Shown: one piece after another, positions 1-64,000 of the stretch
Layout: the number at the start of each line of letters is the position of its first letter
How positions within the stretch are numbered: the first letter of the stretch is position 1
Notes under the pieces: model-generated
The model's database searches: none
Seen by the model: the letters and a program-made list of their open reading frames with translations, nothing else
Told to the model about the DNA's origin: nothing
Assembly: GCA_002839855.1 (NCBI GenBank)
Contig: PGYV01000008.1
Location: 62,001-126,000, forward strand
Reading direction: 5' to 3'
From: Candidatus Goldiibacteriota bacterium HGW-Goldbacteria-1
GTDB lineage: Bacteria; Oederibacteriota; PGYV01
Length of the DNA stretch: 64,000 nt
Program-made: the position numbers and the translations under genes

Positions 1-1
1 A

Positions 2-862
2 AGGTGGGCGGAACTTGGAACTGTTTACAGGTATGAAAAGTCGGGCGTATTGCACGGGCTTATGAGGGTCCGCGGCTTTACACAGGACGACGCGCATATT
101 TTCTGCAGGGAAGACCAGCTGGAATCAGAAATCATAGAAGCGCTGAATTTTGTAATGTTTATTTTAAGGACATTCGGCTTCTCTGAATTTGAAGTGTATT
201 TAAGCACCATGCCTGCTGACCATATAGGCGATGATTCAGTGTGGGTAAAGGCGCAGGACGCTTTAAAGTCCGCGCTTTCAATTGCAGGGCTTAAGTACGG
301 CACAGATGAAGGCGGCGGCGCTTTTTACGGGCCAAAGATAGACATTAAAATAAAAGACGCGCTTAACAGAACGTGGCAGTGTTCCACAATTCAGGTGGAC
401 TTTAACCTGCCGGAACGTTTCAACATCAATTACACAGGCAAGGACGGCAAGGAACACAGGGCGATTATGATACACAGGGCGCTTATGGGTTCGCTGGAAC
501 GTTTTTTTGGCGTGTTAATAGAGCATTACAAAGGCGCGTTCCCTGTATGGCTTGCGCCAAAACAGGTAATGATTTTAACCATTACAGAGCGCTGCGATGA
601 TTACGCGAAAGAACTGGCAGCAGAGCTGAAGAAAAACAATATCAGGGTTGGCCTTGACCTGGACAGCGAAAAAATAGGAGCCAAGATTAGAAAAGCCACA
701 ATGGACAAAGTGCCGTACATGTTAATCCTTGGCGACAAAGAAGTGGAAAGCAGGACCGTATCGGTAAGAAAAAGAACGGGCGAAGAAGAAAAAGGCGTGG
801 ACTTTATAAAGTTCATTGAAATGGTCACGGCTAAGATTAAGAATAAAGAACTTGGAATTTAA
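2..862 (+). CDS. thrS: Threonyl-tRNA synthetase, C-terminal part (5' end outside window)
   Basis: Threonyl-tRNA synthetase charges tRNA-Thr with threonine in the cytoplasm. The frame is open from base 2, so the gene begins upstream of the window and only about 286 C-terminal codons are present. The visible part starts in class II motif 2 (RYEKSG...LHGLMRVRGFTQDDAHIF), passes through the catalytic core with motif 3 (IHRALMGSLERFFGVLIEHY), and ends in the anticodon-binding domain (ILTITERCDDYAKELAAELK onwards). These are classic ThrRS signatures, so the assignment is firm. The stop is at 860-862, and radA follows 22 bp later, suggesting co-transcription. Confidence 0.97.
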   Translation, partial: RWAELGTVYRYEKSGVLHGLMRVRGFTQDDAHIFCREDQLESEIIEALNFVMFILRTFGFSEFEVYLSTMPADHIGDDSVWVKAQDALKSALSIAGLKYGTDEGGGAFYGPKIDIKIKDALNRTWQCSTIQVDFNLPERFNINYTGKDGKEHRAIMIHRALMGSLERFFGVLIEHYKGAFPVWLAPKQVMILTITERCDDYAKELAAELKKNNIRVGLDLDSEKIGAKIRKATMDKVPYMLILGDKEVESRTVSVRKRTGEEEKGVDFIKFIEMVTAKIKNKELGI

Positions 863-884
863 TTAACCTGTAAAAGGATTAAAG

Positions 885-2228
885 TTGAAAAAAAAGACGG
901 TATTTTCCTGCGCAAGCTGCGGGTATCAGTCGGCGAAATGGCTTGGAAAGTGCCCTTCCTGCAATGAGTTTAACACGTTTCAGGAAGAAACAGAATTTAA
1001 GGGCAAAGCCGGCGCAGATTACAGAAAGTTTGAAAGTGCGTCTGCGGCAAGCCCGCTTAAGGATATTAAAGCCGGCGAAGAAGAACGCATAACCACCGGC
1101 ATAGAAGAAGCAGACAGGGTGTTCGGCGGCGGTATTGTAAAGGGTTCGCTTGTATTGATGGGCGGTGAACCCGGCGTGGGCAAGTCCACAATCGCGCTGG
1201 ATATTGCGGACAGGATAGCCGCGCGTTACGGCAATGTGCTGTATGTGTCGGGAGAAGAATCCCTAAGGCAGATTAAGATGAGGGCTGACAGGACGGGAAT
1301 TAAATCGGAATCGCTGAAGGTAATGTCAGAGACTTCGGTTGAAAAAATATCCGATATCATTGAAAAAGACAAACCCGCCCTTGTGGTGGTGGATTCAATA
1401 CAGACTGTATATAAGGAAGAGATTGAAGGCGCGGCAGGAAGCGTTAATCAGTTAAGGGAAAGCTGCGCCCAGCTTTTGTATGCCGCAAAAAAGACAAACG
1501 TGCCGGTGATAATAATAGGGCATGTGACAAAAGAAGGCACAATAGCCGGGCCTAAGATGCTTGAACACATGGTGGACGCGGTGTTATACCTTGAAGCGGA
1601 AAAGTATTACCAGTTTAAGGTGTTAAGGGCGGTAAAAAACAGGTTTGGCTCCACCAATGAAATAGGGATATTTGACATGCAGGCATCTGGCATTAAAGAG
1701 GTAAAAAGCCCGTCAAAATTACTGCTGGATGAAATGAAAGAAACAAAGACAGGCAGCGGAATAGTAACCGTAATGGAAGGCACGCGCGCCCTTCTGCTGG
1801 AAATTCAGGCGTTAACCGTGCGCAGAAGCTACGGCAATCCGCAGAGGACGGTTACGGGAATTGATTACAACAGGTTTCTTCTTATAGTGGCGATTCTTGA
1901 AAAGAACCTTGATTTAAAACTTGATAACTGCGATATATTTTTAAACGTGGCCGGCGGCATAAAGATAGTTGAAACAGCGGCAGATTTAGGCGCCGCCGCC
2001 GCCATATACAGCAGCCATACGGGCAGGCCTGTTTCCACCAAGTCGGTTTTTCTTGGGGAACTGGGGCTGGACGGCGAAGTAAGGCCGGTTAGGTTTCTGG
2101 AACAGCGCCTGGCAGAGGCGGAAAGAATGGGTTTTAAAACAGCCTATGTGCCGGAGCGTTCAAAGGCGGGAAAAAGCAGGATGGAAATTATAAAGATTGG
2201 AAATGTAAGCGCGCTTACAAAACTTTAA
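885..2228 (+). CDS. radA: DNA repair protein RadA (branch-migration ATPase)
   Basis: RadA is a RecA-like ATPase that helps process recombination intermediates. The 447-residue product has the full family layout: an N-terminal four-cysteine zinc finger (C9, C12, C23, C26), a Walker A motif GEPGVGKST at about 94-102, the RadA-specific KNRFGST motif at 251-257, and a C-terminal Lon-protease-like domain. Length is normal for the family. The start is a TTG at 885 with an AAGGA-type ribosome site just upstream; no better ATG exists near it. It sits between thrS and a YacL-like gene. In Firmicutes disA normally lies between radA and yacL; it is absent here. Confidence 0.97.
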   Translation: MKKKTVFSCASCGYQSAKWLGKCPSCNEFNTFQEETEFKGKAGADYRKFESASAASPLKDIKAGEEERITTGIEEADRVFGGGIVKGSLVLMGGEPGVGKSTIALDIADRIAARYGNVLYVSGEESLRQIKMRADRTGIKSESLKVMSETSVEKISDIIEKDKPALVVVDSIQTVYKEEIEGAAGSVNQLRESCAQLLYAAKKTNVPVIIIGHVTKEGTIAGPKMLEHMVDAVLYLEAEKYYQFKVLRAVKNRFGSTNEIGIFDMQASGIKEVKSPSKLLLDEMKETKTGSGIVTVMEGTRALLLEIQALTVRRSYGNPQRTVTGIDYNRFLLIVAILEKNLDLKLDNCDIFLNVAGGIKIVETAADLGAAAAIYSSHTGRPVSTKSVFLGELGLDGEVRPVRFLEQRLAEAERMGFKTAYVPERSKAGKSRMEIIKIGNVSALTKL

Positions 2229-2267
2229 AAAAACGCGCGGATTAAATTAAAAGGTGGTGAGAAAAAA

Positions 2268-3191
2268 ATGAAGTATTTTATTTATCTGTTGTTTATGGCG
2301 GTTTCAGTTTTTGCCGGGGTTATGCTTTATAAATCCAATTCATTATACGGGATTATTACATTGTCCGGCGCGGCAGCCGCGGCCCTTATGATTATCGGGG
2401 ATATATTCCTGTCCGGTAAAGAGGCAAAAAAAGGGTCGGTTTATCCTAAATTACTTGATACCAGCGTAATTATTGACGGAAGAATCAAGGATATCTGCAG
2501 GGCCGGATTTCTGGAAGGCACACTTATCGCCCCGAAATTTGTGCTTCACGAACTTCAGTACATAGCTGATTCGTCGGACCACATGAAAAGAAGCAAGGGG
2601 CGCAGGGGGCTGGATATTTTAAATGACCTGCGCAAGATGCCAAGCGTCACGCTGGAAATAGTTGATAAAGACTATCCGCAGACAAGGGAAGTTGACCAGA
2701 AACTGGTATTAATGGCAAAAGAGACGGGCGCTAAAATTATTACTAACGATTATAACCTTAATAAAACCGCGGAGATTCAGGGCGTTAAGATTCTTAACAT
2801 TAACGACCTTTCCAATTCGGTAAAACCGTCTTTCCTTCCCGGTGAGCGCATAGGCGTGAAAATTATGAAGGAAGGAAAAGAAAAAGAACAGGGCATAGCA
2901 TACCTTACGGACGGCACGATGATAGTGGTTGATAACGCCAGAAAACTTCTTAATAAGAAGATAGATGTGGTGGTTACCAACGTATTGCAGACAGACGCCG
3001 GAAGGATGATATTTGCCAGATACGAACAGGGCGGCGACAGCCGTGAGAACCGCGGCGCGCGCGGATATTTTAAAAGGCCGTTCCGCCGTAATGACAGAAA
3101 CCAGAACCGTAATAACAATACTAACAGTACCACGCAGAGTGCGCCTGTAAGTGAAGCGCACAGTGAAGAACCAAAAAAGGAAAATGAATGA
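2268..3191 (+). CDS. Membrane-anchored PIN/TRAM domain protein (YacL-like)
   Basis: The 307-residue protein starts with two hydrophobic segments (about residues 1-20 and 28-48), followed by a PIN domain with the expected spaced acidic residues ([10 protein letters not shown] in [10 protein letters not shown] in EVDQKL, TNDYN) and a TRAM-type RNA-binding domain ([14 protein letters not shown]...GTMIVVDNA). The tail is rich in Arg, Asn and Ser and looks disordered. PIN domains are usually metal-dependent ribonucleases; YacL-type proteins are membrane-bound, and their exact substrate is not settled. ATG at 2268 follows a strong GGTGG ribosome site. The stop overlaps the start of ispD (ATGA). Confidence 0.9.
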
Positions 3192-3886
3192 AGACAGCGG
3201 CAATAATTGTGGCTGCCGGAAGCGGAAAACGCTTTGGCGGAGCCGTACCAAAGCAGTATCTTAAGTTAAAAGGCAGGGAAATTCTTGCGCACGCGGTATC
3301 TGTTTTTGAAAAGTCGCGTGAAATAGGTTTGATACTGCTGGTGGTATCCCCTGATTACAGGGAATTTGCCGGGAAGATGATAGTAAAGAAATATGGTTTT
3401 AAAAAAGTCGCAGGCGTTATAGACGGGGGTGCACAGAGATATGACTCCGTCTATAACGCCTTAAAGTTTCTAAAGAAGATGGCTGTTGATAACGTCCTTA
3501 TTCATGACGGCGCAAGGCCGTATTTTGAACCGGGCCTTATTACAGATGTTTTAAGAGAGTTAAAAAAATATCCTGCGGCAATTCCTGTTAAAAAAGTTTC
3601 TTTAACCGTTAAAAAGGTTAAGGGCGGTTTTTTAAATGGAACGCTGGACAGGAATGAATTAAGGACGGCAGAGACGCCGCAGGGATTTCGGTATAAAGAA
3701 ATCCTTAAAGCGTATGAAACCGCTGACTTTAATAAGCTTAAACCAACAGACGACGCGCAGCTGTTTGAAGCGCGCGGAAAAAAAGTAAAGGCCGTTGAAT
3801 ATGAAGGCATTAACATAAAAGTAACCACTAAGCAGGACCTTGAAATATTAAAGGGACTGCCGTATTTTAAGAAATTAAAGGGGTGA
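3188..3886 (+). CDS. ispD: 2-C-methyl-D-erythritol 4-phosphate cytidylyltransferase
   Basis: IspD transfers CMP from CTP to methylerythritol phosphate, the third step of the non-mevalonate (MEP) isoprenoid pathway. The N-terminal nucleotide-binding signature is clear ([15 protein letters not shown], then [13 protein letters not shown]), as are [10 protein letters not shown] and the ETPQGFRY segment typical of the family. At 232 residues the length is normal. The gene starts with an ATGA overlap with the PIN/TRAM gene, so the two are translationally coupled, and the MEP gene ispF follows 5 bp after the stop. Confidence 0.96.
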
Positions 3887-3891
3887 TTTAA

Positions 3892-4371
3892 GTGCGTGTA
3901 GGCATTGGATATGACGTACACAGGTTAAAAAGAGGCAGGCGGCTGTTTTTAGGCGGCGTGGAATTTGAAAAAGCCGAATTCGGGCTGGAAGGCCATTCAG
4001 ACGCGGATGTCCTTATTCACGCCATAATGGACGCAATGCTGGGCGCCGCGGGCTTACGCGACATAGGTTATTATTTTTCGGATAAGGATGAAAAATATAA
4101 GGGGATAAGAAGCACGGAACTTTTAAAACAGGTAAAGGAACTTATTGAAAAAGAAGGTTATGTGATAGGCAATGTGGATTCAATAATAGTGGCGGAATAC
4201 CCAAGGGTTGCACCGTACATAGAAAAGATAAAAACGTCGCTGGCGCAGTGCCTTGGCGTTAAAGAGTCCCAGGTGGCCATTAAAGCCACAACAGAAGAAG
4301 GCCTTGGATTCACCGGCGCCAAAGAAGGCGTAAGCGCGCACGCGGTTGCGGTTCTTAAGGAGAAAGCGTAA
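3892..4371 (+). CDS. ispF: 2-C-methyl-D-erythritol 2,4-cyclodiphosphate synthase
   Basis: IspF cyclises the CDP-methylerythritol phosphate intermediate to the cyclodiphosphate, releasing CMP. The 159-residue protein opens with RVGIGYDVHRL, which carries the metal-binding Asp and His, and contains GHSDADVLIHAIMDA with the other His ligand, and TTEEGLGFTG near the end. All expected conserved residues are visible. The start is GTG at 3892, eleven bases after the GGGG of the ispD 3' end, which serves as ribosome site. The stop abuts the cysS start directly. ispD and ispF are adjacent separate genes here, not fused. Confidence 0.96.
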   Translation: MRVGIGYDVHRLKRGRRLFLGGVEFEKAEFGLEGHSDADVLIHAIMDAMLGAAGLRDIGYYFSDKDEKYKGIRSTELLKQVKELIEKEGYVIGNVDSIIVAEYPRVAPYIEKIKTSLAQCLGVKESQVAIKATTEEGLGFTGAKEGVSAHAVAVLKEKA

Positions 4372-5748
4372 ATGATAAAGGTTCACAATACAATGACGGG
4401 AAAAACAGAAGAGTTTGTACCTGTAACGCCGGGCGAAGTGAAAATGTACGTCTGCGGGCCTACTGTATATAACTACTTTCACATAGGCAATGCCAGGATT
4501 TTTGTGGTTTTTGATACCATAAGAAAATACTTTGAATACAGCGGATATAAAGTGAAATTTGTCCAGAATATCACCGACATTGAAGATAAAATAATAAACA
4601 AGGCCGCGGCAGAGAGTATTACCTGGCAGGACGTGGTGAAAAAATATACTGACGCGTATTTTGAAGACACGCAGGCGCTTAAGGTAAAAAAACCCGATGT
4701 AAGCCCGCGCGCCACTGAAGAAATTGAAGGCATGATTAAGATGATATCTATATTAATAGAAAAGGGCAACGCCTATGCGTCAAAGAACGGCGTGTATTTC
4801 AGCGTGGCAAGTTTTAACGGGTACGGAAAACTGTCGCACAGGAATATTGACGACCTGCAGGAAGGCGCAAGGGTGGATGTTGATGAAGAAAAGAAAAGCC
4901 CGCTGGATTTCGCACTGTGGAAATTTTCCAAGCCGGGAGAGCCGTTCTGGGAAAGTCCGTGGGGCAAGGGCAGGCCGGGCTGGCACATAGAATGCTCCGT
5001 AATGTCTTCAAAATACCTTGCCGAGACATTTGATATTCACGGTGGCGGCGCGGATTTGGTTTTCCCCCACCACGAAAATGAAATAGCGCAGTCAGAGGCG
5101 TGCACAGGCAAAGAGTTTGCCAAATACTGGATGCACGGCGGATACATGAATATTAAGGGCGAAAAGATGTCCAAATCAAAAGGCAACTTTGTAATGGTCC
5201 GCGACCTGTTAAAGGATTTTTCCGCGGAAGTTATAAGGATGTTTATCTTGTCAGCGCATTACCGCGGGCCGCTTGATTTTTCATATGAAAATATGGAACC
5301 GGTAAAAAAAGGGTATTCCGAATACTATTACACCCTTCAGCGTTTAAACCAGCGCCTTGAGGGTATTAATATTAATGAGCAGATAAAACCGGATAACAAA
5401 TTCATAGCGGAATTCAAAAGTTCCATGGATGAAGATTTTAATACGTCCAAAGCGCAGGCCGTTATATATAACTGCCTTGCGGAAATTAAGTCTAAACTGC
5501 CGAATATGACAGATGCTGACGCCGCCGAATATGACGCTGTGCTGCGTTTAATGGGCGGGGTGCTTGGCATAGTGCCGGAAATAAAACCGGTTGACCCGCA
5601 GGTTATTGACCTGGTAAAGCAGATAGGTGTTTTACGTTCTGAAAAGAAGTACGAAGAAGCGGATTTATTAAAGAAAAAAGCGGCGGAGACGGGTTACATC
5701 CTTGAATTCACCAAGGCGCGGACATATATCATAAGGGAGTTAAAATAG
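4372..5748 (+). CDS. cysS: Cysteinyl-tRNA synthetase
   Basis: CysRS attaches cysteine to tRNA-Cys. The 458-residue product shows the class I signatures: the HIGH-type motif as YFHIGNARIF at about 36-45, CGPTVYN with a zinc-ligand Cys at its start, the GWHIECSVMS and FPHHENEIAQ segments that carry further zinc ligands, and the KMSKSKGNF signature at about 264-272. Length is normal. The ATG directly follows the ispF stop, which places it in the same operon; cysS next to ispDF and rlmB recalls the Firmicutes gene order. Confidence 0.97.
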   Translation: MIKVHNTMTGKTEEFVPVTPGEVKMYVCGPTVYNYFHIGNARIFVVFDTIRKYFEYSGYKVKFVQNITDIEDKIINKAAAESITWQDVVKKYTDAYFEDTQALKVKKPDVSPRATEEIEGMIKMISILIEKGNAYASKNGVYFSVASFNGYGKLSHRNIDDLQEGARVDVDEEKKSPLDFALWKFSKPGEPFWESPWGKGRPGWHIECSVMSSKYLAETFDIHGGGADLVFPHHENEIAQSEACTGKEFAKYWMHGGYMNIKGEKMSKSKGNFVMVRDLLKDFSAEVIRMFILSAHYRGPLDFSYENMEPVKKGYSEYYYTLQRLNQRLEGININEQIKPDNKFIAEFKSSMDEDFNTSKAQAVIYNCLAEIKSKLPNMTDADAAEYDAVLRLMGGVLGIVPEIKPVDPQVIDLVKQIGVLRSEKKYEEADLLKKKAAETGYILEFTKARTYIIRELK

Positions 5749-5749
5749 C

Positions 5750-6469
5750 ATGTGGGTATACGGCAGAAATGTTATAAGAGAAGTAATAAAAAATGACAGA
5801 AAAATATATGAACTTGTTGTCTTGAAAGACGCGGAGAAGATGTCGGATGTAATTGAAGAGGTAAGGCAAACAGGCGCGAAAATAACAATAACTGACAAAA
5901 AGAACCTTGAAAAGATAACAGGCACAGACAAGCACCAGGGAGTTGCCGCTTCAATAGAAGGGTTAAAAGCGTGGGGCATTGACGAATTTTTACGAAAACA
6001 CGCGGGAGAAGAGAATATAACAGTGGCTGTGCTGGATTCCATAGAAGACCCGCACAACCTTGGAGCTATAATTAGAAGTTGCGAAGTTTTTGGTGTCTGT
6101 GGTATAATTGTGACTTCAAAAAGGCAGTCGCCGGTGAATGATGCTGCTTATAAAGTTTCAGCCGGTGCAGCGGAATATATAGAAATGGTGGTTGTAAGCA
6201 ATATTAACAACGCTCTTGAGATTTTAAAAAAGAATGGTTTCTGGATTTATGGCCTTGATTTAAAAGGCGATAAATTTATAGATGAAACAGATTTTGACAA
6301 GAAGACAGCTTTTGTCCTGGGCAATGAAGGCGCAGGAATGAGAGAACTGGTAAAGAAAAACTGCGACTTTCTTGTTAAAATAAAACAGAAAGGCAGAATT
6401 GACTCTTTAAACGTGTCAAACGCCGCCGCTGTTGTTTTCTATGAACGGATGAGGAAGATCGGCGGCTGA
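5750..6469 (+). CDS. rlmB: TrmH/SpoU-family 23S rRNA (guanosine-2'-O-)methyltransferase, RlmB-like
   Basis: This 239-residue protein belongs to the SPOUT class of knotted methyltransferases. It begins with the RlmB-type substrate-binding domain (VYGRNVIREVI) and contains the SPOUT motifs VAVLDSIEDPHNLGAIIRSC, FVLGNEGAGMRELV and the closing IDSLNVSNAAAVVFYE. RlmB methylates a conserved guanosine in 23S rRNA; other TrmH paralogues modify tRNA, so exact target is inferred from length, the N-terminal domain and the conserved cysS neighbourhood. It starts two bases after the cysS stop and is the last gene of the operon; dispersed repeats and tRNA genes follow. Confidence 0.92.
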   Translation: MWVYGRNVIREVIKNDRKIYELVVLKDAEKMSDVIEEVRQTGAKITITDKKNLEKITGTDKHQGVAASIEGLKAWGIDEFLRKHAGEENITVAVLDSIEDPHNLGAIIRSCEVFGVCGIIVTSKRQSPVNDAAYKVSAGAAEYIEMVVVSNINNALEILKKNGFWIYGLDLKGDKFIDETDFDKKTAFVLGNEGAGMRELVKKNCDFLVKIKQKGRIDSLNVSNAAAVVFYERMRKIGG

Positions 6470-6479
6470 GAAATAATAG

Positions 6480-6592
6480 CGGATTAAGCTATAGGCAATT
6501 AAGCATAAGCGGGTTTCGCTATAGCTTAAATGCTTAAACTTCTAAAGTGCTATGTTTTGCCGTGGTAGCCGCGTCCTTTAGGGCGCGTTGTT
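6480..6592 (+). repeat. Composite dispersed repeat, A-type words plus C-type hairpin
   Basis: The stretch begins with the A-type word (ttaagctataggcaattaag), then carries its inverted counterpart (cgctatagcttaaatgc), and ends with a C-type hairpin at 6563-6592 whose stem is GCGTCC/GGGCGC around a TTTA loop. The same A-plus-C order recurs at about 26520-26668 and 29517-29660, so this is a composite unit of roughly 110-150 bp. No coding potential is seen. Confidence 0.85.
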
Positions 6593-6628
6593 TATAACGC
6601 CGAAATTTAAGAAATAAAAAGTATATGG

Positions 6629-6703
6629 GCTGGCGTAGCTCAGTGGTAGAGCGTCTGATTTGTAATCAGATGGTCGGAGGTTCAAGTCCTCTCGCCAGCT
6701 CCA
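6629..6703 (+). tRNA. tRNA-Thr (TGT)
   Basis: A full cloverleaf can be drawn: acceptor stem GCTGGCG/CGCCAGC, D-arm, anticodon stem TCTGA/TCAGA with loop tttgtaa giving anticodon TGT, a normal T-arm with ttcaagt, discriminator T and an encoded CCA. First of five tRNA genes between rlmB and 7445. Confidence 0.97.
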
Positions 6704-6724
6704 TAGAAAAATAGATAGAAAAGA

Positions 6725-6760
6725 TCTGGTAGACGCGGGTCTTTAGCCCGCGGCAGTTGA
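6725..6760 (+). repeat. C-type hairpin repeat, GCGGG version
   Basis: This copy has the flanks tctggtaga and ggcagttga with stem CGCGGG/CCCGCG around a TCTTTAG loop. It lies between tRNA-Thr and tRNA-Tyr. A further copy lies at 7077-7110. There is no T-run after it, so it does not look like an ordinary terminator. Confidence 0.85.
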
Positions 6761-6814
6761 TTTAAAGATACAGAGAATTGTTCTTAAAAAGATAAAGAGA
6801 TGATATGAAATAGT

Positions 6815-6900
6815 GGGGAGGTTCCAGAGTGGCTAAACGGGGCAGACTGTAAATCTGTTGGCTAACGCCTTCGATGGTTCGAACCCATCCCTCCCCACCA
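6815..6900 (+). tRNA. tRNA-Tyr (GTA)
   Basis: The acceptor stem is GGGGAGG/CCTCCCC with discriminator A and encoded CCA. The anticodon stem GCAGA/TCTGT holds loop ctgtaaa, anticodon GTA. A long variable arm is present, as expected for a bacterial class II tRNA-Tyr. Confidence 0.97.
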
Positions 6901-6924
6901 TTATTTTATTTATGTGAAATATGC

Positions 6925-6952
6925 TTGAAATTTCAGCATATTCTTGTATAAT
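6925..6952 (+). promoter_or_regulatory. Sigma-70-type promoter before tRNA-Gly
   Basis: TTGAAA at 6925-6930 and TATAAT at 6947-6952 are separated by 16 bp. The hexamers lie about 40 bp before the tRNA-Gly gene at 6994, a suitable distance for a tRNA promoter. Confidence 0.7.
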
Positions 6953-6993
6953 CTTGCAGTGTTATTATATAAGTTTTGGCTTGTTCTTTAAAT

Positions 6994-7069
6994 GCGGGAG
7001 TAGCTCAGTTGGTAGAGCGCTAGCCTTCCAAGCTGGATGTCGCCGGTTCGAACCCGGTCTCCCGCTCCA
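6994..7069 (+). tRNA. tRNA-Gly (TCC)
   Basis: Acceptor stem GCGGGAG/CTCCCGC, discriminator T and encoded CCA. The anticodon stem CTAGC/GCTGG holds loop cttccaa, anticodon TCC. T-arm and D-arm are regular. Confidence 0.96.
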
Positions 7070-7076
7070 TAAAGAC

Positions 7077-7163
7077 TTGGTAGACGCGGGTCTTTAGCCC
7101 GCGGCAGTTGAAGTTGAAATAATAGCAAATTAAGCTATAGGCAGTTAAGCATAAGCGAAATAT
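7077..7163 (+). repeat. C-type hairpin followed by A-type words
   Basis: A C-type hairpin (GCGGG stem, flanks ttggtagac and ggcagttga) occupies 7077-7110. It is followed at about 7127-7163 by an A-type word with the ttaagctataggcagttaag pattern. The order here is C then A, the opposite of the composite copies, so the two words can move or be copied separately. Confidence 0.8.
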
Positions 7164-7218
7164 AGAAAATTAGCTCGGTTTCTTTAAAAGGTTAGGTTAA
7201 TTGAAATCATACACAGAT

Positions 7219-7295
7219 GGGCGCTTAGCTCAGTTGGTTAGAGCATCTGCCTTACAAGCAGAGGGTCGGGGGTTCGAGTCCCTCAGCGCCCACCA
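7219..7295 (+). tRNA. tRNA-Val (TAC)
   Basis: Acceptor stem GGGCGCT/AGCGCCC, discriminator A, encoded CCA. The anticodon stem TCTGC/GCAGA holds loop cttacaa, anticodon TAC. All arms are regular. Confidence 0.97.
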
Positions 7296-7368
7296 TAAAA
7301 TTTACGTAGTTGAAATTGTAGTGAAGATAGTAGATAATATAAAAACCGCTTATAACAAAAAGTTTAGC

Positions 7369-7445
7369 GGGGGTGTAGCTCAGTTGGTTAGAGCGTCTGC
7401 CTGTCACGCAGAAGGTCGCGAGTTCGAGCCTCGTCACTCCCGCCA
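7369..7445 (+). tRNA. tRNA-Asp (GTC)
   Basis: Acceptor stem GGGGGTG/CACTCCC with one G-T pair, discriminator G, encoded CCA. The anticodon stem TCTGC/GCAGA holds loop ctgtcac, anticodon GTC. It is the last gene of the tRNA group and is followed by a strong terminator. Confidence 0.97.
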
Positions 7446-7451
7446 TAAAAT

Positions 7452-7480
7452 AAAAAACCCGCTTAACCGCGGGTTTTTTA
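7452..7480 (+). terminator. Rho-independent terminator after tRNA-Asp
   Basis: A GC-rich stem CCCGC/GCGGG with flanking A-run and T-run (aaaaaacccgc ... gcgggtttttt) directly follows the tRNA group. The symmetry of A-run and T-run means it could work on both strands. Confidence 0.9.
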
Positions 7481-7536
7481 TTTTATGGCAGAGAATCGAC
7501 AATCGATAATTGAGAAATATAATACAAAGTCAATTC

Positions 7537-7790
7537 GGGCGATTCTCGATTCTCGATTTTCAGCAGTTAGCCGGCCTTGTCGTAGAGAATCGAGAAATAA
7601 GGCATGGATATAGAATCGCGCCGGAAGGCGAGCATTGACGGGCAATTCTCGATTCTCGATTTTCGGCAGTTAGCCGGCCTTATGGCAAAGAATAGAGAAA
7701 ACGATAATCGATAAATAAGGCATGGATATAGAATCGCGCCGGAAGGCGAGCATTGACGTACAATTCTCGATTCTCGATTTTCGGTGTTTG
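7537..7790 (+). repeat. Tandem repeat of ~110 bp units containing 'attctcgattctcg'
   Basis: Two and a part units are visible, starting near 7537, 7639 and 7758. Each unit runs from attctcgattctcgattttc through cagttagccggcctt to aaggcatggatatagaatcg and a ccggaaggcgagcattgacg end. The words gagaatcgag and ctcgattctc face each other, so each unit can fold. Similar words (tttctcgattttcgattatc) recur at about 13467. The gap from 7446 to 7833 holds only the terminator and this array. Confidence 0.85.
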
Positions 7791-7833
7791 CAGTGTATTT
7801 GTATTTAATGAAACCATATGCGGGAGGGGTCAT

Positions 7834-8190
7834 ATGCCGTTTTTATTTGAAAATCTTGATGTTTACAATCAGTCTATGCAGCTTGCCGATGAACTTACCA
7901 GTGTTACCGAGACGTTTTCTAAGGGTAAATATTATCTTAAAGACCAATCAAACCGTGCCGCGTTATCTGTACCAAATAATATTGCGGAAGGCAATGGCAG
8001 GTTCACTAAGAACGACAAAACGCATTTTTTTCACATAGCCAGGGGCTCGGCTTTTGAATGTGTTTCTATATTAGAACTGTGTAAAAGAAAAAAATTAATC
8101 AGCGATGCAAAAAATCAGGAATATAAAAGCCGGATTGATAACGTATGCCGGATGATATCGGGATTGATAAAAAGCCAAGATAAAAGGTAA
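7834..8190 (+). CDS. Four-helix-bundle protein of the 23S rRNA intervening-sequence (S23) family
   Basis: The 118-residue protein carries the family marks: a start with FENLDVYNQSMQLADEL, the central PNNIAEGNGR motif and the helix ARGSAFECVSILELC. Such proteins were first found inside intervening sequences of 23S rRNA genes, but most lie elsewhere and their function is unknown. The start is ATG 7834, behind the GGGAGGGG ribosome site at about 7822-7829; an in-frame upstream ATG at 7753 would translate the repeat array and is rejected. It sits directly downstream of a tandem repeat array with no rRNA nearby. Confidence 0.88.
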   Translation: MPFLFENLDVYNQSMQLADELTSVTETFSKGKYYLKDQSNRAALSVPNNIAEGNGRFTKNDKTHFFHIARGSAFECVSILELCKRKKLISDAKNQEYKSRIDNVCRMISGLIKSQDKR

Positions 8191-8210
8191 TTAAATAGGC
8201 TTTTTGTTTT
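8169..8210 (+). terminator. Possible terminator overlapping the gene end
   Basis: The arms AAAAAGCC (8169-8176) and GGCTTTTT (8198-8205), followed by gttttt, form a hairpin with a loop of about 21 nt. The left arm lies inside the last codons of the four-helix-bundle gene. The large loop makes it a moderate candidate. Confidence 0.5.
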
Positions 8211-8216
8211 TATACG

Positions 8217-8345
8217 GTGTTGAGTCTCGAAGATAAATTCCGCACTGCCGTAAGGTAGAAAAACTAAATAGTGTCAGCGGAATTTCAGAGGGCATGCGCA
8301 GCAAATTTTAGGCGAAAATTTGCGTAGTAGGCAAGCCTTGTTACT
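8217..8345 (+). repeat. Structured island repeat F, copy 1
   Basis: The copy contains the inverted pair AAATTCCGC ... GCGGAATTT. It aligns with a second copy at 9635-9735 in the same orientation, with the shared words gaagataaattccgc and gtcagcggaatttcag. Downstream of it lies a separate perfect hairpin, GCAAATTTT/AAAATTTGC with a 5-nt loop at about 8308-8330. The two copies bracket the gene at 8461-9501. Confidence 0.8.
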
Positions 8346-8426
8346 TCTGCCAGGTAAAAAGCCTGTTCGTTTTGTAGATGGTTTATTTTTGATGGTTTTT
8401 AAGATTCAAAATGAGTTATCTTTCTA

Positions 8427-8454
8427 TTGCCTTTGCTTTACTTGGTGGTAAAAT
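8427..8454 (+). promoter_or_regulatory. Promoter TTGCCT-16-TAAAAT, leaderless arrangement
   Basis: TTGCCT (8427-8432) and TAAAAT (8449-8454) are separated by 16 bp, and GG precedes the -10 box as in other island promoters. The ATG of the next gene begins only seven bases after the -10 box, so the transcript should start at or next to the start codon. No ribosome site is visible. Confidence 0.6.
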
Positions 8455-8460
8455 GAAACT

Positions 8461-9501
8461 ATGATAAAAAAAGCGGAAATGTTAAAAAGTGGTAGCATAT
8501 ATAAATATAACTTCGGTCTGCTATTTTTATTTTTAACTTTAATTTTAAGTGCTTTTTCTGGTGCTGCTACATTAACAATTTCTGTAAGTCTTCCGGATGG
8601 AAAACCGGTTCAAAACGCTGAAGTAATTTTAGAGCGTATTTATCCTCCTGAAAGTGAGATTAAGATAGGTAAGACAAACTCCCAAGGTAGAACTAAAGTC
8701 CGATTTGATGATAATGATTCGGCTAAATCAAATAGGGGGTATGGAATACTTCAATTTGCGGTTATTAAAGAAGATTACCGGTGGGAAAAGTCACCGATTT
8801 ATATTTGGGAAAAAGATAAAAGTTGGCAAGATAAAATGTCGAAAGAAATTGGTAGAGAAAGAGAGCATTTGGTGGTTGAAATGAAAGATGAAATACAGTG
8901 GGATGTTAAACTGAGTAGAGCGGTTAAAAAAATCATTACAATAGCCGATGAGACAGGAAACCCAATAAAAAAATGTAAGATGCAATTAAGAAAAGATTTT
9001 TTTGATGATCTTTCTGGGGAATGGATGAATTTCACGTCTCCTGTTATTTATGAAACGGATGATAATGGCGAGTTTGCGGTAAACTCCGAATATGGACGAA
9101 ACTATAATCTTTCTGCGGAAGATGATGAATATATTAGTGAAAGCAATAGATATACAACGATACAAGGAATAAATTTTTTATTTAGTCCGCAGGTTGAATT
9201 ACTTAAATTTGTTTTCGTAGAGAATCATAAAGAAAAATTAAATGTATTTGTCAGAGAGGATGATACAAAAAAACCTATCAGGGATGCTCGGATATGCCTA
9301 AAGACAAGTTATGGTGATTGGGTTTCAACTACTTGTGTTGCTAAAACAAATGATGAAGGGATTTCAACCCCTGTTGATTTTTACCCCAAAAAAACAAAGA
9401 TGATAGGGGTAACTGCTGATGAATATCAAGAACAATGGATCGATGCGGAGCGTTTTTCTTCTGATACCCCAATTGAATTTAAACTTAAGAAAATTAAGTA
9501 G
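8461..9501 (+). CDS. Exported protein with carboxypeptidase-regulatory-like / Ig-like repeats, unknown function
   Basis: The 346-residue protein has an N-terminal hydrophobic segment (about residues 17-36, FGLLFLFLTLILSAFSGA) that looks like a signal peptide or anchor. The rest is built of beta-rich modules of the carboxypeptidase-regulatory type: VSLPDGKPVQNAEVILER, IADETGNPIKKCKMQLRK, and VREDDTKKPIRDARICLK, each with a later NSQGRTKV- or NDEGISTP-like turn. Such modules are common in surface and envelope proteins and give no specific function. The gene is clearly more AT-rich than the core operons. It has its own promoter directly at the start codon. It is bracketed by two copies of structured repeat F. 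Confidence 0.7.
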   Translation: MIKKAEMLKSGSIYKYNFGLLFLFLTLILSAFSGAATLTISVSLPDGKPVQNAEVILERIYPPESEIKIGKTNSQGRTKVRFDDNDSAKSNRGYGILQFAVIKEDYRWEKSPIYIWEKDKSWQDKMSKEIGREREHLVVEMKDEIQWDVKLSRAVKKIITIADETGNPIKKCKMQLRKDFFDDLSGEWMNFTSPVIYETDDNGEFAVNSEYGRNYNLSAEDDEYISESNRYTTIQGINFLFSPQVELLKFVFVENHKEKLNVFVREDDTKKPIRDARICLKTSYGDWVSTTCVAKTNDEGISTPVDFYPKKTKMIGVTADEYQEQWIDAERFSSDTPIEFKLKKIK

Positions 9502-9634
9502 TAGTTTACTAAAGTGATTTGCGTATACCTGATATATTAGAAAGAGAACTAAATAACATTCCGGGTTTTTCTGTTAATAGCCAATCTTTATGTACTTTAC
9601 AACAACATGTAAATTGCTAGAGTTTATTCTTATA

Positions 9635-9735
9635 TGGTATTGAGGCTTGAAGAGAAATTCCGCGCTTACTAAACGTTAGAAAAGCGGAACAGCGTCAGCG
9701 GAATTTCAGCGGACTTGCGGAGTCAAAAACATAAA
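9635..9735 (+). repeat. Structured island repeat F, copy 2
   Basis: This is the second copy of the 8217 repeat, with the same AAATTCCGC/GCGGAATTT inverted pair. Its right end (ggaatttcagcggacttgcgg) resembles the left core of the island repeats at 43426 and 45288, including a small hairpin with a TGC-type loop. Confidence 0.75.
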
Positions 9736-9771
9736 ATATAAATGTTTGTGGTAATTGGTAAATGAGGCTTT

Positions 9772-10602
9772 TTAGTCTGTTAAAAATTCCACGTTTGTCT
9801 TTAGTATCTCTTCTGCGAGATTTTTATCCGGTGTATTAGTATTAAATAAATGGAATTTACTAAAATATTCATCAAGAGTCTTTTCTATGGTTTTTCCTTC
9901 CTGACAATCGCCGCATTCGGACAATGAAAGGTAAGGTTGGCATGGACATTTGATTTTGTTATATATGCGTGCCCTATAGTTGTCTCTATAATAATTGTCA
10001 ATATCAGCAAAGTGTTCTGCGAAATATTCTTTTGTATTCTTAATATTTTCTTTTTTCCTCAGTGATTTAATATTTGCTTTTATAACCTTATTGATATAGT
10101 TGTCGATGTTTTTTGGTATTGTGCCGGAAGCGTGAAGTTGTACTCTTGCGTCAACGCCTATAATAACAATGCCGGGTTGTTCTTCGATTTTAAACTGTTT
10201 TGTTAACGTTTTGTTATTATCCGAATAAAAAACAAAATCCAAATCATTTCTATCCAGAAAAGTTTTGATTAAATCTTTGTAGTCCTGTGAAATCAGGATG
10301 AATTTCACGGGTTTTTTATTGTAGCGAACTTTAATGGCTTGTATTTTTTTCAAAAAAGGCGCGGAGGTGAAGTTTTGTGTGCCGGCAAAACAAAATATTA
10401 GTGTTTCTTTGCCGACTTCTTCCGAAAGTAAGAAAATATTATTATCACTTGTTTTGATTTTAAAATTCGGTGCGACCTGGCCGATAAAATTTGCTGTGTC
10501 GAGGTTATAATGTCTTTGTTTAATATTTTCCGCGGAAGCAAAGCTGAAAAATAAAACGAAAAAGAAACATAATTTACAGAAATTTAATTTTTTTATATTC
10601 AT
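9772..10602 (-). CDS. Exported redoxin-fold protein with C-terminal cysteine cluster
   Basis: The 276-residue product begins with a signal peptide (FCKLCFFFVLFFSFASAE). Residues 40-160 resemble the AhpC/TSA and TlpA-like thioredoxin fold: GQVAPNFKIKTSDNN, LIFCFAGTQNFTSAPFLKK, and EEQPGIVIIGVDARVQLHASG. Where active redoxins carry Cys or CxxC, this protein reads AGTQNFTS, so the usual redox cysteines are missing. The C-terminal part has a cluster CPCQ...CGDC that resembles metal- or haem-handling CcmH-like motifs. Its function is unknown; a chaperone or electron-transfer role would be a guess. The gene runs opposite to its neighbours, is AT-rich, and shows no ribosome site before the ATG. Confidence 0.7.
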   Translation of the reverse strand: MNIKKLNFCKLCFFFVLFFSFASAENIKQRHYNLDTANFIGQVAPNFKIKTSDNNIFLLSEEVGKETLIFCFAGTQNFTSAPFLKKIQAIKVRYNKKPVKFILISQDYKDLIKTFLDRNDLDFVFYSDNNKTLTKQFKIEEQPGIVIIGVDARVQLHASGTIPKNIDNYINKVIKANIKSLRKKENIKNTKEYFAEHFADIDNYYRDNYRARIYNKIKCPCQPYLSLSECGDCQEGKTIEKTLDEYFSKFHLFNTNTPDKNLAEEILKTNVEFLTD

Positions 10603-10608
10603 GAATAC

Positions 10609-10636
10609 ATGTTAATACTAAAATATAAAAAGTCAA
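10609..10636 (-). promoter_or_regulatory. Promoter TTGACT-16-TAACAT, leaderless arrangement (minus strand)
   Basis: Read on the minus strand, TTGACT (10636-10631) and TAACAT (10614-10609) are 16 bp apart. The ATG at 10602 begins six bases after the -10 box, so the mRNA would have almost no leader. This is the same arrangement as at 8427-8461. Confidence 0.5.
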
Positions 10637-10698
10637 ACCCTATTTAATTATTTATTCAAATGGAGTATAATTTATAGAAATTAACGGGAGGTTTTGTG

Positions 10699-12426
10699 AT
10701 GAAAAAAATAATTATTTGTTTATTTATCTGTGTTTATCCGTTTTTGATAATGGCGGAGAATCTGGTTGTTAGAAAATATGATTCGTCAAGTTACAGCAGG
10801 ATAGAGACGTTTTATCAGGATGGGATTGTTATTGCGAAATGGAGAACGGATTTTTATTATGATGTTGATAAGAAGGGTAAAAAAATAAATGGGAAATATA
10901 AATATGTAAATATTGAGCCTGATGGACGTGAAGCGACAGGATATGTAAATTATCAGAATGATAAAGTTGCGGATAAAGAAGTCATTATTAAATATGCAAA
11001 TGACCAGCCAATGTGGGTTTTACATTATAAGGATGGGATTAAGCAGGGTGATGAAACCTGGTATTGGGAAGACGGCAGTATCCTGCAAACAGGTACATAT
11101 GCAAATGATCGTTTTGAAGGTGACGTTATTTATTACGAAAAAGGAGTGGTTATTGCCCGAAGATCTTTTAAAAAAGGGAAATTGAATGGCAAAAGAACTG
11201 AGTATTATCCAAACGGCAATATAAAATATTATTTCACACATAAAGATGATAAATTTCATGGACTTGCAGAATCTTTCTATGAAGATGGAACTATAAAAAG
11301 CAGAACGGTTTGGAAAGATGATAAAGAGGGGCCAACTGTAATGTTTGACAGAAAGGGCAATAAAAAATCTGAATATAAAAAATATACCGGCGATCCGGAT
11401 CCGAAAAATCTGAATGATGATGTCGTAAAATACTGGCAAAATGGAAATAAGCGGAGAGAATACAGAAACGTGAATGGGAAAATTGAAGGGTTGTTAAAAG
11501 AATATTCGGTAAATGGTGATTTAATGAAAGAGGATAACTATCATGACGGAATGAAGCATGGAGAATCAAAAAATTACGGATTTGATTATGCATATGCAAG
11601 TAAAACATTTAATAAATACTTAAGTGTTGTTTCCAATTATATTAACGATAAATTGGACGGCCAGTATATTGAGTATTATCCAAACGGTCAGGTAAAAGTA
11701 ACAGTCAGTTATAAACAAGGAAAGGAACAGGGCGAGTATATTGAATATTATAAAACCGGAAAAATTGCATTTCGAAAATATTATCATGACGGATTATTAA
11801 ACGGGGAAGAAAAAGGATTCTATGAAAACGGTAATAATATGTACGAAGTGAAGAACAGAAAGGGTAAACGTAATGGTGTTTTGAAGAAGTATTCTGAAAA
11901 TGGAAAATTTTTGGAAGGGGTTAAATATACAAAGGGGATAGTGAAAAATCGAACATATGAGCCTTCAAATGATGCTCCGAAAGGGTATAAACATAGATAC
12001 ATTAAAAAAGGAAGAATGATTAAAGAAGTTATGAAAGATGCCGCAGATAATTATGATGGATATATTGATTATGTTTTAGATGCTGATACTGGCGAAAGGA
12101 AAGAAGGAAAGATGTATAATAAACAGGATGAATTGATTTTTTTGCTAAAGTATTTTTCTGAATCTGCGATGTTTCGAGGTTCAAGAATTGAATATTTTGA
12201 TTCTGAAGGTTTGCTAAAAAAAAGAATAGTATATTTCATCGATGGCGGTCCAAAGTATATGGAGACAATGTCAAATAGTGACGGATACAGAATTATTAAA
12301 ACGGAAAGTCTAACAGGTGATAAGAAAATAAATATTATTAAAAGGAAAATCTCACCTAGACCTAAGAGTGGCGATAGAATTAATAAAAAGAAATCGGATA
12401 ATGTCATGGAACTAATAGCTAAATAA
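10699..12426 (+). CDS. Exported MORN-variant (YwqK-like) repeat protein
   Basis: The 575-residue protein has a signal peptide (MKKIIICLFICVYPFLIMAE) and then about a dozen copies of a repeat of 22-25 residues of the form G-x-YIEYYPNGQVK-x-x-YKQGKEQGE. This is the MORN-variant or YwqK type, whose beta-hairpins stack into an elongated sheet. YwqK-like proteins are sometimes annotated as antitoxins, but this protein is exported and no toxin gene is next to it, so an envelope or surface role is more likely. The chosen start is ATG 10699, seven bases after GGGAGG; a GTG three bases earlier is possible. A TATAAT at 10666-10671 may be the -10 box. AT-rich, no operon partner. Confidence 0.8.
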   Translation: MKKIIICLFICVYPFLIMAENLVVRKYDSSSYSRIETFYQDGIVIAKWRTDFYYDVDKKGKKINGKYKYVNIEPDGREATGYVNYQNDKVADKEVIIKYANDQPMWVLHYKDGIKQGDETWYWEDGSILQTGTYANDRFEGDVIYYEKGVVIARRSFKKGKLNGKRTEYYPNGNIKYYFTHKDDKFHGLAESFYEDGTIKSRTVWKDDKEGPTVMFDRKGNKKSEYKKYTGDPDPKNLNDDVVKYWQNGNKRREYRNVNGKIEGLLKEYSVNGDLMKEDNYHDGMKHGESKNYGFDYAYASKTFNKYLSVVSNYINDKLDGQYIEYYPNGQVKVTVSYKQGKEQGEYIEYYKTGKIAFRKYYHDGLLNGEEKGFYENGNNMYEVKNRKGKRNGVLKKYSENGKFLEGVKYTKGIVKNRTYEPSNDAPKGYKHRYIKKGRMIKEVMKDAADNYDGYIDYVLDADTGERKEGKMYNKQDELIFLLKYFSESAMFRGSRIEYFDSEGLLKKRIVYFIDGGPKYMETMSNSDGYRIIKTESLTGDKKINIIKRKISPRPKSGDRINKKKSDNVMELIAK

Positions 12427-12561
12427 AAAAATATAGGGATGTACCTTGAGTCAGAAGCATAGAAACACTAAATTCCGTAAACTCTCAACTAGAGGTTCGT
12501 TCTTGAAAGTCCCCATAACTTTATATAAATATATTTAATGTTTTTGCGAAAAGGAGCCGGA

Positions 12562-13356
12562 ATGGGAAAAGGCGGTTTTAAGAACACGGTATCATTTACT
12601 ATTAATGCTTTTTTGGAAATGGTTAAAAAGCATAAGAAACAAATTATCATTTTGATAGTTGTTTTGTTCGCTTTTATTGCCGTCAAAAATTATATATTCA
12701 GAGATTCAATAGATAACAGGCTGGGATACCGTTATGAGGATATTGATGGAGATGGTATCAGAAACATGGACGACCCTGATGTTGACGGCGACGGGATTGC
12801 CAATATGCAGGACGCGGACGCGGATGGTGATGGGATAGCGAATCTTGAGGATACGCTGAAAGCCGCGGAAGGTTTAGTGGGCATACCGTATGATTTTAAT
12901 ATGGGTAAGTTTTTTAATATAGGGTGGCGGACAGGGAAAATTGTATGTATAGACGTGATAAACTTGTCGCTGGAAAAAGCCGGATTATATATGGAAAAGG
13001 AAATGAGGGAATTTTATAAAATGAATCCCGGTGCGTTTTCCAACAGAAACGGAGACAAACCGAAAAACGCGTTCTTTGCCAGAAGGGTAAAAAATTTAAG
13101 GGAATTCTGCGTGGCAAGCGGCTGGGTTCTTCCTGAAAACCCGCGGATAATGCCCGGGGATATAGTCATATTCAGCATATATCACACCGCTATGGTGGAT
13201 GAAATAAGAGAAAAGGGTTACTACGCGATAGAAACCGAACAAAGGCTTATAACAACCAAAAAAGTATCAAGTGAGGATATGTTAGCAAGGCACAGTAATC
13301 CCATATATGTCCGTTTGCCGTTTTTTACGGCAAACGAAGGTATGGGGAAGAAGTGA
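12562..13356 (+). CDS. Membrane-anchored protein with thrombospondin-3-like calcium repeats and a DUF1287-like peptidase domain
   Basis: The 264-residue protein has a single N-terminal membrane segment (IIILIVVLFAFIAV). Next come three short Asp-rich calcium-binding repeats (DIDGDGIRNMDDPDVDGDG and similar), the thrombospondin type 3 pattern that often forms a spacer outside the membrane. The C-terminal 150 residues resemble DUF1287, a branch of the NlpC/P60 superfamily: VCIDVINLSLEKAG holds the candidate catalytic Cys, RRVKNLREF is a family-like motif, and IYHTAMVDEI holds the His. A role in cell-wall peptide cleavage is therefore inferred. The start is ATG 12562 with AAGGAG five bases upstream; an in-frame ATG at 12538 is less well placed. 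Confidence 0.7.
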   Translation: MGKGGFKNTVSFTINAFLEMVKKHKKQIIILIVVLFAFIAVKNYIFRDSIDNRLGYRYEDIDGDGIRNMDDPDVDGDGIANMQDADADGDGIANLEDTLKAAEGLVGIPYDFNMGKFFNIGWRTGKIVCIDVINLSLEKAGLYMEKEMREFYKMNPGAFSNRNGDKPKNAFFARRVKNLREFCVASGWVLPENPRIMPGDIVIFSIYHTAMVDEIREKGYYAIETEQRLITTKKVSSEDMLARHSNPIYVRLPFFTANEGMGKK

Positions 13357-13562
13357 AAAGTTGATTTGTAAGGCTCGACATCGGAAGTGAAATGGTATTT
13401 GATAAGAAAATTATGTGTATTCACACATAACTCTGGTATCACTCCGGGAAGTCGATTTCAACGTATATTTCTCGATTTTCGATTATCTATTTTTATTATT
13501 ATTACCCCCCCGTAAACAAAACCACCCTTTAAAACGTCAAAATCCTGTTTCATCCGCTTTAA
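13357..13562. other. Non-coding gap before the TolB-like gene
   Basis: There is no credible gene here. A perfect 8-bp hairpin, TTATGTGT/ACACATAA with a 4-nt loop, lies at about 13408-13427. A short piece of the 'tctcgattttcgatt' repeat word appears at about 13471-13487, and a run of seven C is at 13505-13511. Confidence 0.6.
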
Positions 13563-13591
13563 TTGACTTTTTATAACAACAAAGATAAAAT
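13563..13591 (+). promoter_or_regulatory. Promoter TTGACT-17-TAAAAT
   Basis: TTGACT at 13563-13568 and TAAAAT at 13586-13591 are separated by 17 bp. The TTG start of the TolB-like gene lies 35 bp downstream, after a strong AGGAGG. Confidence 0.75.
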
Positions 13592-13625
13592 AAACTCATT
13601 ATATGTTTTATAACAGGAGGGAATT

Positions 13626-15458
13626 TTGAAAAAGATATTTATTGCAGCTTTGATGTTTGTGTTTTACGTATTACCTTTATTTGCCGCAGAGAGTCTTGGC
13701 TATATCGCTTTTGTTTCCACCCGTGACGGGGGCGAGCAGATATATGTAATGCAGGAAGACGCGTCGCTGCAAACAAGAATCACAAACAAACCGGACTTCG
13801 CTTTCTGTATGCCAAAAATATCGCCTGACGGCTCTGAAATACTTGCCGTGGGATATAAACAGGTTGGTGAAGGCAGGGCGAGAAACGCTGATATTTATAT
13901 TATGGATATAGACGGCGGAAATCTGCGTAAGATAACCGACGGCACTTCTGACAATGACTGTCCTGAATGGATGGTGGACGGGAAACATCTAATTTATTCT
14001 TCAAAAAAAGGCAATAAGTGGTCGCTTTATATAATGGACACAAGGGGTAAAAATATCAAGAAAATATCCGGGGATGGTTATAATGACCTTAATCCGTTAG
14101 TATCCCCTGATGGTAAAATGATAGCGTTTCAAAGTGATAAAGAAGAAGAGAATATAAAGCAATACTCGCAGGAAGATTCCGAATCTGAATATGAAGAATG
14201 GGATGAATACTCTGTCCCGGACGGCAAAAGGATTGAATTTGTAAACGGCGGGACTTATATGATTTATGTTATGGATATTGAAGGTAATAACAGAAGACGG
14301 CTTACTAATTATGGCGAAGGCCATACAAAACCGTTTTGGAGCCCGGACGGAAAAAAGCTTTATTATTTTGACTGGTATGAACGAAAAGCGCAGGTAATGA
14401 TGATGAATCCTGATGGTAATAATAAAGAACAGACAGCATTATATATGGAAGACGGCCGAGACGGTTCTGTGGCTTGGGTTATTGGGGGCAGGATACCGGT
14501 TTTCTCCGTGCCGCAAAATGGCAGTCACTGGCGTCTGCTTCACGGGTTAAGAAATAACCTTGAACCTGTAAAACCGGTTTTTTATTCCGAATCAGATAAT
14601 TATGACGCCTGCGCGCTGCCTGTTACGGCAAAAAACAGGGATTTATTCAGGCAGAAGACCGCGGAAAAGTATGAAAAAAACGGAATAATAGCTTTTACTT
14701 CAAGGCGTGACGGCGGGGTTAATGTGTACATAATGTGCCCGGACGGAAGCCTGCAGAGAAAATTAACAGACACCAACGGCGGCATAGGCGCTGTTGTTTC
14801 GCACGACAGAAAAAAGATTTATTACGTTGACTACGGCGCAGATACAAAAGAGCAGATAAACCAGATATTTGTAATGAATACTGACGGAACGGAAAAAAAG
14901 CAGCTTACATCCGGGACGATGTTCAGAAATCACATAGACTGCTCTCCTGACGGAAAAAAGATTGTTTTTGTCGGGGCGAAATCCACGAAAAGAAACGATA
15001 TTTACGTGATGAATTCCGATGGAAGCCAAATTAAACAGTTAACTGACGACGAGTATCACGAATCAGATCCTAAGTGGTCGCCTGACGGCAAACGCATTGT
15101 TTTTTCAAGGCACAAGGATAAGAGAAACAGGGTGTTTGTAATGGACGCTGAGGGAAAAAGCCAGAAACAGATTACAAAAACCGGCGATAATGATGACACC
15201 CCGTGCTGGTCGCCTGATGGAAAACTGATACTGTTTGAAAGCGAAGGTAAACTTATGACAATAAAACCTGACGGCACAGATTTAAAAGCATTTAAGTGCG
15301 AAGTGAAGGCCGAAGAACCGTTCTGGTCGCCTGGCGGCAAAAAAATTGTTTTTAAAAAATATGGCAGTGAATATATATACGTAGTTGATGCTGACGGCAA
15401 AAACGCTGTGGATATTACCAACAGCGCAACTGTGGCATACTCCCCGTATTGGCGTTAA
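13626..15458 (+). CDS. Exported TolB-like beta-propeller protein (PD40 repeats)
   Basis: The 610-residue protein starts with a signal peptide (IFIAALMFVFYVLPLFAAES). The mature part carries repeated PD40 units of the form IYVMNxDGSxxKQLT...xPxWSPDGKKIVF, at least nine in number, in two groups before and after about residue 350. This is the TolB and DPP-type beta-propeller pattern. True TolB works with the Tol-Pal complex and has an N-terminal domain not seen here; no tol or pal genes are next to it. A periplasmic or surface binding role is the safest statement. The start is TTG 13626 with AGGAGG at 13615-13620. Confidence 0.85.
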   Translation: MKKIFIAALMFVFYVLPLFAAESLGYIAFVSTRDGGEQIYVMQEDASLQTRITNKPDFAFCMPKISPDGSEILAVGYKQVGEGRARNADIYIMDIDGGNLRKITDGTSDNDCPEWMVDGKHLIYSSKKGNKWSLYIMDTRGKNIKKISGDGYNDLNPLVSPDGKMIAFQSDKEEENIKQYSQEDSESEYEEWDEYSVPDGKRIEFVNGGTYMIYVMDIEGNNRRRLTNYGEGHTKPFWSPDGKKLYYFDWYERKAQVMMMNPDGNNKEQTALYMEDGRDGSVAWVIGGRIPVFSVPQNGSHWRLLHGLRNNLEPVKPVFYSESDNYDACALPVTAKNRDLFRQKTAEKYEKNGIIAFTSRRDGGVNVYIMCPDGSLQRKLTDTNGGIGAVVSHDRKKIYYVDYGADTKEQINQIFVMNTDGTEKKQLTSGTMFRNHIDCSPDGKKIVFVGAKSTKRNDIYVMNSDGSQIKQLTDDEYHESDPKWSPDGKRIVFSRHKDKRNRVFVMDAEGKSQKQITKTGDNDDTPCWSPDGKLILFESEGKLMTIKPDGTDLKAFKCEVKAEEPFWSPGGKKIVFKKYGSEYIYVVDADGKNAVDITNSATVAYSPYWR

Positions 15459-15513
15459 AGTGTAAGGAGCAGAGATAAATTATAATTGTTTACTAAAACC
15501 GGAGGCGGATGAT

Positions 15514-16479
15514 ATGGCGGAAGTAAAAGTAAAAAAGAAAATAAAAGTTTTAAAAATTCTGGGTGTGATTGCGGCTGTAATTGTGCTTGTTAATCTGGCA
15601 GGGTTTGCGGTAAACAGTTTATTTTTTTCAGGTGAACTTGATAAGATATCGCCATACGGAAAAATGACGGATATAAACGGCGGTAAAATGCACGTTTATT
15701 CCATGGGAAACGGCGGCAAGACGATTGTGCTTCTGCCGGGATTTGGCGTTCCGCTGCCAAGCGCGGATTTTGGCCCCCTTATCAGAAAATTTTCTGCAAA
15801 ATACACTGTGGTATGTGTGGAATATTTTGGAACAGGATTCAGCGGACAGACAGATACCGCGCGGACAAATGAAAATTACGTGAACGAGATAAGAACTGCG
15901 CTTAAACTTAATGGCTTTAAACCGCCTTATATCCTTATGCCTCATTCCGCGTCGGGGATTTACAGCGAATATTATGCGGCAAAATATCCGCGCGAAGTAT
16001 CCGCGGTAATAATGCTTGATACCACTTCAACCGGGGAAAAAGTATCTGGAAACCCGCCGAAGTTTATATTTACAATTGGAAAAATTCAGCAGGCGACAGG
16101 GCTTACAAGGCTTATATACGGGCTTATTCCCGCGTTTCATAAGAAAGAAAACGGATATACTGAAAAAGAAATCAGCGATTATAAAACATTTGTTTTTCAC
16201 ACCCTGAATAACACTATTATTAACCAGTCTTTAAGTATGGCGGACAATATCAACGAGGTTAACGCTTCTGTTTTTCCCGCAGAGGTTCCTGTGCTTAAGT
16301 TAGTATCGTCTGATACCTATAAAAAAATCGGAACTGAATACCAGGACAAACACATGAAAAGGCTGGGCAAGGCGGCTGATTTAAAGGTGCTGGAAGGCAC
16401 GCACTTTGTTTATCAGACGGCTGCCGGCAGTATATTCAGTGCTGCGGATGAATTTATTGGCCGATTGGTGGAAAGGTAA
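15514..16479 (+). CDS. Membrane-anchored alpha/beta hydrolase
   Basis: The 321-residue protein has an N-terminal membrane anchor (LGVIAAVIVLVNLAGFAVNSL) followed by an alpha/beta-hydrolase fold. The oxyanion-hole region reads VLLPGFGVPLPS. The nucleophile elbow is PHSASG, a variant of GHSxG with Ser as nucleophile. A late Asp candidate lies before YKKIG, and the last His is in LEGTHFVYQ. This layout is shared with proline iminopeptidases, lipases and other esterases, and the substrate cannot be told. The start ATG 15514 follows GGAGGCGGAT. A single gene with no clear operon partners. Confidence 0.85.
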   Translation: MAEVKVKKKIKVLKILGVIAAVIVLVNLAGFAVNSLFFSGELDKISPYGKMTDINGGKMHVYSMGNGGKTIVLLPGFGVPLPSADFGPLIRKFSAKYTVVCVEYFGTGFSGQTDTARTNENYVNEIRTALKLNGFKPPYILMPHSASGIYSEYYAAKYPREVSAVIMLDTTSTGEKVSGNPPKFIFTIGKIQQATGLTRLIYGLIPAFHKKENGYTEKEISDYKTFVFHTLNNTIINQSLSMADNINEVNASVFPAEVPVLKLVSSDTYKKIGTEYQDKHMKRLGKAADLKVLEGTHFVYQTAAGSIFSAADEFIGRLVER

Positions 16480-16520
16480 TTAAATGAATAAAGATTTTTA
16501 AGTATTTTTTATACAGTTCT

Positions 16521-16547
16521 TTGAAAAAATCAAATTTGTGGTATAAT
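16521..16547 (+). promoter_or_regulatory. Promoter TTGAAA-15-TATAAT
   Basis: TTGAAA at 16521-16526 and TATAAT at 16542-16547, the latter preceded by TGTGG, which may act as an extended -10. The next gene begins at 16594 after CAGGAGG. The 15-bp spacer is short. Confidence 0.55.
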
Positions 16548-16593
16548 TATTAAAACTGTAAGGGGTTTTAAGAAAAAAATTTCAGGAGGAAAA

Positions 16594-17094
16594 ATGAAAA
16601 AGAATTTGTTTATTGTTTTTGTTATGGCTTTTGTTTTTATGATTGCGGGCTGCTCTACAACTCAGAAGAATGCTGACGGAACCACTGTTGATTCAACGCC
16701 TGCGGCGGCGCAGGAAGAAAGGGATGCGGAAGCTGCAGCTGATAACACAGCGGCAGAACTTGCTGAAGCTGCAAGCGCAAAAGCAACTGAAACAGCTTTA
16801 GCAGCGGAAATAGCCGCAACGAAGACAGCTGCGGCGGTTAAGAAAGCTTCAAAGGCAGTAAGCGGCAAGGCAAAAACAGCAGCAAAGGCAGCAGCAGACA
16901 AGTTGGCTTCAGCACAGGCAACGGCAGAAGCTGTAGCGGCACAGGCAAAAGCGGACGCGGATGCGGCAGCAAAAGCAGCGGCGGACGCAAAAACCAAAGG
17001 CGGCTTCCCGTGGTGGATTATAATATTAATTATCATTATAGTGATAATAATAATTATCGTTGTTTCAACCAGGAAGAAAAACACAGCAGGATAG
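16594..17094 (+). CDS. Alanine-rich lipoprotein with C-terminal membrane segment
   Basis: The 166-residue product has a lipoprotein signal with lipobox IAGC (Cys 20). Residues 36-134 are almost wholly Ala, Lys, Glu, Asp and Thr, without Pro or Gly breaks for long stretches, and should form a long helix of the alanine-zipper type seen in Lpp-like proteins. It ends with a strongly hydrophobic segment (about 137-157, WWIIILIIIIVIIIIIVV) and a basic tail (TRKKNTAG). A protein with lipid at one end and a membrane helix at the other is unusual. Bridging of two membranes is possible but only inferred. Expression from its own promoter; terminator at 17118. Confidence 0.75.
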   Translation: MKKNLFIVFVMAFVFMIAGCSTTQKNADGTTVDSTPAAAQEERDAEAAADNTAAELAEAASAKATETALAAEIAATKTAAAVKKASKAVSGKAKTAAKAAADKLASAQATAEAVAAQAKADADAAAKAAADAKTKGGFPWWIIILIIIIVIIIIIVVSTRKKNTAG

Positions 17095-17117
17095 AATAAA
17101 GTTTTACCTTAAATAAA

Positions 17118-17155
17118 TAAAAAAGCCCTTGGATAAAATCCAAGGGCTTTTTTAT
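17118..17155. terminator. Bidirectional terminator between convergent genes
   Basis: A near-perfect stem AAAAGCCCTTGGAT/ATCCAAGGGCTTTT with loop AAA and flanking A- and T-runs lies between two genes that face each other, so it can serve both. Confidence 0.92.
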
Positions 17156-17167
17156 TTTGATTTAGCT

Positions 17168-17620
17168 TTAGTGGGAGATGTAGAATAAAGAACCGGCTTT
17201 AGCTCCGCTTACTGCGACTGCGTTAGCGGATGCGCCTTCTGCGGGAATTGTGCCGGAAGCAGTGGCTGTCCCGTAAGATGTTGTCACGTTAAGAGTGACT
17301 GTATCTCCGGTTGCGTAAGTGCCGGGAAGGGTAAATGTCGAGTGTACTCCGTCTAAAATAAAAGGAATTGTGTGTCCTGCAATTGTAACAGTTGCGTTAT
17401 TAATCCAGGTATCAGTATTAGTGTCTTCAATAGTGCAGTTGGCGGTTGTCATGGTATCGGTCAGCTGAAAATTAGCCAAAATAAAAATGTCTGATGATGT
17501 GGTGGCTGCAGGCGGAGTTGGGGTAACTTCTAAGGCTGCTGCTGCCGGGCTTGCGGGAGAACACGATGATAAAGCAACTGCTAAAACAATTACAAGTACA
17601 GTTAAAAATGCTTTTTTCAT
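17168..17620 (-). CDS. Putative lipoprotein, unknown function
   Basis: The 150-residue product begins with a lipoprotein signal peptide ending in LSSC (Cys 20). After a Pro- and Ala-rich linker it is rich in Thr and Val and has a beta-sandwich-like pattern (ANCTIEDTNTDTWINNATVTI ... GDTVTLNVTTSYGTATASG), similar in style to Ig-like or carboxypeptidase-regulatory domains. No catalytic motif is visible. The start ATG at 17620 follows AGGAGG, and a promoter lies just upstream. It converges on the alanine-rich lipoprotein gene. Confidence 0.7.
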   Translation of the reverse strand: MKKAFLTVLVIVLAVALSSCSPASPAAAALEVTPTPPAATTSSDIFILANFQLTDTMTTANCTIEDTNTDTWINNATVTIAGHTIPFILDGVHSTFTLPGTYATGDTVTLNVTTSYGTATASGTIPAEGASANAVAVSGAKAGSLFYISH

Positions 17621-17651
17621 AAAACCTCCTATGATTTTTTCCCTTGGGATA

Positions 17652-17680
17652 ATATTATTAAATTCATATTAATTAGTCAA
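17652..17680 (-). promoter_or_regulatory. Promoter TTGACT-17-TAATAT (minus strand)
   Basis: Read on the minus strand, TTGACT (17680-17675) and TAATAT (17657-17652) are separated by 17 bp and lie about 30 bp before the lipoprotein start. Confidence 0.7.
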
Positions 17681-17917
17681 GAAAGTAAATTGACAAAGGG
17701 TATAATAAAATGAATGACGAAAGGGAATTTGAAAGCCGATAAATATATTTTAATAATTAAAAAAACACAGAAAAACGGTTATTAAGATTGACCGGTGATA
17801 TAGGGGGCTGATGTAAAACCGCTATAAGTGAAAACCATATTTTGTTATTGTTTTTAGCGACACATGACGGTATTATTAATTGATATAGTCGGTAATTAAA
17901 AATATTACAGGGGTTTT

Positions 17918-18883
17918 ATGAACTGCAGAATATGTAATAACACAGAGGGCAACAGGCAATATAATGTTAAAGAAATGATGTTTGGCATAAATGAATCTTT
18001 TTCGTACTTCAAGTGCGCTAAGTGCGGCTGTTTGCAGATAGCACAGATTCCGGATGATATGAAAAAGTATTACCCTGAAAGTTATTACAGTTATTCTTCC
18101 CTTGAAAAAACACCCATATATAAAGATGTTATCACAAAGTTTACAAAGGCAAACAGGGACTTTTATACAATTACAGGCAAAGGCATTGTGGGAAGGTTAT
18201 TGTCGCTGTTTAAAAAACGGGATGAATTCATGATGCTGTCAGGGCTTGGGCTTAACAGGGATTCTCGAATTATTGACGTGGGGTGCGGCAGCGGAGGGAA
18301 ATTGTATTCGCTTAGAAATGCAGGGTTTAAAAATGTACTGGGTGTGGATCCGTTTATAGGCAATGAAATCATAAAATACAAAAACGGCCTTGAAATTCAT
18401 AAAAAAGATATCTTTGAAGTTTCCGGGAAGTGGGACCTTATAATGCTTAACCATTCTTATGAGCACATGGAAAAACCACAGGCTGTTATGGATAAAATTT
18501 CCGGATTGTTGTCTGATAATGGAACCTGCATTATCAGGATACCGCTTTGCGATTCCTATGCTTTTGAAACATATGGCGTAAATTGGGTTCAGCTTGACGC
18601 GCCAAGGCATTTTTTCCTGCATACGGTTAAAAGCATTTCTTTAATGGCTGATACAGCACAGCTTAAGGTTAACAGGGTAAATTATGAAGGTGATGAATTT
18701 CAGTTTTGGGCAAGTGAGCAGTATATAAAAGGTGTAACTCTTACAGCGGAAAATTCTTACGCGCAAAACAGGGAAAAGTCAGGTTTTTCTGAAGCGGTAA
18801 TACAAGGATATAAAGAAAAAGCACGCGGATTAAATAAAGAAGAAAAGGGAGATGCCGCCGCGTTTTATCTGGTAAAGAAATAA
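17918..18883 (+). CDS. SAM-dependent methyltransferase with N-terminal zinc-binding motif
   Basis: The 321-residue protein begins with two CxxC pairs (CRICNN and CAKCGC), a likely zinc site. It continues with a class I methyltransferase domain: motif I is IIDVGCGSGGKLYSL at about 121-135, followed by VLGVDP and DLIMLNHSYEHM, the usual post-motif segments. This N-terminal Cys pattern followed by a methyltransferase is common among proteins that modify small molecules or sugars. The substrate is unknown. ATG 17918 follows CAGGGG. A DUF1801 gene follows 10 bp after the stop and is probably co-transcribed. Confidence 0.85.
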   Translation: MNCRICNNTEGNRQYNVKEMMFGINESFSYFKCAKCGCLQIAQIPDDMKKYYPESYYSYSSLEKTPIYKDVITKFTKANRDFYTITGKGIVGRLLSLFKKRDEFMMLSGLGLNRDSRIIDVGCGSGGKLYSLRNAGFKNVLGVDPFIGNEIIKYKNGLEIHKKDIFEVSGKWDLIMLNHSYEHMEKPQAVMDKISGLLSDNGTCIIRIPLCDSYAFETYGVNWVQLDAPRHFFLHTVKSISLMADTAQLKVNRVNYEGDEFQFWASEQYIKGVTLTAENSYAQNREKSGFSEAVIQGYKEKARGLNKEEKGDAAAFYLVKK

Positions 18884-18893
18884 AGGGGGATAT

Positions 18894-19274
18894 ATGAGAA
18901 CAAAGGATACTAAAAATGATCCGGTAACAGAGTTTATAAGCAAATATCCTGACGATAACCGTAAGATTCTGACAAAGATAAGGCAGGTAATAAAAAAAGC
19001 CGCGCCAAAAGCGCAGGAAGCAATGGCTTACGGGATACCCACGTTTAAACTAAACGGAAATCTGGTTCATTTTTCCGGGTTCAAAAAACACATAGGCTTT
19101 TTTCCTGCGCCATCCGCTATTATTGCTTTTAAAAAAGAACTTGCCGCGTATAAAACAACAAAAGGTACAATACAGTTCCTGCTGGACAAACCCATTCCAT
19201 ACATGCTTATAACGAAGATTGTAAAATACAGGGTTAAGGAAAATAATGCTTTGAATAGAAAACAGCGTGCATAA
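18894..19274 (+). CDS. DUF1801 (YdhG/YjbR-like) protein
   Basis: The 126-residue protein matches the small DUF1801 family: an N-terminal helix region (VTEFISKYPDDNRKILTKIRQVIKK), then EAMAYGIPTFKLNGNLVHFSGFKKHIGFFP and GTIQFLLDKPIPYMLITKIVKYR. Related proteins have been linked to iron handling (frataxin-like fold), but no function is proven for this one. ATG 18894 sits shortly after a GGGGG ribosome site. It probably shares an mRNA with the methyltransferase. Confidence 0.85.
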   Translation: MRTKDTKNDPVTEFISKYPDDNRKILTKIRQVIKKAAPKAQEAMAYGIPTFKLNGNLVHFSGFKKHIGFFPAPSAIIAFKKELAAYKTTKGTIQFLLDKPIPYMLITKIVKYRVKENNALNRKQRA

Positions 19275-19331
19275 TTAAAGAATGCAAAGCTCTCTGAATT
19301 ACTCCTATGTTCATTTGTTTTGCCGGATAAG

Positions 19332-19383
19332 GTCATAACAAAAGCATAGCGTTAAACCTGCCTTATTTATGCTTGTTATGACT
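19332..19383. other. Inverted repeat in the gap before the Spy-like gene
   Basis: GTCATAACA(aa)AGCATA at 19332-19348 pairs with TATGCTTGTTATGAC at 19369-19383, with two extra A in the left arm and a 20-nt loop. No T-run follows, so its role is unclear; it could end the upstream transcript or bind a dimeric protein. Confidence 0.5.
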
Positions 19384-19471
19384 GCCAGCCGTGTAATAAA
19401 TAATTAATGAAACTAAAACAGGCGGCGGGGCGTCTAATATTTGTAAGTAAAAAACTTTCTTGGAGGTAAAT

Positions 19472-19975
19472 ATGAAAAAGACTTTTGTAACAGGGCTGGC
19501 TGTAATTCTGTTGTTTGCTTTTACCGCTGTAGTATCAGGTGCAAATAAAGCGGACTGTAAAATGGGAAAAGGAATGGAAATGGGTCAAAAGATGGGGATG
19601 GGAATGGGCGGCGCAATGTGCCCAAAAATGCTGCTTTCAAAGGCTTCAGAACTTAACCTTTCTACAGAACAGATGGAAAAGCTTAAAAAACTTGGCGACA
19701 AAAAGCCTGTGAAGGGGTCGAAAAGGGAAGAAATGGGAAAAGTACATGAAACAATAAAGGCGGAACTTGCAAAAGAAAAACCGGATATGGCAAAGATAGA
19801 TAAAATGATAGATGAAACGACAAAAAAACACGCTGATGCCATGAAGCAGAATGCCCGTGATTCCGCGGAAATAAACGCGCTGCTTACAAAAGAGCAGAAG
19901 GAAATATTAAAAAAAGACATGGAAACAAAGAAAGAGTGTTTTAAGGAAAAAAGGATGAACAAGAAAAACAAATAA
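19472..19975 (+). CDS. Spy/CpxP-like periplasmic protein, Met-rich
   Basis: The 167-residue product has a signal peptide (MKKTFVTGLAVILLFAFTAVVSGA), then a Met- and Gly-rich stretch (MEMGQKMGMGMGGAMCPKM) and a helical part with LNLSTEQMEKLKKL and LLTKEQKEILKK, which match the two LTxxQ-type motifs of the Spy/CpxP family. These proteins act as periplasmic chaperones or as metal-stress sensors. The Met-rich part suggests copper or another soft metal, as inference. ATG 19472 with GGAGG at 19462-19466 is the start; the in-frame TTG at 19460 overlaps the ribosome site and is rejected. Confidence 0.82.
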   Translation: MKKTFVTGLAVILLFAFTAVVSGANKADCKMGKGMEMGQKMGMGMGGAMCPKMLLSKASELNLSTEQMEKLKKLGDKKPVKGSKREEMGKVHETIKAELAKEKPDMAKIDKMIDETTKKHADAMKQNARDSAEINALLTKEQKEILKKDMETKKECFKEKRMNKKNK

Positions 19976-19988
19976 ACTATTTTAATTT

Positions 19989-20035
19989 TAAAAGCCGCTT
20001 CCGGTGATGCAGGCCGTAAGCGGCTTTTTTTATTT
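19989..20035 (+). terminator. Rho-independent terminator after the Spy-like gene
   Basis: The arms AAAAGCCGCTT and AAGCGGCTTTT enclose a loop that can fold further, followed by TTTATTTT. It lies 15 bp after the stop codon. Confidence 0.88.
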
Positions 20036-20063
20036 TCCGTGCCGTCCCGGCTGTCTTTTGTTA

Positions 20064-20091
20064 TTGCGATTTAATTTTTTGCTGATATAAT
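20064..20091 (+). promoter_or_regulatory. Promoter TTGCGA-16-TATAAT
   Basis: TTGCGA at 20064-20069 and TATAAT at 20086-20091 are 16 bp apart and lie about 35 bp before the barrel protein start. Confidence 0.65.
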
Positions 20092-20126
20092 CAGTATTGA
20101 TATAAGTTCAAATTATAGGAGGGTAT

Positions 20127-20963
20127 ATGAAAAAGTTTATAATTGTGTTGGCTGCAGTTGTTGCAATGGCGTTTCCTGTAATGGCAGAGGGCACTTTGCT
20201 GGGTAATGATTCGGGGTGGTACAAATTCAATTTAACGGCGGAAGCGGGCTTTATATCTGTTTTATCCCACACCATCCAGTTTGGTCAGGCAGGCACACAG
20301 TTTGATTATAAGGAAGACGGTAATCAGGACGTGCTTTTTGCTTTTAACAGGTTTAACGCGGAATTAAGGCTTTGGGATAATCACAGCATTACTTTCCTTT
20401 ACCAGCCGCTGGACGTGGTAACGGACGCGGTGGCAAAAAAAGACACTTATTTCCACGATGTATTATTTACTGAAGGCACACCTATGGTGGTAAGGTATGG
20501 TTTTTCTTTTTACAGGGCAAGCTATACCTGGTACTTTCTTAAGGATAAAGGCAATGAATTTGGCGCCGGGCTTTCAATGCAGGTGCGCAACGCGTCTATC
20601 AGCTTTAAATCTGCTGACGGCACAACGTCAATAATAAACGAAAATGTTGGGCCTGTGCCTATTTTAAGAATTGCGGGAAAATATAATTTTGATAATGGTA
20701 TTTGGATTGGCATGGAAACTGATGCTTTTTACGCTTCAAGTGAATTCTTTAACGGTTCAAAGTATCCCTTTGAAGGCGCAATATGGGATGCTTCTTTCAG
20801 AAGCGGAATTGCCCTGAAAAACGGCATAAATCCTTTTATTAATTTAAGGTTCCTTGGCGGCGGCGGTAAAGGCACGTCGCAGGGTGAAGACAGGCAGGGC
20901 GACGGTTATACAAACAACTGGCTGAATACAATGTCTTTAACCCTTGGCGTTGTGCTGGAATAA
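20127..20963 (+). CDS. Predicted outer-membrane beta-barrel protein
   Basis: The 278-residue product has a clear signal peptide (FIIVLAAVVAMAFPVMAEG). The mature chain has alternating polar and hydrophobic residues with many aromatic girdle residues (FNLTAEAGFISVLSHTIQF, AELRLWDNHSITFLYQ, MVVRYGFSFYRASYTWYFL, TMSLTLGVVLE). It ends in a beta strand, as usual for small outer-membrane barrels. The family cannot be named. The start ATG 20127 follows AGGAGGG. The AI-2E family gene follows closely. Confidence 0.75.
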   Translation: MKKFIIVLAAVVAMAFPVMAEGTLLGNDSGWYKFNLTAEAGFISVLSHTIQFGQAGTQFDYKEDGNQDVLFAFNRFNAELRLWDNHSITFLYQPLDVVTDAVAKKDTYFHDVLFTEGTPMVVRYGFSFYRASYTWYFLKDKGNEFGAGLSMQVRNASISFKSADGTTSIINENVGPVPILRIAGKYNFDNGIWIGMETDAFYASSEFFNGSKYPFEGAIWDASFRSGIALKNGINPFINLRFLGGGGKGTSQGEDRQGDGYTNNWLNTMSLTLGVVLE

Positions 20964-20995
20964 GTTATTAAAAAAACTCTTATAAGGAAAACGTG

Positions 20996-22087
20996 ATGTC
21001 TAAAAGGGCAAAACTTATTATTATCATGTCGTTTTTTGCGTGTACGGCAATACTTGTAACCGTAGGGCTTGGATACGCTTTAGAACCGCTTTTAATAGCT
21101 TTCGCCCTTGCGTACCTTATATACCCGCTTATAATAAAATTAGAGAAAAAAGGCGTAAACCGTATAATCGCGGTAACGTTGATATTTATTTTAACCGCGG
21201 CCGTGGTTGTATTTTCGGCAATGGCTGTCCTTCCAAGGATGATAAGCGATACCGGCAGTTTTATAAAGGAACTGCCGGATAATTCCGCCAAGGCGCTTAT
21301 AATGGTGGATACTTTCGCGTCAAACGCGGGGATGGATTTAAATATAAGTGAAAACGGTATAGACGGGCTTATAAAACAGCAGGTAAGCCGCCTTTCCGCG
21401 GATGCCGTGGGTAAAATAACGGGTACGGTTTCGGGTTTGTTTTCCAATATATTAAAGTGGATGCTTGCGGTTTTAAACATACTTTTAATACCGCTGTTTT
21501 TCTTTTTTATGGTTTATGATTATGAAAAGGTGAAAGAAGAGATTAAAAGCTACATTCCCTTAAAATACATCCCTATGGCTAAAAATTATATGGGCAGGAT
21601 AAATAGAATTTTAAACGGCTATATCAGGGGAAAACTTGTTGTGGCTTTAATACTTGGGCTGCTTTACGGCGCAGGGCTTTATGCTATTGGGCTTAAGTTC
21701 GGTTTTGTAATAGGGTTTGCCGCGGGCCTGCTTTCTATTATACCTTATGTGGGATCGCTTATTGGTTTTGTGGCGGCGGTTGTCATGGGGCTGGCTTATT
21801 ATGAAGGGATAGGGCTGTTAATAGGAATAGGTGTGGTCTTTACAGTGGCACAGCTTTTAGAATCTTATATTATCACCCCGCATCTGGTGGGCAACTCTGT
21901 TGGTTTAAGCGCTTTTGTTATAATCCTGGCGATTATAATAGGAGGGAACTTAATGGGTGTGATGGGAATTTTTATTGCCATCCCGGTCGCCGCGATTTTA
22001 AAAGAGGTGCTTGTGGATCTTAGAAAACAATATCATTTACTGCTGCACGAACCGGTGTATGTTGTAAAAACTAAAAAGAGAAAATAA
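20996..22087 (+). CDS. AI-2E family transporter (YdiK/PerM-like permease)
   Basis: The 363-residue protein shows the AI-2E/PerM layout: two N-terminal membrane helices, a long hydrophilic segment at about 75-150, then five to six further helices. The family-typical segment GLKFGFVIGFAAGLLSIIPYVGS and the late LVGNSVGLSAFVIILAIIIGGNLMGVMGIFIAIPVAA are present. The family includes exporters of the AI-2 signal and sodium/proton antiporters, so the substrate is open. The preferred start is ATG 20996, seven bases after AAGGA; the GTG three bases earlier is too close. Confidence 0.88.
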   Translation: MSKRAKLIIIMSFFACTAILVTVGLGYALEPLLIAFALAYLIYPLIIKLEKKGVNRIIAVTLIFILTAAVVVFSAMAVLPRMISDTGSFIKELPDNSAKALIMVDTFASNAGMDLNISENGIDGLIKQQVSRLSADAVGKITGTVSGLFSNILKWMLAVLNILLIPLFFFFMVYDYEKVKEEIKSYIPLKYIPMAKNYMGRINRILNGYIRGKLVVALILGLLYGAGLYAIGLKFGFVIGFAAGLLSIIPYVGSLIGFVAAVVMGLAYYEGIGLLIGIGVVFTVAQLLESYIITPHLVGNSVGLSAFVIILAIIIGGNLMGVMGIFIAIPVAAILKEVLVDLRKQYHLLLHEPVYVVKTKKRK

Positions 22088-22110
22088 TACTACGTTATTT
22101 TTTTAAGAAT

Positions 22111-22494
22111 TTAATTTGCCCTGGTGTGATTATCCCTGATTACCATGTTAATTGTATTGTTCAGGGTTTGGATGCCGTGTGGTTTTTTTAAGAACGCAGC
22201 CGCGCCAAGCTTCATCAGTTTTTCTTCAATACCCGGCTCATCACAGGAAGAAAATATTATAACCGGAATTTCATTTGTTAAAGGGCCGGATTTTAAGGCT
22301 TTTAATACTTCTTCCCCGTTCATCTCCGGCATTTCCAGGTCAAGAAGGATCATGTCCATTGGCTCCAGGCGGGCTATTTCAAGGCCTATTTTAGCGCCTA
22401 ATGCCGGGACCATCTCTAAATCGGGATTGCTCTTTAAATAAATAGACATAAGTTTAATCTGTAACGGTGAATCGTCAATACATAAGACACGCAT
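22111..22494 (-). CDS. Single-domain response regulator (CheY-like)
   Basis: The 127-residue receiver domain has the acid pair D7-D8 (CIDDSP), phospho-acceptor D52 (MILLDLEMPEMNG), a Ser in IIFSSCD and the conserved Lys in FLKKPHG. It has no output domain, so it should act through protein partners, as CheY does. No histidine kinase lies next to it. The start ATG at 22494 has GGGAGGC upstream on the minus strand. It converges on the AI-2E family gene. Confidence 0.93.
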   Translation of the reverse strand: MRVLCIDDSPLQIKLMSIYLKSNPDLEMVPALGAKIGLEIARLEPMDMILLDLEMPEMNGEEVLKALKSGPLTNEIPVIIFSSCDEPGIEEKLMKLGAAAFLKKPHGIQTLNNTINMVIRDNHTRAN

Positions 22495-23003
22495 TATTGC
22501 CTCCCTTAAATTTTTAATTACCCCTATAATTATGTATATCCGATAAACGCGACAAAGTCAATTTTATGGCAGAAAAGGCGTTTAACTCCGGTTGAATTGT
22601 TATAGAGGTGTGATATATTAACTGAAGCAGCACGGTTGGATGCTTGGAAGGTTAGATGCTTAGAGGCTTGGTAAAGCGGCGGTTTGACGGCTCAGAAGGT
22701 TGGGAAGAGCGGGTTAAGCTATAGGCAATTAAGCATAAGCGGAAATATTCAAACATAACGAATTAAGCTATAAGCAGTTAAGCTATAGCGAAAAAGTTTA
22801 AACATAACGAGTTAAGCTATAAGCAGTTAGGCATAAGCGGAATACAAAAAAGCAGCTCGGCGGCTCAGCGGCTCGGTTTAGATCTGGTAGGCGCGGGTCT
22901 TTAGCCCGCGGCAGTTTATTTAAAAAGAGCTGATAAATTATAAGCGGAAAGATGGCGGCTTGGAACACCGGAAAATAAAATATTACTTATCTGGAGGGTG
23001 TTA
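22495..23003. repeat. Intergenic block of B-, A- and C-type repeats
   Basis: There is no gene in this 509-bp gap. B-type words (ttggatgcttggaaggttag and similar) lie at about 22634-22700, three A-type words at about 22714-22840, and one C-type hairpin of the GCGGG version at 22883-22917. The ribosome site of the next gene is at 22993-22997. Confidence 0.85.
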
Positions 23004-24209
23004 ATGAAGAGGGCAGCAATTAAAATAAAGGCGGAAAAGTATCTGAAAATATTATGTTTGAAAATGCCGGAAAGGTGCCCCGGTAGAAAAAATAACATAA
23101 AGGCGCTTTTGTTTTTTGAAAAGGTATTGTCCTCATACGGATGGAAAATAAAAAGGCAGAATTTTAACTGCATTACCTGGAAAGAAAATAAGGTTATACT
23201 TAAAGCCGGAAATACGTTTTTTAAGGCAAGGGTAAGCCCTTATTCTAAAAGCTGCAGGGTAAAAGCGCCTTTAACAGTTGTGTCGTCGCTGCGGGAGCTG
23301 CGTAATGCTGATTTGAAAGGGCGAATAGTGCTTTTAAAAGGCGAAATAACCGCGCAGCAGCTTATGCCTAAAAAGTTTGTTTTTTATAATCCTGATGAGC
23401 ATAAAGAAATTTACAGGCTGCTGGTAGAGAAAAAACCCGCGGCAATAATTACTGCAACATCCAAAAACCCGGAAACAGCCGGAAGCGCGTATCCGTTTCC
23501 TATGATTGAAGACGGGGATTTCAACATACCATCGGTTTATATGAAGGATATTTACGGGAAAAAACTGGCGCTTTTTGAAAACTCTATTATCAGCCTTTCT
23601 TTTAAATCCGAAAGAAAAAAATCAAAAGCGTGGAATGTTGCGGGGTATAAAGGCGGCGCGGGGAATAAAATTACAGTATGCGCGCACATAGACACAAAGG
23701 ACAAGACGCCCGGAGCGTTGGATAACGGTACGGGCATTGTAACGCTTATGCTTCTTGCGGAGATGATGAAAAATTACACCGGCAAAAACCGCTTGGAAAT
23801 ACTGGCGTTGAACGGCGAGGATTTTTACGCGGTGCCGGGACAGATGAAATACCTGAAAGTAAATAATAACAAAATGGATAAAATAAGATTTGTAATAAAT
23901 ATGGACGCGGCGGGAATGAAAGGCAAAAAGACGGCTTTTTCGTTTTATGGGATGCAGGGGGCTGATGCGGTTAAAATAAGGCGTGTATTTTCGGATGCGC
24001 CCGGTTTTGTTGAAGGCAGTCAATGGCCGCAGGGCGATCATATGGTATTTGCGTCATTCGGGGTTCCGGCAGTTGCAATCACATCGGAAAATTTTACACA
24101 GCTTTGCTCCGAAATCACGCACACTGACAAAGATAAACCTTCACTTGTTGACTATAAAAAGCTTGTGGATATTGCGGAAACGCTGAAAAAAATGATTGAA
24201 GAGATGTAG
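23004..24209 (+). CDS. M28-family metallopeptidase
   Basis: The 401-residue protein carries the di-zinc aminopeptidase pattern: His in ITVCAHIDTKD, the bridging Asp in PGALDNGTG, acidic residues in ALNGEDFYAVPG where the catalytic and metal-binding acids lie, Asp in VINMDAAGMKG and the last His in ITHTDKD. A PA-like insert (residues about 90-170) precedes the catalytic half, as in many M28 enzymes. The usual 'GEE' reads GED. There is no signal peptide, which suggests a cytoplasmic enzyme. The start ATG 23004 has GGAGG at 22993-22997; the GTG at 22998 abuts the ribosome site. The gene is flanked on both sides by repeat blocks. Confidence 0.85.
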   Translation: MKRAAIKIKAEKYLKILCLKMPERCPGRKNNIKALLFFEKVLSSYGWKIKRQNFNCITWKENKVILKAGNTFFKARVSPYSKSCRVKAPLTVVSSLRELRNADLKGRIVLLKGEITAQQLMPKKFVFYNPDEHKEIYRLLVEKKPAAIITATSKNPETAGSAYPFPMIEDGDFNIPSVYMKDIYGKKLALFENSIISLSFKSERKKSKAWNVAGYKGGAGNKITVCAHIDTKDKTPGALDNGTGIVTLMLLAEMMKNYTGKNRLEILALNGEDFYAVPGQMKYLKVNNNKMDKIRFVINMDAAGMKGKKTAFSFYGMQGADAVKIRRVFSDAPGFVEGSQWPQGDHMVFASFGVPAVAITSENFTQLCSEITHTDKDKPSLVDYKKLVDIAETLKKMIEEM

Positions 24210-24581
24210 GATGGATCGGGACAGTTGGATGCTTAGATGCTTAGATGCTTGGAGGCTTGGAGGCTTGGCAAGAGCGAGTTTACGAGCGAAAGTGTTAAGG
24301 GACAGTTTGGACGGTTTTACCAAGCATCCCAACATCTAAGCGTCAAAGCATCAGAATAAGCGAGTTAAGCTATAGGCAAAATTAAGCAAAAACGAAGGAT
24401 ACAACGAAGGTTTGGACAGTTTTGCCAAGCATCCAAGCGTCTAAGCGTCCAACAGTCAGAATAAGCGTATTAAGCTATAGGCAATTAGGCATAAACGAAG
24501 GATACAACGAAGGTTTGGACAGTTTTGCCAAGCATCCAAGCGTCTAAGCGTCCAAACATCAAAATTTTATAGGAGAAAAAC
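24210..24581. repeat. B-type inverted arms and a 105-bp tandem duplication
   Basis: There is no gene. B-type words in one direction (gatgcttagatgcttggagg, about 24226-24268) face inverted words (ccaagcatcccaacatctaag, about 24319-24352), so the DNA can form a long hairpin. Next comes a tandem pair of about 105-bp units, 24351-24455 and 24456-24561. Each unit holds an A-type word, acaacgaaggtttggacag, and an inverted B-type word. Confidence 0.87.
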
Positions 24582-25334
24582 ATGAAAAACAAAACAGTAA
24601 TAATAACAGGCGGGGCGCAGGGAATTGGAAGGGGGATGGTGCAGGAATTTATGGAAGATAAATGGAACGTTATGATGGCCGATATTGACGGCGAAGCGGC
24701 GCTGGAACTTCTGGATGCAATGAATGCGGGTAATCAGCTTTCTTTCTGCAAGTGTGATGTTTCAGCTGAAGCTGAGGTGGAAAAACTTATAAAGGGCTGC
24801 GCGGCTGCTTTTGGGTCTGTTGACGCGATAATAAATAATGCGGGAATCGGCAATAATAAACCTGTAACTGAATTAACACTGGCTGAATGGAACAGGGTAA
24901 TGGGTGTTAATCTTACGTCTATTTTTTTAACTGCAAAATATGGCGCGCCGCATCTTAAGAAGAATAAGGGTGCAATTGTAAACATGGCTTCCACGCGCGC
25001 GTTAATGTCTGAACCCAATACAGAGGCGTATTCTGCCACAAAGGGCGGTGTGGTGGCGCTTACACATTCGCTGGCTGTTTCCCTTGGGCCGGATGTGCGT
25101 GTTAACTGCATAAGCCCGGGCTGGATTGAAGTATCTGATTTTAAGAAAAAAAGAGATTTTAAAGAGCCGGTTCACTCTGAAGCGGATAAAACACAACACC
25201 CGGCAGGCAGGGTGGGTGTGCCTTCTGATATAGCGCAGCTTGCATTATATCTGGTTTCCGACAAGGCGGGATTTATCACAGGGCAGAATTTTGTTGTTGA
25301 TGGCGGCATGACGAAAAAAATGATTTATAAGTGA
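24582..25334 (+). CDS. Short-chain dehydrogenase/reductase (SDR)
   Basis: The 250-residue enzyme is a classical SDR. It has the NAD(P)-binding glycine motif TGGAQGIG (9-16), NNAGIG at 85-90, and the catalytic residues S137, Y150 and K154 in MASTRA and AYSATKGG. The C-terminal part contains CISPGWIEV and a closing ITGQNFVVDGGMT, as in FabG-like and sugar or polyol dehydrogenases. An Asp near the end of beta strand 2 (MADID) suggests NAD rather than NADP. The exact substrate is unknown. The stop codon lies in the first unit of a heptamer array. Confidence 0.92.
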   Translation: MKNKTVIITGGAQGIGRGMVQEFMEDKWNVMMADIDGEAALELLDAMNAGNQLSFCKCDVSAEAEVEKLIKGCAAAFGSVDAIINNAGIGNNKPVTELTLAEWNRVMGVNLTSIFLTAKYGAPHLKKNKGAIVNMASTRALMSEPNTEAYSATKGGVVALTHSLAVSLGPDVRVNCISPGWIEVSDFKKKRDFKEPVHSEADKTQHPAGRVGVPSDIAQLALYLVSDKAGFITGQNFVVDGGMTKKMIYK

Positions 25335-25505
25335 CAGGTGACAAGTGACAAGTGACAGGTGACAGGTGACAGGTGACAGGTGACAAGTGACAGGTGACAG
25401 GTGACAGGTGACAGGTGACAGGTGACAGGTGACAAGTGACAGGTGACAGGTGACAAGTGACAAGTGACAAGTGACAAGTGACAGGTGACAGGTAACAGGT
25501 AACAA
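25331..25505 (+). repeat. Tandem heptamer array (GTGACAG / GTGACAA)
   Basis: About 25 units of 7 bp run without a break from the last codon of the SDR gene; the stop codon TGA is part of the first unit. Two versions alternate irregularly, ending in G or A. The last units change to GTAACAG. Its reverse strand is open in several frames, but only because the unit has no stop codon in those frames. Confidence 0.95.
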
Positions 25506-25554
25506 CTTGTAACTTGTTAGTTGTAACTTGCAACTTTCTTCCGTAGAATATCAC

Positions 25555-25583
25555 TTGACAGGTGATATACTATCTTGTATAAT
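25555..25583 (+). promoter_or_regulatory. Consensus promoter TTGACA-17-TATAAT
   Basis: Both hexamers match the sigma-70 consensus exactly, TTGACA at 25555-25560 and TATAAT at 25578-25583. The ferredoxin gene starts 30 bp downstream after a GGAGGTGG ribosome site. Confidence 0.9.
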
Positions 25584-25612
25584 TCAATCAAGAAAAATTA
25601 CGGAGGTGGAAT

Positions 25613-26479
25613 ATGATTCGCGAAGTGATAGAAATTGACGAACAGAAATGCGACGGGTGCGGAAACTGCATTCCCGGATGCCCGGAAGGCGCGCTTCAGG
25701 TAATTGACGGCAAAGTAAGGCTTGTGGCGGATTACCTTTGTGACGGACTTGGCGCATGTGTGGGTGAATGCCCTAAGGACGCTTTAAAAGTAATTAAGAA
25801 AGATGTGGAAGAATATGATGAAAAACGCGTGATAAAAAACATAATAAAACAGGGTATTAACACGGTTAAAGCGCATATGAAACATCTGCGTGACCACGGG
25901 CAGGACGGCTATCTTAAAACCGCACGAGAAGTGTTAAAGGAAAACAATATCACATTTGATGAAGAAGAACCGGCTGCTCACGGGCATCACAGTCATCACG
26001 AGCATAAAGGCCACGGCGGAGGGTGCCCCGGTTCGCGCATGATTGACAATACAAAACACAAACATCACGAACATCATAATGATAATGGTTCGGCGCCCTC
26101 GGAATTGCGGCAGTGGCCTGTGCAGCTTCACCTTGTATCACCCGCGGCGCCTTACTTTAACGGCGCGGATGTGGTGCTTGCAGCTGACTGCGTGGCGTAT
26201 GCCATGGGCAGTTTTCATAAAGATTTTTTACGTAATAAAGCCCTTGCCATTGCATGCCCAAAGCTGGATTCTGACATGGATGTTTATGTGGAGAAAATTG
26301 CCGCAATGGCAGACCAGGCAAAGATAAATACCTTAACCGTTGTAAGGATGCAGGTGCCGTGCTGCGGCGGCCTTGTGCAGATGGCAAAAGCGGGAATTGA
26401 AAAAGCGCAGCGCAAAGTGCCGATAAAGGCGGTAACAATAAGCCTGGAAGGCGAAGTGCTGGAAGAGAAGTGGATATAA
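25613..26479 (+). CDS. Two-cluster 4Fe-4S ferredoxin-like protein with His-rich linker
   Basis: The 288-residue protein begins with two 4Fe-4S motifs (CDGCGNCIPGCP and CDGLGACVGECP). Between about residues 123 and 162 lies a stretch of 17 His interrupted by Gly, Glu and Lys, followed by or including CPGSR, likely to bind metal ions. The C-terminal domain (PVQLHLVSPAAPYFNGADVVLAADC to VRMQVPCCGG) has several further Cys residues in conserved-looking places. Similar proteins in anaerobes are annotated as 4Fe-4S binding proteins without a fixed role. ATG 25613 follows GGAGGTGG. Strong consensus promoter; single gene. Confidence 0.85.
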   Translation: MIREVIEIDEQKCDGCGNCIPGCPEGALQVIDGKVRLVADYLCDGLGACVGECPKDALKVIKKDVEEYDEKRVIKNIIKQGINTVKAHMKHLRDHGQDGYLKTAREVLKENNITFDEEEPAAHGHHSHHEHKGHGGGCPGSRMIDNTKHKHHEHHNDNGSAPSELRQWPVQLHLVSPAAPYFNGADVVLAADCVAYAMGSFHKDFLRNKALAIACPKLDSDMDVYVEKIAAMADQAKINTLTVVRMQVPCCGGLVQMAKAGIEKAQRKVPIKAVTISLEGEVLEEKWI

Positions 26480-26884
26480 TAATAGAAGCTTGGATGGTTA
26501 GATGCTTGGAAGCTTGGTAAGAGAGAGACTATAAGCAGATAAGCATTAGGCAGTTAAGCATAAGCGGAAGGCTAAAAGAGCAAGTTTCGCTATAGCTTAA
26601 TTGCTTAAACTGTTAAAGAGCTATGTTTTGTAATGGTAGACGCGGGTCTTTAGCCCGCGGCAGTTGATTTATATTTAATTTTTTTACGAGAGAAAGCAGA
26701 AGGGACAGTGATAATAAAAGCGTATTAAGTTATAAGCAGAGGCAATAGCGTAAAAGTTGCAGCGCAGAGGCTCCGCAATTCGGATATTTTATAATAATTC
26801 AACTGCAGCACCCTGAAGGGTGCGCCTACCAGATCTATACCAAACCTCCAAGCGTCCAAGCCTCCGTATTTCCGCATATTTACG
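26480..26884. repeat. Intergenic block with composite A+C repeat and inverted C-type copy
   Basis: There is no gene here. B-type words lie at about 26489-26520, and A-type words with their inverted partner at about 26525-26620. A C-type hairpin of the GCGGG version follows at 26634-26668, and a C-type hairpin in reverse direction with a GCACCC stem at 26801-26835. A short inverted B-type word is at about 26840-26868. Confidence 0.85.
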
Positions 26885-26913
26885 TTGAAAAATCCCTTAA
26901 AATTATATATTAT
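26885..26913 (+). promoter_or_regulatory. Promoter TTGAAA-17-TATTAT before tRNA-Gly
   Basis: TTGAAA at 26885-26890 and TATTAT at 26908-26913 are 17 bp apart and end about 14 bp before the tRNA gene. The region is very AT-rich, so other -10 registers are possible. Confidence 0.55.
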
Positions 26914-26927
26914 ATATATTAATGTTT

Positions 26928-27001
26928 GCGGGTGTAGTTCAGTGGCAGAATGCGAGCTTCCCAAGCTTGAGACGAGGGTTCGATTCCCTTCACCCGCTCC
27001 A
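26928..27001 (+). tRNA. tRNA-Gly (CCC)
   Basis: Acceptor stem GCGGGTG/CACCCGC, discriminator T, encoded CCA. Anticodon stem CGAGC/GCTTG with loop ttcccaa gives anticodon CCC. A single-gene unit in contrast to the tRNA group at 6.6-7.4 kb; it is the second glycine tRNA in the window, the other reading with TCC. Confidence 0.93.
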
Positions 27002-27060
27002 TTTTAAACGTTATATTTTTGCCGTGAAATATTTGCCATAATGTGAAATTAAGATCCTGA

Positions 27061-27082
27061 CGGCGGCCTTTTGGCCGCCTGA
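27061..27082. other. GC-rich hairpin between tRNA-Gly and the PHP gene
   Basis: A perfect stem GGCGGCC/GGCCGCC with a TTTT loop is present. It is not followed by a T-run on the plus strand, so it is not a typical terminator; it could be a processing or pausing site in the tRNA-PHP transcript. Confidence 0.55.
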
Positions 27083-27101
27083 AATATATTTGGAGTAAAA
27101 A

Positions 27102-27953
27102 GTGATACTTAAAGAGTCTGATAAATGGGCCGACCTTCACATTCATACAAGGAAGTCGGACGGCACAAACACCGTTGAAGAGGTATTTCAAAGGGCAAAA
27201 GACAGCGGCCTTGAAGCCATTGCAATTACCGACCACGACACCGTTGCAGGTGTTCCTGAAGGTATTGAAATGTCAAAAAAGTACGGGGTGAAGTTTGTCC
27301 CGGGTATAGAATTATCCGCTATTCATAACAATAAAGAAATTCACATAGTGGCGCTTTTTGTGGATTGGAAAAACCAGGAGTTTGTAAAGAAACTTACCTA
27401 CTTTCAGAAGAAACGCACGGAGCGCGCGAAGAAAATAATAAGCAAGCTTAAAGAACTTAACATGGACATAGCGTTTGAAGACCTGTTTGAATTTACCGAA
27501 AATATAAACAATGCGGGCAGGCTTCACATCGCGAAACTTATGGTACAGAAGAATTACGCGAAAAACATAAAGGACGCTTTTGCCAGGTTTCTTGCTGAAG
27601 ACAGGGTGGCGTATGTGGCAAAAGCCAAGCTTACCGTGCAGGAAGCAATAACGCTTGTAAAAGAAGTAAAAGGAGTTTCAATACTGGCGCATCCGGGTTT
27701 GTTTAACGCGGATGAAATGATACCGCAGTGGGCAAAGGAAGGGTTAAACGGGATAGAGGTGTTTCATCCTGACCATACTTATGAAGACATGAATAAATAC
27801 ATGGATATTGCCAATGCCAATAACCTTCTGGTAAGCGGAGGCTCCGACTGCCACGGGACTTCAAAGGATTACACAAGGATAGGAAAGATAAGGCTTCCTT
27901 ACGAATATTACGACAAGATACAAAAATTCAAAAATAAAGTTTATGGAGAATAA
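27102..27953 (+). CDS. PHP-domain phosphoesterase (3',5'-nucleoside bisphosphate phosphatase-like)
   Basis: The 283-residue protein has the four PHP metal-binding motifs: ADLHIHTRKSDGTNT, AITDHDTVAGV, the Glu in VPGIELSA followed by HIVALFVD, and the late H in LAHPGLFN and SGGSDCHG. This layout is that of the YciV/RNase AM group, which removes the 3'-phosphate of 3',5'-bisphosphorylated nucleosides or trims RNA 5' ends. Whether it acts on nucleotides or RNA is not clear. The start is GTG 27102 after TGGAG. The end overlaps the lysS start region. Confidence 0.87.
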   Translation: MILKESDKWADLHIHTRKSDGTNTVEEVFQRAKDSGLEAIAITDHDTVAGVPEGIEMSKKYGVKFVPGIELSAIHNNKEIHIVALFVDWKNQEFVKKLTYFQKKRTERAKKIISKLKELNMDIAFEDLFEFTENINNAGRLHIAKLMVQKNYAKNIKDAFARFLAEDRVAYVAKAKLTVQEAITLVKEVKGVSILAHPGLFNADEMIPQWAKEGLNGIEVFHPDHTYEDMNKYMDIANANNLLVSGGSDCHGTSKDYTRIGKIRLPYEYYDKIQKFKNKVYGE

Positions 27954-27954
27954 G

Positions 27955-29472
27955 ATGGAACAGGGAAAGAAGCATGATGTTAACGCCGTGCCCGAACAGC
28001 CGGTGCTAAGCGAATCTGAACTTTTAAAAGCCAGAAAAGACAACCTTGAATATTTTGTAAATAAGGGAAATGTACCGTACAAGTACGGCTATGACAGAAG
28101 CGGCACAATTGCTGAAATTAAAGAGCGCAATGGTTCAGTGGCAGAGGGCGTGGAAGGTGATATTGTTGAACGCGCATGCGGCAGAATAATGAGTATAAGG
28201 GGACATGGCAAGACAACGTTTGCAAACTTAAAGGATTTTTCCGGAATTATTCAGGTTTACATAAGAAAAGACGCGGTGGGCGATGAAGCTTATGAAGATT
28301 TTAAAAAGATGGATATAGGCGACATTTTCGGCGTGGAAGGAAAAGTATTTAAAACAAAGACAGGCGAACTTACGGTAAAGGCGGACAAGTTTGACCTTTT
28401 AACAAAGTCGCTGCTGCCGCTTCCGGAAAAATGGCACGGGCTGAAAGATAAAGAAACCCGCTACCGCAAAAGGTACCTTGATTTAATTTCAAACGAAGAG
28501 GTAATGAATACTTTTGTTTTAAGGACAAAGATAATTAAAGAGATAAGGAACTTTCTGGATTCGCGCGGTTTTCTGGAAGTGGAAACTCCCATGATGCAGG
28601 CGATACCCGGCGGCGCCAAGGCGAAACCTTTTTTAACGCACCACAACGCGCTGGATATGGATTTATACATGAGGATAGCGCCGGAGCTTTATCTTAAAAG
28701 GCTGCTTGTGGGCGGCTTTGAAAAGGTGTATGAAATAAACCGTAACTTCAGAAACGAAGGCATATCCATAAAGCATAACCCGGAATTCACAATGGTGGAG
28801 CTGTATCAGGCGTACACCGATTTTCAGGGAGTCATGAACCTGTGCGAAGAAATGATAGCGCACCTTGCGGATAAACTGCTTGGCAGAATGGTTATCACAT
28901 ACCAGGGCTCGGAAATTGACCTGACGCCGCCGTGGAAAAGGATTTCCATGAAGGACGCGATTAAAGAGTACGCGGAAATTGATTTTGATTCAAAGTCTGA
29001 AGCCCAGCTTGAAGAGATATTAAAGGCAAAAGAAGTGGATGTGCGCCCCGGCGCGCTGCGCGGGGAACTTTTAGAACTTGTATTCGGCGAACTTGTGGAA
29101 CCTAAATTAATGGGGCCGGTTTTTATAACCGATTTCCCGGTGGAAATTTCGCCGCTGGCAAAAGTAAACAGAAACAATCCGGCTATTACAGAGCGTTTTG
29201 AACCGTATATTTTTGGGCGCGAACTTGCCAATGGATTTTCGGAACTTAATGATTCCGAAGACCAGGAAAGAAGGTTCAGGCAGCAGATAGATATGGACAC
29301 GCATGGCGAAGTGGCAAAGGCAATTGATGAAGATTACGTGGAAGCGTTAAAATATGGAATGCCGCCGGCGGGCGGCCTTGGAATTGGTATTGACAGGCTG
29401 ATAATGTTTTTAACCGATTCAGCTTCGATAAGGGATGTAATTTTGTTTCCGCTGTTAAGGCCGGAGAAGTAA
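27955..29472 (+). CDS. lysS: Lysyl-tRNA synthetase, class II
   Basis: LysRS charges tRNA-Lys. The product of about 505 residues has an N-terminal OB-fold anticodon domain (GRIMSIRGHGKTTFANLKD) and the class II core: motif 1 near FLEVETPMMQAIPGGAKAKPF, motif 2 as YEINRNFRNEGISIKHNPEFT, and motif 3 as GLGIGIDRLIMFL. Length is normal. Two starts are possible: ATG 27943 inside the PHP gene, or ATG 27955 just after its stop with TGGAG as ribosome site. I chose the second. The two genes are coupled. Confidence 0.96.
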   Translation: MEQGKKHDVNAVPEQPVLSESELLKARKDNLEYFVNKGNVPYKYGYDRSGTIAEIKERNGSVAEGVEGDIVERACGRIMSIRGHGKTTFANLKDFSGIIQVYIRKDAVGDEAYEDFKKMDIGDIFGVEGKVFKTKTGELTVKADKFDLLTKSLLPLPEKWHGLKDKETRYRKRYLDLISNEEVMNTFVLRTKIIKEIRNFLDSRGFLEVETPMMQAIPGGAKAKPFLTHHNALDMDLYMRIAPELYLKRLLVGGFEKVYEINRNFRNEGISIKHNPEFTMVELYQAYTDFQGVMNLCEEMIAHLADKLLGRMVITYQGSEIDLTPPWKRISMKDAIKEYAEIDFDSKSEAQLEEILKAKEVDVRPGALRGELLELVFGELVEPKLMGPVFITDFPVEISPLAKVNRNNPAITERFEPYIFGRELANGFSELNDSEDQERRFRQQIDMDTHGEVAKAIDEDYVEALKYGMPPAGGLGIGIDRLIMFLTDSASIRDVILFPLLRPEK

Positions 29473-29773
29473 TTTAGACGCTTGGATGGTTGGATGCTTA
29501 GAAGCTTAGAAAGAGCCTATTAAGCCATAAGCAGTTAAGCATTAGGCAGTTAAGCATAAGCGGAAGGCAAAAGAACTAGTTTCGCTATAGCTTAATTGCT
29601 TAAACTGCTAAAGTGCTATTTTTTGTACTGGTAGGCGCACCCTTTAGGGTGCGGTAGTTGGAACGTAAAATATTTAAGATAAAAATATAAATGGCGGATT
29701 GGAATGTCGGTTGGTTTTGCCAAGCATCCAACCATCCAAGCGTCCAAGCATCAGAATAAAGGAGTTGAGTATT
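29473..29773. repeat. Intergenic block: B-type, composite A+C, inverted B-type repeats
   Basis: There is no gene. The block has B-type words at about 29475-29510, A-type words and their inverted partner at 29517-29620, a C-type hairpin with a GCACCC/GGGTGC stem at 29628-29660, and inverted B-type words (ccaagcatccaaccatccaag) at about 29719-29752. The outer B arms face each other. Confidence 0.85.
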
Positions 29774-31009
29774 ATGCCAAGGCCTTTTAATTACTTTATA
29801 GGATTGCGTTATCTGTCTGCAAAGAAGAAAGGTTTTATAAACCTTATTTCAATTCTTTCCGTGGCGGGCATTGCGCTGGGCGTAACCGCGCTTATTGTTG
29901 TTATTTCCGTCATGAACGGGTTCCACGAGGACATCCGAGACAAAATAATAGGCACCAATGCCCACGTGGTTGTATCGTCTTATACCAAAGAGGGTATTTC
30001 CGGTTACAAAGAGAAAATGAAGGGTATTAAAAAAATTCAGCACGTAAAAGCTGCAGCCCCCTATTTCATGGGGCAGGTTATGTTAAAGTCCGGCGAAAAA
30101 GTGGAAGGTATGCTTTTATGGGGTATAGAACCTTCAAGCATGTCATCGGTGAACAACCTTGAAAAAAACATAATAAAAGGCGATATGGATTTTATAATGA
30201 GGGAGCTTCCTGACGGCAAACGCGGCATTGTGCTTGGCAAGGAACTTATGAATAATATAGGCGCGGAACTGGGAGATGAAATTATTGTTATCTCGCCGGT
30301 GTTTCAGCAGACCCCTACAGGCATGATTCCTAAAATGAGCAGGATGCGCATAGTGGGCGTCTTTGAAGCGGGAATGTATGATTACGATACTACGTTTGCC
30401 TACGCGTCAATGGATACGGTTCAGAAATTATTCAACCGCGGTGACGTGGCAACAGGCATAGCCATAAAAACAGACAAACTTGAAAACGCGACAATAGTTG
30501 CCACAGAGATTCACAGAATATATAAAGACCTATGGGCGCGCGACTGGATGTCTTTGAATAAGAACCTTTTTTCCGCGCTGAAGATTGAAAAACTTGCGAT
30601 GTTTATAATTCTGCTTCTTGTGGTCCTGGTGGCGGCGTTCAATATCGCGTCCACCCTTATAATGATTGTAATGAGAAAAACAAAAGATATAGGTATTCTA
30701 AAATCAATGGGCGCAAGCAACAGCGATGTTATGAATATTTTTATAATACAGGGGGTGGCTACGGGCATCCTGGGCGCGGTTATAGGATTTGTTTCGGGCG
30801 TGCTTATATGCATATATTTAAAAGCATACCCCATTTCCATGCCGGGAGGCGGCAGCGTGTATTACATTGACAAACTTGCGGTATCGCTGAAATTTTCCGA
30901 AGTAATTATAATCCCAATTGCGGCGATTATAATATCGTTTTTTGCGACGCTTTACCCTTCTTATCACGCGTCCAAACTGGACCCTGTAGAGGCGGTGCGT
31001 TATGAGTAA
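29774..31009 (+). CDS. Lipoprotein-releasing system permease LolC/LolE family
   Basis: The 411-residue inner-membrane protein has one N-terminal helix, a periplasmic domain of about 220 residues and three C-terminal helices, the FtsX/MacB-like layout. Family marks are the beginning FIGLRYLSAKKKGFINLISILSVAGIALGVTALIVVISVMNGF, as in LolC/E, and the late IGILKSMGAS and LDPVEAVRYE. LolCDE extracts lipoproteins from the inner membrane for outer-membrane sorting. Only one permease gene is present, so it may work as a homodimer. The start is ATG 29774 with AAGGAG before it; an upstream frame from 29699 translates repeat DNA and is rejected. Confidence 0.92.
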   Translation: MPRPFNYFIGLRYLSAKKKGFINLISILSVAGIALGVTALIVVISVMNGFHEDIRDKIIGTNAHVVVSSYTKEGISGYKEKMKGIKKIQHVKAAAPYFMGQVMLKSGEKVEGMLLWGIEPSSMSSVNNLEKNIIKGDMDFIMRELPDGKRGIVLGKELMNNIGAELGDEIIVISPVFQQTPTGMIPKMSRMRIVGVFEAGMYDYDTTFAYASMDTVQKLFNRGDVATGIAIKTDKLENATIVATEIHRIYKDLWARDWMSLNKNLFSALKIEKLAMFIILLLVVLVAAFNIASTLIMIVMRKTKDIGILKSMGASNSDVMNIFIIQGVATGILGAVIGFVSGVLICIYLKAYPISMPGGGSVYYIDKLAVSLKFSEVIIIPIAAIIISFFATLYPSYHASKLDPVEAVRYE

Positions 31010-31691
31010 CATAATGACGGCAAGGGATATAAGAAAGACGTTTGAAACAGGCAAGAACCAGCTTAATGTTTTAAAGAGCGTAAACCTGGAAGTTAAAAAA
31101 GGCGAACTGCTTATGATAGTGGGGCCTTCGGGCGCCGGGAAAAGCACGCTTCTTGCCATTCTTGGCGGCTTAAGCAGGCCGGGCAGCGGAAGGGTGCTTT
31201 TAAACGACGAAGATATGTACACGCTTAATGATGAAAAACTTGCAATGCTTCGCAGCAAAAGGCTGGGTTTCATATTCCAGTTTCATCATTTGTTGCCTGA
31301 ATTTAACGCCATGGAAAACGTGGCCATGCCGGCAATGATTGCGGGTATAAATAAAAAAGAGGCGCTTGAAAAAGCAAAAAAACTTCTTATCACCATAGGC
31401 CTGGGCGGAAGGCTGACACATAAGCCCAGCGAATTGTCCGGAGGAGAGCAGCAGAGGGTGGCAATTGCCAGGTCGCTTATTAATGACCCTGACATTGTGT
31501 TCGCGGATGAACCCACCGGCAATCTGGACAAGGCAAACGCGGAAATTATTCATAAAGTGATACTGGATTTCAACCGCAGTTTCGGACACACTTTTGTAAT
31601 TGTAACGCATAACGAACACTTGACTTCTATAGGCAACAGAATAGTATTAATAGAGGACGGCAACATAGCAAGCATTAAAAATGTAAGATAA
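31002..31691 (+). CDS. lolD: Lipoprotein-releasing ABC transporter ATPase
   Basis: The 229-residue ABC ATPase has Walker A GPSGAGKST, the Q-loop FQFHHLLPEFNAMENV, signature LSGGEQQRVAIARSL, Walker B DIVFADEPTGNLD and the H-loop VTHNEH. The sequence is of the LolD/MacB/FtsE group, and its 8-bp overlap with the LolC/E-like gene ties the two together as one transporter. This is good evidence that the organism sorts lipoproteins to an outer membrane. A class IV aminotransferase gene follows after 29 bp. Confidence 0.93.
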   Translation: MSNIMTARDIRKTFETGKNQLNVLKSVNLEVKKGELLMIVGPSGAGKSTLLAILGGLSRPGSGRVLLNDEDMYTLNDEKLAMLRSKRLGFIFQFHHLLPEFNAMENVAMPAMIAGINKKEALEKAKKLLITIGLGGRLTHKPSELSGGEQQRVAIARSLINDPDIVFADEPTGNLDKANAEIIHKVILDFNRSFGHTFVIVTHNEHLTSIGNRIVLIEDGNIASIKNVR

Positions 31692-31720
31692 ATTATAATA
31701 TAATTTTATAGGAGGAAAGT

Positions 31721-32593
31721 ATGCTGATTAATCTTAACGGGAAGATGGTACCAAAAGAGAAAGCTGTAGTATCTGTGTTTGATCATGGTTTGTTATACGG
31801 CGACGGGATATTTGAAGGAATAAGGGTTTATTCAAATAATGTATTCAGGTTAAGGGATCATATAGAAAGGCTTTATGATTCCGCTAAGTTTCTTAATATG
31901 GATATTGGAATGAAACAGGAAGATATGATTAAGCAGGTGGTGGAAACGGTAAAGGCAAACAAGTTAAAAGATGGTTATATAAGGCTTGTGGTCACAAGGG
32001 GCGTAGGCGACCTTGGGCTGGACCCAAGAAAATGTACGGAGGGCGTGACGTTTTTTATTATAGCGGCGAATATAAGTTTGTATCCGGAAGAGTTATATAA
32101 AAATGGCATGTTTATTACAACGGTGGCGGTAAGGCGCAACTTAAGCGAAACGCTGGAACCAAGGGTTAAGTCGCTTAACTATCTGAATAATATTCTGGCA
32201 AAAATGGAAGCCGGCAACCACGGTTCCGCGGAAGCTATAATGATAAATAACCTTGGGCACGTGGCAGAAGCCACGGGAGACAATGTTTTTCATATTAAAA
32301 AAGGGAAGCTGTACACGCCAACCCTTACAAGCGGCGCTTTGGGCGGCATGACAAGAAGGACGGTATTGGAAATAGGGGAAGAACTTAAAATGGATGTATT
32401 TGAGACAATCGTTACAAGGTACGACCTTTACACGGCTGATGAATGTTTCCTGACCGGAACCGCGGCCAAGGTTATTCCCGTTACAAGAATAGACGGAAGG
32501 GCTATAGGCGAAGGCGTGCCGGGGCCGTTTACAAAAAAGATATTAGCGGAATTTAAAAAGAAGACCGTTACAATGGGCGTTAAGGTTAAATAA
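31721..32593 (+). CDS. Class IV aminotransferase (branched-chain type, IlvE-like)
   Basis: The 290-residue PLP enzyme shows the fold type IV pattern: FDHGLLYGDGIFEGIRVY near the N-terminus, the PLP lysine K150 in LEPRVKSLNYLNN, and EATGDNVFHIKKGKLYTP and LTGTAAKVIPVTRIDGR later. These fit branched-chain amino acid aminotransferase, which makes Val, Leu and Ile from their keto acids, though D-amino-acid aminotransferase and aminodeoxychorismate lyase share the fold. The start ATG 31721 follows TAGGAGG, and TATAAT lies about 20 bp before that. It may start its own transcript. Confidence 0.9.
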   Translation: MLINLNGKMVPKEKAVVSVFDHGLLYGDGIFEGIRVYSNNVFRLRDHIERLYDSAKFLNMDIGMKQEDMIKQVVETVKANKLKDGYIRLVVTRGVGDLGLDPRKCTEGVTFFIIAANISLYPEELYKNGMFITTVAVRRNLSETLEPRVKSLNYLNNILAKMEAGNHGSAEAIMINNLGHVAEATGDNVFHIKKGKLYTPTLTSGALGGMTRRTVLEIGEELKMDVFETIVTRYDLYTADECFLTGTAAKVIPVTRIDGRAIGEGVPGPFTKKILAEFKKKTVTMGVKVK

Positions 32594-32650
32594 AAAACAG
32601 TCAGAGCAGGTGCTTTTGCGCGCGTTAACTATGGCATAAAGAGGTGAACC

Positions 32651-35095
32651 ATGTTTGACAAATTTACCGACAGGGCAAGAAAAGTTGTGGCATTTGCCAA
32701 AGAAGAGGCGCAGAGGCTGGGGCATGATTATGTGGGTACGGAACACATTCTGCTTGGGATAATAAAAGACGGCGGAGGAATGGCCGCTGCTGTTATGGAA
32801 ACTTTAAATATAGACCTGGAAAAACTTAAACTTGAAGTGGAAGAAAAAATAGTGGATTCCGCCACTTCCACCATGCTTGCCGGTGAAATTCCTTTCACTC
32901 CCGTAAGCAAAAGGGCGTTTCAGTACGCGGCTGAAGAGTCGCAGCTTATGGGGCACAATTACATAGGCACAGAGCACATGCTGCTTGGGCTTTTAAAAGA
33001 AGAAGACGGGCTGGCTTCGCGCGTGCTTAAAGAAGTCGGGGTCAATTACAAAAAAGCAAAAGAAATGACAATTAATATCCTGGGCACAAGTTCGCCGGCA
33101 AAACTTCCCAATTTTCAGGGCGCTGCCGTTTCAAAAACCGCAACACCCACACTTGATAATTTTGGGCGTGACCTTACAACGCTGGCGCGTGACAACAAGC
33201 TTGACCCTGTCATCGGCAGGGAAGACGAAATAGAGCGCGTTATTCAGATATTAAGCAGAAGGACAAAAAATAACCCCGTACTTATCGGCGAGCCGGGAGT
33301 GGGCAAGACCGCTATAGTGGAAGGCCTTGCGCAGAAAATAATAAAAGGCGAAGTGCCGGAACTGCTTTTGAATAAAAGGGTCGTGACTTTGGATCTGGCA
33401 TCTGTTGTGGCCGGCACCAAATACAGGGGTGAATTTGAAGAAAGGTTAAAGACCATTATTAACGAAGTAAGGCATTCCAATAACACCGTAATTCTTTTCA
33501 TTGATGAACTTCATACAATTGTAGGCGCGGGTGCAGCCGAAGGCGCTATTGATGCGTCTAATATGTTAAAGCCGCCGCTTGCAAGGGGCGAATTTCAGTG
33601 TATTGGAGCAACCACTTTGAACGAGTACCGCAAACACATAGAAAAAGACGGGGCGCTGGAGAGGCGTTTTCAATCCATAATTGTAAAAGCGCCGTCCATA
33701 GACCAGACTATAGAGATAATAAAAGGGTTAAAAGACAAATACGAGGCGCACCACAAAGTGACATACGAGGATGAAGCCATAGAAGCGGCCACTAAACTTT
33801 CTAACAGGTACATCACAGAGAGGTTTCTGCCGGATAAGGCGATTGATTTAATTGACGAAGCGGGAGCCAGGGCAAGGTTATACGCCACGACCCTTCCGGA
33901 AGATATAAGGGAAGTGGATAAGGAAATAGAGAATGTCCGCAAGGAGCTTGAATCTTCGGCCAAAGCGCAGGAATATGAAAAGGCGGCGGGGTTCAGGGAT
34001 AAAATAAATGAACTTAACCGCAGGCGCGTGGAAATGAAGAAAAAGTTTGACAATAGCAAGGCTAAAAAAGTGCCGGTGGTAAAAGCGGAAGACATAGCCT
34101 ATATAATATCCAAACAGACAGGCGTGCCGCTTTACAAACTTGAAGAAAAAGAGTCAGAAAAACTTTTAAAGATGGAAGAAGAGTTTGGCAAAAGGCTTAT
34201 AGGGCAGGAAGAGGCCATAAAGGCAGTTTCCAAGGCAATAAGGCGCTCGCGTTCCGGGATGTCTGATCCTAACAAACCCATTGGTTCGTTTATTTTTTTA
34301 GGGCCTACGGGGGTAGGAAAAACAGAAATGGCAAGGTCGCTTGCCGACATTCTCTTTGAAGACAGGGAAGCGCTTATAAGAATAGACATGTCTGAATACA
34401 TGGAAAAATTTGCCGTGTCGCGTTTAACAGGGGCGCCTCCCGGCTATGTGGGTTTTGAAGACGGAGGCCAGCTTACAGAAAAAGTAAGGCGCAGGCCGTA
34501 TTCGGTTGTGCTTTTTGATGAAATAGAAAAAGCGCACCCGGAAGTTTTTAACATCCTTCTTCAGCTTTTAGAAAACGGAAGGCTTACGGATTCCATAGGA
34601 AGGGTGGTGGATTTTAAAAACACTGTTGTCATCATCACTTCAAATATAGGGTCAAAGCATATTGAAAGAAGCAAGACTCTTGGCTTTTCCCGTGAGGCTT
34701 CCGGAGAAATTTCCTATGAAAAGATGAAAGAGCACGTTATGGAAGACCTGAAAAAAGCCATGAACCCGGAGCTTCTAAACCGGGTGGATGAAATAATTGT
34801 TTTCCATCCGCTGGCAAAAGACGACGTGGGCAAAATAGTGGATATTATGCTTGTGGATGTATTAAAGCGCCTTGGTGAAAAAGGCATGGAAGTGAAAATA
34901 TCCGATTCAGCCAGGGAACTTATCGCGGAAAAAGGGTTTAACCCTATGTATGGGGCAAGGCCGTTAAGGCGTTCCATACAAAGCCTTCTGGAAGACCCGC
35001 TGGCGGAAAAGATACTTGAAGGCAATGTGAAAGGTTCAAAGAAAATAGACGTGGAAAGGGAAGAAGAAAAGCTGGTATTTAAGGATAAACCTTGA
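32651..35095 (+). CDS. clpC: ATP-dependent Clp protease ATPase subunit ClpC
   Basis: The 814-residue AAA+ unfoldase has two N-terminal Clp repeats ([18 protein letters not shown], and [23 protein letters not shown]). The first AAA module has Walker [10 protein letters not shown] and Walker [11 protein letters not shown] central coiled-coil M-domain with a UVR-like motif ([14 protein letters not shown]) follows. The second AAA module has GPTGVGKTE and [13 protein letters not shown]. This arrangement defines ClpC rather than ClpA or ClpB. It feeds substrates to ClpP, which is not in the window. In Firmicutes clpC sits next to radA; here the two lie 30 kb apart. The stop overlaps the TTG of the TamB-like gene. 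Confidence 0.97.
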
Positions 35096-38000
35096 AAGTA
35101 TTAAGAAGCGTTTTTACGGTACTGCTTACCGTTACAGCTGTGCTTGCGGCGGTATTGGTGATAGCTATGAAAAGCGGTTTTATCACTGATTATGCCAAAG
35201 ATTACGTGGAAGCCGAACTGTTTAAGGCGACCGGAAGAAATATCCATGTAGGCGCCATAAAGCTTGGGTTTGTGGATAATATAATAATAAGCAATGTGTC
35301 AATTCCGGCCGCAAGAACAGCCGCTGTTGCCGGGGAAATTGCATCCATAAAAAAAGTGATAATACGCTTTAATTTTGTTGATTATTTTCTGAAAAAGAGA
35401 AATATGGAAACGCTGTTGTCGCATATTATTGTGGACGGGCCTGCGGTAAACATAGAAAAAGATAAAGGCGTGTTTAATATTTCAAGGTTTTTTGAAACCC
35501 CCTTTCCGGAGGTTTCTCCTTCATCGGGCGGCATGCCCGCGCTTCCTGTTAACCGCATACTCATAGAAAACGGCGTTATAAAATATTTTGATGCTGATAA
35601 AAATTTCAGCACCCGCATTTCTTCCTTAAAAGGCTCTTTTACCCTGGTTGATAAAAACAGCAGGTTTAAGATATTTCTTGCCGGAAAAACACCCGGAAGC
35701 GACAGAAAAAATTTCAGCGTAAATTACAGTCAGCCGTTAAACGGCGGTGATTTTGGCGGCGTATTATCGCTTAAGGATGAACTGCTTTCAAACTGGGCGG
35801 AATATGTATCGCAGCCGGGACAGATACGCGTTAACGGGGGCAAAATATCGCTTTTGGCAAAGATAACAGGCGCGGAGTTTAAACCCGATAAAATGAAGAT
35901 TTCTGCCAACGCAGCCATGCAAGGCGGAATGGTGCAGTTTATAAACGGGCCTTATCTTGAAAATATAAGCGGCGTTTTAAATGTTGAAAATTCCGCGGCC
36001 GAAATTACAGGCATAAGTTTTGATGTTTACGGCGGCAAAGGTATTATAAAAGCGAAAGCGTCTGATATTTATGAAAAACCTTTTTATGACGGCGTATTCA
36101 GTCTGTCGGAAATAAAAGCGGAGCAGATAAATAAAGACATCTTAAGCGGCAGCTTAAGGGCTGCTTTTAATTTTAAGGGCTATCAGGAAGATTTAAAGGC
36201 GGAAGGCGGGCTGTTTTGGGATAAAGGGGCGCTGTGGGATGCCCCCATAAAATCGCTTAGGGCGGACCTGTCATATGATGCGCAGACGTTAAATCTGAAA
36301 AGTGTTTCGGGGACGGTGGGCGGCGGAACACTTGGAGGGAAGGGTAAAATTCAGCTTGCAAAGGATAAGAAAATAGACCTTGGCATAACTTTAAGGCAGC
36401 TGCACGCGGAAAAAATAAGCTCCGGCCGTGAATTTGCCGGCATAGCGGATATTAACTTCAACGCTTACGGCACGCTGGTAACGCCGGGTGCGTCGGCTTT
36501 GATAAAGTCGGGGATGCTTTCGTTTAAAGGCAGCGAAATCAGAAATGTCACTTCGGCTTTTACTTTTTCAAAAGGGTCTTTTAAAGCGGTTAATTCAACT
36601 GTTTTTGATTACGGAAAATACAGCGCGCTTAAACTGGACGCGGGGATTACGGTGAAAGATGATATTATATCCGCCAGTACAATGACGCTTAAGGATAAAA
36701 ATAGCACGCTTGTTAAGGTGGCCGGTGATTACGGCATAAAGACAAAACAGCTTAACGTAAACGGGCAGGTAAACGGCCTTGTAATTTCAAAGGCCGATAT
36801 TGCATATTTCAGAGGCAAGGATATTGACGGTATTATAAACGCGCTGCTTGAAATAAAAGGCGCCGTTGATTCCCCGCAGATAGCGCTTGATGTTAAGTCT
36901 GACAGGCTGGAAATAAAAGGGCAGAAATATACCGTTAAAGGCAGGGCTGAACTTGCGAAAAACGAGCTTAAAGTAAGCGGCGTGGATTTTTCGGGAGGGT
37001 TTAAAGGCAGCGCGGAATTTTCCCTTAAAAATAAACTTTTTCAGATTAATGCCGATATTAAAGGGTTAAAAGGCGGGGTGGTTAAGGAAATTACCGGAAT
37101 TGAATTTATTGATAACAGTGTTATAAACGGCGGAATGCTTGTGAAAAAAGAGGCCACCGGATATGGCGGAAAAATAGGGGTGGATGTTAAATACGGCAGC
37201 GGAATTTACCGCAGTATTGAATTGAAAGCCCAGGGCGCTGAAAATCAGTTCGCGGTTGAAAAATTTGACGTTAATCAGTCCGAAGGTTCGCTTGTATCTT
37301 CGGGCACATGTACCGTGACAAACGGGTCCGATGTCGCGCTGCACATGAACGGCCGGATGAAGAATTATCAGATTAACCGGGCTTTAAAGGCGGATGCGGC
37401 GTTATCAAACAGCATTGTGCTGAACCTTGCTGAGGATATGGCCGGAATTTTTTCCAAATTTAAAGCTGAAAATATTTATTTTAACGGTAACGCAGTTCCG
37501 GTGCTTGATGTAACGCTTAGGGGCAAGAAGGGGCAGGACGGAGAGTTCAGGGCGTCATGGGGAGAAACTTATTCTGCCGCAGGAAAATTTATTTACGGCG
37601 ATAAGCCGCTGATAGACGCGCTGATTAAAATTAAAGACGCTGACCTATATCCCGTTTACCGGCTTGCGGGTTTAAAAAGGGACGGGCTTGCAAAGGATTC
37701 GCTGTTAAGGGGGGAAATAAAGGTATCCGGTGAGGCGAAAAAGGCTTCTGTAAACGCCGAAATAGTGCAGGATACAGGGCTTATAAAACTTAACGGAAAA
37801 ATGGCTTTTGATGTAAAAGGCGATAAAATAAAAGCGCGTGAAATTTCCGCGGATTATAATGTTGTTAATATGGATATTAAAAAAGCCGCATCTATTTTTG
37901 ACAGCGGGTTTGAAGGTTCGGGAAGGTTAAATGGCAGCGGAAAGCTGGGCGGCAGGCCCGGCAAACTTGAGGCTTTGGGTGATTTTCTGGCTGTGGACGG

Positions 38001-40350
38001 CAGAATTGCGGGTATGGATTTTAACGATCTGGAAGTGAAATATGCCTATAAAGACAGAAAACTTTTTCTGGAAAAAGCCCTGCTGTACTACAGAAAGACT
38101 TCATTGGATCTGGCGGGAAGTACGGTAACTTTTGCGGATGATAAAACGGTTTTCACCGATATTAAAATGCAGGCACTTGATTATAAACTGCAGGGCAACA
38201 GGCTTAACGGATACCTTGGAATAGCCGGCAGGCTGGTTACCGGCGACAACGCCCTTTTTGACGGTTCGTTTGCGGGCGACGGTTTTCAGTTTAAAAATCA
38301 CACTTTTAACCCGTTTATCATAAAGGTAAATTATTCAAAAGACGGGCTTCTTTTAAATACAAGCAAAGGGGCGTACAGGTTAAAGGGCGATATTGGTTTT
38401 GAAAAAAAATGGACGGACATAAGAAAGTTTGAAGCATTTAATCAGGCGGGTGTAAAAGTAATTAATGCTTCCGGCAGGATAATGTCCGACAGCGGTGATT
38501 CCGCTGTTGATATAAACTGCCAGGAACTTGATCCGCAGCTTATAGACGGCCTTATAGGGCTGGGTTTTTCGTGGGAAGGCACTGCCGCGGGAAATGTAAA
38601 ATTATCCGGAAACGGCAAAGAAGGAATAGGCCTTACAATACAGGTGGCAATAAAAAATGGAAGTTTCGCGGGGATTGAATTTGATGTTTTATCCGGCGTG
38701 CTGTCTTTAAAAAATGACTGGCTTGACATGTCGCCGATTGGGCCGATTATATTAACCAAAGATGATAAATATGAACTGACCCTTGGCGGAAAGATACCTG
38801 TGCCTATGACGGAAGAAGCGGCGGAAAAGATGCGCGGTGAGCAGATGGATTTAAAAGCGCACATAAAAGACGGAGATTTGTCTATTTTAAAATTTCTTGG
38901 TTTCATTGAAGAAGCGCAGGGTGTTACCAATCTTACCGCGCGTATTACCGGGACAAAAGAATTTCCGTCAGTGACAGGCAAGATAGACGTAACGGACGGA
39001 AATATAAAGCTTAAATATCTGTTTAAAGAGTTAAGCCACGTTTACGCTAACATACTTATAAGGGACAATGTAATAGATATATATGACCTTAAGGGGGATA
39101 CGGAACGCGGTACAATTAAGATACAGAACCTTGACGAGAAAAAAGGCGGCATCATGAAGTTTGTCCGCCCGGACGAGGTAAACTGGCGCATAACCAATAT
39201 AGGCGACAGGATAAGGTTCACGGATACACCGTATATGGAATTTTTACGCGGCGACGCGGATATTGACCTTGCCATGACCGGCAAACTGGAAGCTCCTTTT
39301 ATTAAAGGCACCATTAAAGCTTCTGACTTTACCTACCTGTATCCTATTAAGAGCAAAACAAAAGCAGGCGAGGATACCACAATAAAAGACGAGGATAATT
39401 TTGCCAAAAAAATAACGTGGGATGTGCAGTTAACCGGCGGGGACAACGTAAGGTTCTACAGCAATTACCTTAATAATTATGCTGATGTTTATATTAAGTT
39501 TGGCGCTTCCCCTCTGCTTCTTCAGGATAAGGGTAACAGCATGAAGCTTACAGGAAATTTAAATATTATAAGAGGCGTTTATAAATATATGAACACGGAT
39601 TTTATAGTGGATGATTTAAGGGAGTCCAAGGTGGTTTTTGACGGCTCTACAAGGCCGGTCTTGGATGTCTTTGCATCTGCTAAGTTCAGAAGAATGGAAG
39701 TATATAAAGCAAACGGGCAGACAGAGACGATGGACCTTAAGGTTAATCTGCACGCGTACGGAAAGGTGGGCAATTTAAAGATAGACCTCACTTCTGACCC
39801 TATCCTGCCGGAAATAGGAAATGACTATAACAGGCTGCTTTACATAGTTACAGTGGGCAGGGATATGGGGGATACTACAAATTTAAAACCTGAAGATTTT
39901 ACAAAAATGGCGGATGCCATAGCAAGTTTCTGGATAAAAAAAGGGACGGAACAGATTCAGGTGTTTTTACCTGTCTCTGTTTTAAAGATAGACGCCAAGC
40001 TTTCTGAAATTGTAGGTCAGGGAACGGATTCTCCCGAGAGCACAACAAGAACCGCGGAAAAAAAGACGCTGGCAGAAGTGGAAATAGGGCAGTATATAAC
40101 AGATAAGTTTTATCTTGGCTACACGGGAAAACTTGTGGACACCACAGGGATTATGGAAGAAGCGCAGTCAGGGCTTGATTTTGAACATACGCTGGGTATG
40201 GAATATACCCTTGATGATATTAATAAACTTATCTTCCATAAGTCATTCGGAAACCCCTATCTGGGCGGCGATGAACTTTATCTTGGTTATGAATTAAGGT
40301 GGCAGTTTGACAGCTGGGGCGCAAAACCAAGGCCGACGCCGGCGAAGTAA
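35092..40350 (+). CDS. TamB-like translocation/assembly protein (AsmA/DUF490 superfamily)
   Basis: This 1752-residue giant has one N-terminal membrane anchor ([20 protein letters not shown]), then a very long series of beta strands with repeated motifs such as GNLxxxGxxxxP and [10 protein letters not shown]. The TamB/DUF490 domain is in the last 350 residues ([45 protein letters not shown]). TamB-type proteins bridge the periplasm and help transport lipids or assemble outer-membrane proteins. No tamA/bamA-type gene is next to it. The start is TTG 35092, overlapping the clpC stop (TTGA). The C-terminal 12 residues end in a Pro-rich tail. An octamer array begins right after the stop. Confidence 0.9.
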
Positions 40351-40352
40351 AG

Positions 40353-40490
40353 TAGCTGGGCAGCTGGGCAGCTGGGCAGCTGGGCAGCTGGGCAGCTGGG
40401 CAGCTGGGCAGCTGGGCGGCTGGGCGGCTGGGCGGCTGGGCGGCTGGGCGGCTGGGCGGCTGGGCGGCTGGGCGGCTGGGCGGCTGGTTT
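40353..40490 (+). repeat. Tandem octamer array (GCTGGGCA then GCTGGGCG)
   Basis: About 17 units of 8 bp begin 3 bp after the stop codon of the TamB-like gene. The first half is made of GCTGGGCA units and the second half of GCTGGGCG units, a pattern that points to stepwise expansion from two founders. Confidence 0.95.
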
Positions 40491-40493
40491 GGT

Positions 40494-40550
40494 TCTGGTA
40501 GGCGCACCCTTTAGGGTGCGGTAGTTGATTTAGCCCGCGGCAGTTGATTT
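40494..40550 (+). repeat. C-type hairpin repeat with an extra right half (hybrid copy)
   Basis: A C-type hairpin with GCACCC/GGGTGC stem and flanks tctggtagg and ggtagttga occupies 40494-40529. Directly after it comes only the right half of the GCGGG version (tagcccgcggcagttga, about 40531-40547). The two versions were therefore joined in one copy. Confidence 0.85.
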
Positions 40551-40604
40551 TATTTATGGGATATTGGATAACAGTTTATGGGATAAATCTTTTAGGAGGT
40601 TATC

Positions 40605-41150
40605 ATGAAAGAACGTTTGATGTTAATAGCGGGCGGAGTGGATAAAAAAGGCGTGGTATACGCCCTTACTACCATCCTTAAAAAATTCAGTTTCAACATT
40701 GAAGACTCATCCATGCTTATGTTAAGAAAGACTTTTTCCATGATAATGCTTTTATCAAGCGATAAAAAATATGATAAAGGCAAATTCTCCGGCGAGATTT
40801 CAAAATTTATGGACAGGTTTAACATGACGGTTGATATAAGGACTATATCAGAAAAAGAGATGAAAGAAAGCGCAGAAAAAGGGTGTGTGTATTCGGTTTC
40901 TATAAGCGGGGCAGACAAGCCCGGCATAGTGAATGGGATGACAGAAGTGATATTTAAAAATGGCGGTAATATAATAGACCTTGAAACAAAAAGCTCGGAG
41001 CGCGTAAAACCTCATGCGTATTATATGTTTATGGAAGTGTGCGTAAGCACTGATAAAGCCGGGAAAAAACTTGAAGCGGCGCTTAAGCTTAAAGGTAAAA
41101 AGTTAGGCGTGCATGTGACAATGGAAAAGGTGGAAGAAGCGGTTCTATGA
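40605..41150 (+). CDS. Double ACT-domain protein (GcvR-like)
   Basis: The 181-residue protein consists of two ACT domains: LMLIAGGVDKKGVVYALTTILKKFSFNIEDSS at 5-36, and VYSVSISGADKPGIVNGMTEVIFKNGGNIIDLETK from about 91. ACT domains bind amino acids or similar ligands. GcvR, the best-known relative, controls glycine cleavage genes, but no gcv genes are visible here, so the role is open. The start ATG 40605 follows TAGGAGG, and the end has an ATGA overlap with def, so both are coupled. Confidence 0.87.
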   Translation: MKERLMLIAGGVDKKGVVYALTTILKKFSFNIEDSSMLMLRKTFSMIMLLSSDKKYDKGKFSGEISKFMDRFNMTVDIRTISEKEMKESAEKGCVYSVSISGADKPGIVNGMTEVIFKNGGNIIDLETKSSERVKPHAYYMFMEVCVSTDKAGKKLEAALKLKGKKLGVHVTMEKVEEAVL

Positions 41151-41638
41151 AAATTCACCAGTTTCCTGACCCTCTGTTAAGGGAAAAATCGTTTTTTATA
41201 AAAGAGATGGATGATAAAACAGCCGGTTTTATGGAACGCCTTAAAGACAGAATGTATGTCAGTAAAGGGTGCGTGGGTGTCGCGGCTCCGCAGGTGGGCG
41301 AACTTAAAAGGATAGTTGTGGTTGATGCCACAGGGCATAAAAAAGTGCCTGTTTCTCACGGCCTTCTTTTAATGGCAAATCCGCAGATTCTGCAGGTTTC
41401 CGGCAGTACAATAAACAGGGAAGGTTGTCTAAGCGTACCGGATTATACGGGTAATGTGGAGCGCGGAGATTATGTTAAGGTGAAATATATGGATAATAAT
41501 GGGGAAGAAAGAATAATTGAAGCGCACGGTTTTGAAGCCGTTATCTTTCAGCACGAAATTGACCATTTGGACGGAATCCTCTTTATAGACAGGGTACAAA
41601 ACACCAAACGCGACCTTTTCCCAAGGAAATCATATTAA
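41147..41638 (+). CDS. def: Peptide deformylase
   Basis: Deformylase removes the formyl group from the first Met of new proteins. All three motifs are present in the 163-residue chain: motif I GCVGVAAPQ (41-49), motif II EGCLSVP (92-98, metal ligand C94) and motif III QHEIDHLDG (metal ligands H136 and H140, catalytic E137). The protein is at the short end of the family range. The gene is coupled to the ACT gene by an ATGA overlap and is followed directly by a CPBP protease gene. Confidence 0.97.
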   Translation: MKIHQFPDPLLREKSFFIKEMDDKTAGFMERLKDRMYVSKGCVGVAAPQVGELKRIVVVDATGHKKVPVSHGLLLMANPQILQVSGSTINREGCLSVPDYTGNVERGDYVKVKYMDNNGEERIIEAHGFEAVIFQHEIDHLDGILFIDRVQNTKRDLFPRKSY

Positions 41639-42217
41639 ATGAAAGACAAGAAGAGTTTATATCTGTTAACCCTGTCAATGGAACTTTCTCTGCCGGTAAT
41701 TGCGTGGCTGGTAATATTCTTTGTGGAAAAGAAAAAATGGTTTGATATTATCAGCATATCTCCTGTTGCTGTACAGCTGTTAGCCGGCACGGGGATAGGT
41801 GTTCTTCTTGCGTTTGCGCTGAACTATCTTGTGCGGATTAATTACTTTAAACCGGTTCAGGAATTGCTGGGTTCGTTATTTAAAATGTTTGATATAAAGC
41901 TGACGGATATGATTATAATCGCGCTGCTTGCGGGATTTTGTGAGGAAATCCTGTTCAGGGTGGTATTGCAGCAGTACTGGGGAATATGGCTGACGTCATT
42001 TGTGTTTATATTAATACACGGTTATTTTAATCCTAAAAGCGTAAGCATCTCGGTCTTCGGCGTTATTATGTTTTTGTTAAGCGTGGTAATGGGGTATTTA
42101 TACCAATATATGGGTTTTTGGGCAGCTGTTTCAATGCACGCGGTTTATGATGTGTTAGCGTTATATCTGTTTAAAAAGTATATATTTATAGGCATAAAAC
42201 CTGTTGACAACATCTAA
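41639..42217 (+). CDS. CPBP family intramembrane metalloprotease
   Basis: The 192-residue membrane protein has about six hydrophobic segments and the CPBP (Rce1/Abi-like) motifs: CEEILFR (E102, E103, R107), FVFILIHGYFNP (H127), and MHAVYDVLALYL (H167, D171). Such enzymes cleave within membranes or serve in bacteriocin self-immunity; its target is unknown. It follows def with no gap. No terminator is visible before the tRNA-Asn gene 47 bp downstream. Confidence 0.88.
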   Translation: MKDKKSLYLLTLSMELSLPVIAWLVIFFVEKKKWFDIISISPVAVQLLAGTGIGVLLAFALNYLVRINYFKPVQELLGSLFKMFDIKLTDMIIIALLAGFCEEILFRVVLQQYWGIWLTSFVFILIHGYFNPKSVSISVFGVIMFLLSVVMGYLYQYMGFWAAVSMHAVYDVLALYLFKKYIFIGIKPVDNI

Positions 42218-42264
42218 ACCATAGGATAATATATAAAATCTATTGAGCATACAATTTAATAAGT

Positions 42265-42554
42265 TCCCTGGTAGCTCAGTCGGTAGAGCATGTGGCTGTA
42301 CACGCGGCGCGTAAGCGCCGAAATTAGCAGCCCTCATCGGAAACGTTGAGGTGAAAAGCGGGTAAATTCAGGGAAACCCCTATGGGGCAATCCTGAGCCA
42401 AGCCTTGAACTGAAAAGTTCATTGAAGGTGCAGAGACTAGACACCCGCCGCCTAAAGCAGAAATGCCATGGTGATGGTATAGTCCGACTCTCCAAGTAAT
42501 TGGAGTCAGATCGTAACCACAGTGTCGCAGGTTCGAGTCCTGCCCGGGGAGCCA
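42265..42554 (+). tRNA. tRNA-Asn (GTT) interrupted by a group I intron
   Basis: The exons are 42265-42299 and 42514-42554. Joined, they give a regular cloverleaf: acceptor TCCCTGG/CCGGGGA, D-arm, anticodon stem TGTGG/CCACA, loop CTGTTAA with anticodon GTT, a 5-nt variable loop, T-stem GCAGG/CCTGC, discriminator G and encoded CCA. The short variable loop excludes tRNA-Tyr, which a naive reading of CTGTA would suggest. The intron splits the anticodon between its second and third base (GT^T). A terminator follows at 42561. Confidence 0.93.
42300..42513 (+). mobile_element. Group I intron (214 nt) in tRNA-Asn
   Basis: A full group I core can be drawn. P1 pairs exon GGCTGT (42294-42299) with internal guide GCAGCC (42327-42332), putting the required T-G pair at the 5' splice site. 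P2 is CCTCA/TGAGG. P3 is GCGGGT (42358-42363) with ACCCGC (42443-42448). P4 is TCAGG/CCTGA, P5 CCCC/GGGG and P6a GAAC/GTTC. P7 is GACTA (42435-42439) with TAGTC (42480-42484). P8 is TGCCAT/ATGGTA, and P9 is TCCAA/TTGGA with a GTAA loop. The last intron base is G (42513). The P1 extension has a GTAA loop too. It resembles the small IC3-type introns of bacterial tRNA genes. No open frame inside, so no homing endonuclease. Confidence 0.92.
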
Positions 42555-42560
42555 AAAATA

Positions 42561-42597
42561 AAAAAGGCCAGCTTAAACGCTGGTCTTTTTTATTTTT
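42561..42597 (+). terminator. Terminator after tRNA-Asn
   Basis: The stem GGCCAGC/GCTGGTC (one G-T pair) with loop TTAAAC is followed by TTTTTTATTTTT, and preceded by an A-run. Confidence 0.9.
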
Positions 42598-42607
42598 ATG
42601 CACTCCG

Positions 42608-42647
42608 TGCCGGGCAGGACTTGAGTCTTGCAATATTTGGTATGTTT
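42608..42647. other. Inverted partial copy of the tRNA-Asn 3' end
   Basis: The stretch ccgggcaggact (from about 42611) equals the reverse complement of tRNA-Asn AGTCCTGCCCGG. The following bases (tgagtcttgc) still resemble the T-arm. It is a degraded inverted copy of the tRNA 3' part, just after the terminator. Confidence 0.55.
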
Positions 42648-42687
42648 TTTTACCCCATACCCCGATTGTCTTCTCGCATCTTTTTCC

Positions 42688-42715
42688 TTGTTAATTGAAA
42701 GAGAGGTGATAAAAT
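42688..42715 (+). promoter_or_regulatory. Island promoter TTGTTA-16-TAAAAT (block copy 1)
   Basis: TTGTTA at 42688-42693 and TAAAAT at 42710-42715 have a 16-bp spacer. The surrounding block, about 42648-42715 with ttaccccataccccgattg and cttctcgcat, is nearly the same as 43551-43617 before the lipoprotein gene. Confidence 0.7.
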
Positions 42716-42747
42716 GAAAATAATTTAAAGGAACAAAAGGGGCAAAA

Positions 42748-43281
42748 ATGAAAAGGATAATTCTTGGGATTCTATTAAGTATACTTGTTTTTTGGTCTGC
42801 TTTCTTTTTCTTAGGTACCTGTATCTGGTTTTTATTATCCTCTTATGGAATATTAATAATTTCAGCTATTTTTTCAATTGTTTCCTTTGTATTGTTTTGG
42901 TTCAAATTTGATCGTTTTATCGTTGTGTTTTTACTATTAGTAATTTTTCCGATAATAGCTTTTTTCCTTTTTTTCGGAATTCCAATTCTGACAAATCTAG
43001 ATAATCCTGCTTCCATTAGATCTGTAATGCCAGATATGTTTACAACTCCCACATTTTTTATATTTGTACAAAAAAATCAATCGGTTTTCGCTTGGTTTCG
43101 TACTTTTATTGAAATGTTGATATCTTTAATGTTAATGATTATATATTATATCAAGTACTATCCGGAAAAAAGACTAGAAATTTTTTTTATTGCTATTTTT
43201 TACTCTGTTTTAAGTTTGTTCTATATCCCCGGAGTTGATGTGCAGATCTTCTATGTTTTTTTCGGCATCGTACCTTTTTAG
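42748..43281 (+). CDS. Multi-pass membrane protein, unknown function
   Basis: The 177-residue protein consists of five or six hydrophobic segments (for example IILGILLSILVFWSAFFFLG, IIISAIFSIVSFVLFWF and FIVVFLLLVIFPIIAFFLFF) and short loops. I recognise no family. The gene is markedly AT-rich, with many Phe and Ile codons, unlike the core genes around it. The start ATG 42748 follows AAAGGGGC. It has its own promoter and is followed by a strong terminator, so it is a one-gene unit within the island downstream of the intron-containing tRNA. Confidence 0.65.
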   Translation: MKRIILGILLSILVFWSAFFFLGTCIWFLLSSYGILIISAIFSIVSFVLFWFKFDRFIVVFLLLVIFPIIAFFLFFGIPILTNLDNPASIRSVMPDMFTTPTFFIFVQKNQSVFAWFRTFIEMLISLMLMIIYYIKYYPEKRLEIFFIAIFYSVLSLFYIPGVDVQIFYVFFGIVPF

Positions 43282-43365
43282 AAGTCTATTAATGCAATTT
43301 AATAACCTGTTAGGTTCTCCTTCCATCAAAAAGGTGCGAGAATCATATGATTTGGTAAGCCATAA

Positions 43366-43405
43366 AATGAAAAAGCCCAGCATAAAGTTGGGCTTTTTCA
43401 TTTTA
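43366..43405. terminator. Bidirectional terminator, long perfect stem
   Basis: AAAATGAAAAAGCCCA and TGGGCTTTTTCATTTT form a 16-bp stem with a short loop. It lies about 85 bp after the membrane protein stop and directly before the structured repeat. Confidence 0.88.
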
Positions 43406-43407
43406 TA

Positions 43408-43535
43408 CCCGGGAAGGACTCGGATGGAATCTGCCGCGTCCTGCGGACGAAAAGCGCGCGGGAGCGCGCAACAGGCAGATTCCGGGGGTCGACGAGCCGC
43501 AGGTAACGGTGAGGTGCCCGAGTCCTGCCCGAGGG
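43408..43535 (+). repeat. Structured island repeat E, copy 1
   Basis: A 128-bp element closed by an outer inverted pair (43408-43423 with 43518-43533, CCGAGTCCT type). Inside lie an arm GGAATCTGCC (43426-43435) with GGCAGATTCC (43474-43483) that encloses two hairpins, CGTCC-TGC-GGACG and GCGCGC-GGGA-GCGCGC, and a third hairpin GCCGC-AGGTA-ACGGT. The outer right arm repeats the tRNA-Asn word GAGTCCTGCCCG. A related copy lies at 45272. Confidence 0.85.
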
Positions 43536-43589
43536 AATTTAGCTGGCCTTTTTACCCCATACCTCGATTGTCTTCTCGCATTTTTTTCC

Positions 43590-43617
43590 TTGTCAATAGA
43601 AGCAAGAGTGATAAAAT
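43590..43617 (+). promoter_or_regulatory. Island promoter TTGTCA-16-TAAAAT (block copy 2)
   Basis: TTGTCA at 43590-43595 and TAAAAT at 43612-43617 are 16 bp apart, 33 bp before the lipoprotein start. The block from about 43551 is a near copy of 42648-42715. Confidence 0.75.
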
Positions 43618-43649
43618 ATATTTGTAATAAAAAGCAAGGGAGGGCGAGA

Positions 43650-44111
43650 ATGAAGAACTTAAGAATTGTATTATCAGCATTAATTTTATTTGTGTTGTTA
43701 ACCGGATGTCTGGCATCTATTCCTATAAAAATTAGCGGTGAACCTGAGTCGCCGATTTTTACATTTAGCAAAAGACGTATGCCGTTTTTTGAAGTTCAGG
43801 CATATTCGAGCTTGAAAAAACAATGGATAACAGTATGGTCTATTGTATATGATTGTCCAAATGAAAACGTTGATGATGATTGTGGTGGAAATGTAATAGA
43901 AGAAGTTAGATTTGGAGAAGTTCCGAAAGGTTATAAAGAAGAGGTGAAAAAACCTCTAAAGCCGTGGGCTAGTTATAATGCGGGATTTAGTTATCCGGGA
44001 GGGTTTTGTCACGGAGAGTTTTATGTTGGCGATAGCAATGGGAAAATGATATTCAAGTTAACAAATTTTGAAAACAGGGATATCTTACAGATGATGAGTG
44101 ATTATAAATGA
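43650..44111 (+). CDS. Putative lipoprotein, unknown function
   Basis: The 153-residue product has a lipoprotein signal with lipobox LTGC (Cys 20). The mature part has four to five Cys residues (in VYDCPNENVDDDC and GGFCHGEF), which could form disulfides in the periplasm, and short beta-like stretches. I recognise no family. The start is ATG 43650 with AGGGAGGG upstream; the frame is open back to 43509 but that part lies in the structured repeat. The ATGA overlap with the next gene ties it to the WD40 protein, so both may act together in the envelope. Confidence 0.72.
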   Translation: MKNLRIVLSALILFVLLTGCLASIPIKISGEPESPIFTFSKRRMPFFEVQAYSSLKKQWITVWSIVYDCPNENVDDDCGGNVIEEVRFGEVPKGYKEEVKKPLKPWASYNAGFSYPGGFCHGEFYVGDSNGKMIFKLTNFENRDILQMMSDYK

Positions 44112-45160
44112 GAGAGCTTCGTTTGTGGAAAGTCTTTTTTTTGGTAATGATGTTGTTTATATGTAATTCTTTTTTAATAAATGCTTCGGATTGTTCATAT
44201 GATGGATATGTATCGTTGCAACATAAATTATCTTTTATGAAAGAAGAAAATCCTGGGATTCTCACGCTTTTGCATGAGCGAAAACTAATAGGCAATCAGA
44301 TATCGGTGTGGAGTGTAGATGTGTCCTCGGACATGATGTATATTGCATCGGCGGGTAATGATTCAACACTCTATTTATGGGATAGCAATACAATGAGACC
44401 ATATAAAGAGTTAATTGGGCATAAAAGAGCTATAAATTCTGTTTCTTTCTCGCAGGACGGAAAACGATTAGTATCATCAAGTGCAGATGGTATTATAAAG
44501 ACGTGGAATGTATCCGATGGTAAGTGTATTAACACAATATCAGGACATGAAGATGTAGCTTGGTGTGTGAGTTATTCGCCGGATGGAAATAGGATTTTAT
44601 CTGGTGGGTGGGATGCTTATATTAAAATATGGGACGAAAAAACAGGCAATCTTATAAAGACATCTGAAAAGTTAGAAAACGGGAATGCTATATGGACAGC
44701 GGTATATTCGCCTGACGGGGAAAGCATAGCGTCAAGAGGAAAAGGTAACAGCATTGATATAAGGGATGCAGAAACGCTAATGATAAAACGAACATTAAAC
44801 GGGCACAGCAATACAGTTTATGCTTTGTGTTATTCGCCAAATGGTAAATATCTTGCATCGGCCGACGGGGATGGTTATATCAAAGTGTGGAATGCTGAAA
44901 ATTGGAACCAAGTGTATTCATGCTTGGGACATGGACATCGGGTGTATTCATTATCATACTCGCCTGATAGTAAATATCTTGCATCGGGAAGCCTTAATTG
45001 GAATATACGTTTATGGTATATGTTAGACGGAACGATGTTGAGTAATTTTCAAATAGATGATAATTATATATTTTCTGTAAAGTTTGCACCTGATGGCAAG
45101 AGTGTTGTTGCAGGGTGCGAAGATGGATATGTAAGAATTGTTGATGTTAATACTAAATAA
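44108..45160 (+). CDS. Exported WD40-repeat beta-propeller protein
   Basis: The 350-residue protein has a signal peptide (VFFLVMMLFICNSFLINAS) and then seven WD40 repeats. The repeat core reads like LxGHxxAxxSVSFSPDGKRLxSxSxDGxIKxWN, with clear copies at about 65-105, 105-147, 148-190, 190-230, 232-273, 274-313 and 315-350. Seven blades make one complete propeller, which normally serves as a binding platform. WD40 proteins outside the cytoplasm are less common. The gene is coupled to the lipoprotein gene by an ATGA overlap; the two form an AT-rich unit between structured repeats. Confidence 0.85.
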   Translation: MRELRLWKVFFLVMMLFICNSFLINASDCSYDGYVSLQHKLSFMKEENPGILTLLHERKLIGNQISVWSVDVSSDMMYIASAGNDSTLYLWDSNTMRPYKELIGHKRAINSVSFSQDGKRLVSSSADGIIKTWNVSDGKCINTISGHEDVAWCVSYSPDGNRILSGGWDAYIKIWDEKTGNLIKTSEKLENGNAIWTAVYSPDGESIASRGKGNSIDIRDAETLMIKRTLNGHSNTVYALCYSPNGKYLASADGDGYIKVWNAENWNQVYSCLGHGHRVYSLSYSPDSKYLASGSLNWNIRLWYMLDGTMLSNFQIDDNYIFSVKFAPDGKSVVAGCEDGYVRIVDVNTK

Positions 45161-45271
45161 AACAGGTTATAAAAAGTGAATTCAAGTGCGTATCATTTTC
45201 ACGAATTTTGCAGGTCTTCAACCTCCCCTGACATAAGGAAAGTGCGGGAATTGTATTTTATATGAATTTTT

Positions 45272-45410
45272 CGCGCAGGACTAAAATGGAATTTGCCGCG
45301 TCCTGCGGACGAAAAGCGCGAGAGCGCGCGACAGGCAGATGAGGGCTATAGTGCCCGGAGGGTAGGTCGATGAGCCGCAGGTAGCGGCGAGGTGACCGAG
45401 TCCGTGCGTG
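45272..45410 (+). repeat. Structured island repeat E, copy 2
   Basis: This copy keeps the CGTCC-TGC-GGACG hairpin, a GCGC hairpin now with a GAGA loop, and a perfect GCCGC-AGGTA-GCGGC hairpin. The enclosing arm is GGAATTTGCC with the partly matching GGCAGAT. The outer arms gcgcaggact and agtccgtgcg still pair with one bulge. About 15 bp are inserted in the right part relative to copy 1. The 307-bp gap 45161-45467 holds only this repeat and the next promoter. Confidence 0.82.
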
Positions 45411-45421
45411 TTTAATCGCTC

Positions 45422-45449
45422 TTGAAAATGTACACTTAAATGCTAAAAT
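45422..45449 (+). promoter_or_regulatory. Island promoter TTGAAA-16-TAAAAT
   Basis: TTGAAA at 45422-45427 and TAAAAT at 45444-45449 with a 16-bp spacer, the same design as the other island promoters, 19 bp before the next start codon. Confidence 0.7.
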
Positions 45450-45467
45450 GTCTTCAGCGGAGGGAAT

Positions 45468-46352
45468 GTGAAAAAAATAATGTTTATTTTAACGCTGCTT
45501 GGATTATATACAGGCCTTTTTGCAGATACGGCAATGCCTAAAAATGCTTCGGAAGAAGACTCCGCAAAGCGGGTAAATATAACCGAATTGAATCAGAAGC
45601 AAATAGAGAAAATAATTACAGATGTCTATCCTGATGCAATATCGAATACAGTAACTTTGGGAAATATTTTTTCCGGGAAGAAAAAAATTGTTTTTAAAGA
45701 ACTTAAAGTCATTAGTAACATATATAATCGGGATGCTAAATTTGTGATAGTGTTTTCTTTGCGAGATCCCGGAAGTAACTGGTTGGAAAATGGAGTGATA
45801 TTATTAGGACGGGATAATAAACCTATTTCTTCGCTGCGTGAAGCATCAAGGGGAATGGCAGAATTTGAAATTGCTGACCTTGGATGTGGCGAAGGAACTC
45901 AAATTGTTATGAGAATAAATGAGGGTTGGGCGGCAGGAGATAGTGTAGAAAAATTGATTATTTTCAATATTAATTCAAAAAATGAAATAATCAAGGTTAT
46001 TGACACATACGTCTCTGTTCCTGCTAATAGCATGGGTAATGACGGTGAGGGATATGTAATTAACGGCGAAATTCAATATTCGGACTGCAGGAAAAAAACG
46101 CTGAAAGATATTATAATAATTAAACAATGCGCGCATTATGATTACTATTATAAGGATGGCAGGTATCAGCGCATTGAGCTGGAAAAACAGTGGGTAAGAA
46201 AAGAACTATGGAAGTTTAATGGGAAAGTATATAAACTCAGGTCAAAGACAGGTAGAGATCCTTTAAATAAAACGATTTTGGAACGAATTAAAGATAAAGT
46301 TTTCAAATCAAAGAAAAGACATTTAATGAGCGATAATTATCACGGCGCTTAG
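45468..46352 (+). CDS. Exported protein of unknown function
   Basis: The 294-residue product begins with a signal peptide (IMFILTLLGLYTGLFADT). No family motif is recognised; the central part (FVIVFSLRDPGSNWLENGVILLGRDNKP) looks like a beta-rich domain and the C-terminal part is basic. The start is GTG 45468 behind GGAGGG; an ATG out of frame lies two bases earlier. It is AT-rich and has its own promoter, so it forms another single-gene unit in the island. The HNH gene follows 23 bp after the stop. Confidence 0.65.
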   Translation: MKKIMFILTLLGLYTGLFADTAMPKNASEEDSAKRVNITELNQKQIEKIITDVYPDAISNTVTLGNIFSGKKKIVFKELKVISNIYNRDAKFVIVFSLRDPGSNWLENGVILLGRDNKPISSLREASRGMAEFEIADLGCGEGTQIVMRINEGWAAGDSVEKLIIFNINSKNEIIKVIDTYVSVPANSMGNDGEGYVINGEIQYSDCRKKTLKDIIIIKQCAHYDYYYKDGRYQRIELEKQWVRKELWKFNGKVYKLRSKTGRDPLNKTILERIKDKVFKSKKRHLMSDNYHGA

Positions 46353-46375
46353 AGGAAAATAAATGGTGGTTGAAA

Positions 46376-46696
46376 ATGAGTAATAGATGGGGAATTCCAA
46401 AGTCCTTAGAGACTACAGTTCGGGAACGGGACAAATATTGTGTGTATTGTGGAGTTAAATTAGCATCCAATAATAGGGACGCTTCCAGAAAAAATCTGTC
46501 AACTTGGGAACACATTATAAATGATGCAAGTATTATTACACCTGACAATATTGCTTTGTGCTGTGCTTCCTGCAACTCGAGCAAAGGTACAAAATTGCTT
46601 TCTGATTGGATAAATTCAGATTATTGTAAATGTAAAGGGATAAATGGCAAAAAGGTTGCTCCGGTTATAAAGAAAGCGTTAAAATGCAATAAGTGA
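46376..46696 (+). CDS. Small HNH endonuclease-like protein
   Basis: The 106-residue protein matches stand-alone HNH nucleases. It has CVYCG and CCASCN as two zinc-binding Cys pairs, the first catalytic His in STWEHII, and the Asn in PDNIALCC; the last position of the motif reads N rather than the second His (CNSSKGT, with the common 'N..K' ending). It could be a restriction or homing type nuclease, or a decayed one. The start is ATG 46376; a TTG at 46370 is possible. It is AT-rich and lies at the end of the island, about 4 kb from the tRNA-Asn intron. Confidence 0.8.
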   Translation: MSNRWGIPKSLETTVRERDKYCVYCGVKLASNNRDASRKNLSTWEHIINDASIITPDNIALCCASCNSSKGTKLLSDWINSDYCKCKGINGKKVAPVIKKALKCNK

Positions 46697-46724
46697 TAAT
46701 CTGTACTCCCCCATTATTTTCTCT

Positions 46725-46753
46725 TTGCCTCTGTAATTCAGCGGTGGTAAAAT
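46725..46753 (+). promoter_or_regulatory. Promoter TTGCCT-17-TAAAAT
   Basis: TTGCCT at 46725-46730 and TAAAAT at 46748-46753 with a 17-bp spacer; the GGTGG before the -10 box equals that at 8444-8448. Confidence 0.7.
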
Positions 46754-46791
46754 ATATATAAATTATTACTTAGTGTTTTGCGGAGGAATGG

Positions 46792-47445
46792 ATGAAAAAA
46801 ATTAAGGTGTGTAAAGATGGGCCTTATCTGGTATCTGGGAATATTCCTTTGGATAAAAGTATCGCGGAAATTGGGGAGTCTGATGAGCCGGAATTCTGGA
46901 TAAAAAAGGAAGATTATAAAACGAAAGAAAACTACTCTTTATGCCGGTGTGGGCATACCAAGAATCCGCCTTTCTGTGACGGGGCTCATAACGAAAAAAA
47001 GTTTAACGGTAAAGAGACCGCTGAGTTTAAGACTTTTGAAGAAATGGCAAAAACTTATAAAGGCCCGGATTTGGATTTGAAAGACGCGGAAGTGTTCTGC
47101 GCGTCTGCGCGTTTTTGCCACCCAAAAGGCGGCACGTGGCATTTAACTAAAAAGTCCAATGATCCTGAATCAAAAAAAATAGCCATTGAACAGGCGTGCA
47201 ATTGTTCCGCGGGCAGGCTTGTGGCTTATGACAAAAAGACAGGAAAGCCGATAGAACCTGACTTTAAACCTCATATCAGCGCCACCGAAGACCCGCAGGC
47301 GGATGTAAGCGGGCCGCTTTGGGTTAAAGGCGGTATTCCAATAGAGTCAGCCGAAGGTAAAACATACGAGATAAGAAACCGCGTCACATTATGCCGCTGC
47401 GGAAAATCCAAGAACAAGCCTTTTTGTGACGGCAGGCATATGTAG
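46792..47445 (+). CDS. Double CDGSH iron-sulfur protein
   Basis: The 217-residue protein has two CDGSH-type 2Fe-2S sites with the CxCx...CDGxH pattern: LCRCGHTKNPPFCDGAH at about 49-65 and LCRCGKSKNKPFCDGRH near the C-terminus. Between them lies a Cys-containing domain (FCASARFCHPKGGTWH ... ACNCSAGRLVAYD) that is common in bacterial relatives and may bind a further metal site. CDGSH clusters are redox-active; a role in electron transfer or iron handling is likely but not proven. It has its own promoter; the aquaporin gene follows 70 bp later. Confidence 0.92.
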   Translation: MKKIKVCKDGPYLVSGNIPLDKSIAEIGESDEPEFWIKKEDYKTKENYSLCRCGHTKNPPFCDGAHNEKKFNGKETAEFKTFEEMAKTYKGPDLDLKDAEVFCASARFCHPKGGTWHLTKKSNDPESKKIAIEQACNCSAGRLVAYDKKTGKPIEPDFKPHISATEDPQADVSGPLWVKGGIPIESAEGKTYEIRNRVTLCRCGKSKNKPFCDGRHM

Positions 47446-47514
47446 TTTATAAGCTTCCGGAAATGTAATTCAAATAAAACAAGTGTAATCAAAAAATATT
47501 TTGGGAGGTAATTA

Positions 47515-48201
47515 ATGAAGAAATTAGCAGCGGAATTTGTAGGGACGTTCTGGCTTGTACTGGGAGGGTGCGGCAGTGCAGTATTGGCAGCAGCTTTTCC
47601 TAATGTAGGAATTGGGCTTTTGGGTGTTTCACTTGCGTTTGGTTTGACTGTACTTACCATGGCTTTTGCAATAGGGCATATTTCCGGATGCCACTTAAAT
47701 CCGGCAGTTACCGCGGGGCTTTGGGCAGGCGGGCGTTTTCCCGGAAAAGAAGTTCCGGGTTATATGCTGGCACAGGTATTGGGCGGTATAGCAGGCGCGG
47801 GTATCCTTTTTATCATTGCAAGCGGAATTCCGGCATTTAATGCGCAGGCAGGCGGTTTTGCGGCAAACGGATTTGGCGCACATTCACCCGGCGGTTATTC
47901 GCTTTCAGCCGCTATGGTAACAGAAATAGCAATGACATTTATGTTCCTGTTTATCATAATGGGCGCCACGGATAAAAAAGCGCCTGCAGGGTTTGCGCCA
48001 ATAGCTATCGGTTTGGGCCTTACGCTTATTCACCTTATAAGCATTCCTGTTACAAACACATCGGTTAACCCGGCAAGAAGCACAAGCCAGGCGCTTTTTG
48101 TGGGCGGCTGGGCAATTCAGCAGCTTTGGATGTTCTGGTTAGCCCCGATAGTGGGCGGAGTTTTAGGCGGAATTGCCTATAAGTTTATAACAAAAGAATA
48201 A
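47515..48201 (+). CDS. aqpZ: Aquaporin (AqpZ-like)
   Basis: The 228-residue membrane channel has six helices and two NPA half-helices, LNPAVTAG (NPA at 62-64) and VNPARST (185-187). The Arg after the second NPA and the His at about 173 ([13 protein letters not shown]) fit the narrow filter of water-selective AqpZ rather than the glycerol channel GlpF. The start ATG 47515 has GGGAGG before it. A terminator follows. Confidence 0.93.
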
Positions 48202-48211
48202 ATCTTTAATA

Positions 48212-48251
48212 CATTAAAATGCCATGGGTTAAAAGCCCATGGCATTTTTTG
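48212..48251 (+). terminator. Terminator after the aquaporin gene
   Basis: The arms AAAATGCCATGGG and GCCCATGGCATTTTTT form an 11-13 bp stem with a small loop and a T-run. Confidence 0.92.
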
Positions 48252-48307
48252 TTTATATCGGCCTGCGAAAACTTACGAAAACCCGGGAAATAAATACTCG
48301 GTTTTTG

Positions 48308-48336
48308 TTGACACATTGCAGCTAAGTCTTTATTAT
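48308..48336 (+). promoter_or_regulatory. Promoter TTGACA-17-TATTAT
   Basis: TTGACA at 48308-48313 and TATTAT at 48331-48336 are separated by 17 bp, 35 bp before the citrate synthase start. Confidence 0.85.
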
Positions 48337-48371
48337 GGTTTATGTGACAAAAATGGCAAGGAGGTACAAAA

Positions 48372-49625
48372 ATGAGTGTAGCAAGAATTAAAGAAACCAT
48401 CAGGGAAGCGGCCAAACTTGTAGCCACAGAAAACCAGAGCGAGGTTGGTGCTGTAATAGCTTCTTCGGTTGAGTGGCCTATTTCGGCGTCCATCAACAAA
48501 GGGCTTGAAGGTGCAATTGCGTGTGAAAGTAAAGTGGGTTATGTTGACGGAGTTAATGGGCACCTTGTTTACAGAGGGTATGACTGCTTTCAGCTTTCGG
48601 ACAGTTCCACGTTTGAAGAGACGTCATATCTTTTACTTTACGGCAAGCTTCCAAATAAGCAGGAACTAAATGATTTTAAGAATAGATTAGTTTCGTACAG
48701 GGAGCTTCCATATGAGGTTTTTGACGCGCTGCGCCTTACTACAAACATAAACACACACCCGATGATAAGCCTGTATATGGCGGTCGGCATGCTTGGCGCG
48801 ATAGATGAAAAGACAGAAGATATTTCTGCCGCAAATCAGCAGGAAATATCAATAAAGCTGATAGCGCAGGTTTCTTCGCTTGTGGCTGTGATAGCACGAA
48901 TAAGGGCAGGCAAAAAGCCCGTTAAGCAGGACCCTAATTTAAGCCATGCCGCGAACTTTCTATATATGATGACAGGAAAAAGGCCTGATGAAGTGGCGGA
49001 AAAAATTATGGATGTAGCCCTTATACTTCACGCTGACCATGGGATGAACGCTTCCACATTTACGGGTATGGTTGCCAATTCCACGCTGACCGACATGTAT
49101 AGTTCAATTGTCGCGGCAATTACAAGTTTAAAAGGTTCGCTGCACGGCGGCGCCAATGAAAAGGTATTGTACGACCTTGAAGAAATAGGCGGGCCGGAAA
49201 ATGCCGAAGAGTGGTTTAAAAAGGTAAGGGAGTCAAAGAGAAAGGTTATGGGTTTTGGGCACAGGGTATATAAAGCTTATGACCCGCGCGCCAGGGTATT
49301 TGGGCCGCTTGTACGGTTTATGGTGGAAAAAAGGCCGGAGATTAAACCCCTTGTTGACACAGCCACAATGCTTGACAGTATAATAGTCAGGGAACTTGGG
49401 AAAGAAAAAAAGATATTCCCGAATGTGGATTTTTATTCAGGGCTTATATACAAGGCAATGGGTATTGAAACCGCAATGTTTACGCCTATATTTGCGGCCT
49501 CAAGAATTTCGGGATGGACAGCAAGGATACTGGAATATCTGCCGAATAACCGGCTTTTCAGGCCGCGCGCCGTATATACCGGCGATATAAAACTTGAATA
49601 TACCCCTGTGGAAAAAAGGGTCTGA
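48372..49625 (+). CDS. gltA: Citrate synthase
   Basis: Citrate synthase joins acetyl-CoA and oxaloacetate at the entry of the TCA cycle. The 417-residue enzyme has the catalytic residues in the usual places: His in LILHADHGMN, His in MGFGHRVYK and Asp in NVDFYSGL. It also has GSLHGGANE in the CoA region. The N-terminal 55 residues before GLEGAIACES are an extra helical part not present in the shortest bacterial enzymes. Substrates of 2-methylcitrate synthase are similar, so this activity cannot be excluded. Strong ribosome site AAGGAGG, own promoter and terminator: a single-gene unit. No other TCA cycle gene lies nearby. Confidence 0.93.
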   Translation: MSVARIKETIREAAKLVATENQSEVGAVIASSVEWPISASINKGLEGAIACESKVGYVDGVNGHLVYRGYDCFQLSDSSTFEETSYLLLYGKLPNKQELNDFKNRLVSYRELPYEVFDALRLTTNINTHPMISLYMAVGMLGAIDEKTEDISAANQQEISIKLIAQVSSLVAVIARIRAGKKPVKQDPNLSHAANFLYMMTGKRPDEVAEKIMDVALILHADHGMNASTFTGMVANSTLTDMYSSIVAAITSLKGSLHGGANEKVLYDLEEIGGPENAEEWFKKVRESKRKVMGFGHRVYKAYDPRARVFGPLVRFMVEKRPEIKPLVDTATMLDSIIVRELGKEKKIFPNVDFYSGLIYKAMGIETAMFTPIFAASRISGWTARILEYLPNNRLFRPRAVYTGDIKLEYTPVEKRV

Positions 49626-49656
49626 TTATATAATACAAATAAATTTTGTAAATATT

Positions 49657-49700
49657 TAAAACCCGGCACTGATAACAGATGCCGGGTTTTTCTTTTTTAA
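49657..49700 (+). terminator. Terminator after citrate synthase
   Basis: The stem AAACCCGGCA/TGCCGGGTTT with loop ctgataacaga is followed by TTCTTTTTT. Confidence 0.9.
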
Positions 49701-49746
49701 GTCTGAAACAATAATTACTGCTATAATTAGCTTAGAGGTGTTTTAA

Positions 49747-50601
49747 ATGGCTAAAAATACGGATTTAGAAAAGTGGTTAAAGAATGTAAATACAGGAATT
49801 TTAATCAGTATCTGTATGGTTTTTTGTATATTGCTGGGGTGGTTTGGGGTTTTTGTAGAATATGAATTCACCTTTTCCATTTTGTATATCCTTCCTGTTA
49901 TGGCCGCGGCGTGGTTTGGTAGAAAAAGCACAGGAATTGTAATATCTGTTTTTGCCGCCTTTGTTTGGTTTATAGGCGATTTATTCGCGGGCAGAAGCTA
50001 TTCGCAGCCGTTTATACCTTATATTAACTCCTTTGCAAGGATAATAATTTTTATGGCTTTTTCTGTACTTGTTAATACGGTAAGAAACTTCCTTGAAATG
50101 GAAATTAAGCTGGCAAATGAGGATTTTTTGACGAAAATTTCCAACAGCAGGGGTTTTTTTAAATATGTGGAGATGGAATTAAAGCGCTTAAGAAGATATA
50201 AAGAACCTTTTACTATAGTATATCTTGACGTGGATAACTTTAAATCGGTTAATGACATGCATGGACACAAAGCCGGGGATATGCTGCTTGTAGATATAGC
50301 CCATATTATAAGAAAGCATATAAGGCCCACTGATATGGTGGCAAGGCTTGGCGGAGACGAGTTTGGCATCCTTCTGATAGAAGCGGGGCCTTCAAAGGCA
50401 AAAAAAATTACCGGGAAAATATACAGGGTGCTGAATGATGAAATGAAAAAGAAGTATAATTTTATTACTTTCAGTTTTGGCGTTGTTACTTTTTTAAAGG
50501 CGGCGCGTACTGTTGATGATGTTATAAAAAAGTCCGACGACCTTATGTATGACGCAAAGCACGGGGGGAAGAACAGGATTAATTATTCGGTTTATGGGTG
50601 A
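49747..50601 (+). CDS. Membrane-bound diguanylate cyclase (GGDEF)
   Basis: The 284-residue protein has three N-terminal membrane segments (LISICMVFCILLGWFGVFV, FSILYILPVMAAAWFG, IVISVFAAFVWFIGDLF) and a fourth weaker one, then a GGDEF domain with the active-site RLGGDEFGILL at about 198-208 and the upstream DVDNFKSVND. It should make cyclic di-GMP. No RxxD inhibitory site is seen at the usual place (the residues are HIRPTDMVAR, with RPTD five residues before GGDEF, which could in fact serve). Start ATG 49747 after GAGGTG. Single gene. Confidence 0.92.
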   Translation: MAKNTDLEKWLKNVNTGILISICMVFCILLGWFGVFVEYEFTFSILYILPVMAAAWFGRKSTGIVISVFAAFVWFIGDLFAGRSYSQPFIPYINSFARIIIFMAFSVLVNTVRNFLEMEIKLANEDFLTKISNSRGFFKYVEMELKRLRRYKEPFTIVYLDVDNFKSVNDMHGHKAGDMLLVDIAHIIRKHIRPTDMVARLGGDEFGILLIEAGPSKAKKITGKIYRVLNDEMKKKYNFITFSFGVVTFLKAARTVDDVIKKSDDLMYDAKHGGKNRINYSVYG

Positions 50602-50765
50602 ATTGATTTTTAAGTTAAGGGGCGTGCTCCCGCGCGTACTGAAATAACAAATCCACGGATGAATAAACTGCCGCGTCAACGAATATTACCCTTGAAAAAC
50701 TTTTAAAGCCGTTATACTATAATGAACCAAATGAAAAAAATACATAAACTTCTGCAGGAGAAGCT

Positions 50766-52280
50766 ATGGTATTAAAAAATGGATTTGATAATGAAAAGTA
50801 TTTAAACGAACAGACTTCTTTCATACTTGAGCGGGTTAATAAATCGCAGAAGCTTTACCTTGAATTCGGCGGAAAACTTATGTTTGATTATCACGCCGCG
50901 CGCGTGCTTCCGGGGTATGACCCTAATGTCAAACTTAGGCTGCTGCAAAAAATGAAGGATAAAGCGGGCATCCTTATAGCAATTTACGCCGGCGCCATTG
51001 AAGTGAAAAAGATGCGCGCGGATTTCGGAATTACCTATGATATGGATGTGTTAAAACTTATAGATGATTTAAGGGAACGCCAGCTTGATGTGCTGGGTGT
51101 TGTAATAACAAGGTTTGAAGGACAGGTATCTGCCCAGCAGTTTAAAAACAAGCTGGAAAGGATGGGGGTAAAAGTCTACACCCATAAATTCACAAAGGGA
51201 TACCCTACCGATGTGGATCTTATTGTAAGCGATGAAGGCTACGGCGCAAATGATTATATAGAAACGGACAAGAAACTGATAGTTGTAACCGGCCCGGGAC
51301 CCAACAGCGGAAAACTTGCAACATGCCTTTCGCAGTTATACCACGACCACGTGCGCGGAATTAAATCCGCTTATTCAAAGTTTGAGACTTTCCCGATATG
51401 GAACCTGCCTTTAAAGCACCCGGTGAATGTGGCGTACGAAGCCGCGACAATAGACATAAAAGATTTTAACCTTATTGACCCTTTTCACCTTGAAGCGTAT
51501 AAAGAAACCGCGGTTAATTACAACCGCGACGTGGAATGTTTTCCTGTTATAAGAAGAATACTGAAAAAAATAATGGATGAAAAAGATGTTTATAAGTCGC
51601 CCACGGACATGGGTGTGAACAGGGCGGGTTTTGGTATTGTTGATGATGCGGTAACGCAGGAAGCCGCAAAGCAGGAAGTGATAAGGCGTTATTTCAGGTG
51701 TAAGTGCGAATATATGATGGGACTGACAGATAAAGACGCGGTGGAACGCGCGGAACTTTTGATGGAAGAACTTGATGTTAAACCTGAAGACAGAAGTGTG
51801 GTAATGCCGGCAAGGCAGGCATCGCAGGACGGCGAAAAGAAAAACAAGGGCAATGAAGGAATCTACTGCGGAGCGGCAATAGAGTTAAAAGACGGAACAA
51901 TTATAGCGGGCAAGAATTCCCCGACAATGCATGCGGCTTCAAGCGTGATTTTAAACGCCATAAAACAAATGGCGGAAATTCCGGATAAAATACACGTACT
52001 GGCGCCCTTTATTACAGAGTCCATAAGCGCTTTTAAGAAAGATATACTTAAGAAAAAAACAGTAAGCCTTGATCTTGACGAAACCCTTATAGCGTTAAGC
52101 ATAAGCGCTGCTACAAACCCAACAGCCAAAGCCGCAATGGAAAAGTTGACGGAATTAAGGGGGTGTGAAGTTCACATATCGCACCTGCCGACACCCGGTG
52201 ATGAAGCAGGTTTAAAAAGGCTTGGTGTTAACCTTACAAGCGACCCGCAGTTTTCCACGAAAAGCCTGTTTGTAGGTTAG
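50766..52280 (+). CDS. DUF1846 protein (UPF0371)
   Basis: The 504-residue protein matches the DUF1846 family along its length, beginning with [19 protein letters not shown] and containing [43 protein letters not shown] and [12 protein letters not shown]. The [12 protein letters not shown] stretch resembles a nucleotide-binding loop. The family has crystal structures, but its biochemical role is not established. Start ATG 50766 follows AGGAG. It converges without a gap on the DUF72 gene. Confidence 0.9.
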
Positions 52281-53117
52281 TTAAAACAACACTCCCTGCT
52301 TTTTTAGCAGTTGTTTTAATCTCTGCGCGTTTTTTACCGCGGAGCCCGCGTGGCAGTTATTAAAAAAGATATATGTTTTTACGGCGTTTGACGCCATTTT
52401 TTTTATTTCCGGAATAAAATCCGAAAGTTCATCATCCGAATACAGGTAATTATACCTTTCTTCCATTGGCGCGTTAAACCATTTATCGCTTCTGCCGTGC
52501 AGGCGGAAATAAGCCGTACCGGAAGTTATCTCGTTAATAAAAGGCATCAGACGGGGCTGTTTGGGTTCGTCCACCGCGCAGTAGCCAAGGTCATTGCCCC
52601 TTAAAAAATCAAAGGTATCATCTTTGGCCCAGGACTTGTTTCTGAATTCTATGACAAGCGGAATTTCCTTAAAAGCTTTCCTGCAGCTGCAGATATATTC
52701 AAATGATTCTGCGGACGGGTTAAAAAACACGGGAAACTGAAGCAGTACGCATCCAAGTTTTTCCGCTTCGCGCAGCGGGGAAAGGGAAGATATGAATTTT
52801 TCAATGTCGAGAAAAGCTTTCTGTATGGACGGTTTTTTGGCGCCCAGCCGTGTATCAAAAGGGTCATGGGTAAAACCCCTGTACCCTTTGACAACAAATT
52901 CAAAATTATCCGGTGTTTTCTGTTCTATTGCGGCAATAGTTTTTTCAGCCATTATGGTGTAGTAAGACGCGTTAATCTCCAGCGTGTCAAATTCAAGCTC
53001 TTTACTGTAGTATAAAAGCTCTTCTTTTTGGGACAGGCCCTGCGGATAAATTACGCCTTTTCTCCAGTCCGGAAAAGAAAAACCGGATGTCCCTATCTTT
53101 ATATTGCTCAATGCCAT
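52281..53117 (-). CDS. DUF72 (YecE-like) protein
   Basis: The 278-residue protein has the DUF72 marks: IKIGTSGFSFPDWR at the start, LEFDTLEINASYYTI, LGCVLLQFPVFFN, LVIEFRNKSW, and TAYFRLHGR, and ends with YIFFNNCHAGSAVKNA. The family has a TIM-barrel fold and no settled function. On the minus strand it lies downstream of dinB, separated by 150 bp of B-type repeats. Confidence 0.92.
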   Translation of the reverse strand: MALSNIKIGTSGFSFPDWRKGVIYPQGLSQKEELLYYSKELEFDTLEINASYYTIMAEKTIAAIEQKTPDNFEFVVKGYRGFTHDPFDTRLGAKKPSIQKAFLDIEKFISSLSPLREAEKLGCVLLQFPVFFNPSAESFEYICSCRKAFKEIPLVIEFRNKSWAKDDTFDFLRGNDLGYCAVDEPKQPRLMPFINEITSGTAYFRLHGRSDKWFNAPMEERYNYLYSDDELSDFIPEIKKMASNAVKTYIFFNNCHAGSAVKNAQRLKQLLKKQGVLF

Positions 53118-53141
53118 ATTGCCCCCGGATATTTATTAATT

Positions 53142-53268
53142 CAGATGCTTGGACGCTTGGATGGTTGGATGCTTAGTAAAATCCAACAAACTGCCAAGCC
53201 TACGCCTGCCAAGCCTCTAACCGTCCAAGCCTCCAAGCCTCCAAGCCTCTAACCATCCAAGCATCCAT
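53142..53268. repeat. B-type repeats as facing inverted arms
   Basis: Words of the type agatgcttggacgcttggat (53142-53175) face inverted words ctaaccatccaagcatccat (about 53215-53268), able to form a long hairpin between dinB and the DUF72 gene. The right arm directly touches the dinB stop codon. Confidence 0.87.
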
Positions 53269-54507
53269 CTATTTCTTCCATATCCTTGTACTTATTATCC
53301 CGCACCTTTCAAGTATACCGAACTTTTCCGCGGTAATCAATAAAGCGGGTTTTACCGTGAAGTCGCCGTGTTTTTTGTTTATTTCGTCCACCGCGCAGGT
53401 TAACTGCCTTTTTTTTTCATCGTTTTCAAATAAAAATGACTGGCCTGCGGCGGCAGATAAATTGCCCACGCTTATTCCAAGCAGGCGGACCTCTTTTTGT
53501 AAAGGCAGAAGGGAATCAAATATTTCTTTCGCGCATTTAAAAATTTCTTCGCCGGAATCAAAGTAATGTTTAAAGGTCTTTCTTTGTGAAAAGCCGGTAA
53601 AGTCTGAAAACCTTACATAAACAGCGGCAGTCCGCGCGGTAAGCTTGTATCCGCGAAGGCGGAAACCGGTTTTTTCGCACAGCATTAAAAGGTATGAATA
53701 TATCACGTTAATATCCGTTGTGTCTGCCGCAAGGGTGTGGCTGTGTCCGACTGATTTCACCGGTTTTTCATCGCCGTATTTTGCCACGGGGGTATCGTCA
53801 AGCCCCATGCCTATGGCTTTATATATCCTGCCAAGTATCCCGAAGTGCGACTTTAAAAGCTGCACAGGCGCGCCGCCAAGTTCGGCGGCTGTTTTTATTC
53901 CTATAAAATAAAGTTTCTCGGCCACGCGCGGGCCTATGCCCACGCCCTGAAGTTTTTCAACGGGCATATTTTTGAATATACCGTAAATGTCTTCTTTGTT
54001 CATTACTGTCAGCCCGTCCGGTTTGTGCATCTTGCCGGCTATTTTGGATACTACGCGGTTAGGCCCTATTCCCACGGAACATAACAGTCCAAACTCTTTT
54101 TTTATCCTGTCTTTTATTTCGCGCGCTATGTTAACTGCGCCGCCAAAAAGGCGGTGCGTGGCTGTGACATCCATGAAACATTCGTCAATGGAAAAGACTT
54201 CCACCATATCCGTGTAATCAAGAAGTATTTTGTGTATGCGAAGGGAGGTTTCAATATATTTATCAAGGTCGCCCTGCACGGGGATAAGGCCGGGGCATAT
54301 CTGCCGTGCTTCGGGAAGGGTCATGCCTGTCTTTACGCCAAAAGCGCGCGCTTCGTATGAAGCTGTGACTATTACCGTGCGCCCTTCGCCGCAGACCGCC
54401 ACAGGTTTTCCGCGCAAAGCCGGGTTGCACTGTTGTTCCACAGAGGCGAAATAGGCGTTCATGTCCACCAGCATTATGGTGCGCGCCGCGGATGGTGAAA
54501 GGCTCAT
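53269..54507 (-). CDS. dinB: DNA polymerase IV (Y-family)
   Basis: Pol IV is an error-prone polymerase for lesion bypass. The product of about 412 residues has the palm motifs IMLVDMNAYFASVEQ (metal-binding Asp at about 15) and VFSIDECFMDVT (Asp and Glu). The little-finger and HhH parts (KLQGVGIGPRVAEKLYFIG, PVKSVGHSHTL) follow. Length is normal, slightly long. On the minus strand the ATG at 54507 overlaps the stop of the small upstream gene (ATGA), which I take as the start; a frame open to 54534 is possible. It is the last gene of the lexA operon. Confidence 0.95.
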   Translation of the reverse strand: MSLSPSAARTIMLVDMNAYFASVEQQCNPALRGKPVAVCGEGRTVIVTASYEARAFGVKTGMTLPEARQICPGLIPVQGDLDKYIETSLRIHKILLDYTDMVEVFSIDECFMDVTATHRLFGGAVNIAREIKDRIKKEFGLLCSVGIGPNRVVSKIAGKMHKPDGLTVMNKEDIYGIFKNMPVEKLQGVGIGPRVAEKLYFIGIKTAAELGGAPVQLLKSHFGILGRIYKAIGMGLDDTPVAKYGDEKPVKSVGHSHTLAADTTDINVIYSYLLMLCEKTGFRLRGYKLTARTAAVYVRFSDFTGFSQRKTFKHYFDSGEEIFKCAKEIFDSLLPLQKEVRLLGISVGNLSAAAGQSFLFENDEKKRQLTCAVDEINKKHGDFTVKPALLITAEKFGILERCGIISTRIWKK

Positions 54508-54752
54508 AAAATCTCTGACTTCATCAGTTTCCATTCCATGGAATCGCGGTTGAAAGAAAGTTCATAGCTGCCGGAATCTGCAGTTACCGCAAAGTGCAGA
54601 AGCACGGCTTTGCCGTCCGTGCTTTTCCAGTTGTAATTTACGGAATTTATAAGTATCTTTTTCTTGCGCCATGTAAACCAGCGCGGCACGGGGCCGGTTG
54701 TGCCAAAGACCACGCCGGCTTTTACTTTCTCGTTTATTTTTTCGGCGGACAT
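54504..54752 (-). CDS. Small protein between lexA and dinB (DUF6504-like?)
   Basis: The 82-residue product has GPVPRWFTWRKKKILINSVNYNW and a C-terminal SGSYELSFNRDSMEWKLMK. It looks like a small beta-rich domain and recalls DUF6504-type proteins found beside Y-family polymerase genes; this similarity is from memory and needs a profile search. The start overlaps the lexA stop (TGATG) and the stop overlaps the dinB start (ATGA), so it is tightly coupled to both. An alternative ATG lies 6 bases earlier. A role in SOS mutagenesis is inferred from position only. Confidence 0.75.
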   Translation of the reverse strand: MSAEKINEKVKAGVVFGTTGPVPRWFTWRKKKILINSVNYNWKSTDGKAVLLHFAVTADSGSYELSFNRDSMEWKLMKSEIL

Positions 54753-55327
54753 CAGCATTTCCTCATTACGCCGACCACTTTTCCCATGACCACAGCTTCT
54801 TTTGATAATATCGGTTTGTAGTTGGGGTTTTCTGCCACAAGTTTCACGCCGTCTTTGGATTTGTAGAAGCGTTTTACCGTGGCTTCTTCGCCTATAAGCG
54901 CGGCTACAATTTCACCTTCGTCCGCGGACGGCTGTTTTCGTACAAAAACAATATCGCCGTCAAGTATGCCGGCGTTTATCATGCTGTCGCCTTTTACTGA
55001 CAGGGCAAACATGTCTTTTACCCCGAAAATATCCACAACGCTGTGAATGTGCCGTTCCACATTTTCCGCCGCGTAAATGGGAAGACCCGCGCTTATCTTT
55101 CCCAGAAGGGGAATACCGGTCTGAACTGACACCAGTTCTATAGAGCGCGACAGGTTCTTTTTCATCTTTATAAATCCCTCTTCCGCCAGTTTTTTAAGGT
55201 GGTAGCGCACCGGCCAGGTGGATGAAAAACCCGCTTTTTTTGCAATCTCCCGCAGGGTAGGGGGCGTGCTGCTGTCTGTTAAACTGTCTGTTATTATTTC
55301 CAGTACTTTTTTTGTGCTTCTGTGCAT
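54752..55327 (-). CDS. lexA: SOS response repressor LexA
   Basis: LexA represses DNA-damage genes and cleaves itself when RecA is activated. The 191-residue chain has an N-terminal winged helix (PTLREIAKKAGFSSTWPVRYHLKKL), the cleavage site A80-G81 (KISAGLPIY), the catalytic Ser 115 (VKGDSMINAG) and Lys 152 (ATVKRFYK). The start is the ATG at 55327 with GGAGG upstream on the minus strand; an upstream frame up to 55429 runs through A-type repeats and is rejected. It heads the operon lexA - small ORF - dinB, and a likely LexA box lies in its promoter. Confidence 0.96.
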   Translation of the reverse strand: MHRSTKKVLEIITDSLTDSSTPPTLREIAKKAGFSSTWPVRYHLKKLAEEGFIKMKKNLSRSIELVSVQTGIPLLGKISAGLPIYAAENVERHIHSVVDIFGVKDMFALSVKGDSMINAGILDGDIVFVRKQPSADEGEIVAALIGEEATVKRFYKSKDGVKLVAENPNYKPILSKEAVVMGKVVGVMRKC

Positions 55328-55334
55328 AATGATA

Positions 55335-55568
55335 ACCTCCAAAAGATAGCGAATTAAGCTATAAGCAATTAAGCATAAGCGAAAGATTGAAACATAGAGC
55401 GTTAAGCTATAAGCAGTTAAGTAAAACATAGCGAATTAAGCTATAAGCAGTTAAGCATAAGCGAAAGATTGAAACATAGAGCGTTAAGCTATAAGCAGGG
55501 CAACTTAATCCGCTTATGCTTATTTCTTCGCTATAGCTTAATTGCTTAATCCGCTTCTGCTTATTTCT
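55335..55568. repeat. A-type repeats filling the lexA leader
   Basis: At least five A-type words (ttaagctataagcaattaag and relatives) follow each other at about 55352-55500, with gaaagattgaaacatagagcg between them, partly as a tandem copy of about 80 bp. At 55505-55565 the words are inverted. The lexA mRNA leader would be made of this DNA. No gene is seen. Confidence 0.88.
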
Positions 55569-55597
55569 AAATTAGCACATTTGTGCTACTACGTCAA
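55569..55597 (-). promoter_or_regulatory. lexA promoter with palindromic LexA-box candidate
   Basis: On the minus strand TTGACG (55597-55592) and TAATTT (55574-55569) are separated by 17 bp. The perfect palindrome TAGCACA-tt-TGTGCTA (55573-55588) fills this spacer, where a bound repressor would block the polymerase. Position, symmetry and the lexA gene downstream support an auto-regulatory LexA site. The motif differs from the E. coli and B. subtilis boxes. Confidence 0.75.
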
Positions 55598-55603
55598 GAC
55601 TTA

Positions 55604-55632
55604 TTGCGCCGCTTATTATCGTATGGTATAGT
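55604..55632 (+). promoter_or_regulatory. Promoter TTGCGC-17-TATAGT
   Basis: TTGCGC at 55604-55609 and TATAGT at 55627-55632 are 17 bp apart and point to the lipoprotein gene. The LexA-box candidate ends 16 bp upstream of the -35, so the site might affect both directions. Confidence 0.5.
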
Positions 55633-55661
55633 TAAATGGAATTAAATATGGAGGTGAGTAT

Positions 55662-56363
55662 ATGCGTATCGGCAAAGCAGTACTGTTGTTTCTTGTTGTG
55701 GTTGTGTTTTTTTTATCAGGCTGTTCCAGGCGTTATATAGTGAATGTGGATTCCATAAATGACAGGAGTGCTATTACAGGCAAAAATTTTGTAATAGTCT
55801 CCGGCAATAAAAATATAGACGCAAGCGACCTGCAGTTTATGGAATATGCCTGTTATGTGGCTGCAGCTCTTGAAAAAAAAGGATATACTGCGGTGGACAG
55901 TATAGGTAAAGCGGATTTAGAAATATACATGTCATACGGCGTGGGAGAAGCGGAAAGGCATGTATATTCATATACCACTCCGGTGTGGGGGCAGACCGGC
56001 GGCGAGACCACGACAATAGCCAATATAATAAAGGAAGAGGACGGCTCTACAAAGTACATATCCAGCACTTCGTATACGCCGGATTACGGCATTACCGGGT
56101 ACCAGGAAAGGACGGACGTGTATACCACATACCCAAAATACATAATTCTTGATGCGTATGACCTTAAATTAAAACAGGAAAATAAAAAACTTAAGCAGCT
56201 GTGGAAAACGTCAATAAGCAATCATGGCGGTACAAAAGAATTAAGAAAGTTTTTTCCTATAATGATAACTGCGGCGCAGCAGTATATAGGCGAAAATACA
56301 GGTGAAGAGATAAGCTTAAGCGTCGGCGAAGAAGATGAAGCCGCGGTAAAATGTGTAAGATAA
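55662..56363 (+). CDS. Putative lipoprotein (DUF4136-like)
   Basis: The 233-residue protein has a lipoprotein signal with lipobox LSGC (Cys 21). The mature part (GKNFVIVSGNKNIDASDLQFMEYACYVAAALEKKGYTAVDSIGKADLEIYMSYG) has the pattern of DUF4136-like lipoproteins, in which a small alpha/beta domain with 'L...L...GY......ADL.V' recurs. Function is unknown. It points away from lexA; the space between contains the LexA-box candidate. ATG 55662 after GGAGGTGAG. Confidence 0.75.
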   Translation: MRIGKAVLLFLVVVVFFLSGCSRRYIVNVDSINDRSAITGKNFVIVSGNKNIDASDLQFMEYACYVAAALEKKGYTAVDSIGKADLEIYMSYGVGEAERHVYSYTTPVWGQTGGETTTIANIIKEEDGSTKYISSTSYTPDYGITGYQERTDVYTTYPKYIILDAYDLKLKQENKKLKQLWKTSISNHGGTKELRKFFPIMITAAQQYIGENTGEEISLSVGEEDEAAVKCVR

Positions 56364-56457
56364 GCAAGTTATAAATTTCACAATATAATAAAAAAAACAG
56401 AATGGAATTTGCTGCCGGTAAATGGTAGAATGCTAAAAAATATTTCAGGAGGAATAC

Positions 56458-56823
56458 ATGGCTGGATGTTCAATTATAAATCATAAAGGGAAGAAGATTG
56501 TTCATATGGATTTTTCAAACAGCAATCAGGAAGAAGTAATGAGTACTATGAAGCAGGCGGAAGCGCTTATACGCAATCAGCCGCCGGAAAGCGTGCTGGG
56601 GCTGCTGGATATTTCGGGAAGTATGTATAATAAAGAAATAGCAGCTGCTTTTAAGGATTTTGCGGCGGGCAATAAACCGTTTATAAAAATGACGGCTGTA
56701 GTGGGGCTGGAAGGCATAAAAAAAGTCCTTTATGACGCTGTCCTTATGTTTACAAGAAGAAAAAATTTGGTCGCCATGGACAGCCTTGAAAAAGCAAAGG
56801 ATTTTCTGGCGGAACTGAAATAA
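56458..56823 (+). CDS. STAS/SpoIIAA-like protein
   Basis: The 121-residue protein has a pattern like SpoIIAA-type folds: GKKIVHMDFSNSNQEEV, SVLGLLDISGSMYNKEIAAAFKDFA, IKMTAVVGLEGIKKVLYDAVLMFT. The position that would carry the phosphorylated Ser in anti-sigma antagonists lies in DISGS, so a regulatory switch is possible, but no kinase or sigma-factor gene is near. Start ATG 56458 after AGGAGG. The FKBP gene follows 16 bp later. Confidence 0.65.
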   Translation: MAGCSIINHKGKKIVHMDFSNSNQEEVMSTMKQAEALIRNQPPESVLGLLDISGSMYNKEIAAAFKDFAAGNKPFIKMTAVVGLEGIKKVLYDAVLMFTRRKNLVAMDSLEKAKDFLAELK

Positions 56824-56839
56824 AAAACCGGAGGTAATA

Positions 56840-57268
56840 ATGGCTGCGGCAAAAAACGGAGATAAAGTTAAAGTACACTATAAAGGCAGTTTAAAGGACG
56901 GAAAAGTATTTGATTCTTCCGAAGGAAAAGAGCCGCTGGAATTTACAATAGGCACAGGCCAGGTGATACCGGGTTTTGAAAATGGAGTACTGGGCCTTTC
57001 TGCCGGGGAAAAAAAGACAATTGTAATACCCTGCGCGCAGGCTTACGGGGAATACAGCGATGAAGCTGTGTTTTCAATAGGCAAAGAAAATCTTCCCGAG
57101 GGAATGGAGCCAAAAGCAGGGCAGGAACTTCAGATGGTCAGCCCCGAAGGCCAGGTGTTTCAGGTAATAATAATGGAAGTGTCAGGCAATGAAGTTAAGC
57201 TGGACGCAAATCATCCGCTTGCGGGTAAGGACCTTACTTTTGAACTGGAGCTTGTGAAGATAAACTAA
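56840..57268 (+). CDS. FKBP-type peptidyl-prolyl isomerase, SlyD-like
   Basis: The 142-residue protein is an FKBP of the SlyD type: VKVHYKGSLKDGKVFDSSEGKEPLEFTIGTGQVIPGFENGVLGLSAGEKKTIVI is the split FKBP domain around an insert-in-flap domain (AYGEYSDEAVFSIGKENLPEGMEPKAGQELQM). NHPLAGKDLTFELELVKI closes it. It lacks the His-rich metal-binding tail of E. coli SlyD. It should act as a folding helper in the cytoplasm. It forms a pair with the STAS-like gene. Confidence 0.93.
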   Translation: MAAAKNGDKVKVHYKGSLKDGKVFDSSEGKEPLEFTIGTGQVIPGFENGVLGLSAGEKKTIVIPCAQAYGEYSDEAVFSIGKENLPEGMEPKAGQELQMVSPEGQVFQVIIMEVSGNEVKLDANHPLAGKDLTFELELVKIN

Positions 57269-57339
57269 AGCCTGGCGAGAGTAATGTTATAGAAAATAAC
57301 CGGGATTATTGCTGAAATAATATTAAACGGGAGGGTGAA

Positions 57340-57906
57340 ATGGAAGTAAAAGGAACGGCTGTTATTTCCACCAGGGAATTTGTAAAAGCGGCTTTTGGGG
57401 AACAGAATATGAACAAGTGGATATCAAGCCTTGACCCGCAGGCAAAAAAAGTATACGAGAGCGCGATTCTTACAAATAACTGGTATCCTATTGAAGATGC
57501 GTTAAGGAAACCCACAAAGAAGATTGGCGAACTTTTTTACAGCGGGGATGTAAAAAAAGGCGCGTGGGATTCGGGAATGTTCAGCGCTGACTATGGTTTA
57601 AAGGGCATCTACAGGCTGTTTGTCAAGATGGGTTCGGCAAAGTTTATTATAAATAAGGCAAGTTCAATTTTTTCCACTTATTATAAGCCAAGTGTAATGC
57701 AGTCGGAAGTTACGGGGGATAATTCATCGGTATTAAGAATAGTGGAATTTGCTGATATATGCCCTGTTGTGGAAAGCAGGATAGGCGGCTGGATGCATAA
57801 AGGCCTTGAAATCTGCGGGGTAACGGATATTAATGTGGAAATAGTAAAGGCAAAGACAAAAGGCGATGCGGTTACGGAATATGCAGTCAGCTGGAGTGAT
57901 AAATAG
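57340..57906 (+). CDS. Protein similar to the TIGR02265/DUF2378 group
   Basis: The 188-residue protein has the pattern KGTAVISTREFVKAAFGEQNMNKW, LTNNWYPIEDALRKPTKKIGELFY, and GSAKFIINKASSIFSTYYKPSVMQ, reminiscent of the DUF2378 family known from Myxococcus and of the related haem-NO-binding-like fold. The C-terminal part (PVVESRIGGWMHKGLEICGVTDINVEI) agrees with it. This similarity is from memory and would need a profile search; a sensory role is guessed. ATG 57340 after GGGAGG. Confidence 0.6.
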   Translation: MEVKGTAVISTREFVKAAFGEQNMNKWISSLDPQAKKVYESAILTNNWYPIEDALRKPTKKIGELFYSGDVKKGAWDSGMFSADYGLKGIYRLFVKMGSAKFIINKASSIFSTYYKPSVMQSEVTGDNSSVLRIVEFADICPVVESRIGGWMHKGLEICGVTDINVEIVKAKTKGDAVTEYAVSWSDK

Positions 57907-57943
57907 GTTTTTAAAGCATAATATGTGATATGTACAGGGGTGT

Positions 57944-58588
57944 ATGTTGGATGTAATGTTTGAAAAAATAAGCGCAGGCGCGGAACAGGTCTTAAAAAAA
58001 TCACGCGGGTCACACGATTGGGAACACACACAAAGAGTGCTGCGGCTTGCTGTTCATCTGGCAAAAAAAGAAAAAGCAGATATAAAAATTGTTAAATATG
58101 CCGCGGTGCTTCATGATATATCCCGCCATGAAGAAGATAAAAGCGGCGGCAAAAAAGACCATGCGCTGCTTGGGGCGAAAAAGGCTTCGCGGATATTATT
58201 AAGGAATGGATTTAAAGCCGGTTTTGTTGAATCTGTAAAGCACTGCATAGAGTGCCACAGGTTCAGGTCCCAAAGAAGGCCCGCGACAAAAGAGGCAATG
58301 GTGCTGTTTGACGCGGATAAACTGGATTCCATAGGCGCGGTAGGAATAGGACGGGCATTTTTATTTGCCGGTGAAGTGGGGGCAAAGCTGCATAATCCCG
58401 GGGCTGATATTTTAAAGACAAAACCATACACACAGGATGATACAGCGTACAGGGAATATATGGTAAAATTAAGGTACGTAAGGGGCAGAATGTTTACGAG
58501 GGAAGGCAAAAAACTTGCAAAAGAACGCCATGCTTTTATGATGCTGTTTTTTAAAAGGCTTGGCATGGAAGCGGAAGGTAAAATATAA
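57944..58588 (+). CDS. HD-domain phosphohydrolase
   Basis: The 214-residue protein has the HD metal motifs: H in SHDWEHTQRV, HD in AAVLHDISRHE, and a later H and D in KHCIECHRFRSQRR and LFDADKLDSIGAVG. Such proteins hydrolyse phosphate esters of nucleotides; family members with this length are close to the uncharacterised YedJ/YpgQ group. The start ATG 57944 follows AGGGG. The TPM gene begins one base after its stop, so they are likely co-transcribed. Confidence 0.88.
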   Translation: MLDVMFEKISAGAEQVLKKSRGSHDWEHTQRVLRLAVHLAKKEKADIKIVKYAAVLHDISRHEEDKSGGKKDHALLGAKKASRILLRNGFKAGFVESVKHCIECHRFRSQRRPATKEAMVLFDADKLDSIGAVGIGRAFLFAGEVGAKLHNPGADILKTKPYTQDDTAYREYMVKLRYVRGRMFTREGKKLAKERHAFMMLFFKRLGMEAEGKI

Positions 58589-58589
58589 A

Positions 58590-59009
58590 GTGAAAGTCAC
58601 ACCCGAAAATATACTTACAGAGCAGGAAAAAATTATGCTTCAGGCAGGTATTAATACTGCTGAAAGCCGCACAACCGGCAGAATACGCGTGCATATAGAA
58701 AAAAAAGCCGGAAGGGATCCGTTTGAAAGGGCAAGGGCTGTATTTGAAACCTACAGCCTTAATAATTCAACGGATAAAAACTGTGTGCTTCTTTATATAT
58801 CAACTGCTGATAGAAAGTTTGTGGTATTTGCCGATGACGGAATAAATGGGAAAGTTCCGGAAGGTTTTTGGAAACATGTAAGTGATTCTGTGACCGGAAA
58901 ACTGAAAGAAGGCCAGTTTTCAATAGGGTTGACTGCAGCGGTTAATCTTACGGGCAGCATGTTAGCTGATTTTTTTCCGGCAATTTCCATAAATGAGGCG
59001 GCGCAATGA
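58590..59009 (+). CDS. TPM-domain protein 1 (no signal peptide)
   Basis: The 139-residue protein has a TPM domain: AGINTAESRTTGRIRVHIEKKAG, CVLLYISTADRKFVVFADDGINGKVPEGFW and GQFSIGLTAAVNLTGSMLADFFP. It lacks a signal peptide and a membrane segment. The function of TPM domains is varied; a role in photosystem repair is known in plants, but in bacteria it is unknown. The start is probably GTG 58590; a TTG at 58560 inside the HD gene is possible. The stop overlaps the start of the second TPM gene (ATGA). Confidence 0.8.
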   Translation: MKVTPENILTEQEKIMLQAGINTAESRTTGRIRVHIEKKAGRDPFERARAVFETYSLNNSTDKNCVLLYISTADRKFVVFADDGINGKVPEGFWKHVSDSVTGKLKEGQFSIGLTAAVNLTGSMLADFFPAISINEAAQ

Positions 59010-59668
59010 GATTGAGGATAGCTGTTGCCTTTATAATTTTTATTATTTTTTCAACCGCATTGTTTTCGTCAGACTCTGTTCCGTACAGAAAAAGCAGGTA
59101 TATTAACGACTATGCGTCTGTGATAAATGACAAAAACGCCGGTGAAATTATGCTGCTTTTAAAACGGTTTGAAAAAAGAACCGGAATTGAAGCTTCAATT
59201 CTTACTATAGGTTCCGCGTCCGATTACACGGCAGGAAAAGAAGGGGTTGACATCCTTGCTGCAAACGCGCTTAGCGAGTGGAAGCTGGAACAGGGCGGGA
59301 TACTTATGCTGGTGGCGGTTAACGACAGGCGGTTAAAAGTGGAACTGGGGCAGACGCTGGCTGAAAGCGGAGAAAAAAAGTTTCAGGAAATTATAAATAA
59401 TGTAATTGTGCCTTATTTTAAAGCCGGGGATTATAGCGCCGGTATTTATGAAGGCGCAAAAGCCATGACAGAATCGTTTTCATCCCATGGTAAAACAAAA
59501 GGCCCTGAATTTTTAGTTTTCATATTGATTGGCGGTGCTGCGCTTTTATTTGCGCTTGCCGGTATCAGTTTCATGTTGGGAAAAAACAAGACAAAAAAAC
59601 AGTTTGTTAAACAGCCCGTGGACAGTGAAAAAAAGGGTTACGGCGGCGGGGCTGTCGGCAATTGGTAA
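59006..59668 (+). CDS. TPM-domain protein 2, exported and membrane-anchored
   Basis: The 220-residue protein has a signal peptide (IAVAFIIFIIFSTALFSS), a TPM domain (YINDYASVINDKNAGEIMLLLKRFEKRTG ... GILMLVAVNDRRLKVELGQTLAESGEKKFQEII), a C-terminal membrane helix (FLVFILIGGAALLFALAGISFML) and a short tail ending in GGGAVGNW. This is the YgcG-like layout. It is coupled by an ATGA overlap to the soluble TPM gene, so the pair probably works together on the two sides of the membrane or as a complex. Confidence 0.87.
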   Translation: MRLRIAVAFIIFIIFSTALFSSDSVPYRKSRYINDYASVINDKNAGEIMLLLKRFEKRTGIEASILTIGSASDYTAGKEGVDILAANALSEWKLEQGGILMLVAVNDRRLKVELGQTLAESGEKKFQEIINNVIVPYFKAGDYSAGIYEGAKAMTESFSSHGKTKGPEFLVFILIGGAALLFALAGISFMLGKNKTKKQFVKQPVDSEKKGYGGGAVGNW

Positions 59669-59686
59669 TAAAATGCAGTCCTGCGC

Positions 59687-59714
59687 TTGAAAAATCATCT
59701 TTTTTTTGTAATAT
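59687..59714 (+). promoter_or_regulatory. Promoter TTGAAA-16-TAATAT before the signalling cluster
   Basis: TTGAAA at 59687-59692 and TAATAT at 59709-59714, spacer 16 bp. The next gene starts 185 bp downstream, which leaves a long T-rich leader. A second AT-rich -10-like word (TATAAT at about 59736-59741) lies nearby. Confidence 0.5.
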
Positions 59715-59898
59715 ACTTTTTTTTCTTTTTCATATATAATTTAATTGTAATTGTTTGATTTCCCGCAACTAAGGGGGCGGCTTATGTGGGAATGCAGGTT
59801 GTTTAAATTTTCAATTTTACCCGGTATTACGCTGCTAAAAAAAATATGGATTGAAAAGTTTAATTTTGTTATGTGTTTTTCGGGTAAGGCGGCGTGTT

Positions 59899-60342
59899 AT
59901 GAACGTAATTAGCGGCAATAAAAACCCAAGGATTCTTCTTGTGGAGGATAATCCGGCGGAATTACGACTGATAAGGGAAATTTTTAAGGGGTTTGACCCC
60001 GACTGCAGCATTGTAAGCGCAAGGGACGGGGTGGAAGCCACGGACATACTGTTAAGGGATAATGATACGGGTTTTGACATTGTAATTCTTGACCTTAACC
60101 TGCCAAGGAAAAGCGGGCTGGAAGTTTTAAGTGAAATAAAACAAAGCAAGGCCGCAAGTTTAATACCGATAGTGGTGCTTTCCACTTCGGATTCAGAAAG
60201 TGATATTGTAAGGTCTTACGAATTGTCGGCTAACTGTTATATTACGAAACCCGCGGGGTTGGATAACCTTATAGACGCGGTAAAGGGAATTGATAATTTT
60301 TGGCTTTCTTTTGGAAAACGCGATGATGTTAAAGCGCATTGA
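59899..60342 (+). CDS. Response regulator receiver protein, Rcp1-like
   Basis: The 147-residue receiver has ILLVEDNPAELRLIREIF, phospho-acceptor D65 (IVILDLNLPRKSGLEV), VVLSTSDSESD and the Lys in CYITKPAGLDNL. The insert before the Asp and the ending VKGIDNFWLSFG are typical of the Rcp1 group, receivers that pair with phytochrome-like kinases. No output domain. The start is ATG 59899; a frame open to 59851 has no ribosome site. First of three receivers in a row. Confidence 0.9.
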   Translation: MNVISGNKNPRILLVEDNPAELRLIREIFKGFDPDCSIVSARDGVEATDILLRDNDTGFDIVILDLNLPRKSGLEVLSEIKQSKAASLIPIVVLSTSDSESDIVRSYELSANCYITKPAGLDNLIDAVKGIDNFWLSFGKRDDVKAH

Positions 60343-60396
60343 AATATTTTTAATTATTTGTTTTTATATAAACGGTAAAAAATAAGGGCGGTTTCT

Positions 60397-61026
60397 GTGA
60401 ATAAAAAGCATATAAAAGTACTGCTTATAGAGGATAATCAGGGCGATGTAAGGCTTATCTGGGAAATACTTTCAGAAGTTAGAAATTCACCTTTTTATCT
60501 TGAAGTTGCATCCACGCTTTTAAGCGGGCTTCAGGCGCTGGATAAAGTGAAGCCGGACATTGTACTTCTTGACCTTACCCTGCCGGACAGCAACGGCATA
60601 TACACGCTTAACAGGGTGAAAGATAAAGTTAAAGAAGTGCCTGTGGTTGTTCTTACCGGAATGGATGATGAAATGCTGGCAATTAAGTCGCTTAAAGAAG
60701 GCGCGCAGGATTATCTTGTTAAAGGCAGGACAGACAGCGAACTTTTAAAACGCGCCATACTTCACGCCATAGAAAGAAACAAGCTTATAAGTGAAATGGA
60801 AGAAAATGACCGCAAACTTAAAGAAAGCTACGAAAAGCTTCAGGAACAGGACCGCCGCAGGGAGTCTGAAATACGGAACCTGGCTGAGGGTATAATACCG
60901 GTGGAAAAAGCTCTGAAAGAAGCGCTGGAAAAGCACAGCAGAGGCGGCGAAGAACGCGACGGAATTGAAAAAACACTTAATGAAGCTGTTATGCTGCTGG
61001 AAAAAATAAAAAAAATAAACGTTTAG
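60397..61026 (+). CDS. Response regulator with C-terminal coiled coil
   Basis: The 209-residue protein has a receiver domain (VLLIEDNQGDVRLIWEIL, D59 in IVLLDLTLPDSNG, VVLTGMDDE, YLVKGRTD) followed by a helix of about 80 residues rich in Glu and Lys that should form a coiled coil (KLISEMEENDRKLKESYEKLQEQ onward). Such an arrangement often precedes a PAS or GGDEF part in larger proteins; here no such domain follows. Start GTG 60397. Confidence 0.88.
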   Translation: MNKKHIKVLLIEDNQGDVRLIWEILSEVRNSPFYLEVASTLLSGLQALDKVKPDIVLLDLTLPDSNGIYTLNRVKDKVKEVPVVVLTGMDDEMLAIKSLKEGAQDYLVKGRTDSELLKRAILHAIERNKLISEMEENDRKLKESYEKLQEQDRRRESEIRNLAEGIIPVEKALKEALEKHSRGGEERDGIEKTLNEAVMLLEKIKKINV

Positions 61027-61099
61027 TTTTCTTGATATGCGCCTTTTTGGGTGATATAAATAATATTGGGAAATAAAAAAATATACGGGAGATGGGGAA

Positions 61100-61543
61100 A
61101 TGTCCGCTGCAGAAATGAAAACTGTTGATATTTTACTTGTTGAAGATAACAGGGCAGATATTAAACTCATTGAAGAATGCTTCAAGGAATTAACCATAAA
61201 GTGCAACATCAGCGTTGCAACTGACGGTGAACAGGCCGTCAATATATTAAAAAGAACCGGCGGATACACCGAAAGTTTAAGGCCGGATGTGGTGCTTTTA
61301 GACCTTAAAATACCAAAAAAAGACGGTTTTGAAGTCTTAAAAGAGATTAAAAATGATGAAAATCTTTCCGGTATCCCTGTTATCATACTTTCATCTTCAA
61401 GCCTTAAAAATGACATTGATAAAGCATATGCTTTAAAAGCTAATTTTTATATCACCAAAGAAATGGATATAGAAAATTATATACAGATAGCAAAATATAT
61501 AGAAGATTACTGGCTGTCAAAGTCGGATAAAAGGGCCATATAG
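61100..61543 (+). CDS. Response regulator receiver protein, Rcp1-like
   Basis: The 147-residue receiver resembles the first one: DILLVEDNRADIKLIEECF, D68 in VVLLDLKIPKKDGFEV, VIILSSSSLKND, FYITKEMDIENYI, and the ending KYIEDYWLSKS, again of the Rcp1 type. The usual KP after the beta-5 strand reads KE. ATG 61100 after GGGAGATGGGG. With the two previous genes it forms a set of three receivers without a kinase in between. Confidence 0.9.
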   Translation: MSAAEMKTVDILLVEDNRADIKLIEECFKELTIKCNISVATDGEQAVNILKRTGGYTESLRPDVVLLDLKIPKKDGFEVLKEIKNDENLSGIPVIILSSSSLKNDIDKAYALKANFYITKEMDIENYIQIAKYIEDYWLSKSDKRAI

Positions 61544-61675
61544 AATTACCTGCCCGGACCCGTAAAAGACCTGAATTAAAGATTTCAACCTGAAAATCCC
61601 CCTGAATCGCATAAAGTTAAATCATAAAGATATTCTAAATTAAACCGCGGCGGTAAATTTTGCCTATTATCGTGT

Positions 61676-61704
61676 TTGACAGTAATTGGGGGATAAATTA
61701 TAAT
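61676..61704 (+). promoter_or_regulatory. Consensus promoter TTGACA-17-TATAAT
   Basis: TTGACA at 61676-61681 and TATAAT at 61699-61704, both perfect, with a 17-bp spacer. It lies 68 bp before the PAS-GGDEF gene, the same quality as the promoter at 25555. Confidence 0.9.
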
Positions 61705-61771
61705 ATATTATCCGTAAATGTTGTTTTTTGCGGCAGGTGCCGCGCACGCTGTTTTAAGGAGCTGGTAAAAA

Positions 61772-62683
61772 GTGGAGTATCAGAAGGACTTTTTTAAGAA
61801 GATACTGGACAGCCTCTATGATTCTGTTTATTTCTGCGATGCCGAAAGAAAAATATCATATTGGAATAAGGCCGCGGAAAAACTTACGGGCTACACAGCG
61901 CAGGAAATTATAGGGACGCACTGCTGGGACCGTAAACTTGTGCATACAAATGTTAAAGGCGAACCGCTTTGCGGAAGTGAAACATGCCCTGCGATAAGGG
62001 CGATGAAGGAAAGGCGCCTTGTGGAAGAGGCCATATATTTAAAGCACAAAGACGGTCACAGGATACCTGTTTTAACCCGGATATCACCGATTTTTACTGA
62101 TAACGGTGAAGTGGCAGGCGCTGTGGAAATCTTCAGCGATAACTCATCCAAAATGAGCGCGTTTATGCAGATAGAAAAACTTGAAAAACTTGCTTTTATT
62201 GATGAACTTACAGGGATAGGCAACAGAAGGTATTCGGAAATTAAGATAGGCGCCAAACTTGCGGAAATTGAAAGATATGCATGGGCCAGGGATTTTGGGC
62301 TGCTCTTTATGGATATAGATAAATTTAAGGATGTTAATGATAAGTATGGCCATGACGCAGGTGATGATGTTCTAAAAATGGTGGCAAAAACACTTGCGGC
62401 CAATTTAAGGACTGAAGACTTTATAGGCAGGTGGGGCGGCGAAGAGTTTGTAGCGGTTATTTCGGACGCGGACAATAAAACGCTTTATGCGATAGCGGAA
62501 AAGTTAAGGTCGCTTGTGTCGCAGTCCTCGTTGAATACATCTGACGGGACAGTGGCTGTAACAATTTCCATAGGTGCAACAGTTGCGAAAAGGGGAGAAT
62601 CCATGGAACAGCTTGTAAAAAGGGCTGACAGGTTTATGTATGAAAGTAAAAATTCGGGAAGAAACTACGTTACAATAGGGTGA
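61772..62683 (+). CDS. PAS-GGDEF diguanylate cyclase
   Basis: The 303-residue protein has a PAS sensor domain at about 5-125 (KKILDSLYDSVYFCDAERKISYWNKAAEKLTGYTAQEIIG) and a GGDEF domain with active site RWGGEEFVAVI at about 220-230. It also has FMDIDKFKDVNDKYGHDAGDDVL. GGEEF is an active variant, so it should make cyclic di-GMP in response to a signal sensed by the PAS domain. Three Cys residues in the PAS part (CW, CGSETCP) may bind a cofactor. Start GTG 61772 with AAGGAG upstream. The stop is followed closely by a small membrane protein gene. Confidence 0.93.
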   Translation: MEYQKDFFKKILDSLYDSVYFCDAERKISYWNKAAEKLTGYTAQEIIGTHCWDRKLVHTNVKGEPLCGSETCPAIRAMKERRLVEEAIYLKHKDGHRIPVLTRISPIFTDNGEVAGAVEIFSDNSSKMSAFMQIEKLEKLAFIDELTGIGNRRYSEIKIGAKLAEIERYAWARDFGLLFMDIDKFKDVNDKYGHDAGDDVLKMVAKTLAANLRTEDFIGRWGGEEFVAVISDADNKTLYAIAEKLRSLVSQSSLNTSDGTVAVTISIGATVAKRGESMEQLVKRADRFMYESKNSGRNYVTIG

Positions 62684-62684
62684 G

Positions 62685-63140
62685 ATGATGGAACAAAACG
62701 AAGCGCTTGAAAAGATATACAAAACGGCAAAGGTTGTAGGTTATATTCTGTTTGCAAGCCTGTTTTTTTATGCGGGGATAGTGGAATTTATTTCCCGCAG
62801 GCCGGAAATAGCGGGAAAGACGATAGTGGATTTTGATCCGGTAATGTTAAAGAAAATATTTCTTGTTTTAAGTGTTGTGGTTTATATAATATGCCTGTAT
62901 ATCAAGAAGTATTTTTTAAGGAAGGCATCGCTTGGCGGAAGCCAGGCGATTTCATCGCTTTACATATCTTCCGTGTCGGTGCTTATGATATGTCAGGTAC
63001 CCGCCGCGCTGGGGCTTGTTTTATATTTTTCGGCCGGCACCAAACAGGATTTTTACGGGCTGCTTGCTGTTTCTGCCCTTTTATTTGTTATTTTTTTCCC
63101 AAGGTTTCCTGAATGGAAAAAGGTGTTTAAAATAAAGTAG
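62685..63140 (+). CDS. Four-helix membrane protein, unknown function
   Basis: The 151-residue protein has four hydrophobic segments (VVGYILFASLFFYAGIVEFI, MLKKIFLVLSVVVYIICLYI, AISSLYISSVSVLMICQVPAALGLVLYF, GLLAVSALLFVIFF). I recognise no named family. The segment layout is like that of small membrane proteins found next to sensor kinases. The start may be ATG 62685 or ATG 62688; the ribosome site AGGGTGAG overlaps the stop of the cyclase gene, so translation is coupled. Confidence 0.7.
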   Translation: MMEQNEALEKIYKTAKVVGYILFASLFFYAGIVEFISRRPEIAGKTIVDFDPVMLKKIFLVLSVVVYIICLYIKKYFLRKASLGGSQAISSLYISSVSVLMICQVPAALGLVLYFSAGTKQDFYGLLAVSALLFVIFFPRFPEWKKVFKIK

Positions 63141-63195
63141 CAGATTACAACTTACAATTATCAGGTTACAGCTGTCAGCTGTTAGTTTGTAGCTT

Positions 63196-63280
63196 TAACC
63201 TTTAACCTGTAACCTGTAACCTGTAACCTGTAACCTGTAACCTGTAACCTGTAACCTGTAACCTGTAACCTGTAACTTGT
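63196..63280 (+). repeat. Tandem heptamer array (TAACCTG)
   Basis: About 12 units of 7 bp. On the other strand the unit reads CAGGTTA, close to the CAGGTGA units of the array at 25331-25505. The array lies 55 bp after the membrane protein stop. The sequence before it (63141-63195) contains degraded units of the same kind. Confidence 0.93.
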
Positions 63281-63320
63281 ACGCTTAATTAGTATCACAA
63301 TCCATTTCCGGAGGTTTGTC

Positions 63321-64000
63321 TTGCCCGAAAAACTTAACGAAAAGAAGCTTATGGAAGAACTTAATAGTTTAAGGGAAAAACTATCCAGTCAGGAAAGCCT
63401 TGAAAAGGAAATAAAGGATTTAAGGCAGTCTCTGAAAAACGCAGAGGAAATAAGCAGCAAGATGGCCATGACTTCACTTGATGCTGTTATGACCATGGAC
63501 CTGTCCGGACAGGTGATTTATGCTTCGGAGCGCGCCGCGCAGCTTTATGGTGCGCAATCAGTTTCGGAGCTAGTGGGAAAAAATGTAAGAATAGCATTAG
63601 ATAGTGAAGATATACAAAGGTTTGACTTAAATATAAAGAAACTTCTATCAGAAGGTTTTGTCAGCGGAAGTGAATATATCATAAAGAAACAGAATGGGGA
63701 GGCTATTTATATTGAGTTAAGTTCCGCTGTTATGAAAGATAACCGGGGTGAACCTGTCGGTTTTATTTCCTCTATACGGGATATAACAAGAAGAAAGAAA
63801 CTTGAACGCGAACTGGTTGAGAACATTAATAAATATAAGACGCTGTTTGAATCCGCGTATGACGCAATAACGGTGCATGAATATTTGCCGGGAGAAACAG
63901 ACGGAAGAATACTGGAAGCAAACGAAGTGGCATGCCGGATGATAGGTTTAAGCAGGGGCCAGCTTCTGAAAAAAAAGCTTTCGGATTTTATGCCGCCTGA
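63321..64000 (+). CDS. PAS-domain sensor protein, 3' end outside window
   Basis: The frame is open from TTG 63321 to the window end (226 codons). TTG has GGAGG at 63310-63314. The N-terminal 45 residues form a coiled coil (MEELNSLREKLSSQESLEKE). A PAS domain follows (LDAVMTMDLSGQVIYASERAAQLYG ... VGFISSIRDITRRKKLERELVE), with the PAC-type DIT motif, and a second PAS domain begins (YKTLFESAYDAITVHEY). The protein most likely continues into a histidine kinase or a cyclase, and would then be a partner for the nearby receivers, but that part is not visible. Confidence 0.88.
   Translation, partial: MPEKLNEKKLMEELNSLREKLSSQESLEKEIKDLRQSLKNAEEISSKMAMTSLDAVMTMDLSGQVIYASERAAQLYGAQSVSELVGKNVRIALDSEDIQRFDLNIKKLLSEGFVSGSEYIIKKQNGEAIYIELSSAVMKDNRGEPVGFISSIRDITRRKKLERELVENINKYKTLFESAYDAITVHEYLPGETDGRILEANEVACRMIGLSRGQLLKKKLSDFMPP

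Follow-up and report, generated by a model that had tools for sequence, protein, structure and literature searches.

The window, a stretch of 64,000 nucleotides from the genome of Candidatus Goldiibacteriota bacterium HGW-Goldbacteria-1, carries two islands of genes and short structured elements behind tRNA genes (Table 1). Behind tRNA-Asp the order is an IVP gene, element A1, an ORF with weak Ig-like similarity, element A2, then a thioredoxin-like gene in the opposite orientation and a gene with MORN repeats. The second island, with elements B1 and B2, lies behind an intron-containing tRNA-Asn gene. We refer to the genome of the window as G000 and to two other species of the same genus as G001 and G002.

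A sequence-only reading of the window had placed a direct repeat pair at 8217 and 9635, on either side of the ORF, in an AT-rich island. The pair exists: blastn aligns approximately 8203–8305 with 9623–9727 at 77% identity over 105 nt (E 9e-14 with the window as the scope, 9e-15 with the whole genome). The ORF indeed lies between the copies, and the stretch has 34% GC versus about 42–45% nearby. The stem pair AAATTCCGC/GCGGAATTT is also present as described in both copies, at 8235–8243/8277–8285 in A1 and at 9655–9663/9698–9706 in A2. The places were right, but according to covariance model R2 both copies reach further than had been proposed (Table 1).

Table 1. Features of the tRNA-Asp and tRNA-Asn islands in the window
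Feature	Position	Strand	Evidence
tRNA-Asp(GTC), host of the A elements; final gene in a cluster of five tRNAs	7369..7445	+	ARAGORN
23S rRNA IVP-family gene (PF05635), between tRNA-Asp and A1	7834..8190	+	
Remnant of the tRNA-Asp terminator (right half), precedes the A1 left arm	8198..8217	+	8198–8243 matches G001 directly behind tRNA-Asp (L068 38–83), 96% over 46 nt
Element A1, complete but decayed	8218..8352	+	R2 42.5 bits, E 5e-10
A1 left arm, copied from the T arm of tRNA-Asp in inverted orientation	8220..8231	+	9/12
A1 stem AAATTCCGC/GCGGAATTT with inner hairpin	8235..8285	+	
A1 right arm, copied from the final 21 nt of tRNA-Asp, decayed	8332..8352	+	16/21, all five changes transitions; best of 40 G000 tRNAs, next best 12
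ORF between A1 and A2; N-terminal hydrophobic stretch, weak Ig-like/bMG3 similarity	8461..9501	+	
Element A2, more decayed than A1	9638..9783	+	R2 36.6 bits, E 2e-8; R1 22.8 bits, E 8e-5
tRNA-Asn gene with group I intron, host gene of the B elements	42265..42554	+	Intron, Rfam 42290–42506; intron-free orthologue L077 6997–7072
Left-arm remnant behind the tRNA-Asn terminator	42614..42625	+	10/12
Element B1; right arm 15/21 to tRNA-Asn	43411..43539	+	R1/R2
Element B2; right arm decayed, 9/21	45273..45417	+	R1/R2

Covariance models and the fold of the element family

By blastn, A1 and A2 are each other's sole relatives in the genome, the next match being 26 nt long with E 6e-4, and B1 and B2 have no further genome copies. 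Comparison of the same loci in G001 and G002 revealed look-alike structures behind other tRNA genes. Covariance model R1 was built from five members (Val and Thr of G002, Met of G001, B1 and B2) and contains no A copy; it finds A2 at E 8e-5 in 190 kb of loci and has matches in 8 of 59 genomes. Model R2, with 30 members but without A1 and A2, detects both of them and has matches in 14 of 41 relatives; the search of these relatives used stricter filters, A1 was not among its matches, and the resulting census of the family is a lower bound.

Since R2 includes the tRNA-Ser(TGA) element of G001, to which A1 is identical at 132 of 167 positions, the membership of A1 follows from homology as well as from the fold. 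These two elements have the core and the style of terminator in common, while their arms are fitted to Asp and Ser, respectively. On these comparisons, the assignment of A1 and A2 to the family, and the link of the family to tRNA genes, are very probably correct.

The two local copies per island seen by blastn had first suggested a purely local duplication, which the covariance models overturned. More generally, chance similarity or a local tandem duplication without wider meaning would be consistent with only two A copies detectable by blastn, but we regard it as practically impossible in view of the covariance-model membership and the 40-odd relatives at tRNA genes; the R2 matches to A1 and A2 refute it. 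The models also relate the elements of the two islands to one another, a kinship that had been claimed from a 21-nt match. That match itself is out of register, pairing the 3′ strand of the A main stem with the 5′ strand of the B main stem, and a genome-wide search for GGAATTT(N10)TGCGGA gave two matches versus one for the reversed control pattern, as expected by chance.

Members of the family are structured elements of ~130 nt, with a closing helix and branched arms on the tRNA-sense strand. In the 30-sequence alignment, which was fitted to the R1 structure and thereby favours that fold, 87.5% of cells pair, and 29 of 33 pairs show changes on both sides. Compensatory cells number 182 versus 49.7 ± 5.6 in shuffles (0/500 reach 182), and sliding the partners by 1–3 columns as a control left 13–25. 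In the outermost helix, part of the covariation stems from the fact that its two strands are both copies of the tRNA; inner helices 3 to 7 covary too (6/7, 4/5, 6/6, 4/4 and 5/5 pairs).

Most cells that are neither Watson–Crick nor G-T are G-A or A-G (88/105), and these make up a CGAG/CGAG motif, for which pairing is possible on a single strand only. In DNA, tandem G-A pairs are stable. G-T pairs are scarce, with 13 among 738 standard pairs versus 142 among 2139 in 98 tRNAs of the same loci, and folding favours the tRNA-sense strand in 27 of 32 sequences under RNA energies and in 28 of 32 under DNA energies. We infer that the element probably acts in single-strand form, DNA being likelier than RNA.

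The strong covariation, always on the tRNA-sense strand, and the better folding of that strand with RNA energies would also suit a functional RNA of tRNA loci (a trailer or a processing or regulatory RNA) that is vertically inherited and whose arm copies serve folding. We consider this improbable. Terminators separate the tRNA from the element at Asn, Met, Asp and Gln, most tRNAs of a genome have no element, and sister species differ; together with the rarity of G-T pairs relative to tRNAs, these terminators and empty sites disfavour a plain functional-RNA reading. The curated models of Rfam 15 gave no relevant family match.

Location behind tRNA and tmRNA genes and origin of the arms

Of 43 R2 matches in the 41 relatives, 29 lie within 100 nt downstream of a same-strand tRNA called by ARAGORN, a placement with a random expectation of ~0.07%. 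The remaining 14 include B1, B2 and A2, which are situated further out in their islands; an element of G002 (C70) directly behind an intron-containing tRNA-Asn missed by ARAGORN; three further tandem copies behind tRNA-His of G003; one element 184 nt behind tRNA-Leu, one cut by a contig end (G005) and one without a tRNA (G017, 22 bits); and four with the core inside tRNA pseudogene copies (three Val, one Gln).

A scan that does not depend on tRNA calls, using a 24-nt core pattern and one genome for each of 84,980 GTDB species, gave 27 matches at 26 loci. The records belong to Omnitrophica/Omnitrophota, Goldiibacteriota, Firestonebacteria, FCPU426, Spirochaetales/Spirochaetaceae, Treponema, Deltaproteobacteria, Planctomycetota and UBA2219; they are mostly MAG contigs, for which single taxon names may be wrong. 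Several of these loci (L109, L116, L117, L118, L119, L122, L124) are apparently also matched by the models. A same-strand tRNA or tmRNA lies 40–101 nt upstream in 20 of the 27 matches, three of them with tmRNA (L107, L123, L126). The others are the second tandem unit of L108 (187 nt), L113 (150 nt), L118 (202 nt), L117 inside a tRNA-Gln pseudo-copy, L121, where no tRNA was found, and L125 and L127, which are cut at the locus end. The core pattern had 0 matches in IMG/VR, and phage records were matched by the query through its tRNA part only.

Judged from these placements, the common denominator of the family is the end of a tRNA or tmRNA gene, not AT-rich genes. It had been expected that each copy separates a single AT-rich gene; the seven copies found in the genome of the window sit instead at five tRNA loci.

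We compared the last 45 nt of the tRNA with the DNA behind it in the 19 covariance-model matches that have a tRNA. In 17 of them, the longest direct repeat begins at C56 of the T loop, precisely 21 nt from the 3′ end of the tRNA. Its length reaches 20 nt or more in 16; shorter exact matches are present for fMet and for Met of G002, and none for His. In the core-pattern set, a repeat of at least 18 nt from the C56 position occurs in 18 of 24 rows. Direct repeats span 21–60 nt, and for the short ones a target duplication is indistinguishable from a copy borne by the element. The upstream tRNA is intact beside the element.

When right arms were compared with 29 tRNA/tmRNA ends, the arm's own tRNA ranked first in 29 of 29 cases, in 22 uniquely; ties are the same tRNA from another species, fMet excepted. 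Mean identity to the own end is 20.1/21, versus about 12 for other tRNAs. The left arm represents that same end in reverse complement, with the own tRNA first, although often tied, in 26 of 29 (exceptions Val_G002, Ala_Delta and tmRNA_Spiro). tRNA-Arg(CCT) has an unusual T stem, GACG/CGTC, which its element mirrors. The fMet and His copies lack the full right arm.

In the window, the terminus of A1, CAAGCCTTGTTACTTCTGCCA, corresponds to a worn tRNA-Asp end, while windows sampled elsewhere across 7.5–13 kb do not exceed 12. For A2, the right arm agrees with the tRNA-Asp end in 10 of 21 positions and is not recognisable as a copy. In both islands the copy closer to the tRNA is the better preserved (A1 16/21 vs A2 10/21; B1 15/21 vs B2 9/21).

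Gene turnover in the islands and filled and empty sites

The DNA behind tRNA-Asp and tRNA-Asn is species-specific across the three species, in line with the gene gain and loss that had been anticipated. The region 8.3–12.4 kb of the window has no match in the tRNA-Asp locus of G001 or in the 13.7 kb seen behind tRNA-Asp of G002. In G001, the left half of an A element directly follows tRNA-Asp (L068 38–84), and different DNA, the conserved gene 12538–13356 and a further A copy (L068 ~3000–3077) are present. The island of G002 is different again and begins with a large serine recombinase (PF00239, PF07508, PF13408; L066 12331–13785). The 3′ ends of this gene and of tRNA-Asp overlap, an arrangement resembling that of dsiB and ssrA in Dehalococcoides. 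In the tRNA-Asn island, 42.7–43.3 and 43.65–45.2 kb are absent from G001 and G002, and the gene at 46792 is common to all three species. Gene turnover beside tRNA-Asp and tRNA-Asn is thus real; the elements may carry the island genes or may merely share a hot spot with them. No homologue of the ORF at 8461–9501 was found in 40 relatives or by the scan of GTDB contigs, and the ORF is best read as species-specific cargo or trapped DNA.

The elements had been taken for parts of a gene cassette system. Genes between elements do differ among species, but the elements are not separators of single genes. Folded recombination sites separating exchangeable cassettes, as in an integron-like system, would account for the different genes in both islands across three species and for a fold specific to one strand; nevertheless, most copies are geneless, nearly all lie at tRNAs, and no integron integrase was found among the ORFs near elements, so that we give this interpretation very little weight. 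ORFs between copies occur in this genome at tRNA-Asp and tRNA-Asn only, most family members in relatives have no gene within, and comparison of the ORFs of 32 element loci revealed no cassette-exchange enzyme.

Stand-alone IVP genes (PF05635) are repeatedly found shortly behind tRNAs (Asp, Met, Glu) in the genus (window 7834–8190, L069 7505–7834, L070 6272–6607, L071 732–1070), and a fragment of such a gene lies behind tRNA-Arg in L119/L216. For this position the IVP gene was considered as a partner of the element; it is present at few of the loci examined. An all-against-all ORF comparison in 32 loci gave no recurrent protein partner beyond the IVP gene in three.

Other repeats were also noted in the window. 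Tandem palindromic repeats (GAGAATCGAG.. / ..CTCGATTCTC) occupy 7536–7784, between tRNA-Asp and the IVP gene, and a second short hairpin repeat, GGTAGACGCGGGTCTTTAGCCCGCGGCAGTT, is found behind tRNAs and elsewhere (6720–6766, 7071–7111, 22880–22924, 26634–26671). The group I intron in tRNA-Asn(GTT) (RF00028, 82.5 bits) has its sequence also in G002, and the G001 gene is intron-free. Two unrelated ORFs of the tRNA-Asn island are preceded by 69-nt leaders that are 87% identical and have a promoter-like end (42647–42715 and 43549–43617); each leader directly follows an element or remnant.

Occupancy of tRNA sites differs among the three species. Arg(CCT), Thr and Val(TAC) are filled only in G002 and Pro(CGG) only in G001; elongator Met is filled in G001 and empty in G000, Gln(TTG) is filled in G002 and not in G000, and Met(CAT) is filled in G001 and G002 and empty in G000. 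At Arg(CCT) and Thr the duplication extends beyond the tRNA into the flank of the locus itself, by 23 and 21 nt, for totals of up to 44 and 42 nt. Stages of decay are also seen: the Ser(TGA) element is complete in G001, reduced to a bare left arm in G002 and gone in G000, and the fMet element keeps its left arm and the start of the core in all three species. Tandem units are seen in L105 and L108, where the direct repeats measure 69 and 101 nt, and behind tRNA-His of G003, which has four copies.

Proposed mechanism and comparison with known systems

We think it probable, on sequence grounds, that a non-autonomous mobile mini-element, which is linked to tRNA genes, inserts at their T loops and copies its target, gave rise to A1 and A2, both of which are now decayed. 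The element would insert behind tRNA or tmRNA genes. Comparison shows that its right end joins the tRNA 3′ end at the fixed position C56 and that the final 21 nt of the tRNA are then found in duplicate, in many cases together with as much as ~40 nt of the adjoining flank. The left arm is an inverted copy of that tRNA end, so that each copy is matched to its own tRNA. Movement may depend on an enzyme supplied in trans that uses the folded single strand (ssDNA or RNA), and the target is presumed to be copied during insertion. Such copying would account for a right junction that is precise, a left junction that varies and arms made from the target. With repeated insertion behind tRNA-Asp, older copies would be displaced outwards together with trapped DNA, the gene at 8461–9501 among it, which would give the stack observed in the window.

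The precise right and variable left junctions and the variable duplication with host flank resemble target-primed or fold-back copying, and with modest confidence we favour target copying by an enzyme in trans as the mechanism. We propose more tentatively, at somewhat less than even chances, a new class of mobile element: non-coding, folded as a single strand, hopping among tRNA/tmRNA genes in at least seven bacterial lineages, and remaking both arms, one direct and one inverted, from each target by a mechanism such as target-primed or fold-back synthesis. It should be noted that all of the evidence is comparative and that the genomes are mostly MAGs. The literature considered, which was mostly openly accessible and on which novelty in print cannot be claimed, held no description of such an element.

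Mobile elements normally have fixed ends and seek a site that matches them. In this family only the core is constant, and the ends are adapted to each target; one family can thereby live behind many tRNAs without breaking them. If true, this is a way of switching between safe landing sites that one dedicated integrase per tRNA does not explain, and an R2 match combined with a copy of the tRNA end provides a simple, testable marker for the first step of tRNA-island building in little-studied phyla.

Alternatively, ordinary site-specific integrases of the large serine or tyrosine type, recombining at tRNA/tmRNA T loops, could have left the elements as remnants of attachment sites or could move them as minimal cis-mobilisable islands, with the copy of the tRNA end borne by the element; we judge this unlikely, though clearly worth weighing. 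A crossover in the T loop, 20-bp gene-end repeats and tandem accretion are known for the Dehalococcoides ssrA islands and their CcrB-like serine recombinase (in the accessible part of PMC3146451), the attB site of phage Ms6 lies in a T loop (in the part of PMC1762012 available), and the G002 serine recombinase gene overlaps tRNA-Asp. In addition, 16 of 19 elements show the feature by which tDNA islands are judged, a direct repeat of the tRNA 3′ end at both ends, with a length of 20 nt or more. However, one conserved core serves many tRNAs and tmRNA, the element has an inverted target-matched arm and a conserved fold, and the repeats at Arg(CCT) and Thr include host flank outside the tRNA. Moreover, the 32 loci contain no recurrent recombinase, the single exception being that at tRNA-Asp of G002, where no second tRNA-Asp end was found within 20 kb.

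For the target-copying element that we prefer, stacking and the choice of the T loop look like those of the integrase islands as far as these are described in the accessible part of PMC3146451. The Dehalococcoides ssrA islands (DsiB serine recombinase) share T-loop insertion, a gene-end repeat of ~20 nt, tandem stacking and members without an integration module; they differ in being several kb long with genes and in using tmRNA only, and that part of the source describes neither a conserved folded core nor an inverted target-matched arm (PMC3146451). Islands and prophages of tyrosine integrases at tDNA (Islander, PMC4383910; Ms6, PMC1762012) are alike in the tRNA/tmRNA target, the T-loop site, the restored tRNA and the displaced 3′ fragment; as presented in the available parts of both sources, they have one integrase per target, whereas here one ~130-nt core occurs at more than 10 tRNAs and tmRNA with no integrase.

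MITEs and fold-back elements are similarly short and non-coding, with terminal inverted repeats and a target duplication. The element-specific terminal inverted repeats and the fixed short duplication of MITEs are not found here: the inverted arms belong to the target tRNA, and the duplication is long and variable (21–60 nt). Integron attC sites are folded as single strands. The elements resemble them in this respect and in the genes between copies in two islands, and differ in the tRNA target, the target-specific arms and the lack of an integron integrase among nearby ORFs. Transposons at tRNA ends are known from casposons. These share terminal inverted repeats and a target duplication with the present elements, but, according to the available part of PMC4046053, they are large and encode Cas1, in contrast to a ~130-nt non-coding element.

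The insertions in tRNA-Val and tRNA-Gln pseudogenes do not fit a simple T-loop model. In L231 (~1000–1450), L232 (~880–1010) and L237 (~510–720) the cores lie in tRNA pseudo-copies, each just upstream of an intact tRNA. The cores in tRNA-Val pseudogenes are situated between the anticodon arm and the T arm, near the variable loop, and that in the tRNA-Gln pseudo-copy is in the anticodon loop. Finally, G002 and G001 differ in where tRNA-Ser(CGA) and its element stand relative to Ala(CGC)-Ser(GGA) (L092, L093), as if the two had moved together.

Follow-up and report, generated by a model that had tools for sequence, protein, structure and literature searches.

A tRNA-Asn gene interrupted within its anticodon

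Which tRNA is encoded at positions 42265–42554 of the DNA analysed here (the whole 64,000-nucleotide stretch, hereafter the window), and how may a gene cut in two inside its anticodon give a chargeable product? Direct reading of this segment gives the anticodon GTA, which is misleading, as the original prediction correctly pointed out, and ARAGORN operating without introns registered no tRNA at 42265–42554. In its intron mode the same program reports tRNA-Asn(gtt) with an intron of 214 nt and the insertion position 35-36. The 5′ exon (42265–42299, + strand; tRNA positions 1–35, ending with ...GGCTGT) coincides with the first 35 nt of the intact tRNA-Asn gene of a congener, G001, and the 3′ exon (42514–42554, + strand; from position 36 to the encoded CCA) is identical there. 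Being joined, they make up 76 nt, which ARAGORN folds as a standard tRNA-Asn(gtt), just as had been supposed for the spliced sequence. The intron itself (42300–42513, + strand), which starts with ACACG and has G as its final base, separates U35 from U36 of tRNA-Asn(GUU).

The covariance search proposed for this segment gave a match to the Rfam group I model RF00028, which spans 42290–42506 (+) over the whole model length with 82.5 bits (E=1.9e-19) at a cut-off of 50 bits. Rfam, ARAGORN and the empty site in G001 thus agree with the intron coordinates and the tRNA-Asn host foreseen from the letters alone. A consensus scan revealed a promoter-like site TTGACA-17-TAATAT at 42204–42232 (+), and the sequence contains a terminator-like hairpin GGCCAGC/GCTGGTC followed by a T run at 42566–42593 (+). 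Both elements, the first upstream and the second 3′ of the same tRNA, together with the end of the upstream gene, are common to the window genome (G000), G001 and another species of the genus, G002.

Approximately 60 bp past the tRNA, its T-arm recurs in an inverted and degenerate form, GCCGGGCAGGACTTGAGTCTTGCAA (42612–42636). Similar remnants were found 3′ of the tRNA in G001 and G002, and that of the window is possibly a decayed attachment site. An antisense open frame at 42334–42633 (−), running across the intron and the 3′ half of the tRNA (“LAPRAGLEPATLWL”), is a familiar spurious ORF. Another region of the window, 40307–40501, located between two genes, carries a short tandem repeat with a repeated GQLGSWAA-like frame.

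Secondary structure and covariation of the intron

All elements named in this section lie on the + strand. P1, its extension and P10 were derived from the sequence. P1 is formed by the exonic strand GGCUGU (42294–42299) and the internal guide sequence GCAGCC (42327–42332), with the final U of the former paired to G; the T-G pair at the 5′ splice site and the terminal G of the intron had both been predicted correctly. Terminal G and the GCAG guide are present in 46/46 inserts of the family described below, and in a few other members, with the 5′ exon ending in GACTGT, the fifth pair of P1 is A-C. The loop of P1 contains the extension hairpin GGCGC-GUAA-GCGCC (42306–42319), occupying the position where an HNH ORF is housed in a more distant relative, G005. 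The P10 strand UUA (42324–42326), which is TTA in the TTAGCAG class of members, faces UAA of the 3′ exon (42514–42516).

The remaining helices were traced by covariation in an alignment of 27 intron cores. P2 with its GAAA-type loop occupies 42334–42349. The 5′ strand of P3, GCGGG (42358–42362), is paired with CCCGC (42444–42448) in 100% of alignment cells, and double changes were found in 3 of its 5 pairs. Double changes were also registered in 4 of 6 pairs of P4 (42368–42373/42391–42396), in 3 of 4 pairs of P5 lying within it (42377–42380/42384–42387), in 3 of 4 pairs of P8 (42449–42473) and in 5 of 6 pairs of the P9 hairpin CUCCAA-GUAA-UUGGAG (42490–42505). P6 with its extension takes 42398–42428 (CC 42398–42399/GG 42427–42428). 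The guanosine-binding helix P7, composed of GACUA (42435–42439) and UAGUC (42480–42484), is paired in 99% of cells and has a compensatory change from A-U to U-A in two members.

RNAalifold applied to the 27 cores predicted 33 pairs with compensatory changes in 23 of them. The named structure, where P7 was treated as a pseudoknot, includes 37 pairs in 8 helices; 98.1% of cells are paired and double changes affect 25/37 pairs. Its covariation score was 0.545 versus 0.190 in shuffled alignments, none of 500 shuffles being as high on any measure, and when the partners were slid by one to three columns pairing fell to 29–49%. The core helices P3, P4, P6, P7 and P8 are preserved as structure, with compensatory changes in each of them. 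The original assignment to group I is therefore borne out both by the RF00028 match and by covariation of eight helices, P7 among them. The intron is real and very probably active.

Certain group I introns require the assistance of proteins in vivo (PMC3984707), and one can suppose that proteins, for instance an endonuclease and a ligase, rather than a ribozyme, remove the insert. However, a ribozyme core kept by compensatory changes would be needless for a protein-cut intron, and the guide sequence and terminal G are retained in all members, which makes such splicing scarcely credible.

Relatives with and without the intron

The 290-bp locus was compared with 98 genomes. In G001, belonging to the same genus, exons 1–35 and 36–76 abut directly at the same locus with the same flanks, are 100% identical to those of the window, and no base is lost or added at their junction. 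Judged by this empty site, removal of the intron yields exactly the uninterrupted gene. G002, also of the same genus, bears the intron at 98% identity. In G005, which belongs to the same order but to a different family, identity is 86%, and the P1 loop is longer by approximately 300 bases, located between query positions 43 and 54 and carrying an HNH endonuclease ORF. The match is not a matter of chance: the intron recurs in relatives with 98% and 86% identity, and the corresponding locus of a congener is devoid of it. G000 and G002, on the one hand, and G001, on the other, represent, for a single locus, a natural presence/absence pair. Another intron of the same phylum, found in G017 (L080, 1171–1343) and considered as a group I candidate, turned out to be a group II intron (RF02001).

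A family of introns at the 35/36 site

GTDB genomes were scanned in one pass for 5′ halves of tRNA-Asn not continued by U36, and 62 stretches were collected. In 45 of these, as in the window, a tRNA-Asn gene is divided at precisely the same base by an insert of 193–689 nt; two of them, L126 and L139, are contigs of G002 and G005. RF00028 scores above its cut-off in distant members as well (L084, L085, L098, L117, L118, L138 and L140). The hosts are mostly Omnitrophota, and also Nitrospirota, NPL-UPA2, Lindowbacteria, a delta-proteobacterial MAG and others. The split pattern was matched in 59 of 384 sampled Omnitrophota genomes, these matches being checked in part only. Thus, the family consists of site-specific group I introns widespread across several phyla. 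The supposition that such an insertion would be uncommon and perhaps undescribed survives only in its second half: with at least 46 members found, and common occurrence in Omnitrophota, it is not a one-off, and no paper describing it was found.

Nearly all intron-bearing genomes are draft assemblies or MAGs, and one might suspect an assembly artefact or a chimera. This is already refuted by independent assemblies, in which the same junctions recur in three related species and in some 40 Omnitrophota and others, leaving a negligible chance for such an origin.

Several pattern matches were rejected. In Colwellia and a gammaproteobacterium (L088, L121 and L127) they are tRNA-Asn gene arrays with partial or altered copies in between and contain no introns. 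Bacteroidial candidates L097 and L081/L137 were ruled out as group I introns on inspection; L097 (1735–2079, a Bacteroidia MAG) has tandem tRNA-like repeats with the anticodon arm TTCCG CTGTG CGGAA. Viral contigs L254–L257 and L259 have no intron core. Two further viral contigs, L173 and L174, initially suggested phage tRNA introns. The split gene lies in them between host recR (in L174 also a dnaX-like gene) and a serine recombinase, and they are probably integrated elements with a host flank, not phage tRNA genes. A split tRNA-Asn with its intron and HNH ORF adjoins the recombinase in both (L173, 800–3014, the same as L258; L174, 2900–5227), and the recombinase frame ends within the tRNA in antisense, opposite to the recR side. 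These elements appear to integrate at intron-bearing tRNA-Asn genes.

An HNH ORF of one family, with conserved motifs CxxCGY, EFHH and CANCH, resides in the P1 loop of 23 members out of 46. PHROG HNH endonuclease families match all 12 proteins tested; for the G005 protein the Pfam HNH model alone remained below its cut-off, and the assignment was settled by PHROGs. Proteins of this HNH family are present in 426 phage records and, among viral contigs, in the vicinity of tRNA clusters; in contigs L175–L195 its free-standing HNH genes are scattered through dense tRNA clusters. Within the window intron, frames counted from a start codon do not exceed 4 aa, and hence it has no endonuclease gene; the G002 copy is likewise devoid of the HNH ORF, and no relative of the protein was found in G000. 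On the intron tree ORF presence changed at least 15 times among 46 members, as expected for repeated gain and loss. We infer that the family homes by means of its HNH endonuclease.

Probable dependence of asparagine decoding on the ribozyme

The 2.86-Mb genome G000 is rated 100% complete. It contains no second RF00028 match, and among its 41 ordinary tRNAs above the cut-off, typed by ARAGORN, none is Asn. A second intact tRNA-Asn gene, which would speak against the original prediction, was therefore not found in this genome. Also missing from the tRNAs detected in G000 were Ile-GAT, Ala-TGC and Thr-GGT, which most bacteria are expected to have, so small assembly gaps are possible and a part of the genome may be unassembled. 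An intact tRNA-Asn anticodon-arm pattern was found once in G001 and in none of the 46 intron-bearing genomes, which is support rather than proof, as the pattern is narrow and misses diverged tRNA-Asn genes.

A tRNA-Asn gene could hide in such a gap, and one may then assume that the intron is degraded and inactive, the split gene dead, and asparagine codons read by another, unassembled tRNA-Asn. Yet all core helices pair and covary, the exons are identical to the uninterrupted gene of G001, the promoter-like site and the terminator-like hairpin are kept, in G002, where the intron is 98% identical, an intact copy was not detected either, and the narrow pattern detects no intact copy in any of the 46 genomes; altogether this makes a dead gene highly improbable. 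A split gene as the sole tRNA-Asn found, and the recurrence of this intron at an identical position in approximately 45 other genomes, suggest instead that asparagine decoding in intron-bearing cells probably depends on a mobile ribozyme.

With high confidence we propose that a catalytically competent group I intron resides in the sole tRNA-Asn(GUU) gene found, that it belongs to a family mobile as a whole, and that it is retained by dependence. The pre-tRNA would be transcribed from its own promoter, and the intron would fold into the P3–P9 core. GGCUGU and the guide GCAGCC would align the 5′ splice site with U-G at the cut, and P10 (UAA/UUA) would align the 3′ exon. Guanosine would then be used for the cut after U35, U35 would be joined to U36 and 214 nt released, restoring the loop CUGUUAA and a chargeable tRNA-Asn. 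The site-specific family would move between bacteria, many members by means of the HNH homing endonuclease whose gene lies in the P1 loop. The endonuclease-less copy of the window may persist because loss of splicing would leave the cell without tRNA-Asn, that is, in a presumably essential role.

Since the cut falls inside the anticodon of the sole tRNA-Asn, it is conceivable that the splicing rate serves as a checkpoint, low guanosine or Mg2+ giving less mature tRNA-Asn and less asparagine decoding, and that the intron is kept as a regulator instead of being simply tolerated; we consider this very unlikely.

Probable transfer between phyla

On the intron tree the introns of the window lineage fall inside a clade of 12 rows, otherwise composed of Omnitrophota and one other bacterium (support 100/99), and apart from the tRNA-Ile(CAU) introns of their own phylum (100/100). 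From this topology transfer of the intron between phyla, in either direction, is likely. By the AU test the alternative attachment, with the window clade placed next to tRNA-Ile introns from the same phylum, is not rejected (p 0.346), and the claim that transfer went from Omnitrophota to the window lineage rather than in reverse was therefore dropped.

The same p value also suits a very old intron at 35/36, inherited vertically with many losses, and so does the locus with its flanking genes, which is alike in G000 and G002 and partly in G005. Against such an origin, the distribution is patchy: within the phylum the intron was found in 3 genomes out of 45, and it is absent in the congener G001. 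Moreover, the window introns are nested among those of Omnitrophota, and a homing-type endonuclease is encoded in half of the members. Vertical inheritance is therefore unlikely, and transfer between phyla remains the preferred reading.

Comparison with known bacterial tRNA introns

Bacterial group I introns have been described in tRNA-Leu(UAA), fMet, Ile(CAU), Arg and a few other tRNAs (PMC8450103, PMC4033280, PMC5733544, PMC4853749; reviewed in PMC3984707). In the part of the open-access literature that was searched, we came across no account of a group I intron residing in tRNA-Asn of a bacterium, and since the search was limited to open-access papers, we call it undescribed only provisionally.

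The introns of tRNA-Ile(CAU) (Azoarcus type, subgroup IC3) are likewise compact (~205–230 nt), located in the anticodon loop and end with G, and their P3–P9 core is very similar in sequence to that of the tRNA-Asn intron; they differ in the host tRNA, in insertion after the anticodon (CTCAT|AA) and in the guide sequence. Within the phylum of the window, four other genomes, G024, G030, G033 and G036, have them at this known site (L071, L072, L073 and L078). Their close likeness suggests that the tRNA-Asn intron belongs to subgroup IC3. Another kind of bacterial group I intron does interrupt the anticodon itself, in another tRNA and at another position, and is usually described as old and lacking an endonuclease gene. 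A known homing tRNA intron resembles the present family by its anticodon-loop location, its own homing endonuclease and the coexistence of ORF-bearing and ORF-less copies, but it resides in another tRNA, and HNH in the P1 loop is a feature of the tRNA-Asn intron. Putative group I introns are also known to hide tRNA genes from annotation; these concern other tRNAs and their structure was not determined. Free-standing phage HNH endonucleases beside tRNA clusters (PHROG 2255, 3106) are of the same family as the intron-encoded protein, which shares 56–71% identity with the best phage records, whereas in most viral contigs examined they lie outside any group I intron.

The interrupted gene makes clear for what reason tRNA-Asn of such genomes would escape standard tRNA finders. 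Copies with and without the intron, and with and without the endonuclease, provide a natural set in which one may follow how a ribozyme within an essential gene is gained, decays and comes to be depended upon. Compared with the systems listed above, the intron is a ribozyme of an ordinary kind, present in several phyla and accompanied by an HNH endonuclease family of its own, and it adds to the bacterial group I introns an apparently undescribed host tRNA and an apparently new insertion site, 35/36 of tRNA-Asn.
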